A DNA stretch of 40,627 nucleotides, from assembly GCA_030041095.1 (NCBI GenBank), contig JASHON010000086.1, positions 1-40,627 on the forward strand, read 5' to 3'. The DNA comes from Terriglobia bacterium (GTDB taxonomy: Bacteria > Acidobacteriota > Terriglobia > UBA7540). Each line of letters begins with the position of its first letter. The first letter of the stretch is position 1. Position numbers and translations under genes: made by a program. The notes under the pieces were generated by a model, which was not told the DNA's origin, made no database searches, and saw only the letters and a list, made by a program, of their open reading frames with translations. Of this stretch, positions 1-40,627 are shown in pieces.

Positions 1-106
1 GCCCCATGACCCCGCGAACCGAGCCCGGACGGAAGTCGCCCAGTTGGGTGATCTGGTGCACGACCATAGAGCGGTCCTTCTCCAATGCTGGAAGTGATTC
101 GGCCAT
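1..106 (-). CDS. N-terminus of a truncated hypothetical protein (possibly DUF6788-like)
   Basis: Only the first 35 codons are inside the window; the gene continues past base 1. The ATG at 106-104 follows a strong Shine-Dalgarno (AAGGAGG, about 5 nt upstream), so this is a real start rather than a chance frame. The peptide begins MAESLPALEKDRSMV and continues with a short helix followed by LGDFRPGS. That resembles the start of small DUF6788-type proteins (an acidic/basic helix, then a G-x-F-x-x-GS turn before a Cys-rich ribbon), but the diagnostic cysteines would lie outside the window, so the family call is tentative. It has its own promoter and a palindromic operator candidate just upstream. 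Confidence 0.5.
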   Translation of the reverse strand, partial: MAESLPALEKDRSMVVHQITQLGDFRPGSVRGVMG

Positions 107-124
107 AAGACCTCCTTGTCTTAG

Positions 125-137
125 TGTATACTATACA
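125..137. promoter_or_regulatory. Palindromic operator candidate TGTATA-C-TATACA
   Basis: A perfect 6+1+6 bp inverted repeat lies 18 bp upstream of the start codon at 106 and overlaps the -10/start region of the minus-strand promoter at 135-163. A short AT-rich palindrome at that position is the usual layout of a dimeric repressor site. No regulator is identified. Confidence 0.4.
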
Positions 138-163
138 TTAAGAAGAAGCCTTCTGGCAGCCAA
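135..163 (-). promoter_or_regulatory. Sigma70-type promoter for the truncated gene at 1-106
   Basis: On the minus strand TTGGCT (163-158) and TAATGT (140-135) are separated by 17 bp. Transcription would start close to 128, inside the palindrome at 125-137, giving a short leader with the strong Shine-Dalgarno of the gene. Confidence 0.35.
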
Positions 164-213
164 ACCATTCAAAGCGCCACTTCTATGTCGCGCACCCATG
201 GCCTAATTCGACG

Positions 214-242
214 TTGACACGCGGCAATATTAACGGTATTTT
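214..242 (+). promoter_or_regulatory. Sigma70-type promoter for the tail-collar cluster
   Basis: A perfect TTGACA (214-219) is followed after 17 bp by TATTTT (237-242). It lies 75 bp before the first collar-protein start codon at 318, in an AT-richer stretch than its surroundings, and would give a leader of about 68 nt. Confidence 0.6.
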
Positions 243-317
243 TGAGCGTTAACTCCTGAATCAAAAGCCAGGCGTTTCCCAGAAAATAATCCAGATTCCA
301 GGCCGGAGGGCGGAATT

Positions 318-848
318 ATGAGCGACCCGTACGTCGGTGAGATTCGAATGTTCGGAGGAACCTTCGCGCCGCTGAATTGGGCATTTTGCGATGGCTCGCT
401 GCTTCCCATTTCACAGAATCAGGCACTGTTCAGCTTGCTCGGAACGTTTTACGGCGGGGACGGCGTGCGTACTTTCGCTCTTCCTGATCTGCGCGGCCGA
501 GTGCCGGTGAACATGGGGACAGGACCGGGCCTGAGTAATTACAACCTGGGGCAGGCGGGAGGATCGGAAACCGTAACGCTCACGGTGCAAAATCTGCCTG
601 CGCACACCCACGCGGCCAAGTGCGCTACCACGGCCAACGTCGGAACCCAGTCGAACCCTTCCGGAAACTACTGGTCCACCGACGGAGGCGATAACACGGA
701 AGCTTACAACAATGCTTCGGATAGCAACACGATGGCTGCCAGTGCTCTTGGACAAACCGGCGGGAGCCAGGCGCACAACAACATGCAGCCGTTCCTGGCC
801 GTTAATTACATCATCGCGCTTAACGGTATCTTCCCGCCCCGCTCGTAA
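318..848 (+). CDS. Phage tail-collar domain protein (microcystin-dependent protein type), paralogue 1
   Basis: A 176-residue protein of the tail collar (Mdp/MdpB) family, related to short tail-fibre tips of phages but widespread as stand-alone bacterial genes of unsettled function. Residues 4-62 carry the family N-terminus (PYVGEIRMFGG, then W-x-x-C24-D-G, then LLGTFYGGDG and FALPDLRGR). An H96-T-H98 pair followed by C102 precedes a variable central part, and the C-terminus ends LQPFLAVNYIIALNGIFPPRS. HxH pairs bind metal along the trimer axis in T4 gp12 and gp37, so a metal-centred trimer is a reasonable inference. There is no signal peptide. GGAGGG lies upstream of the ATG. It is the first of three tandem paralogues read from the promoter at 214-242. 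Confidence 0.9.
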   Translation: MSDPYVGEIRMFGGTFAPLNWAFCDGSLLPISQNQALFSLLGTFYGGDGVRTFALPDLRGRVPVNMGTGPGLSNYNLGQAGGSETVTLTVQNLPAHTHAAKCATTANVGTQSNPSGNYWSTDGGDNTEAYNNASDSNTMAASALGQTGGSQAHNNMQPFLAVNYIIALNGIFPPRS

Positions 849-883
849 TTCGGGCATAACCAGCATTCGGAGGACTCACATTT

Positions 884-1402
884 ATGAGCGAGCCTTTTGT
901 CGGTGAAATTCGCGTTTTTGCTTTTAGCTTTGCGCCGACGGGTTGGGCGCTTTGTAACGGCCAACTGCTCCCGATTCAGCAAAATGCGGCCCTGTTTTCC
1001 ATACTCGGAACCACCTTTGGCGGCGACGGCCGAACGAATTTCGCATTGCCGAATCTGCAGGGAAACGTTGTGGTTGACGCTGGGGCGGGAGCGGGGTTAA
1101 CGCCACGCGCCCCCGGTTCTGCCGGCGGCACAACGGCGGAGACCATCACCACTCAGACGATGCCGTCGCACACTCATCCTGCCAACTGCAACAGCGGGAA
1201 TGGAAATCAAGTGGCGCCGGGCGGGAACTTCTGGGCGGCCGAGACGGGCGGCACGAGCGTCTATAGCGGCTCCGCAAATGCTCAAATGGCGGCAGGGGCG
1301 CTCGGCACGACCGGCGGCGCACAATCCCATTCGAATCTTCAACCGTACCTGGTTTTGAATTATTGCATCGCGCTCCAGGGCATTTACCCGTCAAGAAACT
1401 GA
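884..1402 (+). CDS. Phage tail-collar domain protein (Mdp type), paralogue 2
   Basis: A 172-residue paralogue of the gene at 318. The conserved elements are at the same residue numbers: PFVGEIR at 4-10, C24-N-G, GGDGR at 46-50, FALPNL at 53-58, H96-T-H98 and C102. The middle is Gly/Asn/Ala-rich and differs strongly from paralogue 1, while the C-terminal LQPYLVLNYCIALQGIYPSRN is again conserved. This variable-core, fixed-ends pattern suggests a shared fold with diversified exposed surfaces (inference). GGAGG lies 10 nt before the ATG, a rather long spacing. The gap from paralogue 1 is 35 bp, so co-transcription is likely. Confidence 0.9.
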   Translation: MSEPFVGEIRVFAFSFAPTGWALCNGQLLPIQQNAALFSILGTTFGGDGRTNFALPNLQGNVVVDAGAGAGLTPRAPGSAGGTTAETITTQTMPSHTHPANCNSGNGNQVAPGGNFWAAETGGTSVYSGSANAQMAAGALGTTGGAQSHSNLQPYLVLNYCIALQGIYPSRN

Positions 1403-1419
1403 CATAAGGAGAAGCGGTT

Positions 1420-1923
1420 ATGGCCTCACCGTTTATAGGAGAAATTCGGCTATTCGGTTTCGGGTTTAACCCGGTGGGCTGGATGCCGTGCAACGGACAG
1501 TTGCTGCAAATCAACCAGTATCAGGCCCTGTTTTCTTTACTCGGAACCACGTACGGCGGCGACGGCCGCACCACGTTCGCGCTGCCTGACCTTCGCGGCC
1601 GCACCGGCATGCATTTTTCTGCTTCGGGCAACCCCCAGGGGCAGTCGGCTGGCTCGGAATCCGTGACGCTTACGGTCGCTCAGATTCCATCCCATGCGCA
1701 TTCGGTTGCCTGCAGCAACCAGGCAGCCACTCAGCTCAGTCCCAAGGCCGGAGTTTCCGCCATCGATACCTCGTACAATATGTACAGCAACTCGACGGAT
1801 AGCACCATGGCGGCGAATGCCATCGGTCCGGCCGGCAGCAGCGTCCCCCATCCCAACTTGCAGCCGTTCCTTTGCGTCAATTTCTGCATTGCGACCCAAG
1901 GGATCTTTCCGTCTCGAAACTGA
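1420..1923 (+). CDS. Phage tail-collar domain protein (Mdp type), paralogue 3
   Basis: A 167-residue third paralogue. PFIGEIR is at 4-10, then C24-N-G, GGDGR and FALPDLRGR. The metal-type pair is H92-A-H94 with C98, four residues earlier than in the other two because the preceding loop is shorter. The C-terminus LQPFLCVNFCIATQGIFPSRN has two extra Cys. AAGGAG lies upstream of the ATG. The gap from paralogue 2 is only 17 bp, and the downstream acetyltransferase start follows the stop codon by 2 bp, so the four genes look like one transcription unit. Confidence 0.9.
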   Translation: MASPFIGEIRLFGFGFNPVGWMPCNGQLLQINQYQALFSLLGTTYGGDGRTTFALPDLRGRTGMHFSASGNPQGQSAGSESVTLTVAQIPSHAHSVACSNQAATQLSPKAGVSAIDTSYNMYSNSTDSTMAANAIGPAGSSVPHPNLQPFLCVNFCIATQGIFPSRN

Positions 1924-1925
1924 GG

Positions 1926-2459
1926 ATGCCTGGCACCCGTCTTCGCCCCGAACAGCCTGGCGACGAAGACTTTTTACGCCGGATTTACGAGAGCACACGC
2001 GAGGCGGAAATGGCGACCGCGCCGTGGACACCTGAGCAAAAGCAGCAGTTTCTCGCCATGCAGTTCGGCTTGCAGCGAGCCCATTTCCGCAGGCATTATC
2101 CCACCGCCTCCTTCGACATCATTCTTGAGGATGACCGGGCCGCCGGGCGTCTCTACGTGAACCGAGCCAAAGACGAGATTCGAGTGCTCGATATCGCCCT
2201 TTTGCCCGAGCATCGCGGCAAAGGCATCGGCACAGGTTTATTGCGCGCGCTACTGGTGGAGGGGGAAAAAGCCGGCCTTCCTGTAAGGCTACACGTGGAG
2301 CGAAACAATCGCGCTCTGCAGCTCTACGAAAGACTCGGCTTCCGGATGGTCGCGGACCGTGGCGTATATTTGGAAATGGAAGCGGCGTTCACTTCGCTCG
2401 AAGATGCTGCCTCATCGTTAGAAATCCCACCAGTGCCAACCCACCCCCAAACAGAATGA
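1926..2459 (+). CDS. GNAT family N-acetyltransferase
   Basis: A 177-residue acetyl-CoA-dependent N-acetyltransferase. Motif A is clear (ALLPEHRGKGIGTGLL, with the R-G-K-G-I-G pyrophosphate loop at 97-102), followed by N127-x-x-A and LYERLGF at 133-139. I chose the ATG at 1926, 2 bp after the collar-gene stop; an in-frame ATG at 1872 lies inside the collar gene and would only add its out-of-frame C-terminus. The last 71 bp overlap the convergent PEP-CTERM gene, and the roughly 22 residues after the domain (TSLEDAAS...) may be a tail without fixed structure. The substrate is unknown. Position suggests it modifies or serves the collar proteins (inference). Confidence 0.85.
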   Translation: MPGTRLRPEQPGDEDFLRRIYESTREAEMATAPWTPEQKQQFLAMQFGLQRAHFRRHYPTASFDIILEDDRAAGRLYVNRAKDEIRVLDIALLPEHRGKGIGTGLLRALLVEGEKAGLPVRLHVERNNRALQLYERLGFRMVADRGVYLEMEAAFTSLEDAASSLEIPPVPTHPQTE

Positions 2460-3078
2460 ACGTCGCGGGCTCAGGGGTCGCCGGCGGCGGAGGCGTGGTC
2501 GTGGTTTTCAGATCCAGGGTCGAATTGACGATGGCCGCCTGCATATCCGGGCCAGTACCAAACTTACCTTGACCAGGTCCCTGCAAGGAAAGCGAAAAAG
2601 TAACCGGGCTCGTACCCAAATCGGCAAGGTCTGCAGAGGGAATAGTGATGGTTTCAACTTCGTACACGTCGTCGAATGGAGGAGCCTGGACGGAGTTCAT
2701 CTCCGTGTTCAGGAGACTCGTGAGATTGATGGCGCCATCGAGCGTGAACGATGCCACGGGATCCGTGTCAGCGCTCGCCGGTGAGTAGATGAGACCAAGG
2801 GAAATCGTTGCGCCACTTATCGTTGCCGGAGGAGTATAGTTAAGGGTCCATGTTGCGCTGAAATCGCTGGCGTTGATGTTGCCATAGAACTGGTTAAATG
2901 GAGTTGGTTGCCCCGACACCGCGGCGTCGTAGGCGCTTCCGTTGGTCACCGTCGCCCCGACCGCCCAAGGCGGACTCGTTAGCCCGCCATTCACGATGGT
3001 GTCTGCGCTTAACTTCGATCCCGCCAGCAATACGCAGACCACCAGCACCGCAGCCAGAAAGGCCATTGCTTTCTTCAT
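2389..3078 (-). CDS. PEP-CTERM sorting domain protein 1
   Basis: A 229-residue exported protein. The N-terminus (MKKAMAFLAAVLVVCVLLAGSKLSADT) is a signal peptide. The C-terminus has the exosortase signal: PEP at 202-204, a hydrophobic segment (TFILFGGGLALVGFLTM) and a basic tail (RQHLRAK), preceded by a Pro/Thr-rich linker. Such proteins are processed by an exosortase (EpsH/XrtA type) and are typically surface or exopolysaccharide-associated; no exosortase is in the window. The middle (about 25-185) is Thr/Ser/Gly-rich and matches no domain I recognise. AAGGA lies upstream of the ATG. Its 3' end overlaps the acetyltransferase gene by 71 bp on the opposite strand. Confidence 0.85.
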   Translation of the reverse strand: MKKAMAFLAAVLVVCVLLAGSKLSADTIVNGGLTSPPWAVGATVTNGSAYDAAVSGQPTPFNQFYGNINASDFSATWTLNYTPPATISGATISLGLIYSPASADTDPVASFTLDGAINLTSLLNTEMNSVQAPPFDDVYEVETITIPSADLADLGTSPVTFSLSLQGPGQGKFGTGPDMQAAIVNSTLDLKTTTTPPPPATPEPATFILFGGGLALVGFLTMRQHLRAK

Positions 3079-3124
3079 GTTTTTCCGTCCTTCACCGGGA
3101 GAGCGTTCTGTGATGCTGAACTGG

Positions 3125-3154
3125 AGATTACACGATCCTCAAACACTTAATCAA
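3125..3154 (-). promoter_or_regulatory. Possible sigma70-type promoter for PEP-CTERM gene 1
   Basis: On the minus strand TTGATT (3154-3149) and TAATCT (3130-3125) are 18 bp apart, in the 253 bp spacer between the TolC-family gene and the PEP-CTERM gene. The leader would be about 40 nt. The rest of the spacer shows nothing else I can name. Confidence 0.35.
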
Positions 3155-3331
3155 GTGGAAAACATGGGAACCATAAATCCAAATTTCCTCTTGTGCCAGC
3201 GACTTTCCCGCCTGGGATCTTGGCATCTAGCCACGTCACCCACTTGCAGCTTGAAGCTAAAGGCCGTGGAATGCCAAGCAGGTTCCGACTTTTCCTTGTC
3301 AACATCGGGGTTGTTTTCGCCCAGGCAAGCT

Positions 3332-5200
3332 TCAATTCGCGCCCACGGCATTTGACGGCGTTCCGGGAATATTCGGCACTCTCGGAACCTTGCCCCTTAT
3401 GGCATCCGAAAGAATCACGTTGTTCCTCTTGAGGATTGTTCCCGTAGCCTGCTGAAATTGGATGAGCGCCTTGGCATAAGCCGCCTGGCCTTTCACTACA
3501 TTGTCCTCAGCAGTTGCCAAAGCAGTCTGAGCGTTAATCACTTCCGACGCCTGAGCCTGGCCCACGCGGAACTTCGTCTCTTCCATTGATAGCGACTCCC
3601 GCGCCAAGGCCACAACTTTGCGCGCAGCATCAAGCTGGCCTTGTGCCTGGTGGACGGCGCTCACGGCTTTGCTCACATCCCAGACAGCCTGGTTTTGCGC
3701 CTGCTGGAGCTTCATAGCATCCTGCCGTTGTTCGATGAGTGCTTGCGCGGCGTCTGCCTGGGCGACGCGGTTGCGGATTGGGACGTTCAAGGTGAATCCG
3801 TAACTGTACCCAGGATATTCGTTCCTAAGGAGCTGGCTAAGCGCAGTCCCCACACCTCGGCCCAAGCCGTCAGGCGAGAAGGTGGCAAACGCACTGAGCG
3901 AGGGCAGCAGAGCGTTGCGCGTTGATTTGATCGTATAAACCTGACTGCGGAGATTCAGCTCCGCCTGCCGAATTTCCGGCCGGCTGTTCAGGGCTTCCAA
4001 GATGTCCTGTTTCAGAGGAGGGATGTCACCAGGATGCGGCTCGGGAAGACGGTCCATGGGAACGATTTCGACTCCGGCCAATTGCGCGTTGAACGTCTTT
4101 GAAATGGCAGCCTTCATCGACTGCTCGTCCTGCGAGTATTGATTCTCTGCAGTGAGGATCTCCTGCTGTCGAGTGGCTACATCCTGCTCGGATTGCACCA
4201 CGTCGAGCTTAGCGGCAGCGCCGATGTGCAGTTCAGTCTGATTGTCAGCCAGGAGCTTGTTGGCGTAACCGAGACTTTCCTTAGCCACACGGATATCTTC
4301 GCGGTCGGCAAGCAAATCGTAATAAAGCGTCATCACGTTATCTACTGTCTGGTCTACGCTCTGCTCGAATACGCTCTCCGAGTACTTATCTTCGTTCTGC
4401 GCGATGCGAATGAAGGCCGCGTTGGCGCGGTAACCAAACCCATTGAGCAGATTCTGAGTGACGCCGATCGTCATATAGGAATTGATCGATGGATTGTAGA
4501 GCTGGTTGATCGCGCTGGAGGAATCGCTGACGCCCTCAACGCCGATGGAAACGCTCGTGCCGGTGAGAAAACCCTGGCCGACACCCGCGTAGGTGTACGC
4601 AGCGTGCTGCGAAACGATGGGGACACCTGTGACAATTTGAAAGTTCTCGGGGGTGAAGGTGTTTCCCCATCCGTACGCCACTGTGAAATACGGATCACAG
4701 CAACCATATGAAGAGACACCCGGCACTCCGCCGCCCGTCAGTCCACCCCCACCGCCGCTGCTGCTGCTGCTGGAGAGCCCTCCGCCCAATGCTCCGGCGA
4801 AAATGGCATTGGAGACAGCCGCGCCCGCCACTGAGCGCGCGGCGCCGCCACCTTCTGTCCGTAACACGTTCGTCTGCGCCAGCGGCAGATTGTACCGCGC
4901 GACCGCGATATCCAGGTTATTTTCGAGCGAGAGCGCGATAGCGTTCTGCATGGAGAGCATAAGCTTACCGTTTTGGACGAGCTCATCGAGAAGAGGCGCG
5001 TTCGTCAGCTTGGCAGGAGGAACATGAGGCTCCGAGAAGAAATTCGGAAATCCCGGACCCTTTGTATAGTTGAATCCGGTGATGTTCTGCGCGCCAGGAT
5101 CGTGCTTGTGCCACCAAGCCAGGCCCGCCCCAGGCGAGCATAGAATCAGTACCAGGCAGGCCGGGACAAATACTGAAAGAATTGCTTTGGTTTTAATCAT
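3332..5200 (-). CDS. TolC family outer-membrane efflux protein
   Basis: A 622-residue outer-membrane channel protein of the OEP/TolC superfamily. I chose the ATG at 5200 (MIKTKAILSVFVPACLVL...), which has GGAG 7-10 nt upstream and gives a clean signal peptide; an in-frame upstream start at 5236 adds only 12 residues. Residues 80-110 (LSMQNAIALSLENNLDIAVARYNLPLA) are the classic first OEP helix, and the second repeat starts near 420 (DILEALNSRPEIRQAELNLRSQ), with coiled-coil Gln/Ala-rich helices after it. A Gly/Ser-rich insert at 139-161, followed by CC, is unusual. No RND, MFP or ABC partner lies nearby, so the exported substrate cannot be inferred. Confidence 0.88.
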   Translation of the reverse strand: MIKTKAILSVFVPACLVLILCSPGAGLAWWHKHDPGAQNITGFNYTKGPGFPNFFSEPHVPPAKLTNAPLLDELVQNGKLMLSMQNAIALSLENNLDIAVARYNLPLAQTNVLRTEGGGAARSVAGAAVSNAIFAGALGGGLSSSSSSGGGGGLTGGGVPGVSSYGCCDPYFTVAYGWGNTFTPENFQIVTGVPIVSQHAAYTYAGVGQGFLTGTSVSIGVEGVSDSSSAINQLYNPSINSYMTIGVTQNLLNGFGYRANAAFIRIAQNEDKYSESVFEQSVDQTVDNVMTLYYDLLADREDIRVAKESLGYANKLLADNQTELHIGAAAKLDVVQSEQDVATRQQEILTAENQYSQDEQSMKAAISKTFNAQLAGVEIVPMDRLPEPHPGDIPPLKQDILEALNSRPEIRQAELNLRSQVYTIKSTRNALLPSLSAFATFSPDGLGRGVGTALSQLLRNEYPGYSYGFTLNVPIRNRVAQADAAQALIEQRQDAMKLQQAQNQAVWDVSKAVSAVHQAQGQLDAARKVVALARESLSMEETKFRVGQAQASEVINAQTALATAEDNVVKGQAAYAKALIQFQQATGTILKRNNVILSDAIRGKVPRVPNIPGTPSNAVGAN

Positions 5201-5275
5201 AGTCGTTCTCCGTCGAATGCAATCAGTGCTCAGCAATCAGAGATCGGGAGCCAGCAATCGGCGAACGCCGGTGGC

Positions 5276-5414
5276 TTAACAGGCTGCGGAAAAAGTCTTT
5301 CGGGAGTTGACGTAGCGCCGGCTTCCAGCCGGCAACTCCCTTCAATTCAACGGAGGCCGGCAAGATGCCGGCGCTACACTCGCGGCGGCGTCGAGTTTTT
5401 CCGCAGCCTGTTAA
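5276..5414. mobile_element. MITE-like element, copy 1 (perfect terminal inverted repeats)
   Basis: A non-coding 139 bp element bounded by a perfect 19 bp inverted repeat (TTAACAGGCTGCGGAAAAA at the left, its complement at 5396-5414). TTAA is itself palindromic and may be a target duplication, leaving a 131 bp core (5280-5410). The core contains two GC-rich hairpins (GCCGGC-TTCCA-GCCGGC and GCCGGC-AAGAT-GCCGGC), and TAGCGCCGGC also pairs with GCCGGCGCTA across the centre. A second copy at 25147-25277 has the same length with 7 differences by my alignment. There is no coding capacity, so mobility would need a transposase in trans. Confidence 0.75.
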
Positions 5415-5609
5415 GCGGCTTGTTCAGATCTGATTTCTGAGAGCCGATAGTTGAATTGGGGCAACTTTGGTTCCGCAGCGTGGACAAGCTATAAGCGGTT
5501 GAGGCAATTAGGGTTGGCAGTCAGGCCTGACAGAGGGAAAAGGCAAAAGGGTGTCCGATTTCGAGAAAGGAGTGTCCGGAAGCGGACAGCGGGCTTGGCA
5601 CCCGAAACC

Positions 5610-6614
5610 CTAATCTCTGGATTCCAACCGCTGCTTTTCCGCGTGCCATTTCCAAGCGGAAGCGACGATCTCATCAATACTTGAATGTTGAGGAATCCAA
5701 TCGAGGACTCGGCGAGCCCGCGAAGCGTCCGCAACAAGAGACGCTGGATCACCTTCACGCCGCGGAACATCGCGGGAGGGAACGGAGCGATGACCGCTGG
5801 CGCGCGCTACCGCAGCCATCACCTCGCGCACCGAATGCCCACTGCCCGTGCCCAGATTCAACGCACAGCTCTCACCGCCGTCCCGAAGGTGGCGTAGCGC
5901 CTTCACGTGCGCCTCGGCCAAATCCACTACGTGAATGTAATCGCGGATGGCCGTGCCGTCCGGGGTCGGGTAATCTGTTCCGTAAACTTCCACATTGGAG
6001 CGCTGGCCGAGAGTGGCGGCGATGACAAGTGGAATCAAATGGGATTCCGGATGGTGAGCTTCACCAAGCCCGGCTTCAGGATCAGCCCCACAGGCATTGA
6101 AATAGCGCAGCGCCATCCATTGAAGGCCATAGGCGACGCCGTACCATTGGAGCAGGCGCTCCACCATCAGCTTGGACTCGCCGTAGGGACTGACCGGCAG
6201 CGCAGGGTGATCCTCCGGGATCGAAACCTTGATCGGATTGCCATATATGGCTGCTGAAGAAGAAAAGACGATGTTCCTGGCGCCCGCTTCGCGCATGGCT
6301 TCGAGCAGAGCCATCGTGCCCACGGTGTTAATTTGAAAATACTTGTGAGGGTCGCGCATCGACTCACCCACCTGGATAACCCCGGCGAAATGGATGACAG
6401 ACCGTGCGCGGCTTTCGCGGAAAGTTTTGCGTAGTAGGACGGCATCTGAGACGCTGCCCTCCACCAGCTTGCCCCACTTCGCCGCCCATCGGTGGCCCGA
6501 ACTAAAATCATCCAGGACCACGGGCTCGAAGCCGGCTTCCGCCAGCGCCTTTGCGGTCTGGCTGCCGATGTACCCTGCGCCCCCTGTCACCAAAACACGC
6601 ATCGACTCGCTCAT
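5610..6614 (-). CDS. galE: UDP-glucose 4-epimerase
   Basis: A 334-residue short-chain dehydrogenase that interconverts UDP-glucose and UDP-galactose using tightly bound NAD in the cytoplasm. The Rossmann motif TGGAGYIGS is at 10-18, the SSS stretch at 118-120, and the catalytic Y144-x-x-x-K148 in SPYGESK. Other GalE hallmarks are present (FAGVIQVGESM, ALRYFNACGADP, IRDYIHVVDLAEAH, NLGTGSGHSV). Length is normal for the family. The ATG at 6614 has GAGG about 9 nt upstream. It follows the amidase gene by 34 bp in the same direction. It would supply UDP-galactose for surface polysaccharide or feed the Leloir pathway. Confidence 0.93.
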   Translation of the reverse strand: MSESMRVLVTGGAGYIGSQTAKALAEAGFEPVVLDDFSSGHRWAAKWGKLVEGSVSDAVLLRKTFRESRARSVIHFAGVIQVGESMRDPHKYFQINTVGTMALLEAMREAGARNIVFSSSAAIYGNPIKVSIPEDHPALPVSPYGESKLMVERLLQWYGVAYGLQWMALRYFNACGADPEAGLGEAHHPESHLIPLVIAATLGQRSNVEVYGTDYPTPDGTAIRDYIHVVDLAEAHVKALRHLRDGGESCALNLGTGSGHSVREVMAAVARASGHRSVPSRDVPRREGDPASLVADASRARRVLDWIPQHSSIDEIVASAWKWHAEKQRLESRD

Positions 6615-6648
6615 GTGCCCTCAGAACGTGGAGATGAGATATCAGAAA

Positions 6649-7530
6649 TCAAAAGAGAAAGCGCTCGGTGATGCCGCCGTAAGCATCGACGCGGCGGTCG
6701 CGAAGGAATGGCCAATTGCGGCGCACCTCTTCGATGCGTTCAGGATCGATCTCCGCGTAGATCGTCTGCTCCTTGTCAGCCGCAGCTTCAGCCAGAATCA
6801 CTCCGAAAGGATCGGCAATGAAGGATGAACCCCAGAACTCGATTCCTCCTCCGGCGCATTCTTCAAAGCCCACCCGATTCGCTGCGGCCACAAAAACGCC
6901 GTTTGCTATGGCGTGCGCGCGCTGAATGGTGCGCCAAGCGTCGAGCTGTGCCTTTCCGTGCGCCTCCTTCTCGTGGGGATGCCATCCGACAGCCGTGGGA
7001 TAAACCAGTACGCTCGCTCCACGAAGCGCAGCGAGCCGCGCGGCTTCGGGATACCATTGATCCCAGCAAATGAGCGTTCCCACGCTTCCCACAATTGTCC
7101 TGACGGCTTCAAAGCCAAGGTCGCCGGGCGTGAAATAGTATTTCTCATAATAAGCAGGATCATCGGGAATGTGCATTTTACGGTACAGCCCCGCGACCTC
7201 GCCCGAGGCGTCAATGACGGCCACGCTATTGTGATAAACTCCCGGCGCGCGCCGTTCGAATATGGGCGCGATGACGGCGACCTCCAGTTCGCGCGCCACG
7301 CGGCCGAGCGCTGTGGTGGTCGCGCCCGAGACGGGCTCAGCCAGGTCGAAACAGGCTGGATCCTCGCGCTGGCAAAAGTAACGCGTGCGAAAGAGCTCGG
7401 GAAGAACGATGAGCCTGGCGCCCTCGCCGGCTGCCTCCCGGACGCGGTCGACCGCCGTCGCCAGGTTTGCCTTGGGGTCAGCTTCCGGCGACATTTGAAT
7501 CAGCCCAATCAGATAACGAGAGTCCGGCAT
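6649..7530 (-). CDS. aguB: Carbon-nitrogen hydrolase, N-carbamoylputrescine amidase-like
   Basis: A 293-residue nitrilase-superfamily amidase. The catalytic triad is visible as E45 (LPELF), K118 (YRKMH) and C155 (ICWDQWYPEAAR). The segments IPDDPAYYEKYYFTPGD and CWDQWYPEAAR are typical of AguB, which converts N-carbamoylputrescine to putrescine, CO2 and ammonia. I chose the ATG at 7530; a longer in-frame reading to 7707 only covers the upstream repeat and the end of the hydrolase gene. No Shine-Dalgarno is visible, since a short repeat abuts the start. No agmatine deiminase gene is nearby, so the family is secure and the exact substrate is inferred. Confidence 0.85.
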   Translation of the reverse strand: MPDSRYLIGLIQMSPEADPKANLATAVDRVREAAGEGARLIVLPELFRTRYFCQREDPACFDLAEPVSGATTTALGRVARELEVAVIAPIFERRAPGVYHNSVAVIDASGEVAGLYRKMHIPDDPAYYEKYYFTPGDLGFEAVRTIVGSVGTLICWDQWYPEAARLAALRGASVLVYPTAVGWHPHEKEAHGKAQLDAWRTIQRAHAIANGVFVAAANRVGFEECAGGGIEFWGSSFIADPFGVILAEAAADKEQTIYAEIDPERIEEVRRNWPFLRDRRVDAYGGITERFLF

Positions 7531-7539
7531 GGAAGAGTC

Positions 7540-7574
7540 GTTGTTCGTTCGTGGTCCGCGGTCAGTTGTTCGTT
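7540..7574. repeat. Short direct repeat at the amidase start
   Basis: GTTGTTCGTT occurs at 7540-7549 and again at 7565-7574, in a degenerate GTTCGTGGTCCGCGGTC background. It fills part of the spacer between the deacetylase-like gene and the amidase gene and lies immediately upstream of the amidase ATG. Confidence 0.5.
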
Positions 7575-7615
7575 GCCGGAACAAAGCCAACGTTCGGTTG
7601 CGGGTTTGTCCGTAG

Positions 7616-8518
7616 CTACTGGCCTGCCGCGAATTCTCCAGCAACCTTGACCGTGTTAGCGTGGATTCGCACCGTGTCCGACACGGATCGTGCATATCCG
7701 CCTGCAAAGGTAACTGCCACGGGAATCTCCTTCGCTCGCGCTTTCGCGAAAACCATGCGGTCGCGCTCCATCAGCCCGGCCAAGCTCAGCTTCAAGCCAC
7801 CCAACTGATCTTCACGATAAGGATCGGCGCCTGCCAAATAGAAAATAAGGTCAGGCGCGAATTCACGAAGTGCACGGTCGAGGCCCTGCTCGAGAGCGGC
7901 GAGGTATTCATCGTCACCGGCGCCGTCCTCGAGATTCACATCGATATTACTGGGCGGCTTTGAATAGGGATAATTACGCTCTTGATGAATCGAGAACGTG
8001 AAGACGGTTCGATCGTCCTGAAAAATGGCTGCGGTGCCGTTTCCTTGATGGACATCGCAATCGACCGTCATGGCGCGCGCGATCGTTCCCTCATGCTGCA
8101 GCTTTCGGATGGCCACGGCAACATCATGAATGGCACAGAAGCCTTCGCCGTGGTCGGGAAAGGCGTGATGAAAGCCGCCGGTTAGATTCACCGCAACCGA
8201 GTCTTCAGCGGCGAGCCGGCCTGCCAGAATCGAGCCGCCTGCGGCCAGCCACGCCGCGCGAACCATTTCCGGCGAGTACGGAATCTCCAACCGCAAGAGC
8301 TCTTCATAGGAAAGCTTCCCTTCCTTCAACCGCGCGAGGTAATCCGGGTGATGCACGCGCGCGATATCTTCATCGCTCGCAGCCTCGGGCGCCACAATGT
8401 TTGCTTCCCGAATGACTCCATCGCGAAGTAACCTTTCTTTGGTCAGCCTGTATTTCGCCGAGGGAAATACGTGATCGCCCAGATTCAGGTCGTACGCATC
8501 GCAGTAGATTACTCTCAC
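7616..8518 (-). CDS. Histone deacetylase / acetylpolyamine amidohydrolase family protein
   Basis: A 300-residue zinc hydrolase of the HDAC superfamily, which removes acetyl groups from lysine or from polyamines and related amines. Zn ligands and active-site residues are present: H117-H118 in GGFHHAFPDHGEGFC, D155-V-H157-QGNGT, and D232 in AGADPYREDQLGG. It starts with GTG at 8518 (VRVIYCDAYDL); no better ATG exists and no clear Shine-Dalgarno is seen. The short N-terminus and the HHAF form resemble bacterial class-II-like members. The amidase gene follows after 85 bp on the same strand. That pairing suggests amine or polyamine turnover, but this is inference. Confidence 0.88.
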   Translation of the reverse strand: MRVIYCDAYDLNLGDHVFPSAKYRLTKERLLRDGVIREANIVAPEAASDEDIARVHHPDYLARLKEGKLSYEELLRLEIPYSPEMVRAAWLAAGGSILAGRLAAEDSVAVNLTGGFHHAFPDHGEGFCAIHDVAVAIRKLQHEGTIARAMTVDCDVHQGNGTAAIFQDDRTVFTFSIHQERNYPYSKPPSNIDVNLEDGAGDDEYLAALEQGLDRALREFAPDLIFYLAGADPYREDQLGGLKLSLAGLMERDRMVFAKARAKEIPVAVTFAGGYARSVSDTVRIHANTVKVAGEFAAGQ

Positions 8519-8621
8519 GCCGGAATGCTATCACAAACCGCTCGGGCAAACACGCTTGTTCTCTTTCTGTTAGAGTAGTCCAATATTCGATTGCGGCCGG
8601 TTTGCCGCGGAGGAGGTGTCC

Positions 8622-9581
8622 ATGTCTTCGAGATTGCTCGTGCCCGCTGTGCTTTTGCTGGCCCTATCCGGCGCCGGCCAGACGCGTCCGCCCATTCTGG
8701 GTATTTCGCACGTCGCCTTTTACACAAGCCGTCCGTCCGAAGCGGAGCGCTTTTACGTTCACGACCTGGGACTCAAGAAGGGCTCGGACCCGGAAAACGC
8801 CGACGGAGTCCGGTACTATGTGAACCAGGAACAGTTCATTGAAATTCTGCCGCCGCCGCCCAATGCCGGTGTGAACCGGCTGGGCTATATCGCCTACATC
8901 ACCACCGACGCCAGCGCCATGCGGCGATGGCTCGGAGCGCACGGCGTCACCGTGCCTCAAGACGTGTATCACGCAGCGGACGGCAGCGTATGGTTCCACG
9001 TAGAAGACCCCGAGGGCAATACGGTAGGGTTCACTCAACCAACCGCCCGGCTGCTCGCCATCAAGGATACCGCGGAACTGTATCGGCTGGCCGGCGCGGA
9101 CCCGATCGGCCACCGCATTATCCACGCGGGGATGCTCGTGCACAGCCGTCAGAAGGAAGATACGTTCTATCGGAAGCTGCTGGGTTTTCGCCCTTACTGG
9201 TATGGCGGCATGGCGCCGGGAAAACTGGACTGGGTGGCTCAGCAGGTTCCTAACGGTCACGACTGGCTCGAATACATGCTGACGAGCGGCCCTTCCGGCA
9301 GTGGCATTCCTCCACACATATCAAGACAGGAGCTTGGCGTGCTGGACCACTTTTCATTGGGCGTGGTGAACATGGAGAGAACGGTCACTCTGCTAGATTC
9401 CGAAAACCGGCTCGATAACCGCCATCAGCACGGACCGCAACTGGGCAAAGACGGAAAGTGGCAGTACAACCTCTACGATCCGGACGGCACGAGAGTGGAG
9501 CTGATGGAATTCTCTCCGGCCGAAAAGCCGTGCTGCTCCGAGTTCACGGCGGCCAATCCCTTGCCAACCGGTCAGCCGTGA
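8622..9581 (+). CDS. Secreted two-domain VOC (glyoxalase/dioxygenase fold) protein
   Basis: A 319-residue protein with a signal peptide (MSSRLLVPAVLLLALSGAGQT) and two vicinal-oxygen-chelate domains, roughly 25-145 (ISHVAFYTSRPSEAERFYVHDLGL ... WFHVEDPEGNTVGF) and 165-300 (IHAGMLVHSRQKEDTFYRKLLGF ... YNLYDPDGTRVELMEF). VOC proteins bind a divalent metal through His/Glu in each beta-alpha-beta-beta-beta unit and include dioxygenases, glyoxalases and isomerases. The candidate ligands H (ISHVAF) and E (VELMEF) are present. The ATG at 8622 is preceded by GGAGG at 8612-8616. It is a single gene, convergent with hyuB. The substrate is unknown; an exported two-domain VOC enzyme fits aromatic or sugar-derived substrates. 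Confidence 0.82.
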   Translation: MSSRLLVPAVLLLALSGAGQTRPPILGISHVAFYTSRPSEAERFYVHDLGLKKGSDPENADGVRYYVNQEQFIEILPPPPNAGVNRLGYIAYITTDASAMRRWLGAHGVTVPQDVYHAADGSVWFHVEDPEGNTVGFTQPTARLLAIKDTAELYRLAGADPIGHRIIHAGMLVHSRQKEDTFYRKLLGFRPYWYGGMAPGKLDWVAQQVPNGHDWLEYMLTSGPSGSGIPPHISRQELGVLDHFSLGVVNMERTVTLLDSENRLDNRHQHGPQLGKDGKWQYNLYDPDGTRVELMEFSPAEKPCCSEFTAANPLPTGQP

Positions 9582-9672
9582 CGGCGCGATCGAGATCGGC
9601 GCGCAGCCGACGCCAGTGCGGAAGGGCTTGGCTTTCAGTCCTGGACGGCGAGATGGCAAGCCAGCGAGGGTT

Positions 9673-11304
9673 TTAGCGACCTTGCCGTCGCCGATTTCGA
9701 GACGAAAGGTCTCGTTTACCCCAACCGCCGCCGCCGGGTGTTTCGATTCGAAGGATCGTGCCTGGCTCTACCTGCAAGTTGCATTTGCCGGGCAACTCCC
9801 GCCAGGTATCTTTGAAGAGAACCTGGGTGCGGCCGGGGGCGCCCGGTGCGCCTCCGGCCAAACCATACGGCCGGAAACGGCGGCGATCCGCAAGCACGCT
9901 AAGTTCCGCCGGGGATAGAAACTCCATTTCGCGGATAATTCCGTCACCACCCCGAAACTTCCCCGCCCCGCCCGAACCAGGCCTTAAGCTGTAACGCCGC
10001 ACGCGGATCGGCACTGCATACTCCAACGCTTCGACGGGCGTATTGCGCGAATTCGTCATGTGAGTATGAATGCCGGAAATGCCGTCGAGGCCGGGGCGCG
10101 CGCCCATTCCTCCCGCGACCGTTTCGTAGTATGCAAAGGGACGGCCCGTGCGGAAATCCGTTCCGCCGACAGCAAGATTGTTCATGGTTCCCGAGCTTGC
10201 GGCCGGAATGCGTTCCGGAGCGGCCTGGGCCAACGCCCGTAACACCACGTCCACAATCCGCTGCGAAGTTTCCACATTGCCGCCGGCCACCGCTGCGGGC
10301 GGCCGGGCATTGACGACTGTCCCCAAGGGCGCGATCACTTGGACAGGCCGCATCAACCCGGCATTGCGCGGAGCTTCGGCCGGAAGCAGACACAGAAAAA
10401 CATAGTGAACGGCAGAACAGGTGATTGCATAAACCGCGTTGACGCATCCCTGAGCCTGCGGGGCGGATCCGGAAAAGTCCACACGCGCTGAGGCGCGATG
10501 CGGATCGAGGGAAATGCGAGCGCGGATTTCAACCGGCCGGCCGGTGATACCGTCATCGTCAAGGAAATCTTTCGCGGTAAATTCTCCTTCCGGCCACCGG
10601 CTCAGCTCCACTCTCATCAGCCGCTCGGAATAATCCAGAAGCGCCGCCATATTGCGAGCCACACGGTCGAACCCATAACGAGCTGCCAAGGATTCCAGGC
10701 GCCGTGCGCCGATGCGGCACGTTCCAATCTGCGCGGTGAGATCGCCCTCGCGTTCCTGCGGCGTGCGCACGTTATGAAGCAACAAAGTCAGAATGTCTCG
10801 CTGGATCGTTTCGCGGCGTACGACTTTGACGGGCGGAACGCGAAATCCTTCCTGATAAATCTCGCGAGCCGGCCCCATCGATCCCGCAAACGCTCCACCA
10901 ACGTCTGCATGGTGCGCTCGATTCGCGACGTAAAATGCAGGCTGGGCGCGGCCGCGGAGATGGACAGGCATCACCATGGTGATATCCGGCAGGTGCGTTC
11001 CTCCGGAGTAGGGGTCGTTGAGCATCGCCACGTCGCCACGTTCAAGCGTTAAAGCGTCGAGCACCGCGCGGACCGACATCGGCATCGACCCCAAATGGAC
11101 GGGCATACCCTCGCCCATGGCAACCAAACAGCCGGCTCCATCAAACAGCGCCGTGGAATAGTCGCGTCGTTCCTTGATGTTGGGTGAGAAAGACGAACGC
11201 CGCAAAGCCGCACCCATCTCTTCAGCGATGGAATGAAACGCGCTTTTGAAAACCGCCAGCTCGACGGGATCGAAGTTCTCTGATTTGTGTGGAGGGCTGG
11301 CCAT
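9673..11304 (-). CDS. hyuB: Hydantoinase B / 5-oxoprolinase family protein
   Basis: A 543-residue HyuB-type subunit that works with HyuA in ATP-dependent opening of cyclic amides (hydantoins, 5-oxoproline) or in acetone/acetophenone carboxylase-type enzymes. Family stretches are clear: SIAEEMGAALRRSSFSPNIKERRDYSTALFD, VHLGSMPMSV, DPYSGGTHLPDIT, RAHHADVGG, GGNVETSQRIVDVV, and GSGGAGKFRGGDGIIREMEF near the C-terminus. The ATG at 11304 begins 8 bp after the hyuA stop codon; an in-frame reading upstream to 11367 would overlap hyuA. No clear Shine-Dalgarno is seen, so translational coupling with hyuA is likely. Substrate cannot be told from sequence. Confidence 0.92.
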   Translation of the reverse strand: MASPPHKSENFDPVELAVFKSAFHSIAEEMGAALRRSSFSPNIKERRDYSTALFDGAGCLVAMGEGMPVHLGSMPMSVRAVLDALTLERGDVAMLNDPYSGGTHLPDITMVMPVHLRGRAQPAFYVANRAHHADVGGAFAGSMGPAREIYQEGFRVPPVKVVRRETIQRDILTLLLHNVRTPQEREGDLTAQIGTCRIGARRLESLAARYGFDRVARNMAALLDYSERLMRVELSRWPEGEFTAKDFLDDDGITGRPVEIRARISLDPHRASARVDFSGSAPQAQGCVNAVYAITCSAVHYVFLCLLPAEAPRNAGLMRPVQVIAPLGTVVNARPPAAVAGGNVETSQRIVDVVLRALAQAAPERIPAASSGTMNNLAVGGTDFRTGRPFAYYETVAGGMGARPGLDGISGIHTHMTNSRNTPVEALEYAVPIRVRRYSLRPGSGGAGKFRGGDGIIREMEFLSPAELSVLADRRRFRPYGLAGGAPGAPGRTQVLFKDTWRELPGKCNLQVEPGTILRIETPGGGGWGKRDLSSRNRRRQGR

Positions 11305-11312
11305 AGGAATTC

Positions 11313-13301
11313 TCAATGACGAGCGCTGAGCGGCTTCGCCACGATATTGATCGCGAGGTTTGCCCATTCATCAACACGGGCGATGCAACCCGGAGGAACG
11401 ACGGTGGTGGCGCTATATTCAGCAATGACCGCGGGGCCGGCAATTCGCGCTCCGGGTTGAAGCCGGGCGCGGTCGTAAACAGGAACGCGCTCGAAGGCTC
11501 GATGAAAGAATACCGGGCGCTTCCCAACGATTGCCGTCCGGCCGTCACCCGGATGCAATGGCCGGCGCCGAAGCCGTAGCGGCTCCGCGCGGGCGATCAT
11601 CCTCACCCTCGCGTTGACCACCTCGATGGGCCACTGCTCGTCCGCATATCCATAGCGGCCGCGATGAGCCCGATGGAAGCGCGAGACGTAGTCCTTGGTC
11701 CATGGCACTTCAATCTCGTAACCTTGGCCCGCGTACCGAACGTCCACCGAGCGCACGGCGATCGCCGTCAATCCTTCCCTTCTCATATCCCGAGCGCCGC
11801 GGCGCGTCAACTCAAGAAAGGCGCGCACGATCTCAGCGCTGCCGGGCAGGACCATGACGGTCCTGGAATAATCCCTGACCGCATCGGATATTAGAATACC
11901 CAAAGCGGAAAGAGCGCCGGGCAGGCGCGGGATGAGAACGCGCGGAATTCGCAGCGACGCGGCAAGGGCGCAGGCATGGAGCGGGCCGGAGCCGCCGAAG
12001 GCCACGAGCGTGAAATCTCGAGGGTCGAAACCGCGCTCCATTGAAACCACGCGCATCCCTCTTTCCATGGAAGCTTCCACGACGCGCACAATGCCCGCGG
12101 CAAGAGCTTTGAAGTCCGTCATCAGGCCGCGATTTTCATCAAAGTAATCGCGCGTACGCACGGCGTCCAGCTTCAAACCGCCTTCAAGGAAGCATTCGGG
12201 GCCGATGCGCCCCAACAACAGGTTTGCGTCCGTCACCGTAGGCGTCACGCCGTGCCCGTAGCAGATGGGTCCCGGATCAGCGCCGGCGGATTCCGGCCCC
12301 ACCTCGAGCGCTCCACCGGCATCAAAGCGGGCCAGCGACCCGCCTCCGGCGCCCACGGTATGAATGCTGAGCATGGGTACGGCGACGGGCATGCCTGCAA
12401 CTTCAGATTCTCGCGTGGTGACCGGGCCGCTTCCGACGCCATCAACCAGCGCCACATCCGTCGATGTACCACCCATATCGAACGTGATGATTCGCTCGAT
12501 TCCGGCGCGGCGGGCCACGTCGCACGCTCCCACGACGCCTCCAGCCGGGCCTGACAGAATCGTCCGCACGGGCTCCTGCGCCGCGGCGCGTGCCGCGATG
12601 ATCCCTCCCGATGATTGCATCACGCTCACTCGCGCCCCGGGAATCTCCTTTCGTGCTGCCGTTTCCAACCGGGCCAAATAGCTTCCCATGATGGGAGCGA
12701 GGTACGCGTTAACCGCACAATTGGAGGCGCGTTCGTACTCACGGAATTCGGGCAGGAGGCGGTGAGAGACAGACAAGGGGAGGCCCAAGCCATGCAGGGC
12801 CGTTTCGACGGCGCGCTCATTGGCGGGGTTGGCAAATGAAAACAGAAGACAAACCGCAACCGCCTCGGCTTTAGACGCGCGCAGGAGCCCGGCAAGGCGC
12901 CGAAGCTCGCGCGCGCCCGGCCGTCGAAGAATTTCTCCGCTTGAGGCAATCCGCTCGCGTATTCGAAACCGCAGTTTTTCCGGAACGAGCGGCGGGAGAG
13001 GACCATCGAACCAATCGTAAAGGCTCGGCCGCGCCTGGCGGCCGATGGCGATGACGTCCTCAAAACCTTCAGTCGAGACGAGCGCAACACGCGCGCCGTT
13101 GCGCTCGAGCAGAGTGTTGGTTCCTACCGTGGTGCCATGCCGGAGAAGCGACTGCTTTGAAGCTCCGATCGAGCGCAACACGCTAAGAATCGATTGCGTG
13201 GGATCGCGCGGCGTGGAGCAAACTTTCAAAGCACAAAGCTGGCCCTCCCGTTCGAACACGCAATCGGTGAACGTCCCTCCGGTATCAATTGCAATTCTCA
13301 T
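11313..13301 (-). CDS. hyuA: Hydantoinase A / 5-oxoprolinase family protein
   Basis: A 662-residue ATP-binding subunit of the hydantoinase/oxoprolinase family (ASKHA fold). The N-terminus RIAIDTGGTFTDCVF is the phosphate-binding motif. RHGTTVGTNTLLERNGARVALVSTEGFEDVIAIGRQ, SGPAGGVVGACDVAR and FDMGGTSTDVALVDG are hallmark segments, and the C-terminal part has the family's beta-rich domain. It forms an operon with hyuB. The start ATG at 13301 is divergent from dnaE with just 22 bp between start codons, so its promoter must lie inside the dnaE coding region. A weak AGAGAA precedes the ATG. Confidence 0.93.
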   Translation of the reverse strand: MRIAIDTGGTFTDCVFEREGQLCALKVCSTPRDPTQSILSVLRSIGASKQSLLRHGTTVGTNTLLERNGARVALVSTEGFEDVIAIGRQARPSLYDWFDGPLPPLVPEKLRFRIRERIASSGEILRRPGARELRRLAGLLRASKAEAVAVCLLFSFANPANERAVETALHGLGLPLSVSHRLLPEFREYERASNCAVNAYLAPIMGSYLARLETAARKEIPGARVSVMQSSGGIIAARAAAQEPVRTILSGPAGGVVGACDVARRAGIERIITFDMGGTSTDVALVDGVGSGPVTTRESEVAGMPVAVPMLSIHTVGAGGGSLARFDAGGALEVGPESAGADPGPICYGHGVTPTVTDANLLLGRIGPECFLEGGLKLDAVRTRDYFDENRGLMTDFKALAAGIVRVVEASMERGMRVVSMERGFDPRDFTLVAFGGSGPLHACALAASLRIPRVLIPRLPGALSALGILISDAVRDYSRTVMVLPGSAEIVRAFLELTRRGARDMRREGLTAIAVRSVDVRYAGQGYEIEVPWTKDYVSRFHRAHRGRYGYADEQWPIEVVNARVRMIARAEPLRLRRRPLHPGDGRTAIVGKRPVFFHRAFERVPVYDRARLQPGARIAGPAVIAEYSATTVVPPGCIARVDEWANLAINIVAKPLSARH

Positions 13302-13323
13302 TTCTCTGTTAGAATGGAACTCG

Positions 13324-16300
13324 ATGTCGAACTCACCCTTCGTTCACCTGCATCTGCACACGGATTATAGTCTGCTGGACGGGGCGTGCGCCATTCCCAA
13401 AGTGATGGATCGGGCGGCAGAAATGAAGATGCCCGCGGTGGCGCTGACCGATCATGGCAACCTGTTCGGAGCGGTCAAATTTTATGAGGCGGCGCTCAAG
13501 CGAGGAGTGAAACCGATCATCGGGTGCGAAGTGTACATCGCGCCCACCAACCGGTTCGATCGGTCGCCGAATTTGGACCGGCCGAATCATCTGGTGCTGC
13601 TCGCGGAAGACGAGAGAGGCTACCGCAATCTGATGGCGCTCACCTCGTCCGCCTACACGGAAGGCTACTATTACAAACCGCGCGTCGACAAGGACCTGCT
13701 CGCGCATCATGCCGAGGGCCTCATCGGTCTTTCTGCATGCCTCAAGGGCGAGATCGCGTCCTCTCTCTCCGCCGACCGGTACGATGCGGCACGGCAGTCA
13801 GCTTATGACTTTCGAGACATCTTCGGCAAGGGCAGCTTCTACCTGGAGATTCAAGACCAGGGCCTGGCGGAGGAGCATCGCATCAATCCAAGCCTTGCCC
13901 GCCTGTCGCGCGAAACAGGTATCCCCCTGGTGGCCACGAACGATTGCCACTATCTGACCCGTGACGACGCGCGCGCGCAAGAAGTGTTGATGTGCATCCA
14001 GACTGGGAAAACGCTGAGCGATGCGAACCGGATGAAGTTTGCAACCGACCAGTTCTACTTCAAGCCGGCGGAAGAAATGCTCGAGGTCTTCCACGAAGTC
14101 CCGGAAGCGGTGAGCCGGACTATAGAGATCGCGGAGCGCTGTAACCTGCATTTGGGAAAGTTGCAGCATGTCTTTCCGCGCTTCGAGGTGCCGGAGGGTG
14201 AAACGCTCGAGAGCTTCTTCGAAAAGGTTGCGCGGCTGGGCTTCGAGGAGCGCCGTCCAGCACTCGAGCGATTGCGCGAGGCGGGACAGTTGCGCTATCC
14301 GCTCGAAGCTTATGAGGACCGGCTGAACCGGGAGATTGCCCTGATCCAGAAGATGACGTTTGCAGGCTATTTTCTGATTGTGTGGGATTTCATCCGGTTC
14401 GCGCGTGAGAAGTGGATTCCGGTAGGTCCGGGACGAGGCTCGGCGGCCGGAAGCCTGGTTTCTTATGCCCTCCACATTACGGATATTGACCCCCTCCAAT
14501 ACGACCTGCTTTTCGAGCGATTTCTAAACCCCGAGCGCATCAGTTTCCCCGATATCGATATTGACTTCTGTATGCGCCGGCGAGGTGAAGTCATCGAGTA
14601 TGTGACTGAAAAATACGGGCGGGAAAACGTTTGCCAGATTATTACGTTCGGAACCATGGGCGCCAAGGCCGTCATCCGCGATGCGGCCCGCGTCCTCGAC
14701 ATTCCTTACGCTGAGGCGGACCGCATCGCGAAGCAAGTGCCAGCCGTGTTGAACATCAGCCTGGAAGAAGCGCTCAAACAGTCTTCCGAGCTACGGCTGA
14801 TGAAAGAGAGCGATCCGAAGGTGGCCGATCTTCTGAGCGTCGCCATGAGCCTCGAAGGTCTGGCCCGTCATGCATCCACGCATGCGGCAGGCGTGGTGAT
14901 TTCCCCTCAGCCTCTTCGTGAGCTGGTCCCACTGTATAAGAGCGGGAAAGACGAAATTACCACGCAATATGCCATGGACGATCTCGAGCATATTGGCCTG
15001 CTTAAGATGGATTTCCTCGGACTGGCCACCCTCACGATCCTGCACGACGCCGTGAAGTTGATTGAAACGACGCGCGGCGAAAGTGTTGACCTCGCTCATC
15101 TTCCCCTGAATGATGCTGATGCCTATGACCTGTTGGGCAAGGGGCTGACTGGCGGCATCTTCCAGTTTGAGAGCCGCGGGATGACGGACATCCTTCGCCG
15201 CGTGAAGCCTGCGCGCCTGGCGGACTTGACGGCCCTGAACGCCCTCTACCGCCCCGGCCCCATTCAAGGCGGCATGATTGATGACTTCATCGCGCGAAAG
15301 ATGGGCCGGAAGAAGGTAACCTACGATCTCCCTAAGCTCGAGGAGATTCTCGAAGAAACCTATGGCGTGATTGTTTATCAGGAGCAGGTGATGCAGATTG
15401 CGGCTGCCGTGGCCGGTTTTTCGTTGGGTGAGGCGGACGTGCTTCGGCGCGCCATGGGTAAGAAAAAGCATGAAGAGATGGTGGCCATGCGCGCCAAATT
15501 CCTTGCCGGGGCCGCGCAGAATGGAATTCCCGCGAAAAAGGCTGAGCGGCTTTTCGATCTAATGGAACAGTTTGCCGGATACGGCTTCAACAAGTCTCAT
15601 TCGGCCGCTTACGCCCTCGTTGCCTATCAAACGGCGTACCTCAAAGCTCATTATCCCGTGGAGTTCATGACTGCGTTGCTGACGGCTGAAATCGGCAACC
15701 CGGATAAACTTACGCATTACCTGAACCAATGCCGCGACATGGCCATTGGCATTCTCCCTCCCGACGTCAACTCCAGCGATCGCTCCTTTACGCCTTCAGG
15801 CGATAGCGTCCGCTTCGGCCTCACGGCCATCAAGAACGTGGGCGAGGCAGCCATCGATTCTGTGCTGGAAGCACGAAAGAGAGTGGGACGCTTTGACAGC
15901 CTCTATCAATTTTGCGAACAAGTCGACCTTCGGCTGCTCAACAAGCGTGTGATCGAAAGCCTTATCAAGGCGGGAGCGATGGACTCACTTGGAGCGCACC
16001 GGTCGCAGATGATGGCGGCGCTCGACCGCGCCATGGAACTCGGCCAGAACCGCCAACGGCAGGCTTCGGCCGGGCAAGGTGGATTGTTTGGAGACGCTCG
16101 CGAGCCCGTAACGGTCCGCTCCATTCCGCTACCGGAGGTTTCCGAATGGCCGGAGGCTGAAAAGTTGGCCGGCGAGAAGGAAGTGCTGGGCTTTTATGTT
16201 ACGGGGCATCCGCTCGAAAAATACCGGCGCGCCCTGACCTCTGTCACGTCATTTAATACGTCCTCCGTTGAGGAGCTCGCGCATGACGACAACGTGACGT

Positions 16301-16791
16301 TGGCTGGAATTTTAACTGCGGTGCGGATCCGGCCGAGCAAGAAGGGCGACCTTTGGGCGAGCGCCGTGCTCGAAGACGATCGTGGCACGGCAGATTTGTT
16401 GGTATTTCCGCAAACTTTGCAGGCCGTTCGCACCGTCATGAAGCAGGATACTGCCGTCCTGGTCCGCGGCCGGGTGCGAGTGGAAGAGAACTCGCGGCCG
16501 AAAATTGTGGTGAGTGAGGCGCAACTTCTCGATCAAGCTCTCGCCCGCCATAAGCCACAGCTCGTCATCCGCCTCAACTTGGCGCAGCCCATAGACGGCC
16601 TGGTGGAGCGGCTTGAAAATCTTCTCGGCGCTCATCCAGGAGATTGTCCCGTCATTTTCGAGCTCTCCCGCCCGGAAGAATTTAAGGTGCGGCTGCGCGC
16701 GCGACGTCCGGAGGGCGTGAACGCAGATGCGGCGCTTCTGGCCGCGCTCGAAGCCACAATAGGCAAGGGCGCAGCCGCAATCGAAGAATAG
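13324..16791 (+). CDS. dnaE: DNA polymerase III subunit alpha
   Basis: The replicative polymerase, 1155 residues and close to the usual DnaE1 length. The N-terminal PHP domain begins FVHLHLHTDYSLLDGA (His 8, 10 and 12). The palm carries the catalytic aspartates in PDIDIDF (D410, D412), with HASTHAAGVVIS and FNKSHSAAYALVAYQTAYLKAHYP typical of the fingers and palm. A helix-hairpin-helix and an OB-fold (VTLAGILTAVRIRPSKKGDLWASAVLEDDRG) follow near 980-1070. The ATG at 13324 was chosen; upstream in-frame codons only run antisense to hyuA. accA follows the stop by 3 bp, the same neighbour order as in many bacteria. Confidence 0.97.
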   Translation: MSNSPFVHLHLHTDYSLLDGACAIPKVMDRAAEMKMPAVALTDHGNLFGAVKFYEAALKRGVKPIIGCEVYIAPTNRFDRSPNLDRPNHLVLLAEDERGYRNLMALTSSAYTEGYYYKPRVDKDLLAHHAEGLIGLSACLKGEIASSLSADRYDAARQSAYDFRDIFGKGSFYLEIQDQGLAEEHRINPSLARLSRETGIPLVATNDCHYLTRDDARAQEVLMCIQTGKTLSDANRMKFATDQFYFKPAEEMLEVFHEVPEAVSRTIEIAERCNLHLGKLQHVFPRFEVPEGETLESFFEKVARLGFEERRPALERLREAGQLRYPLEAYEDRLNREIALIQKMTFAGYFLIVWDFIRFAREKWIPVGPGRGSAAGSLVSYALHITDIDPLQYDLLFERFLNPERISFPDIDIDFCMRRRGEVIEYVTEKYGRENVCQIITFGTMGAKAVIRDAARVLDIPYAEADRIAKQVPAVLNISLEEALKQSSELRLMKESDPKVADLLSVAMSLEGLARHASTHAAGVVISPQPLRELVPLYKSGKDEITTQYAMDDLEHIGLLKMDFLGLATLTILHDAVKLIETTRGESVDLAHLPLNDADAYDLLGKGLTGGIFQFESRGMTDILRRVKPARLADLTALNALYRPGPIQGGMIDDFIARKMGRKKVTYDLPKLEEILEETYGVIVYQEQVMQIAAAVAGFSLGEADVLRRAMGKKKHEEMVAMRAKFLAGAAQNGIPAKKAERLFDLMEQFAGYGFNKSHSAAYALVAYQTAYLKAHYPVEFMTALLTAEIGNPDKLTHYLNQCRDMAIGILPPDVNSSDRSFTPSGDSVRFGLTAIKNVGEAAIDSVLEARKRVGRFDSLYQFCEQVDLRLLNKRVIESLIKAGAMDSLGAHRSQMMAALDRAMELGQNRQRQASAGQGGLFGDAREPVTVRSIPLPEVSEWPEAEKLAGEKEVLGFYVTGHPLEKYRRALTSVTSFNTSSVEELAHDDNVTLAGILTAVRIRPSKKGDLWASAVLEDDRGTADLLVFPQTLQAVRTVMKQDTAVLVRGRVRVEENSRPKIVVSEAQLLDQALARHKPQLVIRLNLAQPIDGLVERLENLLGAHPGDCPVIFELSRPEEFKVRLRARRPEGVNADAALLAALEATIGKGAAAIEE

Positions 16792-16794
16792 AGC

Positions 16795-17757
16795 ATGCCT
16801 GACCGAGACGACCACAGCTCAGCCGAGCAGGAGCTAGAAACGCAGATTGCGGAGCTCGAAGCGGGCACGCCGACAGCAGCCAGCCGCGAGGAAATTGATC
16901 GCCTTCGGTGGCAGTTGGAATCTTTGCGCGCCGGCCCAGGCAGCGCAGCCAGCTCCCATGACGCTTGGCGGCGCGTTTTGCTCGCCCGGCATCCCCAGCG
17001 TCCCTACACTCTCGATTATATTGAATACTTATTTTCGGACTTCACCGAGCTTCATGGCGACCGCCGATATGGTGACGATCCTGCCATCGTCGGGGGCTTG
17101 GCGCGGCTCGAGGGAAGGCCCGTGGTGGTTGTGGGACATCAGAAAGGGCGCGATACCAGGCAGAAAGTGGCCAGGAATTTCGGCATGGCCAAGCCGGAGG
17201 GATATCGGAAGGCGCTTCGCCTGATGAGGCTGGCGGCGAGATTCGGGCTGCCGATTATTACGCTGGTGGACACCCCGGCGGCCTATCCGGGAATCGGCGC
17301 CGAAGAGCGAGGCCAGGCAGAAGCCATCGCCCACAATCTTAAAGAGATTCCCAAGCTCGCGGTACCCATCGTGGTGGTCATTCATGGCGAAGGAGGAAGC
17401 GGGGGCGCGCTGGCGATTGCGATCGGAGACAAAGTGATCATGATGGCCAATGCCGTGTATTCCGTGATCCCCCCTGAGAGCTGCTCGTCGATTCTGTGGC
17501 GCGACTGGGATCACAAGGAGGAAGCGGCGCGCGCGCTCAAGCTGACCGCAGAGGACCTATACGGGTTCGGCATCGTTGACGAAATTGCGCCAGAGCCTCC
17601 GGAAGGCGCCCATCGAGACCCGAAGGCTGCGGCTGAGCTGTTGCGCTCCCTGCTGCTCGCTGCGCTTAACGAGCTCTCGTCTCTGCCGGTGGAAGAGATC
17701 TTGAAGCGGCGCCACGAGCGATTGCGCCATTTGGCGACATTTGTGGAAGGAGATTAG
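16795..17757 (+). CDS. accA: Acetyl-CoA carboxylase carboxyltransferase subunit alpha
   Basis: A 320-residue alpha subunit of the carboxyltransferase that, with AccD, moves CO2 from carboxybiotin to acetyl-CoA, the first step of fatty-acid synthesis in the cytoplasm. Recognisable segments are HPQRPYTLDYIEYLFSDFTELHGDRRYGDDPAIVGG (about 65-100), FGMAKPEGYRKALRLM, VDTPAAYPGIGAEERGQAEAIA and GEGGSGGALAIAIGDKV, with PPESCSSILW near the acyl-CoA site. A coiled-coil-like N-terminus (10-50) is usual for AccA. It starts 3 bp after dnaE and is probably co-transcribed and coupled. Confidence 0.96.
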   Translation: MPDRDDHSSAEQELETQIAELEAGTPTAASREEIDRLRWQLESLRAGPGSAASSHDAWRRVLLARHPQRPYTLDYIEYLFSDFTELHGDRRYGDDPAIVGGLARLEGRPVVVVGHQKGRDTRQKVARNFGMAKPEGYRKALRLMRLAARFGLPIITLVDTPAAYPGIGAEERGQAEAIAHNLKEIPKLAVPIVVVIHGEGGSGGALAIAIGDKVIMMANAVYSVIPPESCSSILWRDWDHKEEAARALKLTAEDLYGFGIVDEIAPEPPEGAHRDPKAAAELLRSLLLAALNELSSLPVEEILKRRHERLRHLATFVEGD

Positions 17758-17866
17758 CCGCCGGAACCCAGATCTCAGTCATCGGCAAGCAGGATCCAAC
17801 TTCCGGCCGGAGGACGGCGAGCTGGCTGAATACTGATGGGTGTTGGCTCGTTGCCGAAAGCTGACT

Positions 17867-18604
17867 TCATGCATGGCTGTGTGCCAGCACTTGGCGGCTC
17901 GGCTTATCTTCAGGGAGTGGCGCTCTGGTCGAGATTTCGGAAAGGTCGAGCCGCTGGTAGATGACGTAAAGAGCCAACTCCAGGCGGTCGGAGACTCCCA
18001 CTTTGTCATAGACGGCGCGCAGGTGGTTTTTGACAGTCTGCTCGCTGATCGCAAGATGCTGGGCAATCTCACGGTTTCGCCATCCTTGCACCAGGTAGCT
18101 GATAATCACTTTTTCCCGGTGGGTGAGCATGTCTACCGGACGTGGAATAGTTAATGGCGTGTCGCCCAGTTGGCGAGCCATTTCTGCAACCTTCTGCTTA
18201 GGGAGCCAGACCTCGCCTTCCACCACTTTGCGTGCGCACTTCACAAAGAGGGCCGGCTCAACGGACTTCAGGATTACGCCCGAAACTCCTGCCTTGACTA
18301 AACGAAGGTGCTCACCGTCGGCCAGTGCAGCCGACGTCACGACAATTTTGCAGCCGGGCGAGGCCGCACGCAGGCGTGCGACCCAGCCAGCGGCCTTCTC
18401 AGGAATCATTTCCGACTGGAAAAAGATGAGATCGGGCTTGAGTTGGCGGGCAAAGTGAATGGCTTGAGGCTCGGTCTCCGCCTCCGCGAGGACGCGCAGG
18501 CTCTCTTCGGCGCCGAAGACCCGGCGAAGGCCCATGCGGAAAATGGGTTCACGGTCAGCAATAAGAATCTGGACTTTACCCCTCGGGCGGCGTTCTTGCT
18601 TCAT
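17867..18604 (-). CDS. LuxR-family response regulator with a degenerate receiver domain
   Basis: A 245-residue regulator with an N-terminal receiver-like domain (about 10-125) and a C-terminal LuxR helix-turn-helix (LTHREKVIISYLVQGWRNREIAQHLAISEQTVKNHLRAVYDKVGV). The receiver keeps the switch Thr/Ser (VVTSA) and the conserved Lys (ILKS), but the phospho-acceptor position (normally DLVLLD) reads DLIFFQ, so Gln63 replaces Asp. The acidic pocket is also reduced (IADRE instead of DD). It therefore is unlikely to be controlled by ordinary phosphorylation. I prefer the ATG at 18604; a TTG at 18622 is possible and neither has a strong Shine-Dalgarno. It is divergent from lpxD and no histidine kinase is adjacent. 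Confidence 0.85.
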   Translation of the reverse strand: MKQERRPRGKVQILIADREPIFRMGLRRVFGAEESLRVLAEAETEPQAIHFARQLKPDLIFFQSEMIPEKAAGWVARLRAASPGCKIVVTSAALADGEHLRLVKAGVSGVILKSVEPALFVKCARKVVEGEVWLPKQKVAEMARQLGDTPLTIPRPVDMLTHREKVIISYLVQGWRNREIAQHLAISEQTVKNHLRAVYDKVGVSDRLELALYVIYQRLDLSEISTRAPLPEDKPSRQVLAHSHA

Positions 18605-18717
18605 AGTTTCATCACGAGACAAGATGGCCTCAGTGGACAGTGAATTCTACGCGCTGCCGCGCATGACTGGACCCCTCCGGAGGGTCGAAGAGTCTATCGG
18701 CAGAAGAGAGGCGACCC

Positions 18718-19743
18718 ATGAAGCTTGGCGAAGTGGCTGGCCGCATTGAATGCAGCCTGGAAGGGCCGGCGGAGATGGAAATCACGGGAGTTGCGGGTTT
18801 GGAAGAAGCAGGCCCTGCCGAATTGTCGTTCCTCGCTAATCCGAAATACGTCCAAAAGGCGGTGGAAACGGGAGCGGGCGCCGTGATTGTGCGCCGAGAG
18901 GTCCGGCTTTCAGGGCGCGCTCTGTTGCGGGCGGATGACCCTTATCTGGCTTTTGCCCGCGCCATCGAGTTGTTCCATGCGCCGGCGCGGCCGGAGCCTG
19001 GCATTCATCCGAGCGCTGTGATTGCCCCCGGCGTCAAGCTTGGCCACAACGCTTCGGTAGGGCCGCATTGCGTGATCGAAGAAGACGTCCTGATGGGTGA
19101 TGATTGCGTGCTGAAAGGCTTTGTGATGATTTATTCCGGCGCGAGAATCGGCGATCGATTCTTTGCCCATTCTCACGCGGTGGTTCGGGAAAGCGTGCAA
19201 ATCGGTGACGACGTGGTTCTGCAGAATGGAGTGGTTGTGGGAGCGGACGGCTTCGGCTTTGCGCGGCAGGCGGACGGCTCGTATTGCAAGATTCTGCAGC
19301 CCGGGCCGGTGGTTATCGAGAACGGGGTTGAAATCCAGGCGAATTCCTGCATCGATCGCCCAAGCGTTGGCGTCACCCGGCTGCGTCGTGGCGTGAAGGT
19401 GGATAATCTCGTTCAGGTGGGCCACGGCTGCGATATCGGCGAAAATACACTGCTTTGCGCCCAGGTGGGGTTGGCTGGCAGCTCCAAGGTAGGCAAGAAC
19501 GTGATTCTTACAGGGCAGGTTGGACTCGCCGGCCACTTAACGGTGGGCGACCATTCAGTGGTGACGCCGCAGTCCGGCGTGCCTGGAGATGTCCCTGCCC
19601 ATAGCATTGTTTCAGGCTCACCCGCCATCGAGCATACGCGGTGGCTCAAAGCCTCGGCGGCCTATTCACGCCTTCCTGAGATCTATTCGTCTCTTCGAAA
19701 GATACGCGACTTCCTGAACGACAAGATGGGAGCGAATCTATAG
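18718..19743 (+). CDS. lpxD: UDP-3-O-acylglucosamine N-acyltransferase
   Basis: A 341-residue acyltransferase that adds the N-linked hydroxyacyl chain to UDP-3-O-acylglucosamine, the third step of lipid A synthesis. The N-terminal LpxD domain (LGEVAGRIECSLEG ... LSFLANPKYVQKA) is followed by left-handed beta-helix hexapeptide repeats from about 95 to 285 (IHPSAVIAPGVKLGHNASVG, VKVDNLVQVGHGCDIG). H236 in VQVGHGCDIG is at the position of the catalytic histidine. The C-terminal helix (RLPEIYSSLRKIRDFL) is normal. AGAGG precedes the ATG. Presence of lpxD is good evidence for an LPS-bearing outer membrane. rbfA follows after 25 bp. Confidence 0.96.
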   Translation: MKLGEVAGRIECSLEGPAEMEITGVAGLEEAGPAELSFLANPKYVQKAVETGAGAVIVRREVRLSGRALLRADDPYLAFARAIELFHAPARPEPGIHPSAVIAPGVKLGHNASVGPHCVIEEDVLMGDDCVLKGFVMIYSGARIGDRFFAHSHAVVRESVQIGDDVVLQNGVVVGADGFGFARQADGSYCKILQPGPVVIENGVEIQANSCIDRPSVGVTRLRRGVKVDNLVQVGHGCDIGENTLLCAQVGLAGSSKVGKNVILTGQVGLAGHLTVGDHSVVTPQSGVPGDVPAHSIVSGSPAIEHTRWLKASAAYSRLPEIYSSLRKIRDFLNDKMGANL

Positions 19744-19768
19744 ACTCCCGTCCGGGTACAATCAAGCT

Positions 19769-20125
19769 ATGCCGAGCAATTCGCATCGGGCAGACCGGCT
19801 GGCTGACCAGATTCGTGAAGACGTAGCGGATCTCGTCAACCGGCAGTTGTGCGATCCCCGAATCGGGTTTACGACCGTCACTCGGGTGGAGCTGAGCGCG
19901 GACTTCCAGTTTGCCCGGGTTTTCGTCAGTGTGCTGGGCGATGAGAGCGCCAGGCAACAAACGCTTGAAGGACTGGCAAGGGCCACAGGTTACGTCCGCC
20001 ACGAGATCGGCCGCCGGCTGCGGCTGCGGCGCGTGCCGGAGGTTGCGTTCGTTCTGGATCGCAGTCCCGAAGAAGCCCTTCGACTCGAACAACTTATCGA
20101 AAAGCTTCACGAAGAGAAACAGTAA
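19769..20125 (+). CDS. rbfA: 30S ribosome-binding factor A
   Basis: A 118-residue RbfA, a KH-fold assembly factor that binds the 30S subunit and assists 16S rRNA 5'-end maturation and cold adaptation. The sequence runs RADRLADQIREDVADLVNRQLCDPRIGFTTVTRVELSADFQFARVFVSVLG, then the C-terminal helix GRRLRLRRVPEVAFVLDRSPEEALRLEQLI, both diagnostic. Length is typical. No Shine-Dalgarno is visible; TACAAT lies only 6 bp before the ATG, so either a near-leaderless transcript or coupling to lpxD is possible. truB follows after a 161 bp spacer that contains an inverted repeat. Confidence 0.95.
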   Translation: MPSNSHRADRLADQIREDVADLVNRQLCDPRIGFTTVTRVELSADFQFARVFVSVLGDESARQQTLEGLARATGYVRHEIGRRLRLRRVPEVAFVLDRSPEEALRLEQLIEKLHEEKQ

Positions 20126-20141
20126 GGCGTGAACAATCAGC

Positions 20142-20284
20142 TATCAGCAATCAGCAGCCAGCTATTGGCAGCCAGTTCGGAAGCTCAACATAGCCTACCG
20201 GCGAGCCAACCACCGGCCGAGGCGAAGACGGGAGTGCTGAAAGCTGTTAGCTGAAAGCTGTTTGCTGGCTGCAGATTGCTGATT
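20142..20284. repeat. Inverted-repeat-bounded spacer between rbfA and truB
   Basis: Arms at 20142-20162 and 20264-20284 are 21 bp each and match in 19 positions when one is inverted. They enclose about 100 bp with many AGCTGAAAGCTGTTAGCTG-type and CAGCAATCAGC-type short repeats. The right arm ends 2 bp before the truB ATG. Similar CAGCAATCAG strings occur at about 5230-5260, upstream of the TolC-family gene. It is non-coding, and origin as a small dispersed repeat is inferred. Confidence 0.6.
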
Positions 20285-20286
20285 TT

Positions 20287-21213
20287 ATGGACCAGGAAAT
20301 CTCCGGCGTTCTGGTGATCGATAAACCGGCAGGGTTCACGTCACACGATGTGGTGGCGCGGGTGCGCCGCATTCTCGGCACACGCCGCGTGGGTCATTTT
20401 GGCACGCTTGATCCTTTCGCAACCGGGGTCCTGCCGCTCTCCATCGGCAAGGCCACGCGCTTTGCCCAGTTCTACTTGAAATCACGCAAAGCCTACGAGG
20501 GATCCATCCGCGTCGGGTTCGCCACAGATACCTACGACGCCACCGGAAAGCCCCTGGCGGCGCCGAGCGACTGCCGTCCAAACCGGCAAGCTCTGGAGAA
20601 GGCCTTCCGCGAGTTCACGGGACGCATCTGGCAGATACCACCTCCGTTTTCCGCCAAGCGTGTGGCCGGCGTGCGCGCGTACAAGCTTGCGCGCAAGCAC
20701 CAGGAGGTTTCGCTCGCCCCGGTAGAGGTAGAAATATATGCGCTGGAACTTCTGGCCTATGAGGAGTCAGGTGACACGGCCCGATTCGCTGTGGAATGCT
20801 CTGGAGGCACTTATGTCCGATCGCTCGCGCACGATATCGGACAGCGTCTGCAGTGTCCCTCCCACCTTGCCAGCCTGCGACGAACAGCCGTGGCGGAATT
20901 CAAGGAAGGTCGGACAATCTCACTCGAGCGGTTGGAAGAGACCGTGAAGCAAGGAGCGCTCGAAAGCGTGCTGATTCCACCCGAGGCTCTCCTGCCCGAA
21001 TGCCTGGAACTGATCGTGCGCGCCCGGGAAGAAGCGAACGTGCGCCACGGCCACTCGTTCGAGCTGGGGCACGCCATCCTCCAGCGCGCCGACAAGCCCG
21101 GAACAGCGCCCGTTACGACACTCTTGAAAATCCTCAGTGCGGATCGACGCCTCATCGCCATCGCACGCCACGTCACAGGCAACATTTATCATCCGGATGT
21201 GGTGCTGGGTTAG
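20287..21213 (+). CDS. truB: tRNA pseudouridine(55) synthase
   Basis: A 308-residue enzyme that isomerises U55 to pseudouridine in the T-loop of tRNAs. The catalytic motif GHFGTLDPFATGVLP has D42; SGVLVIDKPAGFTSHDVVARVR (6-27) and YEGSIRVGFATDTYDATG are typical, as is the RIWQIPPPFSAKRVAGVRAYKLAR stretch. The C-terminal part (about 230-300) is the PUA-like tail. The ATG at 20287 has no Shine-Dalgarno because the inverted repeat abuts it; no alternative start nearby fits better, since DQEISGVLV is the family N-terminus. rbfA-truB is a widespread gene pair in ribosome/tRNA maturation clusters. Confidence 0.95.
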   Translation: MDQEISGVLVIDKPAGFTSHDVVARVRRILGTRRVGHFGTLDPFATGVLPLSIGKATRFAQFYLKSRKAYEGSIRVGFATDTYDATGKPLAAPSDCRPNRQALEKAFREFTGRIWQIPPPFSAKRVAGVRAYKLARKHQEVSLAPVEVEIYALELLAYEESGDTARFAVECSGGTYVRSLAHDIGQRLQCPSHLASLRRTAVAEFKEGRTISLERLEETVKQGALESVLIPPEALLPECLELIVRAREEANVRHGHSFELGHAILQRADKPGTAPVTTLLKILSADRRLIAIARHVTGNIYHPDVVLG

Positions 21214-21254
21214 CCGGCCGGCATTTCCCCCGGGCCGGTTGCCGAAAAACGTCA

Positions 21255-21340
21255 GTCTGCCATGCTGAGCGTGCCCAAGTATCTCTGTATCGCTTTGGGA
21301 ACAAATGCCGGGATTCTCCGCTTGGCGCGGATGACAGGCA
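21255..21340. repeat. Degenerate dispersed-repeat-like element downstream of truB
   Basis: The stretch has imperfect inverted ends (GTCTGCCATGCTGAGCG at the left; GCGCGGATGACAGGC at the right) around ATCTCTGTAT and GGGATTCTCCGCTTGG. It resembles the GTCATCCTGAGCG ... GGATTCTTCGC ... GAATGACA elements that I recall from many soil bacterial genomes. Only one decayed copy is present here, so the assignment rests on memory of the pattern. Confidence 0.4.
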
Positions 21341-21377
21341 ACCGGAAAGGTCTTCATCAAACTGCTAAAGTCTTTTG

Positions 21378-21405
21378 TTGACATTCCCCGCACGGATTCT
21401 ATAAT
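21378..21405 (+). promoter_or_regulatory. Near-consensus sigma70 promoter for thiD
   Basis: TTGACA at 21378-21383 and TATAAT at 21400-21405 are both perfect, with a 16 bp spacer. The start codon of thiD is at 21445, so the leader is about 33 nt and too short for a TPP riboswitch. AGGAAG precedes the GTG start. Confidence 0.75.
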
Positions 21406-21444
21406 CGCATAAGCGTAGCGATTGAAGAAGGACCCAGGAAGCTC

Positions 21445-22314
21445 GTGAACGCGCCGTCGAACCACTCATCTTCTCCGGCAGCCTCACCCGTTGTTTTGGC
21501 CATTGCAGGTTTTGACCCGTCGGCTGGTGCCGGAATTGCCGCTGACCTCAAAACGTTTGCGGCGCATAATTGTTACGGCGTCGCCGCTATTACAGCCCTC
21601 ACCGTTCAAAACTCACAAACCGTGAGCGGCGTCTACCCGGTGGAGGCGCAGCAGCTCCGTGAAAGCATTGACGCTTTGTTCGCAGACGGCCGAATCGCCT
21701 CCGTTAAGATCGGCATGCTAGGGACTTCGGCCAACGCGGAGGTGGTGTACGAGGCTCTGGTGAATCGGGCGCCGATTCCGATTGTTCTTGATCCCGTGTT
21801 TCGATCCTCAAGCGGACGGGAACTGCTCGATGGAGAAGGGGTTCGCGTGTTGCGGGAACGGTTACTCGAGCGGGCAACCGTCGTCACGCCCAATTTGGAG
21901 GAGGCCGCTGCGCTAACTTCCATGAAAGTGAGCAACGTCGAGGAGATGAAGGCTGCGGCCCGGCGACTGGTGGAGATGGGAGCACGTGCTGCGGTGGTGA
22001 CCGGCGGGCATTTAGATCGCGCCGTCGATGCCTTCTGTGACGGCATCACCTGCGAAACGTTCGCCGGTGATAAAGTCAAACCGGATAACACCCACGGGAC
22101 CGGCTGCGCGTTTTCCTCGGCCATCGCCTCCAACCTTGCCCTGGGACGGCAACTCCGCGACGCTATCGTGCTGGCCAAGGCTTATGTGACCGAGGCCATC
22201 CGCAAGGCTTTCTCCACGGGGCCGGGCCGCCTGCCGCTGCACCATTTTTACCGAATGCAGGAAGGAAGCCGCGTGGCCGATCACGCCCCGGCGGTCTCGG
22301 ATGCTGTTTTGTGA
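21445..22314 (+). CDS. thiD: Hydroxymethylpyrimidine/phosphomethylpyrimidine kinase
   Basis: A 289-residue ribokinase-fold kinase that phosphorylates HMP and HMP-P to HMP-PP for thiamine synthesis. The N-terminal segment VLAIAGFDPSAGAGIAADLKTFAAHNCYGVAAITALTVQN is diagnostic; LDPVFRSSSG and the anion hole NTHGTGCAFSSAIA with C221 match the family. It starts with GTG at 21445, preceded by AGGAAG at the right distance. No other thi genes are in the window and there is no TPP riboswitch. The promoter at 21378-21405 and a terminator hairpin at 22359-22385 suggest a single-gene unit. Confidence 0.94.
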   Translation: MNAPSNHSSSPAASPVVLAIAGFDPSAGAGIAADLKTFAAHNCYGVAAITALTVQNSQTVSGVYPVEAQQLRESIDALFADGRIASVKIGMLGTSANAEVVYEALVNRAPIPIVLDPVFRSSSGRELLDGEGVRVLRERLLERATVVTPNLEEAAALTSMKVSNVEEMKAAARRLVEMGARAAVVTGGHLDRAVDAFCDGITCETFAGDKVKPDNTHGTGCAFSSAIASNLALGRQLRDAIVLAKAYVTEAIRKAFSTGPGRLPLHHFYRMQEGSRVADHAPAVSDAVL

Positions 22315-22358
22315 GCCGGGCGCTGCAGTGTGGGAAACTCAGCCGAACGAGCGGCTTA

Positions 22359-22385
22359 CGCTTGCGGCGGAATCAAGCGATTTTT
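22359..22385 (+). terminator. Rho-independent terminator after thiD
   Basis: CGCTTG (22359-22364) and CAAGCG (22374-22379) form a 6 bp stem with a 9 nt loop, followed by ATTTTT. It lies 45 bp beyond the thiD stop. The stem is short but the T tract is clear. Confidence 0.5.
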
Positions 22386-22575
22386 CTCTTCCGGGCGGTG
22401 TGTTAGAATGAAGCTGGTTGTGCCCGGAAAGAAGCGAAAGGAGGACCGGTGGGCCTGCTTTCTTGGAAGGGCAACTCCCCTCGGTCGTAGAACATCTCCT
22501 GAAAGGGGCAAGATTGAGGCAGAGAGTGCGCACGGAGATGCGTAGCTCGATTCCGCCCCCCGATTGAAGGTCTGG

Positions 22576-23676
22576 ATGTCAACCACGGATTCGGTACGCG
22601 GTAGTGGCAAGCCTGTCGGCCCCGGGAGTCAGCGTAATCCCGGCGAGCCGTCCTTTCACGCGGTCCAGCTTGAGTCCGGCTCCTTGCTCAGTTCGCTTTG
22701 GCAGCAAATCAAAGAGGTCACCCGCGGCCCTAAGCTCACCGTTCCGAAAGAATACTACCGGGGCGAGGTGCGCCTGCCCGTCTCTGAGATGAGTTCTCCG
22801 CTGGGCAGCCTCATCGAATCGTTTCGCAGCCTCTTCGAAAAACCGGAACCGCCGTCGATTCCCATCACCTCTCAGCCAATTGAGGTTCAGGACATCTGGC
22901 AGGATTACAAGCCTCAGTGGTATTCGGGCGTTAACAGTATCCTGATCGTTGCATTCCTTTTGGCGATGGTGATCATGCCTTCGCTCGTTCATGTTGAGCC
23001 TATGTCGATTCCCAACAACACTCAGCTCACTCAAGTGATGCTGAACATGCCGGACGTTTCCATGCCGCCCGCTCTGAAAAAATTAGGAGGCGGAGGCGGA
23101 GGCGACAGGTCTCCTACGCCTGCTTCGAAGGGTGAGGCGCCGAAGTTCTCCTGGCGTCAATTCACACCACCCGTAGCAAAGGTGACGATTACCCAGCCCA
23201 AGCTCCCGATGACTCCAACGCTTCTGGGCCCGCCACAGATCAAGCTTCCGGATGTCGCGATGAACGTGTGGGGCAATCCCAATGGTCTCCCTGGCCCTCC
23301 TTCGATGGGTACCGGCAGTGGCACTGGAATCGGACCGGGTAACGGGGCAGGATTTGGGCCGGGCAGCGATGCCGGCTACGGCAACGGTGTGTTTAGCCCC
23401 GGCGGAGATGTCAGCAGCCCGATTCCAATTTACCAGCCCGAACCGCAATATTCGGAAAGAGCCCGTGAAGCCAAATATCAAGGCACGGACGTTCTCTCCA
23501 TTATCGTTACCGCACAGGGCAACGTCGAGGACGTTCAGGTGGTCAGACCACTGGGTTTGGGATTGGATGAAAATGCGGTTAAGGCCGTGAAGACCTGGAA
23601 GTTCAGGCCAGCGATGCGCAACGATCATCCCGTCGCCGTTCGAGTCGACGTTGAAGTCACCTTCCGGCTGTTTTAA
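22576..23676 (+). CDS. TonB-like energy transducer protein
   Basis: A 366-residue inner-membrane protein with a C-terminal TonB domain. A cytoplasmic N-terminal segment (1-115) is unusually long for TonB. One membrane helix lies near 120-142 (NSILIVAFLLAMVIMPSLV). A periplasmic Pro/Gly-rich spacer (about 165-285, with GTGIGPGNGAGFGPG repeats) leads to the TonB C-domain (YQPEPQYSERAREAKYQGTDVLSIIVTAQGNVEDVQVVRPLGLGLDENAVKAVKTWKFRPA). TonB couples the proton motive force to outer-membrane receptors; no exbB/exbD is here. The ATG at 22576 with GAAGG 5 nt upstream was chosen over a TTG at 22564. The 261 bp before it hold the thiD terminator and a TTAGAAT -10-like string near 22403. Confidence 0.85.
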   Translation: MSTTDSVRGSGKPVGPGSQRNPGEPSFHAVQLESGSLLSSLWQQIKEVTRGPKLTVPKEYYRGEVRLPVSEMSSPLGSLIESFRSLFEKPEPPSIPITSQPIEVQDIWQDYKPQWYSGVNSILIVAFLLAMVIMPSLVHVEPMSIPNNTQLTQVMLNMPDVSMPPALKKLGGGGGGDRSPTPASKGEAPKFSWRQFTPPVAKVTITQPKLPMTPTLLGPPQIKLPDVAMNVWGNPNGLPGPPSMGTGSGTGIGPGNGAGFGPGSDAGYGNGVFSPGGDVSSPIPIYQPEPQYSERAREAKYQGTDVLSIIVTAQGNVEDVQVVRPLGLGLDENAVKAVKTWKFRPAMRNDHPVAVRVDVEVTFRLF

Positions 23677-23682
23677 CTCCGA

Positions 23683-24336
23683 TTAAATCAATCTGTGCCG
23701 TGTCGCTTTCACGACGGCTTCCAGCCGGTTGCGCGTGTGAAGCTTCAGGTTGACGTGATGGAGGTGGTTGCGCAGCGTGTGGGGCGCAATGTTGAGGTCT
23801 CGCGCCGCCGCTGCGGGTGCTTTCCCTTCCGCCAGCAGGCGCAGGACCTTGCGCTCTTGCGGAGTAAGCGGCATCACGGGGGCAAGTTGTTCACTTTCGC
23901 CCTGGAGGGAAGAAATCTGGCGCGCTACGGCAACCAGCCGCTGCGCCAGGTCATCGCGGGCCTTTCTCTTGCCGATGTCCCGGGCGAGATGGACCACGAG
24001 ACGCCGGTTCGTCCGCTTATCGATCCAGACGAGAATGGAGATATTCGCCCAAACCCGCTTTCCCGATTTCGTCTGAACTTCTACATCGTAATTTCCGATT
24101 TCGCGGCCATGCAACGCAGAATCAAGGACAGCGCACTGCTCCGCGCAAACTGGAGTGCCTAGCGCATCGCGCCCTTTGAACAATTGGGCGCACGGCTTGT
24201 CGATCACCTCCCGGGCCGCATATCCGAAAAAGCCTTCCGCCGCGTGGTTCCACGAGCAGATCAATCCGCGCTCGTTTACCGTGTACGCCGCGTCAGAGGT
24301 CGAGTCCAGAAACTCAAATAACTCCCGCTCGAGCAT
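23683..24336 (-). CDS. PAS-LuxR transcriptional regulator
   Basis: A 217-residue regulator with an N-terminal PAS domain (about 5-125: FLDSTSDAAYTVNERGLICSWNHAAEGFFGYAAREVIDKPC ... VWANISILVWIDKRTNRRLVVHLARDI) and a LuxR-type HTH (157-217: LTPQERKVLRLLAEG ... HTLRNHLHHVNLKLHTRNRLEAV). The PAS core contains C49, C64 and C68 (GTPVCAEQCAVL), an arrangement that could bind metal or a cluster, but this is inference. GGAGGG lies about 8 nt upstream of the ATG at 24336. It is divergent from an Rrf2 gene with a shared 118 bp control region. The signal is unknown. Confidence 0.87.
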   Translation of the reverse strand: MLERELFEFLDSTSDAAYTVNERGLICSWNHAAEGFFGYAAREVIDKPCAQLFKGRDALGTPVCAEQCAVLDSALHGREIGNYDVEVQTKSGKRVWANISILVWIDKRTNRRLVVHLARDIGKRKARDDLAQRLVAVARQISSLQGESEQLAPVMPLTPQERKVLRLLAEGKAPAAAARDLNIAPHTLRNHLHHVNLKLHTRNRLEAVVKATRHRLI

Positions 24337-24385
24337 CCAATCTCCCTCCGTGACAAAAATACCCTTCTATGGGACAAGCGAGCGA

Positions 24386-24414
24386 TTGACCCTCTCCAGG
24401 CAAAGATGCAAATT
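24386..24414 (+). promoter_or_regulatory. Possible promoter for the Rrf2 gene
   Basis: TTGACC (24386-24391) and a weak CAAATT (24409-24414) are 17 bp apart. The -10 region overlaps the palindrome at 24411-24422, as expected for an autoregulated promoter. The -10 match is poor. Confidence 0.3.
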
Positions 24415-24422
24415 CATGAATT
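24411..24422. promoter_or_regulatory. Perfect palindrome AATTCATGAATT between divergent regulators
   Basis: A 12 bp perfect palindrome lies in the control region between the PAS-LuxR gene and the Rrf2 gene, 32 bp before the Rrf2 start codon. Its position fits an operator for one of the two flanking regulators. The binding protein is inferred, not shown. Confidence 0.45.
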
Positions 24423-24454
24423 GAGGATAGCCAAGTCATGTGGAGGTGTCTATC

Positions 24455-24901
24455 ATGCTTTTCTCAAGACCCAGCGTTTACGGAATTCGCGCACTGAGTT
24501 ACCTTGCCACGTTGCCCCAGGGACGACTCGCCGGCGCAAACGAAATTGCTGCGCACGAGCACATCCCTGCTCCATTCCTCTCCAAGGTGTTGCTGGACCT
24601 GCGGCGGGCGAATCTCCTGCGCTCCCGGCGAGGGACGCGCGGTGGCTTCGGGCTGCTGTTGCCGCCCTCCGAGATCAGCATCAAACAGATTCTGAACTCT
24701 CTTGGAGACAGCCAAGTCCTCACGCAATGCCTGATTGAGGATCATGCCTGCGGCTGCGACAAAGCCTGCGCGCTCCACAGCGCCTGGCACGGCATCCGGG
24801 AGCAACTCCTTCATTTCCTCGAGACCACCACCCTGGCCGAAGTGGTGAACCTCGGGAACGCGAATGGCATCGCTGCAAGCGGCGCCAACGGGGAACGGTA
24901 A
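24455..24901 (+). CDS. Rrf2 family transcriptional regulator (probable Fe-S type)
   Basis: A 148-residue Rrf2 protein. The N-terminal winged HTH is recognisable (YGIRALSYLA, ANEIAAHEHIPAPFLSKVLLDLRRANLLRSRRGTRGGFGL at about 28-67). The cluster region has C92, C99, C101 and C105 (CLIEDHACGCDKACALH), matching the three-Cys [Fe-S] binding loop of IscR/NsrR/RsrR-type members, with one Cys extra. Such proteins sense Fe-S status, NO or redox. The ATG at 24455 has GGAGGT 7 nt upstream; a GTG at 24440 is less likely. It is divergent from the PAS-LuxR gene. Targets are unknown. Confidence 0.88.
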   Translation: MLFSRPSVYGIRALSYLATLPQGRLAGANEIAAHEHIPAPFLSKVLLDLRRANLLRSRRGTRGGFGLLLPPSEISIKQILNSLGDSQVLTQCLIEDHACGCDKACALHSAWHGIREQLLHFLETTTLAEVVNLGNANGIAASGANGER

Positions 24902-25535
24902 GATGATGCCTGGAAACTCGTAGGCGGCTGATGGCGGCCGCCGAACCTTTGGTCTTGGCACTCGTCGTAGTGCCGCATTGCGACTCCGGAAACGCGCGAA
25001 ACGCGTGCTTGTGGAAGTTGAAGCGCGCCCCACCGCGCAACTTCTCAGGCGCGCATCGCTCATGCCACGCCGGGTATTGTGGTGAGCAACGCATACCTTC
25101 AACTCTCTGCGGCAGCACGCGCCACCCTTTCACCCTACGCCTTTCACAGGCTGCGGAAAAACTCTTTCGGGAGTTGACGTAGCGCCGGCTTCCAGCCGGC
25201 AACTCCCCTCAATTCAACGGAGGCCGGCAAGATGCCGGCGCTACGTTCGCGGCGGCGTTGAGTTTTCCCGCAGACTGTTTCAGCGCGGAGATTTTCACGG
25301 ATCTGCCTTCCCGCCTTGCTGCCAACTCCGTGCTGGAGCTTTCGACTGCTCTATTGCGAACAATGAGCGGAGATCATCCCGGCATCTTGGCGCCTCGCTT
25401 TGAGAGATGGAGTACCATAGATCACTCAGTTCGACACGGCGATGAACACAGCGTCCTGCACTGTGGCCTGAGTAGGCGTGTTCCTGAAAGCAGCAAGCGC
25501 GCGGCTCACAAGTGGTCCCATAGGAGAATGAAAGT
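24902..25535. other. 634 bp gene-free spacer with MITE-like copy 2
   Basis: No convincing gene is seen here: short open frames lack family resemblance and good starts. It contains a small GGCACT-AGTGCC hairpin near 24957-24974, the MITE-like element at 25142-25282, and about 250 bp of unassigned sequence upstream of the GMC gene, where the operon's promoter must lie although no clear -35/-10 pair stands out. Confidence 0.6.
25142..25282. mobile_element. MITE-like element, copy 2, with TTTCA flanks
   Basis: The second copy of the 131 bp core (25147-25277) found at 5280-5410; by eye 7 of 131 bases differ. It begins CAGGCTGCGGAAAAA and ends TTTTCCCGCAGACTG, so the terminal inverted repeat has decayed by two bases. 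It is flanked by TTTCA on both sides (25142-25146 and 25278-25282), consistent with a 5 bp target duplication. The internal GCCGGC hairpins are intact. Non-coding. Confidence 0.75.
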
Positions 25536-27158
25536 ATGGGTGGCACACCAAACTATGACGTTTGCATCGTGGGATCGGGCGCGGCGGGCGGCGTGGTGGC
25601 CAAGGAGCTTTGTGAGGGCGGAGCGAAGGTCTTGATGCTCGAAGCCGGCGCCGAAGTCGACCCATCCCACTTTTTGTCCACATTATGGCCTTATCAATTG
25701 CCCTATCGTGGATTTCGAGATGAAAAGCAGGCCTTGTTTTATCCGAACGACATTTCTCCGGTTGTCTACGAGCGCTCCGATCCGGTGAGCGTGGATCGGA
25801 TCCGGGTTCTGGGCGGCCGAACGCTTCATTGGAATGCCGTTGCGCTCCGCTACGCGGCCCTCGATTTCCGCACGCGGTCGCTCGAAGGGTTTGAGGAGGA
25901 TTGGCCGCTTACCTACGAAGAACTTGAGCCTTATTACGACCGGATCGAGCAAATCGTCGGCCTTTGCGGCGAAGATGACCATCTGGAAATCCTGCCGGCC
26001 GGTAAACATTACATGCCGCCTATCCCCTGGCGATGCAGCGAGCACATCCTGCATCGCGCGCTGAAGAAGATGCGTATTCCAATGATCTCTGTACGCAAGG
26101 CGCTGAATACGGTGCCTTACGATGGCCGACCGCCCTGCCACTATTGCGGCCATTGCATGGACGGCGGATGCATGGTTGAGGTGATCTTCACTTCGCCGGA
26201 TTGCATGCTTCCCAAGGCGCGCGCGACGGGGAATTTCACTCTGCGCACGAACGCCGTCGCCAGGGAGATTCTGGTGGACCGGGAAGGGCTGGCGCGCGCC
26301 GTTTCCTACGTCGACCGGGGAGCGCACAACGACAAGCAAGCGCAAGCGAAGATCGTGGTGGTTTGTTGCGCCACCATCGAATCCGCGCGCCTGCTGCTGA
26401 ATTCGCGGTCGCCGCAACATCCGAACGGGCTGGGAAACTCCAATGACGTGGTAGGGCGCTACCTTAGCGGCCACCAGGGCGGCGGAGCGGAGAGCTACCT
26501 AAAAGAACTGGAGGGCCTGACGCCGTGGAACCAGGACGGCGCTACGGATCACGTCTACGTGCCCCGCTACAACCAATTGGAAAGGAAAAAAGATTACGTG
26601 GGCGGATGGGGCATTCAGGTGAATTATGCAAACTACATGTTTCCTCACCATGCCACGCGCGTACATGGCTACGGCGCTGCCTATAAAGAGAGTGTGCGGC
26701 GCATGCAGACAGGCTACCTGATGCTCGGCCCGTTCGGCAAAATCGAGTCACGGCCTGAAAACCGCGTCACGACCAATCCTGACAAGCTGGACAAGTACGG
26801 CATTCCAATTCCCGAAATTCACTTCCGTTTTTCAGAAAACGATTGGGCTCTGTGGCACGACAAGAACCGGAGCCTGGAAGAGATTTTTTCAAATCTGAAG
26901 GCGGACGTGTTTCCCAACTTCGGCAGTTTCCCGGGCGGCTTTGGCAGCCATGAGGTCGGAACGATTCGTATGGGCCCAAACCCCAAGACCTCGGCGCTTA
27001 ACAGTTTTTGCCAGTCACGGGATGTCAAGAACCTCTTCGTCACAGATGGAAGCTGCTTTACCTCGTCCAGCGAGAAGAACCCAACGCTCACCATCATGGC
27101 GCTCTCGCTACGCGCGGCGGATTACATCAAGGAGCAGCGACGGCGTGGGGAATTGTGA
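25536..27158 (+). CDS. GMC family FAD-dependent oxidoreductase
   Basis: A 540-residue GMC flavoprotein, probably the catalytic subunit of a membrane or periplasmic sugar/polyol dehydrogenase. The FAD motif GSGAAG is at 13-18 with E36 for the ribose. The C-terminal catalytic pair is H472 (GSHEVGTIRMG) and N515 (EKNPTLTIMALSLRAAD). A Cys cluster C201-x2-C204-x2-C207-x4-C212 resembles the [3Fe-4S] site of bacterial FAD-glucose dehydrogenase-type GMC proteins. It has no signal peptide, so it may be exported with its Tat-bearing partner encoded 3 bp downstream, as is known for gluconate and glucose dehydrogenases. AGGAG precedes the ATG. First gene of a four-gene operon. Confidence 0.92.
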   Translation: MGGTPNYDVCIVGSGAAGGVVAKELCEGGAKVLMLEAGAEVDPSHFLSTLWPYQLPYRGFRDEKQALFYPNDISPVVYERSDPVSVDRIRVLGGRTLHWNAVALRYAALDFRTRSLEGFEEDWPLTYEELEPYYDRIEQIVGLCGEDDHLEILPAGKHYMPPIPWRCSEHILHRALKKMRIPMISVRKALNTVPYDGRPPCHYCGHCMDGGCMVEVIFTSPDCMLPKARATGNFTLRTNAVAREILVDREGLARAVSYVDRGAHNDKQAQAKIVVVCCATIESARLLLNSRSPQHPNGLGNSNDVVGRYLSGHQGGGAESYLKELEGLTPWNQDGATDHVYVPRYNQLERKKDYVGGWGIQVNYANYMFPHHATRVHGYGAAYKESVRRMQTGYLMLGPFGKIESRPENRVTTNPDKLDKYGIPIPEIHFRFSENDWALWHDKNRSLEEIFSNLKADVFPNFGSFPGGFGSHEVGTIRMGPNPKTSALNSFCQSRDVKNLFVTDGSCFTSSSEKNPTLTIMALSLRAADYIKEQRRRGEL

Positions 27159-27161
27159 GGC

Positions 27162-27701
27162 ATGATGAAACGTCGAAAAGCAATTCAAATTGTGGCCCTG
27201 GGCGCGCTCGCGCCGACGCTCGGTGAAGCTGTGGCGCTGCCACCCGGCACGGCGTGGCGGGCAAAGCATTACCGCTTGCGCTTCTTCACTACGGAAGAAA
27301 ACGAGCTGGCCGACCAGGCGATGGAAATAATCATCCCGGCGGATCATCACTCCCCAGGCGCGCATGAGGCGCAAGTAAGCCTGTTTGCGGATCTGATGGT
27401 GGCCACGAGCGGCAATAGGGTGAAGGCGCGCTGGCGCGACGAATTGCGCCTGCTTCGTGAAGAAGCCGGCCGTTCGTCGCTTGAAGCGGCGCTGGCCAAA
27501 GCCGCAACAAATGAGGGCAGGCCGGAAACCGAGCTCGAGCGATTTTTTGCTAGGCTTAAGGATATGACCGTGAACGGATATTATACGTCCGCCATCGGCA
27601 TCCACCAGGATTTGCGGTACCAAGGCAATACTTATCTCTCTGCTTTTTCGGGATGCAGGATCAAAAAGATTATGGAAAGCGAGGGCGGAGAAACATCATG
27701 A
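27162..27701 (+). CDS. Gluconate 2-dehydrogenase subunit 3-like small subunit
   Basis: A 179-residue protein with a twin-arginine-type N-terminus (MMKRRKAIQIVALGALAPTLGEAVAL) followed by the small-subunit fold (FFTTEENELADQAMEIIIPADHHSPGAHEAQVSLFADLM ... GNTYLSAFSGC). In related enzymes this gamma subunit supplies the Tat signal for the FAD subunit and stabilises it. It begins 3 bp after the GMC stop, and its own stop overlaps the next start (ATGA). Either ATG (27162 or 27165) could be used; GAGG lies just upstream. No cytochrome c subunit is encoded here, so the electron acceptor is unknown. Confidence 0.88.
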   Translation: MMKRRKAIQIVALGALAPTLGEAVALPPGTAWRAKHYRLRFFTTEENELADQAMEIIIPADHHSPGAHEAQVSLFADLMVATSGNRVKARWRDELRLLREEAGRSSLEAALAKAATNEGRPETELERFFARLKDMTVNGYYTSAIGIHQDLRYQGNTYLSAFSGCRIKKIMESEGGETS

Positions 27702-28552
27702 AGTTCGGCATCAATACGCTGGTGTGGACTACGCAAGTGGGTCGGTCCGAGCGAGCCCTGTTTTCGCGCATCAAAAATTGGGGATTCGACGGCGTGGAGC
27801 TTTACCTCTCGCCAGAAGAACCCGCGGAACTCAATTCGGTTAAGCGCATGCTTGACGATCTCCAGCTCGAGCGAACCACCTGCAGCGTCATTCCGAAGCA
27901 AGCGAACCTCGTGAGCCGCGAGCCCGAGGTGCGGGCGCGTGGCGCGCGCTTGTTGAGGGCGTGCATCGAGCGGACGGCGGAATTGGGGGCGCAGCTCATC
28001 TGCGGACCGCTCTATGCCGGACTTGGAGTGATGACGGGAACGCGGAGAACCGAGGAAGAATGGCAGTGGGCCTGCGAGTCACTCCGCAGCGCCGCAACTC
28101 GCGGGCGGGAACTCGGCGTCACGCTTGCCATTGAGCCGCTCAACCGGTTTGAAACTTATTTTCTGAATACCCTCCAAGACGCTGTGAAACTGATTCACGA
28201 CGTGGGTGAGCCGAACGTGCGCATTCACTTTGACACGTTTCACGCAAACATTGAAGAGCGCGACCCGGCAAAAGCGATCCTTGCTGTAGCCAAGGACTTG
28301 AGCCACGTGCATGTTTCAGAAAACGACCGGGGCATCCCTGGCACCGGCCACACGGATTGGCGAGGAATATTCTCCGCACTCAAGATCGCAGGCTACAACG
28401 GCTGGCTCACCATCGAATCCTTTGCCAGGCCTGGGCCGGAATTGGCTGCGGCAGCCGCCATCTGGCGCGATCTCGCTTCTTCGGGCGATGCTCTCGCGGA
28501 GCAAGGCTTGCGGTTCATCAAAACCCTCAGCAGCGAGCTGGGACTGAATTGA
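27698..28552 (+). CDS. Sugar isomerase/epimerase TIM barrel, ketose 3-epimerase-like
   Basis: A 284-residue AP-endonuclease-2/xylose-isomerase-like barrel. E146 (AIEPLNRFE), D179 (HFDTFHANIEE), H205 (HVHVSEND) and E240 (LTIESFA) fall at exactly the spacing of the metal ligands and acid/base Glu residues of D-tagatose 3-epimerase (152, 185, 211, 246). SENDRGIPGTGHTDWRGIFSALK is a typical C-terminal segment. The ATG overlaps the stop of the preceding gene by 3 nt (ATGA), and GGAG lies upstream; upstream in-frame codons belong to the neighbouring gene's frame. It probably epimerises or rearranges the product of the GMC oxidation. 3-keto-glycoside lyase or C-glycoside deglycosidase activity is an alternative within this superfamily. 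Confidence 0.88.
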   Translation: MKFGINTLVWTTQVGRSERALFSRIKNWGFDGVELYLSPEEPAELNSVKRMLDDLQLERTTCSVIPKQANLVSREPEVRARGARLLRACIERTAELGAQLICGPLYAGLGVMTGTRRTEEEWQWACESLRSAATRGRELGVTLAIEPLNRFETYFLNTLQDAVKLIHDVGEPNVRIHFDTFHANIEERDPAKAILAVAKDLSHVHVSENDRGIPGTGHTDWRGIFSALKIAGYNGWLTIESFARPGPELAAAAAIWRDLASSGDALAEQGLRFIKTLSSELGLN

Positions 28553-28564
28553 TGGAGGGACGTG

Positions 28565-29830
28565 ATGAACGAAAGCACGGCATGGCGCCGGCGGAAATTT
28601 CTGAAGTCCGCAGGCGCTATCTCTGCGGGTGTCGCCGGCCTCTCCTCCGGAACTTTGCGAGCGAAGCCGTTGTCCGCTGCGTCCGGTGAGCCCGGCGGCG
28701 CCCTACCGCTCGAAAGCACGCCCGCCGGAGACGACGCCATCGCCTTCCGCAAGTACACGTTGGATCTGGGCATGAGCGAAGCTGTGGCCGTTGTGGACAT
28801 GAACCGCGACGGCCGGTTGGATATCATCTCCGGCGAAAACTGGTACGAACAATTGCCGCACGAACCGGGTAGCGGGCCGCATTTTATCAGGCACAAGTTC
28901 CGCGAGCTGCCCTACACTTTCGATTACCTGGAAGATCTGAGCGACCTCGCGATTGACGTCAACGGCGACGGCTATCCGGACATTGTCACTTGTTCCTATT
29001 GGTCAAAACCGCTGACTTGGTGGGAGAATCCCGCAGGGAAAAAACAGCCATGGCGCGAGCATCTGATCGAGTCCGGCTCGCCCGTCGAATTCGTCTTTCT
29101 CGTCGATCTGCTCAACACGGGCAGGCCGCTCCAGCTTCTGCCACAATTTGGCAATCGCAATTTCCCTTTGACTTGGTACGAGCTGGCGGGCCCTGGCGCA
29201 TCAAACGCGTGGATCAAGCATGAGGTCAGTCCGAAGAGTTACGGCCACGGAATTGGCGCCGGAGATGTAAATGGCGACGGCCGCACGGATATCATCACGC
29301 CTCAAGGCTGGTTTGAAGCGCCGGCAGACCCCCGGCACGGTAAGTGGCTTTTTCATGACGAATTCGATCTGGGCATGGCCGGCTTTATCTACACGCAAGA
29401 CGTGAATGGAGATGGCCTGGCAGACCTGGTTACAACCAGCGCGCACGATTATGGCATTTTCTGGTACGAGCAAAAGCGCGCAGCCGCTGGGAAACGAAGC
29501 TGGACCAAGCACGTGATCGATAATGCCTGGTCGCAAGCACACGCGATGACGTTGGCGGACTTGAACCACGATGGAAGGCTCGAGCTCGTTACCGGCAAGC
29601 GCTATTACGCCCATGACCACGATCCGGGAGCCAACGAGCCACTCGGCGTCTACTGGTACGAGCAGCTTACTGCGAGCGATCCTGTGAAATGGAAGCGGCA
29701 CGTCGTGGAATACAGCACGCGCACCGGCGGTGGAATGCAGGTGGCCGTGGTGGATATTGATGGCGACGGCCGCCTGGACATCGTGGTAGGAGGAAAATCC
29801 GGCTTGTTTCTGTTTCATCATCTGGCCTGA
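28565..29830 (+). CDS. Exported FG-GAP/VCBS repeat protein
   Basis: A 421-residue protein with a Tat signal (WRRRKFLKSAGAISAGVAGLSSG) and about six Asp-rich calcium loops: DMNRDGRLDI, DVNGDGYPDI, DVNGDGRTDI, DVNGDGLADL, DLNHDGRLEL and DIDGDGRLDI. FG-GAP units build a beta-propeller, here with W-Y-E motifs between them. Such proteins bind or present ligands and are common near carbohydrate-oxidising gene sets in Acidobacteria, Verrucomicrobia and Planctomycetes (recalled). The ATG at 28565 with GGAGGG upstream is preferred over a GTG at 28562. It is the last gene of the operon, with a 12 bp gap from the epimerase. Enzymatic activity is not evident. Confidence 0.85.
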   Translation: MNESTAWRRRKFLKSAGAISAGVAGLSSGTLRAKPLSAASGEPGGALPLESTPAGDDAIAFRKYTLDLGMSEAVAVVDMNRDGRLDIISGENWYEQLPHEPGSGPHFIRHKFRELPYTFDYLEDLSDLAIDVNGDGYPDIVTCSYWSKPLTWWENPAGKKQPWREHLIESGSPVEFVFLVDLLNTGRPLQLLPQFGNRNFPLTWYELAGPGASNAWIKHEVSPKSYGHGIGAGDVNGDGRTDIITPQGWFEAPADPRHGKWLFHDEFDLGMAGFIYTQDVNGDGLADLVTTSAHDYGIFWYEQKRAAAGKRSWTKHVIDNAWSQAHAMTLADLNHDGRLELVTGKRYYAHDHDPGANEPLGVYWYEQLTASDPVKWKRHVVEYSTRTGGGMQVAVVDIDGDGRLDIVVGGKSGLFLFHHLA

Positions 29831-30198
29831 GAAGTTGCGCCGGCAGTCCCTTTTCTGGTACATCGTTCGACTGACCCTTTGGATCATTTCACCGTCGGCG
29901 GTGCTGACGCTTTGGCGGATGTTCTGCCTTGTTCAGGCGCCCCCTGCGCCGTAACCCAGGGTAAAAACCTGTGAATAGGGTCAACGGCCTTTTGCAAAGA
30001 CGCGGAGGACGGCAGAACTTGATGCCCTTCGCAAGGAAATAAGGCTGCGCCCGCTGTTCGCCTCAGCGAACGCAGCCCTTAAATAAGATCGAAGCGAATT
30101 CGATCCGCAACTGATGGAGTGACCTCCAGCGGGCTCAAACAATGACGTCCCGCTGACGAGCCTGACTCGCAAGCTTTTTGTTGCAACGCCATCCCCGA
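29831..30198. other. 368 bp gene-free spacer between convergent genes
   Basis: This stretch lies between the ends of the FG-GAP gene (plus) and the PEP-CTERM gene (minus). It contains a strong hairpin at 30043-30077 and a second perfect 7 bp inverted repeat, CAGCGGG (30127-30133) with CCCGCTG (30149-30155). Neither is followed by a clean T tract. No gene is supported. Confidence 0.5.
30043..30077. terminator. Hairpin, possible bidirectional terminator
   Basis: GGCTGCG (30043-30049) pairs with CGCAGCC (30071-30077), and inside it TTCGC (30057-30061) pairs with GCGAA (30066-30070) around a CTCA loop, with a 7 nt bulge. AAATAAG occurs on both sides. It lies between two convergent transcription units. 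No poly-T tract follows, so intrinsic termination is uncertain. Confidence 0.3.
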
Positions 30199-30888
30199 TT
30201 AGGAAACGCGAGCCTTCTTCGGGAAACGGCGGGTGACGACCAGGCCAAGCGCGATTAGCGCAAGCGTGAACAGGCTCAAGGAGCTTGGCTCGGGAACGGA
30301 CGGTGTCATACCGGAAATAGTCAAACCGGAGGTGCCGACTTCGCCGTGGAACCCTTTGCTGGAGTTGAACGTCACTCCCGTAAAGGTCTGGGCCTCGGAA
30401 CCTCTGGCCCCGGTAATTTTGAAATACGAGAGGATCATGGAGTTGACGGTCAGCGAGGTTAAATCGCCGCCGAAGGTGCCGGTACCAGTTGAAAAGAACG
30501 TGCTCGATCCGTCAGCGAAAGTAGCGGTCACGAGCGTCGTTCCTGCCGGAATGCCGAGCGCCGAAACTCCACCTGTGAGGGTTAGTGTTCCACCGGTCCC
30601 AAAAACCACGGAGCAGGTGGCACTGCTGCACATGCTTTTGGCGGCGCCGCTGGTGAGGGTTATCAATCCACCCTGAACTGAGACGTCCAGTGCGGAATTC
30701 ACCAAGTCGGATATACCAGTGATCGATGCTCCAGGAGTCACAAGCGAACTGGAGGTTGTGTTGCCAAAGGAGAAAGTTCCTTTGGTTCCTTGAAATGAAA
30801 TCGTATCGGCCATCGCAGACACACCGACGAAGAGGCACGACACAAGAACTGCCGCGAGGCCGATGACGAGCCTTCTTGGTTTCCTCAT
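30199..30888 (-). CDS. PEP-CTERM sorting domain protein 2
   Basis: A 229-residue exported protein. The signal peptide is MRKPRRLVIGLAAVLVSCLFVGVSAMADT. The C-terminal exosortase signal has PEP at 199-201, a hydrophobic helix (SLFTLALIALGLVVT) and the basic tail RRFPKKARVS. The body is a Thr/Ser/Gly-rich beta-type domain (TISFQGTKGTFSFGN ... GTGTFGGDLTSLTVNS) that I do not recognise; a CSSATC pair may form a disulfide. AAGGAG lies at 5-6 nt from the ATG at 30888, which is preferred over an upstream in-frame start at 30915. Its leader contains a 10 bp-stem RNA hairpin. Confidence 0.85.
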   Translation of the reverse strand: MRKPRRLVIGLAAVLVSCLFVGVSAMADTISFQGTKGTFSFGNTTSSSLVTPGASITGISDLVNSALDVSVQGGLITLTSGAAKSMCSSATCSVVFGTGGTLTLTGGVSALGIPAGTTLVTATFADGSSTFFSTGTGTFGGDLTSLTVNSMILSYFKITGARGSEAQTFTGVTFNSSKGFHGEVGTSGLTISGMTPSVPEPSSLSLFTLALIALGLVVTRRFPKKARVS

Positions 30889-30976
30889 GCTGTCTCCTTC
30901 GAAACAGATTGGCAAATCCCAGCGGCGGCGGCACGCTGGAAATGATTGACCTCGGGTCCCGGCAGATTCAGTCTCT

Positions 30977-31041
30977 GCCCGGTTTCATTCTTCCGTCCGC
31001 TGCAGGACCCCTCCTTGCGAGTCCGTCAAGCGAAACCGGGC
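30977..31041 (-). ncRNA. Structured 5' leader of PEP-CTERM gene 2 (candidate RNA element)
   Basis: On the minus strand GCCCGGTTTC (31041-31032) and GAAACCGGGC (30986-30977) form a perfect 10 bp stem around a 45 nt loop. The loop has a GTCC-TGCAGC-GGAC hairpin and an alternative GGAC/GTCC pairing. It ends 88 nt before the start codon. Parts of the loop (GCAAGG ... GGGTCC ... GGAC, then CCGGGC) recall c-di-GMP-I (GEMM) riboswitches, but the conserved core is not matched well. The element is therefore reported as an unassigned structured leader. Confidence 0.45.
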
Positions 31042-31052
31042 TAAGGTAAATT

Positions 31053-31067
31053 GCCCTTTTCCCGCCA
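31053..31067 (-). promoter_or_regulatory. Weak sigma54-like -24/-12 string before the structured leader
   Basis: The minus strand reads TGGCGGGAAAAGGGC, with GG and GC 10 bp apart as in -24/-12 promoters, but TTGC at -12 is replaced by GGGC. Its predicted start would fall close to 31041, the first base of the hairpin stem. PEP-CTERM genes are known to be RpoN/PrsR-controlled in some bacteria. The match is partial. Confidence 0.25.
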
Positions 31068-31243
31068 GAGAGCCACTTGATAACCCACTCTCAGGATATG
31101 CATCTCGATTTCCTTACGCCCTCGTGAGTCACATCCCGGCTCAGGCAGTTCATTCTGATTCACGCACTTGCGAGCTCTTCGTTGTGATGGATTCGGGATT
31201 TGAGTTCTGCCAACGTGGTAAAAATTACCTGAGGCGGAGATAA

Positions 31244-31255
31244 ATGAACCAATGA
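31244..31255 (+). other. Three-codon minicistron overlapping the rlmD start
   Basis: ATG-AAC-CAA-TGA at 31244-31255 sits behind a GGAG, and its stop codon overlaps the rlmD ATG at 31252 (ATGA). The rlmD ATG itself is too far from that GGAG, so reinitiation or coupling is possible. It could also be coincidence. Confidence 0.3.
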
Positions 31256-32535
31256 AGCTGCGTATCGAAAAGGCGATTTACGGAGGCGCGGGACTGGCGC
31301 GCGCGGAAGGCAAAGTTCTGTTCGTCCCGTTTGCACTGCCCGGCGAAATAGTGCGAACGCATGCGACAGAGCAAAAACACGGTTATTCGACCGCACAGCT
31401 CGAAGCTGTGATGGAGCCAAGTGCAGCGCGTGTGACCGCGCCATGTCCCTATTTCGGACCGTGCGGCGGATGCCATTACCAGCATGCAAAATACGCGGCG
31501 CAGTTGGAAATAAAGCGAGCGATTCTGCGCGAGACGCTGGAACGCGCGGGAGTGAAGGACGTTCCGGAAATCACCACCGTGCCATCGGAACCGTTCGGCT
31601 ATCGTAACCGCATCCGGCTGCATGTGCGCCGCAACCCGTTCAGCGTGGGCTATAACAAGCGGAATTCGCATGATGTTTTGCCGGTGGAGGCCTGCCCGAT
31701 CGCAGCGCCCGCGTTGCAGCGCGCCATCGCTGCGCTCAACCGCGAGGGATTAAGGCTAGGGCTCGCGGAGTGGGCGAACGAAATCGAGCTCTTTGTAAAT
31801 GAGGAAGAATCAGCCATGCTGGCTGCGCTGTGGACGGAGCGCGCCAGGAGTGGAGCGAAGCCCGCTCTTGAGCGGCTGTGGTCGCAAGGGCGAGAGTACC
31901 TCCCGGAATTGGCAGGAGTGGGGATCTTCCCGGTCGAGCGAGGCCGCCGCGCAGAGCGACTGCTTGCGTACGCCGGCGAACAGGCGCTTCAGTATCAATG
32001 CGGAAATCACAGCTTTTACGTGAGTTTAGGTTCGTTTTTCCAGGTGAACCGGTTTTTGATCGAGGCCCTGAGTCGTTTGGTGACTGAAGGTGAATACGGC
32101 GACTCGGTGTGGGATTTGTATGCAGGCGTGGGCCTGTTTTCCCGGGCGCTGGCATCCAGCTTCACCAAGGTCACGGCCGTCGAAACTTCACCCTCGGCGG
32201 TGCGCGACCTGCACGAGAATCTCCGCGGAACCTTGCATCGCGTTATGGCCACAACAACGGCCGCGTGGTTGACACAGGCAGCCGCGCGGCGTGAGAAATC
32301 GCCGGATTTGCTTGTGGTAGATCCGCCACGGGAAGGTTTGCGGCCGGCGGTTACCTCGCTCCTGGCAAAGATTCACCCGCAGCGCATCACTTACGTTTCC
32401 TGCGATCCGGCAACGCTTGCCCGCGACGTTGCGGCGCTGCATCCATCCGGATTTCGTCTCGCGCGGCTGCGCTTGATCGATTTGTTCCCGCAAACGTTTC
32501 ATATCGAAAGCGTAGCGCATTTGACGACGGGCTGA
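31252..32535 (+). CDS. rlmD: RlmD/TrmA-family 23S rRNA (uracil-5)-methyltransferase
   Basis: A 427-residue class I SAM-dependent RNA m5U methyltransferase. An N-terminal TRAM-type domain (1-55) is followed by the iron-sulfur cluster cysteines C65, C71 and C74 (CPYFGPCGGCHYQH) and C148. The SAM motif is VWDLYAGVGLFS, with the DPPREGL motif and the catalytic C384 in YVSCDPATLARD. FFQVNRFL is diagnostic. RlmD, RlmCD and TrmA cannot be separated by eye, so the symbol is approximate. A minicistron overlaps the start. A promoter for glgA begins 26 bp after its end, so it is probably transcribed alone. Confidence 0.88.
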   Translation: MKLRIEKAIYGGAGLARAEGKVLFVPFALPGEIVRTHATEQKHGYSTAQLEAVMEPSAARVTAPCPYFGPCGGCHYQHAKYAAQLEIKRAILRETLERAGVKDVPEITTVPSEPFGYRNRIRLHVRRNPFSVGYNKRNSHDVLPVEACPIAAPALQRAIAALNREGLRLGLAEWANEIELFVNEEESAMLAALWTERARSGAKPALERLWSQGREYLPELAGVGIFPVERGRRAERLLAYAGEQALQYQCGNHSFYVSLGSFFQVNRFLIEALSRLVTEGEYGDSVWDLYAGVGLFSRALASSFTKVTAVETSPSAVRDLHENLRGTLHRVMATTTAAWLTQAAARREKSPDLLVVDPPREGLRPAVTSLLAKIHPQRITYVSCDPATLARDVAALHPSGFRLARLRLIDLFPQTFHIESVAHLTTG

Positions 32536-32561
32536 ATTGAGCGATCCGTGGGCACATGCCC

Positions 32562-32590
32562 TTGACACATTGCGCCCCATCTTCTAACTT
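32562..32590 (+). promoter_or_regulatory. Sigma70-type promoter for glgA
   Basis: TTGACA (32562-32567) and TAACTT (32585-32590) are separated by 17 bp. The glgA start codon is at 32628, so the leader is about 30 nt. Confidence 0.55.
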
Positions 32591-32627
32591 ACGTGATTGG
32601 CCGTGGTCTGGTCGGGGAATACACTGA

Positions 32628-34094
32628 ATGCGAATTGTCTTCCTGGCGTCTGAATGCGTTCCGTTCTCGAAAACCGGAGGCTTGGCGGACGTAGCGGGAG
32701 CGTTACCGAAAGACCTCGCCGCCTTGGGCCACGAGGTTACGGTGATCATTCCCCGCTACCGGGGGACGTCGCCCGGCGCCTTGCTGCGCGGCTCCGAGAA
32801 CATCACGATTCCGTTAAGCGGAGGCTTCCGATTTGCTGGAATCGAGCGAGGTGGCGTTTCCAAAGGGGTACGGCATTGCCTGGTGGCGTGCGACGAATTC
32901 TTCGACCGGGAAGGGCTTTACCAGGCCAAGGATGGCTCGGATTTTCCCGACAATGCCATCAGATTCGGCGGTTTCTGCCTGGCCGCGCTTGAATTCCTGA
33001 AGCGCCAACCCCATCCTCCGCAGGTGATTCACTGCCACGACTGGCAGACATCGCTTGCCCCGGTTTACCTTCGCAGCCTCTATGCCCGCGACCCGTTTTT
33101 TAGATCGACGGCTACGGTACTGACCATCCATAACCTTGGCTATCCTGGCCTCTTTGCGCCGGACATTTTGTCGCAGATTTCCCTTGACTCCCGGTTGTTT
33201 ACGGTCGATGGCCTCGAATTCTTCGGCAAGGTCAACCTGCTGAAAGGCGGAATTAACTTTTCCGATTACATCACGACGGTGAGCAAAAAATACGCGGCCG
33301 AAATTCAAACGCCTGAATTCGGCCAAGGAATGGACGGCGTGCTTCGCAAACGGGCATCGCATTTGCAAGGTATACTGAATGGCGTCGATTACCACGCGTG
33401 GAATCCGGCTACTGATCAGCTTATTCCCGCGCGCTATACCCCCGCGAAGCTGGGTGGGAAGAAAACGTGCAAAAAGGAACTGCTGGCCAAGATGGGGGCC
33501 CCAGCCGCGAACTTGGACCAACCCACATTGGGCATCGTCTCGCGCTTCGCCAAGCAGAAAGGTTTTGACCTGATCGCCCAGGTTGCCGATGAGTTGATGA
33601 AGGAAGATCTCTCTATTGTCGCGCTCGGAACTGGAGAACCGGAATATGAAATCCTGTTTCGCAGGCTGGCCGCAGAGTTCCCGGAGAAGTTTCTGCTCAA
33701 GGTGGGGTACGACAACGAGTTGGCGCACCAGATCGAGGCGGGAGCGGACATGTTTCTGATGCCTTCGCGGTATGAGCCTTGTGGCTTGAACCAGATTTAC
33801 AGCCTCAAATACGGCACCGTGCCCGTGGTGAGGGCCACGGGCGGTTTGGATGATACGATCGAGGAATTCGACGGAACCGAAGGAACCGGCTTCAAGTTCT
33901 CCGAATATTCCGCAACGGCGTTGTTGGCGGTGCTGCGCAAGGCGCTGGCGACCTATCGAGACAAAATCACCTGGACCAGGCTGCAGCAAAACGGAATGCA
34001 GAAGGACTTTTCCTGGACTGTTTCAGCCAAGGCTTATTCAGCCATTTACGTGAAATTGCAGGAAGAAACCGCTAAAACCATCGCGGCCTCATAA
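32628..34094 (+). CDS. glgA: Glycogen synthase (ADP-glucose)
   Basis: A 488-residue GT5 glycosyltransferase that elongates alpha-1,4-glucan from ADP-glucose. The N-terminal K15-T-G-G motif (FSKTGGLADVAGALPKDL) binds the nucleotide sugar; HCHDWQTSLAPVYL, TIHNLGYPGLF and GILNGVDYHAWNPATD are diagnostic. In the C-domain SRFAKQKGFDLI and the active-site Glu region MPSRYEPCGLNQIYSLKYGTVPVVRATGGLDDTI are intact. Length is normal. It indicates storage-glucan synthesis; no glgC or glgB is in the window. No strong Shine-Dalgarno is seen at 32628. trxA follows after 67 bp. Confidence 0.96.
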   Translation: MRIVFLASECVPFSKTGGLADVAGALPKDLAALGHEVTVIIPRYRGTSPGALLRGSENITIPLSGGFRFAGIERGGVSKGVRHCLVACDEFFDREGLYQAKDGSDFPDNAIRFGGFCLAALEFLKRQPHPPQVIHCHDWQTSLAPVYLRSLYARDPFFRSTATVLTIHNLGYPGLFAPDILSQISLDSRLFTVDGLEFFGKVNLLKGGINFSDYITTVSKKYAAEIQTPEFGQGMDGVLRKRASHLQGILNGVDYHAWNPATDQLIPARYTPAKLGGKKTCKKELLAKMGAPAANLDQPTLGIVSRFAKQKGFDLIAQVADELMKEDLSIVALGTGEPEYEILFRRLAAEFPEKFLLKVGYDNELAHQIEAGADMFLMPSRYEPCGLNQIYSLKYGTVPVVRATGGLDDTIEEFDGTEGTGFKFSEYSATALLAVLRKALATYRDKITWTRLQQNGMQKDFSWTVSAKAYSAIYVKLQEETAKTIAAS

Positions 34095-34161
34095 ACATCC
34101 AATGGATTGGCCGGGAGGCCCATCGGGGACGGCGGTCAAATCGTAAGAAGCAGGAGAAAAC

Positions 34162-34479
34162 ATGCTTGAATTTACCGATCAGAATTTTGAGGAGCAGGTG
34201 CTGAAGTCCGGCAAACCGGTCCTCGTTGATTTTTGGGCGCCGTGGTGCGCTCCTTGCCGGATGATCGCACCTGCCGTCGAAGCCGTGTCGAAAGAATATG
34301 AAGACCGGGCCGTCGTCGGCAAGGTGAACGTGGACGACAATCAACAAATCGCGTTTCGATACAACATCCGTGGCATTCCAACCTTGTTGCTGTTCAAGGA
34401 TGGACAGGTTCAAGAGCAGGTGGTGGGCGCGACGTCCAAGGACGCCATCGCCAAAATGATTGACAAGCACCTCGGATAG
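34162..34479 (+). CDS. trxA: Thioredoxin
   Basis: A 105-residue classical cytoplasmic thioredoxin, the general protein disulfide reductant. The active site is WCAPC in FWAPWCAPCRMIAP (about residues 27-40), with the cis-Pro segment GIPTLLLFKDG (about 72-82) and the helix EQVVGATSKDAIAKMIDKHL at the end. There is no signal peptide. AGGAG precedes the ATG. It lies between glgA and purA; the adjacency need not mean a shared role. Confidence 0.95.
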   Translation: MLEFTDQNFEEQVLKSGKPVLVDFWAPWCAPCRMIAPAVEAVSKEYEDRAVVGKVNVDDNQQIAFRYNIRGIPTLLLFKDGQVQEQVVGATSKDAIAKMIDKHLG

Positions 34480-34639
34480 ATTTCCCTCCACATTCAGAGT
34501 ATTAAGGGTAGCAATTGGGAGGCAGATGCGCCGCGCGCGGTTTCATCCGTCCCACGGCGGAAGCTGCCGGCGCTTTCGCTTTTCAGGATAAAACAGCTCC
34601 CCGGTTCGGCTGCGCTCGCCCGCTTCCGCCGCACCATGA

Positions 34640-35953
<1,314 letters not shown>

Positions 35954-35965
35954 CCGCACGACTTT

Positions 35966-37183
35966 ATGACTCTTACTTTGCATGAAGCTCTCGATCTTAT
36001 TCGCGCTAAGCTCGCGGCCACCCAACAACGTCCGGCGGTGGAAAGCTCACCTCTTGATGAGGCGTGCGGCCGAGTCCTGGCCGAAGATGCGATCGCTGAC
36101 CGGGACTATCCTCCCTTCCCGCGCTCCGCGCGTGACGGCTTCGCCGTGAGGTCTTCCGACCTTGAGTCGGGCGCGGCCGTACTCGAGATTGAAGGCGAAG
36201 TCCGGGCCGGCCAGCAATTCCAGGGCACGCTCGCTCGCGGGCAATGCGTCAGCATCATGACGGGAGCTCCTGTGCCGGACGGCACGGACGCCGTCGTGAT
36301 GGTGGAACAAACGCGAGTGGAAGGCTCGCGAGTATCGATCCTGAAGAGCGTAAAGCAGGGCGAGAATGTGGTGGCCAAAGGAAGCGAAGCTGCCGCGGGG
36401 AGCGTTGTCATTTCTGCCGGCCGGCGGCTCGGGCCAGGAGAAATTGCGCTCCTGGCTGCCCTCGGTTGCGCCCAAGTGAGAGTCTTTCGGCAGGCGCGCG
36501 TGGGCATCGTCACCACCGGCGACGAGCTTGTCCCCGTTGCCGGCAAGCCCGAATGGTTTCAGATTCGCGATAGCAACACGGCTTTGCTTCGGACGCTCGT
36601 GAGCGGAGCGGGAGGCATTCCTCACATTGCGAGTGCCGTTGCCGATCAACCGGAGGCATTGACCGCGGAGATCGAGCGGATTCTGGGTCGCAACGATCTC
36701 CTGCTCTTGAGCGGCGGAGTCTCAGCAGGCAAGTACGATTTCGTGCGACCTGTGCTTGCAGACATGGGAGCGGAGTTTTATTTCGAAGGAGTTTCCATCC
36801 GCCCCGGCAAACCTTTGGTATTTGGCAACGTGGGGGGAAAGTTTTTTTTTGGTCTCCCGGGCAATCCGGTGTCCGCACTGGTCACTTTCCAGCTCTTCGC
36901 CCGTCCCGCGCTGCTGACACTTCTGGGCGCAGCGTTCGAAGAGCCTCTGTTTCTGCGCGCTCAACTGGAGCAGGCAGTGTTGGCCAAACCGGGTTTTACC
37001 GCGTTTGTGCCCGCTCGAGTCAGGATGACGGTGGGCGGGCCGGTGGCGCGTGCGGTTCGCTGGGAGGGATCGGGCGACCTGGTAGGCCTGGCCGTGGCGA
37101 ATTGCTTTCTTGTTCTGCGCCCGGATCAGCAGCGGCTGGTAGCGGGCGACTCGGTCGAGGTTTTGTGCAAGCCGGAAAACTAA
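35966..37183 (+). CDS. moeA: Molybdopterin molybdenumtransferase
   Basis: A 405-residue MoeA that inserts molybdate into adenylylated molybdopterin. Motifs are [17 protein letters not shown], the [17 protein letters not shown] loop, [43 protein letters not shown] and [19 protein letters not shown], in the usual order. It starts 12 bp after purA and overlaps the next gene by 19 nt. A run of nine T (36842-36850) encodes three Phe and could be prone to slippage. It forms a molybdenum-cofactor cluster with moaC and mog. The Mo enzyme itself is not in the window. Confidence 0.95.
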
Positions 37184-37653
37184 GTCATTACTCCCCGGAT
37201 TCGCGCGTCCACATGGTAGACGTCTCGGCGAAGGTGGAGACGGTGAGGAAGGCGACGGCGGAGGCCTTCGTTCGAATGAGCGCCAGGACCGTGCGCTCCA
37301 TTCCACGCAATCCCAAAGGCCACCCGCTTGAAATTGCCCGCATCGCAGGAATCAATGCTGCAAAGAGAACGGCTGAGCTGATTCCGCTTTGCCATCCGCT
37401 CCTGCTGAGCCACATCGACGTGCATGCGCGCATCACCACGCGCGGTGTACGGCTCACTTCCACCGTTCGTTCGACCGGGCCCACGGGCGTCGAAATGGAA
37501 GCGCTGACGGCTGTGGCCGTTGCTGCGTTGACGGTTTACGATATGTGCAAAGCCGCGGAGCGCGGCATTGAGATTACAGACGTAAGGCTGCTGGAGAAGA
37601 GCGGGGGCAAGAGCGGCACGTACCGAAGGAATCGGGAGGGCGGCAGCTCGTAA
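37165..37653 (+). CDS. moaC: Cyclic pyranopterin monophosphate synthase accessory protein
   Basis: A 162-residue MoaC, which with MoaA turns GTP into cyclic pyranopterin monophosphate, the first step of molybdopterin synthesis. Motifs are [41 protein letters not shown] (H77), [26 protein letters not shown] and [11 protein letters not shown] chose the GTG at 37165 (GAGG 5 nt upstream): it lets the protein begin [21 protein letters not shown] and gives the normal MoaC length, whereas the ATG at 37213 would drop the LSHY segment. It overlaps moeA by 19 nt; its stop shares one base with mog (TAATG). Confidence 0.93.
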
Positions 37654-38141
37654 TGCGTGATTCGCTTCGAGCCAAAATCCTTGTGCTCAGCGATGCATGC
37701 TCGCGCGGCGAGCGCGTCGATCGGTCCGGGCCGGCCATCGAGGAAGCGCTGGAAGCGAAGGGCTGGAAGGTTGTGAGCTGGGAGATCCTGCCCGACGAGT
37801 TTGAGTCGATTCGGGCCCGGCTTGCCGCGTGGGTCGAGCAGGCTGATTGCGACGTCATCTTCACATCCGGCGGGACGGGTCTCGGCCCGCGCGATGTCAC
37901 CCCGGAAGCCACGCGCTCCGTGATCGATCGGGAGATTCCGGGATTGGCGGAGTTGATGCGCTCTGAAGGTTTGAAAAAAACGCGCCGCGCCGCACTCTCG
38001 CGTAGCCTTGCAGGCGCGCGCCTCGGAAAACTGATTGTGAACCTGCCCGGGAGCCCGGCCGGAGCTCGTGAGTCGCTGGAGGCGATTCTCGACTTGCTTC
38101 CGCACGCCGTCGATCTCTGCCAAGGGCGGACAAGGCATTAG
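37653..38141 (+). CDS. mog: Molybdopterin adenylyltransferase (MogA/MoaB family)
   Basis: A 162-residue protein of the MogA/MoaB fold, which adenylylates molybdopterin before MoeA inserts molybdate. Key segments are [30 protein letters not shown], the nucleotide loop [21 protein letters not shown], and [19 protein letters not shown]. The start ATG overlaps the moaC stop (TAATG), which supports coupled translation. Its stop codon overlaps that of the convergent PIG-L gene by 4 bp. MogA and MoaB are hard to separate by eye, so the symbol is approximate. Confidence 0.9.
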
Positions 38142-39064
38142 CTGGTCAGCCGCGAAACCAGCCACGACAAGTCGATCTTAGCGTTCGGTTCCACGATCAC
38201 GTTATTGCTTTTCGCTAGGGTGGTCGTCCCACCGTTTACAAACGATGCCCGGTAAAGCTCGGCAAAAACGAACGGCTGCGCCGCCGCGCCCTGGCCTCCC
38301 ACCACTTCCGACCCGCGGCGAACGTTATCCATCAACCGGCAGACATGCAGCAGATGGTACGGATTGCGCCTCATCTCGGCGCCGTGTTCGCACACTCCAA
38401 CAAGCTGCGCAGCCACGAATTCCGGCGTGAGGCCGAGCATAAGGTTGGGGCGCTCGATTTGGTGCCAGAACTCTGTTTCAATCAGCAGCACCGGATCGTG
38501 CCTCTGCCGTCTGAGATGCTCGCCTAATGCTTCCATAACCAGTCGATGTGTGCCCAGGTGCGTCGTGTTGAAGTCTTGGTCGTGCGAGGTCATCACCACA
38601 TCCGGAAGCTCGCGGTCGAAAATCTCTCTCAGTGCGGTCACCATCTCACACCATTCGTCACGGTTTTCCCTTCGGCAAGTTTCGTTCACGCGCTCAAATC
38701 CCTCGGGATGATGTGGAACAACCAGCGAGAACCCAAACGCGCGGCAGGCCGATTCCACCTCTCGCAAGCGCCGCGGACGCTGGGCGGGATCGGATCCCAA
38801 CGTGATCGCCACGTTGGTCACCTGAGCGCCTGAATCGAACCGCAATCGCAAAGCAAGCGCTCCACTCAAGGCCTCGTCATCTGGATGCGGCGCGCAGTAA
38901 AGCACCTTGCCCGGCTTGGTGAGACCCTCCTCTGGAGCGATCAGTGGCGGAGCCGAAGGTCCAAGCGGGATCTTCCGGCCCGCGTCAATCGCTTTCACCA
39001 CCCCTTCGATGTACTGAAGCCATTCGTCTCTCCGGCGTCGCCAAGCGTCGTGCTCGTTGCCCAT
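38138..39064 (-). CDS. PIG-L/LmbE family deacetylase
   Basis: A 308-residue zinc deacetylase of the PIG-L superfamily, members of which remove N-acetyl groups from GlcNAc-type or antibiotic/thiol conjugates. The motif PHPDDE is at 59-64 (H60, D62, D63 ligands/base) and a second metal-site region [14 protein letters not shown] holds H161, H169 and H173. An N-terminal 50-residue extension precedes the catalytic core. The ATG at 39064 has GGAGG 8-12 nt upstream. It is convergent with mog, sharing 4 bp. Substrate is unknown; a bacillithiol-type (BshB) role is possible but not supported by neighbours. Confidence 0.88.
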
Positions 39065-39177
39065 TATCCCGTCCTCCGTAATCCGTGATCGGCTATTGTC
39101 TGCCGGCGACCGATGCCTACCGACGCCCAGGGAACTTTGGTAGAATAAGCTCGCTGAAAGCCGGAGGGAATAACCTG

Positions 39178-39342
39178 ATGCCCGTATACGAATTCTTCTG
39201 CAAAGAATGCAAAAAAGCCTTCAAGGTTACCGTGAGCCTGGCTGAGTACGAAAAAAAGAAATTCATCTGTCCCAAATGCCATAGCAAGAAGGTGGAACAG
39301 CGGATGGCGGCGTTTTTCGCTGTGACTGCCAAGAAGAGCTGA
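39178..39342 (+). CDS. FmdB-type zinc ribbon protein
   Basis: A 54-residue small protein with two Cys pairs, C8-x2-C11 and C31-x2-C34 (MPVYEFFCKECKKAFKV and FICPKCHSKKVEQR). This is the FmdB regulatory-domain zinc ribbon found as a short stand-alone gene across many bacteria. The ATG at 39178 has GGAGGG in front of it; upstream in-frame codons are not family-like. Function in these small proteins is unsettled. A run of seven A (39249-39255) lies in the gene. TAGAAT at 39141-39146 could be its -10 box, but no matching -35 is seen. Confidence 0.85.
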   Translation: MPVYEFFCKECKKAFKVTVSLAEYEKKKFICPKCHSKKVEQRMAAFFAVTAKKS

Positions 39343-39385
39343 ACGCGATCCGGAACAGAAAATAAGCTCAATGCGAACGGCTCGT

Positions 39386-40627
39386 TCACAGGTGGGAGAA
39401 TTGAGTCTGGCAATTGTTCCCGAATGTGAATGAGTCCACCGTAAGTCCGGGAGCCGTTGGCCTGAGAAGGACCACATGGCTTCCGAACCCGGGGTTCGCG
39501 ACAAGATAATACAAGCGGGGCTCACGAACAAAGACATAAGAGTGGCCCTGGGCGTCGAATTGAACGTCCACGCCCCGGTTTGCTTGAGTCAGGTCCTTCC
39601 CATCCTGCGTGATGTAAAGCCGCTCGGCGTGTCCGCGAGCGACGTTAATGACGCCGTACAACTGGCGCGCATGATATCGCATCTCGAGTTCCCCAGCCGA
39701 AGACCCGCCGGGTGACTTTTTTCCGCGGTACGTCATCCCGTCCAAGTGAGCCTGCCACTTGCCACTGAGCACGACGGTTCCGTCCTGCACGGAGTCACGA
39801 AGGGTAAAATCGATCGTCTTCCCGTTGTGATAGCCCTGCGCGTTCGCAAGCGCGCCTCGCCCATAGATGTCGCCTACGTACATTTCCTGTGTCGGAATGC
39901 CGCAAGCCGAGCTGAACGCATTTTCCTGAGGAGGGATCGTATAGCTTGCAGGAAATACGAGGCCGGGGTGCGCTTCCTTCAATAGGAGCCGGATCGCATC
40001 CTCGAAAGCGTGGTCGCCGCCTTCGCCGAACCGTTCGAATCGCACCACGCCGCGAGCATCCACCAGGTAGCGAGCCGGCCACGAATCGTTGTGGTACGAG
40101 TTCCAGATTTCCCGCTGCCCGTCCAGGACGTTAGGATAGGTGAGATGGAAACGCTTGATGGCGCGGCGAGCGTTGTCGGCGCTGAAGGCGAAGCCAAATT
40201 CCGGGTCATCCACGCCGATGATATCGAAGCCGTACCGATGATAACGAGCCCACCACTTTTTGTTGGCGCCGAAAGTCCGGATGCAATTGATGCAGGTGTA
40301 ATCCCAAAAGTCGATCATCACCACCTTGCCGCGCAGCCGTTCCATGGTGAGCGGCCCCGAATTAATCCACGTAAGGCCACTCGTAGAAACTGAAGCGGCT
40401 GCCTGCGAGCTAGGCGCCTCATGCGGCTGAACGGCCGGCGCCCGGGTGCCCATCCCGCCTGGCTGCTGTTCGATCGAAGCGCCTGAATCTTGAGGGAAAC
40501 CGCTTCCTAACGGAAATGGGGAAGGAAAATCCGGGGCACGATAGTTAACGACGGTCAGCGCGCCTTCGAATACCTCTTGTGAAGAGGCTAAAGTCAAAAT
40601 CGACGTGAGCGCGGCGGTCAGGCATAC
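39386..40627 (-). CDS. DipZ-type thioredoxin-like protein with C-terminal domain, 5' end outside window
   Basis: The reading frame is open up to the window edge at 40627, so the true start is upstream; a TTG at 40597 is not a likely start. The readable N-terminal part (VCLTAALTSILTLASSQ) looks like a hydrophobic signal/anchor. A thioredoxin-fold domain has DFWDYTCINCIRTF, with its CxxC coded at 40283-40294, then WPARYLVDARGVVRFERFGEG. The roughly 150-residue C-terminal domain (TIDFTLRDSVQDGTVVLSGKWQAHLDG) resembles the carbohydrate-binding-like domain at the end of DipZ-family proteins. It is an extracytoplasmic redox protein. Whether a CcdA membrane domain is fused upstream cannot be seen. 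Confidence 0.8.
   Translation of the reverse strand, partial: VCLTAALTSILTLASSQEVFEGALTVVNYRAPDFPSPFPLGSGFPQDSGASIEQQPGGMGTRAPAVQPHEAPSSQAAASVSTSGLTWINSGPLTMERLRGKVVMIDFWDYTCINCIRTFGANKKWWARYHRYGFDIIGVDDPEFGFAFSADNARRAIKRFHLTYPNVLDGQREIWNSYHNDSWPARYLVDARGVVRFERFGEGGDHAFEDAIRLLLKEAHPGLVFPASYTIPPQENAFSSACGIPTQEMYVGDIYGRGALANAQGYHNGKTIDFTLRDSVQDGTVVLSGKWQAHLDGMTYRGKKSPGGSSAGELEMRYHARQLYGVINVARGHAERLYITQDGKDLTQANRGVDVQFDAQGHSYVFVREPRLYYLVANPGFGSHVVLLRPTAPGLTVDSFTFGNNCQTQFSHL

Follow-up and report, generated by a model that had tools for sequence, protein, structure and literature searches.

A 40,627-nucleotide stretch of Terriglobia DNA (the window) contains a compact operon in which a GMC-type FAD dehydrogenase and its Tat-bearing small subunit are encoded together with a ketose 3-epimerase-like TIM barrel and an FG-GAP/VCBS propeller, whose candidate role is that of a keto-sugar dehydratase/eliminase akin to fungal aldos-2-ulose dehydratase (AUDH). 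We tentatively suggest, with slightly less than even confidence, that the operon couples exported sugar oxidation and an exported AUDH-like dehydratase/eliminase to a cytosolic epimerase.

Operon structure and linkage in relatives

The four genes, with the coordinates and junctions given in a preliminary description of this DNA, were confirmed by ORF calls (Table 1). The GMC and small-subunit genes are separated by 3 bp (counted to ATG 27162), the small subunit and TIM barrel overlap by 4 bp (ATGA, 27698-27701), and 12 bp separate the TIM barrel from the propeller (counted to ATG 28565). A Pfam scan identified the same-strand neighbours of the operon as an Rrf2 regulator and a tRNA methyltransferase-type protein, and the upstream REP-like element is probably not a functional part of the operon. 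A literature search returned no description of this four-gene combination.

Table 1 Features of the operon and its upstream flank
Feature	Position	Strand	Length and starts	Basis
GMC FAD dehydrogenase, GDH-alpha/FDH-L type	25536..27158	+	540 aa	Pfam, PDB matches, invariant residues
Gluconate_2-dh3 small subunit	27165..27701	+	178 aa; ATG 27162 alternative start	PF13618, N-terminal RR
Ketose 3-epimerase-like TIM barrel	27698..28552	+	284 aa	PF01261, D-tagatose 3-epimerase matches
FG-GAP/VCBS propeller, 7-bladed, AUDH-like (candidate)	28565..29830	+	421 aa; GTG 28562 alternative start	Model, Foldseek, profile alignment
REP-like inverted-repeat element, upstream of operon	25179..25244	.	66 bp	Genome-wide repeat

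When N-termini were inspected by eye, no signal peptide was seen on the GMC protein or the TIM barrel, while twin-arginine N-termini were seen on the small subunit (KRRKAIQIVALGAL) and the propeller (RRRKFLKSAG). This agrees with two earlier proposals, an FAD oxidase lacking a signal peptide and a Tat-bearing partner, the twin arginine of the small subunit being kept in 10/10 rows. The further proposal of a Tat-exported propeller stands for the N-terminus of this protein and extends to only part of its relatives, the others appearing Sec-type by eye.

Ten loci in the class encode a GMC protein at least 70% identical to this one, eight of which, from two families, carry all four genes in the same order. 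A locus from a third family has all four in another order, and on one more Terriglobia contig three of the genes, for the epimerase, propeller and GMC, follow yet another arrangement. The four genes are thus co-conserved, a point on which the preliminary description had made its reading depend, and their linkage in more than one order argues for more than chance. In a GMC tree, from which L187 was left out because its GMC frame is broken, well-supported branches force at least two label changes.

It is very unlikely, in our view, that the operon is a loose collection of sugar genes without a common pathway, brought together by shared regulation or chance. Such a collection would be consistent with the finding that GMC and the epimerase-propeller pair lie on different contigs in 6/9 family genomes that have both, and with the lack of significant co-occurrence at the genus level (the two occur in 6 and 7 of 18 genera and coincide in 4, p 0.12); against it stand the four-gene loci in three families and two orders, and the adjacency of epimerase and propeller in 13/14 family genomes. 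A close GMC is present in 12 family genomes and is linked with the pair in only 3 of them; in at least two of the other nine (G005, G006) linkage cannot be judged because GMC lies at a contig end. At the genome level, the two occur in 12 and 14 of 39 genomes and coincide in 9 (p 0.0013, a statistic that ignores kinship). One survey scored at most four candidates per genome.

The pair also occurs without GMC, and at three loci (L075, L077 and L083, the last by Pfam) it follows a Gfo/Idh/MocA oxidoreductase, as if the oxidant were swappable. Across phyla, the nearest neighbours of the propeller (126 of 146 scanned, long proteins left out) included Gfo/Idh in 5/126 versus 2/101, a weak enrichment of sugar genes. 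Nine further acidobacterial loci encode a propeller at 53-60% identity (L108-L115 and L136); the barrel adjoins it in L115 only, and the sole GMC match, in L108, is distant (31%).

The dehydrogenase pair and the TIM barrel

The GMC protein has both Pfam domains of its family (GMC_oxred_N, 4.8e-10; GMC_oxred_C, 2.9e-19), and its best PDB matches were FAD glucose dehydrogenases (6a2u, E 1.4e-51; 8hdd, E 2.1e-51), with fructose dehydrogenase also matched. His472 and Asn515, which we take to be the catalytic pair, are also His and Asn in the aligned 6a2u sequence. Of its Fe-S type cysteines (Cys201, Cys204, Cys207 and Cys212), the first, third and fourth align to Cys212/218/222 of 6a2u; these three, like the catalytic pair, are invariant in 17/17 rows. 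Two other assignments were rejected: a true pyranose 2-oxidase (TIGR02462, 80 bits against a cut-off of 544.9) and choline dehydrogenase, for which the score was far under the curated cut-off. The small subunit matches Gluconate_2-dh3 (PF13618, 5.7e-16), and each of the genome's five PF13618 matches adjoins a GMC match by coordinates. Foldseek matches of its structure model (pLDDT 73.6) all had E values of 1.4 or higher, and no gamma-subunit sequence match was found for it in the PDB. In the catalytic His/Asn, the three Fe-S cysteines and the Tat-bearing partner, the GMC and small-subunit pair corresponds to the FAD glucose dehydrogenase type of Burkholderia, supporting a sugar-type assignment in which the small subunit is probably a Tat hitchhiker co-exporting GMC. 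No multihaem cytochrome c gene was found among the four genes or the scanned same-strand neighbours.

The barrel matches AP_endonuc_2 (PF01261, 6.4e-47) and, in the PDB, D-tagatose 3-epimerases (7erm, E 4.8e-48; 7dz5, E 8e-48). Its metal residues Glu146/Asp179/His205/Glu240 are invariant in 11/11 rows, as are Glu152/His182/Arg211, presumably the ketose-binding residues of this class; the NCBIfam D-psicose 3-epimerase equivalog was not reached (180.9 bits against a cut-off of 300). These residues and matches support a ketose 3-epimerase-like enzyme, much as the preliminary description had proposed. Its link to known pairs of GMC and TIM-barrel proteins in C-/O-glycoside cleavage did not hold. 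The catalytic His of C- and O-glycoside eliminases (CGE/OGE) lies, in the available text of PMC10628242, two residues past the first metal ligand (His132/His134 in AtOGE, His143 in PuCGE). The barrel has Glu146-x-Leu148 at the metal ligand and catalytic His positions, again invariant in 11/11 rows, and a role as a C-/O-glycoside beta-eliminase was rejected because the catalytic His is missing.

Cleavage might instead fall to the propeller: GMC would oxidise a glycoside at C3, the propeller would beta-eliminate the product, and the barrel would hydrate or epimerise what results. This is the 3-keto-glycoside idea of the preliminary description with the cleavage role moved from barrel to propeller. 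We think it unlikely, if far from negligible. It draws on a GMC glycoside 3-oxidase gene that adjoins C-deglycosidase genes in the accessible part of PMC10646112, and on glycoside hydrolases encoded close to certain relatives of GMC (GH2 in L190, GH106 in L188, GH28 and GH78 in L037, GH38-like in L033), which speak equally for the AUDH-like route proposed below. A 3keto-disac_hyd domain was found in 2/126 nearest neighbours of the propeller, and at a Hydrogenedentota locus (L121), judged by eye, a PF06439-like gene adjoins the propeller and a GMC and small-subunit-like pair lies at the far end, the GMC being unlisted by tblastn. Against this, the barrel lacks the eliminase His, and the closest PDB relatives of GMC are glucose C1 and fructose dehydrogenases, not 3-oxidases. 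Moreover, a 3-keto-disaccharide hydrolase (PF06439) was rejected as an operon partner: none is encoded by the four genes, and the genome's three matches all lie on other contigs.

The propeller and its candidate active site

The propeller is recognised by Pfam as FG-GAP_3 (3.4e-34) and FG-GAP (4.7e-29). When its model was searched with Foldseek, the first-ranked match was the AUDH propeller (4a7k), and VIA-align gave AUDH a Z of 29.4, 3 Z units over the next match. A 72-row family profile (63 of 80 gene matches and nine other rows, with fragments and long fusions left out) aligned to 4a7k at E 6.7e-8 in a single colinear block from profile position 110 to 345, at 16% identity between propeller and AUDH. 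CRTAC1 and integrins, whose FG-GAP propellers have no known enzymatic function, were also matched, CRTAC1 with a better E-value from the same profile (1.3e-8) than AUDH. A 19-row profile reached AUDH at E 0.016, and AUDH was absent from the matches of the single whole-propeller sequence (E up to 1) and of its C-terminal part (E up to 10). Narrower queries thus barely detect AUDH, and the match emerged clearly once the structure model and 72-row profile were used. The protein ends after the propeller, without the cupin isomerase and lectin domains of AUDH. AUDH_Cupin (PF18637) was found in 0/297 genomes of the phylum and equally in 0/14 controls, a silence of the controls because of which its absence from the phylum is not established.

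His294, His326 and His228 of the propeller align with AUDH His295, His337 and His215, and Glu175 with His155, which are presumed active-site positions of AUDH. Glu175, His294 and His326 are kept in 72/72 family rows from several phyla, His228 in 63/72, Lys345 in 69/72 and Arg346 in 71/72. Counting against the AUDH-like reading, integrin alpha-IIb too has a His at the equivalent position in the blade.

It could also be that GMC oxidises a polyol or sugar to form a ketose, that the barrel epimerises this at C3, and that the propeller is a non-catalytic, calcium-stabilised sugar-binding (lectin-like) protein or scaffold capturing the substrate. The ketose 3-epimerases nearest the barrel would fit such a route, as would the PLL/PHL lectins and other FG-GAP propellers among the remaining Foldseek matches; we nevertheless rate it as rather unlikely, since the residues kept over the 72 rows include His and charged side chains that lie outside the calcium loops and look catalytic, and AUDH leads the structural matches. 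Where the preliminary description saw an unusual propeller partner, an AUDH-like keto-sugar dehydratase emerges as a candidate role beyond that first reading.

Proposed pathway and known counterparts

From the gene content, residues and linkage computed here, we infer localisation, metal, substrate and step order for the AUDH-like route as follows. GMC would fold with FAD in the cytoplasm, probably with an Fe-S cluster, and be carried across the membrane by the Tat-bearing small subunit. There it would convert a sugar or glycoside hydroxyl into a ketone, with an acceptor encoded elsewhere receiving the electrons. The propeller would be metal-dependent: its central histidines would hold a metal that polarises the ketone, Glu175, which occupies the position of AUDH His155, may assist in abstracting the alpha proton, and water or a glycosyl leaving group would be lost. 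The keto-sugar product would then enter the cell, where the cytosolic barrel would isomerise it at the carbon adjacent to the ketone.

Environmental bacteria commonly encode FG-GAP/VCBS propellers, most of which are annotated simply as 'repeat protein'. It is possible, though on balance doubtful, that the large, unassigned exported family as a whole (Acidobacteria, Planctomycetota, Verrucomicrobia, Bacteroidota genera and others) consists of bacterial metal-dependent keto-sugar dehydratases/eliminases akin to fungal AUDH, acting downstream of interchangeable exported oxidoreductases (GMC with its hitchhiker, or Tat-type Gfo/Idh) and, in Acidobacteria, passing the product to a ketose-3-epimerase-like enzyme. 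If so, the candidate site of Glu175, His228, His294 and His326, in its oxidase-epimerase context, would make members of this propeller family candidate extracellular sugar lyases, and would suggest that bacteria possess their own version of the pyranose-oxidase/AUDH route that leads to rare sugar products in fungi. In fungi, AUDH acts after pyranose 2-oxidase, itself a GMC enzyme.

The Phanerochaete chrysosporium aldos-2-ulose dehydratase/isomerase (4a7k, 4a7y, 4a7z) has in common with the propeller the 7-bladed fold, a W-x-E-N-P motif with a following Trp, a late Ca-type loop and His at three aligned positions. The bacterial protein differs in being a single domain (421 versus 900 aa) with predicted Tat export, more Ca-type loops and Glu in place of His155, and the AUDH alignment is gapped at its GKR-AH stretch. 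The barrel shares all four metal ligands and the Glu/His/Arg set with D-tagatose, L-ribulose and D-allulose 3-epimerases (7erm, 7dz5, 3vyl, 5zfs), but is encoded beside an exported dehydrogenase and a propeller.

With the gamma-alpha complex of the B. cepacia FAD glucose dehydrogenase (6a2u), as described in the available portion of PMC6719666, the operon shares a GMC catalytic subunit with its His/Asn pair, three Fe-S ligand cysteines (212/218/222 there, 201/207/212 here) and a small hitchhiker subunit bearing the Tat signal. It differs in having no cytochrome c gene, in having His202 where the complex has the disulphide Cys213, and in an extra Cys204 that yields CxxCxxCx4C. Finally, the PsG3Ox and C-deglycosidase cluster (PMC10646112) and the AtOGE operon (PMC10628242), as far as the accessible text of each goes, likewise combine a sugar oxidoreductase with sugar-isomerase-like or deglycosidase partners. 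The barrels of these CGE/OGE systems have the catalytic His that is missing here, and the four-gene operon includes an FG-GAP protein, whereas none is mentioned for the PsG3Ox cluster in the accessible text.

Operon layout and co-conservation of the four genes

ORF calls placed the four genes where the preliminary description had put them. The junctions are also as it had claimed: a gap of 3 bp, an ATGA overlap of 4 bp and, with the ATG at 28565 as the start of the propeller gene, a gap of 12 bp. By Pfam, the order is GMC oxidoreductase, Gluconate_2-dh3 small subunit, AP_endonuc_2 TIM barrel and FG-GAP propeller. The window covers bases 1-40627 of contig C70, in an assembly of 4.9 Mb and 207 contigs. 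Rrf2 proteins often sense Fe-S status, and the Rrf2 regulator upstream could fit an Fe-S dehydrogenase. The 66-bp inverted repeat is a REP-like element; the 22-base pattern of one of its halves matches the genome at 152 sites, 81 of them forward and 71 reverse, and the reversed control at 0.

Features of the window and of related loci (L, loci compared across relatives)
Feature	Position	Strand or place	Basis
Three ORFs in tandem, similar to tail-collar / MdpB-like proteins	318-1923	window	by eye
66-bp inverted repeat, GTAGCGCCGGC...GCCGGCGCTAC	25179-25244 and 5312-5377	window	
Rrf2-family regulator (PF02082)	24440-24901	same strand, upstream of operon	Pfam
GMC oxidoreductase	25536-27158	operon	ORF call, Pfam
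Cys motif with extra Gly (CxxCxxCx4C)	~26134-26175	window GMC	
Small subunit	to 27701	operon	ORF call, Pfam
TIM barrel	27698-28552	operon	ORF call, Pfam
FG-GAP propeller	28565-29830	operon	ORF call, Pfam
PEP-CTERM-like protein (VPEPSSLSLFTLALIALGL...RRFPKKA)	30199-30915	(-), immediately 3' of operon	by eye
122-aa gene, helical-bundle-like, plus short repeats	5254-5619	L030, between small subunit and barrel	by eye
CxxCH-containing protein, distant GMC (31%), small-subunit-like Tat protein	9658-13004	L108	by eye
Cytochrome c gene (PF13442)	8696-9571	L196, divergent, next to small subunit	

Lack of co-conservation, which the preliminary description had named as counting against its reading, was not borne out. 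Across 349 genomes of the class, with up to 4 candidates scored per genome, we found 10 places with a GMC at ≥70% identity (one partial match left out), and at 8 of these all four genes stand together in the same order: the window, L029, L030, and L186-L190, which are five loci from a second family. The order in L030 is interrupted by one small gene, and the GMC gene of L187 is broken by an in-frame TAG, with a second, open copy (L188) in the same genome; this genome, G424, thus carries the operon twice. Of the two exceptions, L031 has an IolI-like barrel in place of the epimerase-like one, and L032 has a Gfo/Idh/MocA oxidoreductase (Gfo/Idh) upstream, with the small subunit not found beside GMC. 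Other arrangements were seen in a third family (L196: small subunit, GMC, propeller, barrel) and on a named contig (L107: barrel, propeller, then a GMC running off the contig end). When the 29 rows of a GMC tree are labelled by whether all four genes are present (8 rows), the label changes 3 times, and starred branches require at least 2 of these changes; shuffled labels gave 7.2 changes on average. The set was therefore joined, or retained while others lost it, more than once.

Among 39 genomes searched in the family, GMC was found at ≥64% identity in 12 (one match partial) and the propeller at ≥60% in 14 (a fragment in G010 left out). All 14 except G035 have the barrel adjoining the propeller (13 genomes). 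GMC is linked to this pair in 3 of the 12, namely in the window, in L030 from the same genus and in L029 from a different one. Nine family genomes have both GMC and the pair, and 6 of them carry the two on separate contigs. The operon is best read as two modules, GMC with small subunit and barrel with propeller, that are often apart. Without GMC, the barrel-propeller pair is preceded in L075, L077 and L083 by a Gfo/Idh (L083 by Pfam), and these proteins have Tat-type twin-arginine starts by eye. At L076 (G014:C342) the propeller-adjacent epimerase-like gene has an in-frame TGA, with an open second copy on another contig.

Glycoside hydrolases were searched for among part of the GMC relatives' neighbours. 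GH28 and GH78 flank GMC-small subunit in L037, one per side; a GH38-like gene lies near GMC in L033, L190 has a GH2 gene immediately upstream, L188 has a GH106 gene ~3 kb away from its operon, and L029 gave a GH39 match scoring under the cut-off. The scanned neighbours in L186 and L189 included none.

The dehydrogenase and the barrel

In the PDB, GMC is matched best by the FAD glucose dehydrogenase of Burkholderia (E 1.4e-51) and by fructose dehydrogenase. His472 and Asn515 align to one His and one Asn of the Burkholderia enzyme, and Cys201, Cys207 and Cys212 to its Cys212, Cys218 and Cys222, described as holding a 3Fe-4S cluster (PMC6719666); all five are invariant across 17 GMC rows, paralogues included. 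The window protein differs in having His202 in place of Burkholderia Cys213, which forms a disulphide to the small subunit, and an additional, invariant Cys204. Its Cys motif has an extra Gly, against CxxCxxCx3C in the 16 other aligned rows. The small subunit keeps its twin-arginine start in 10 of 10 rows, as would be expected of a Tat hitchhiker; its predicted model had no PDB match in a structure search. No cytochrome c is encoded among the operon's four genes. The cytochrome c of L196 is a candidate electron acceptor, and the L108 trio is possibly a complete three-subunit dehydrogenase.

In the case of the barrel, the top PDB matches are D-tagatose 3-epimerases (E 4.8e-48). Glu146, Asp179, His205 and Glu240, which correspond to the metal ligands of ketose 3-epimerases, and Glu152, His182 and Arg211, which also have roles in those enzymes, are invariant in 11 rows. 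In the O-glycoside eliminase AtOGE, the catalytic His of beta-elimination is described as sitting two residues past the first metal ligand (PMC10628242). The barrel has Leu148 at the place of this His of C- and O-glycoside beta-eliminases, so that it is unlikely to cleave 3-keto-glycosides in their fashion. Since the barrel has no signal peptide (by eye), it is expected to remain cytoplasmic.

The propeller and a possible pathway

At least 250 matches to the propeller were found; among the best 80, the named relatives nearest to it are from Acidobacteria/Terriglobia, which points to an acidobacterium as the probable host. By record titles, these 80 extend to Planctomycetota, Verrucomicrobia, Hydrogenedentota, Armatimonadetes, Lentisphaerae and Fibrobacteres, with Dyadobacter, Spirosoma and Maribacter among the further genera. 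The 126 nearest neighbours scanned in wider relatives are diverse, with 5 AP_endonuc_2 (for L106, L107 and L115 the barrel of the pair itself was among the genes scanned), 5 Gfo/Idh, 2 GH4 and 2 3keto-disac_hyd; Gfo/Idh made up 2 of 101 control genes 5-6 places away. This enrichment weakly backs a sugar-pathway role for the family.

An AlphaFold2 model of the propeller (mean pLDDT 82) matched fungal aldos-2-ulose dehydratase (AUDH) first in Foldseek (4a7k, E 1.7e-9; CRTAC1 next, 2.1e-9) and in VIA-align (4a7z, Z 29.4, rmsd 3.7, 339 aligned, 16% identity; runners-up LGI1 and CRTAC1, Z 26.2). AUDH was absent from the results of the single-sequence searches, reached E 0.016 with a 19-row profile and 6.7e-8 (4a7k) with a 72-row profile, where a single colinear stretch contributes most of the match (profile 110-345, AUDH 127-389); CRTAC1 scored slightly better (1.3e-8) via short stretches, with integrins next. 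Propeller columns conserved in ≥90% of rows are identical in AUDH at 15 of 37 positions, compared with an overall 48 of 229 (p 0.002). Glu175, His294 and His326, present in all 72 rows, and His228, present in 63 of them, align to AUDH His155, His295, His337 and His215 respectively, and the His residues aligned to AUDH His would be metal ligands. A 2012 AUDH study reportedly has the propeller zinc polarising the C2 ketone, with His155 as the suggested base; the titles of AUDH entries in the PDB name a metal in the active site, and ascopyrone M as intermediate. In a VCBS survey, AUDH is assigned to the same superfamily (PMC8023676). Literature searches on the gene combination and on AUDH, in a collection lacking most subscription papers, turned up no comparable AUDH-like propeller from bacteria.

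We propose that GMC-small subunit, exported as one unit, would oxidise a sugar hydroxyl, that the exported propeller would act on the resulting keto-sugar by eliminating water or another leaving group, and that the imported product would be isomerised by the cytosolic barrel. Oxidation at C3, followed by beta-elimination by the propeller, would fit too. AUDH and ketose 3-epimerases both act on the proton adjacent to a C2 ketone, and for this reason, by analogy with these enzymes, oxidation at C2 would be slightly favoured over C3.
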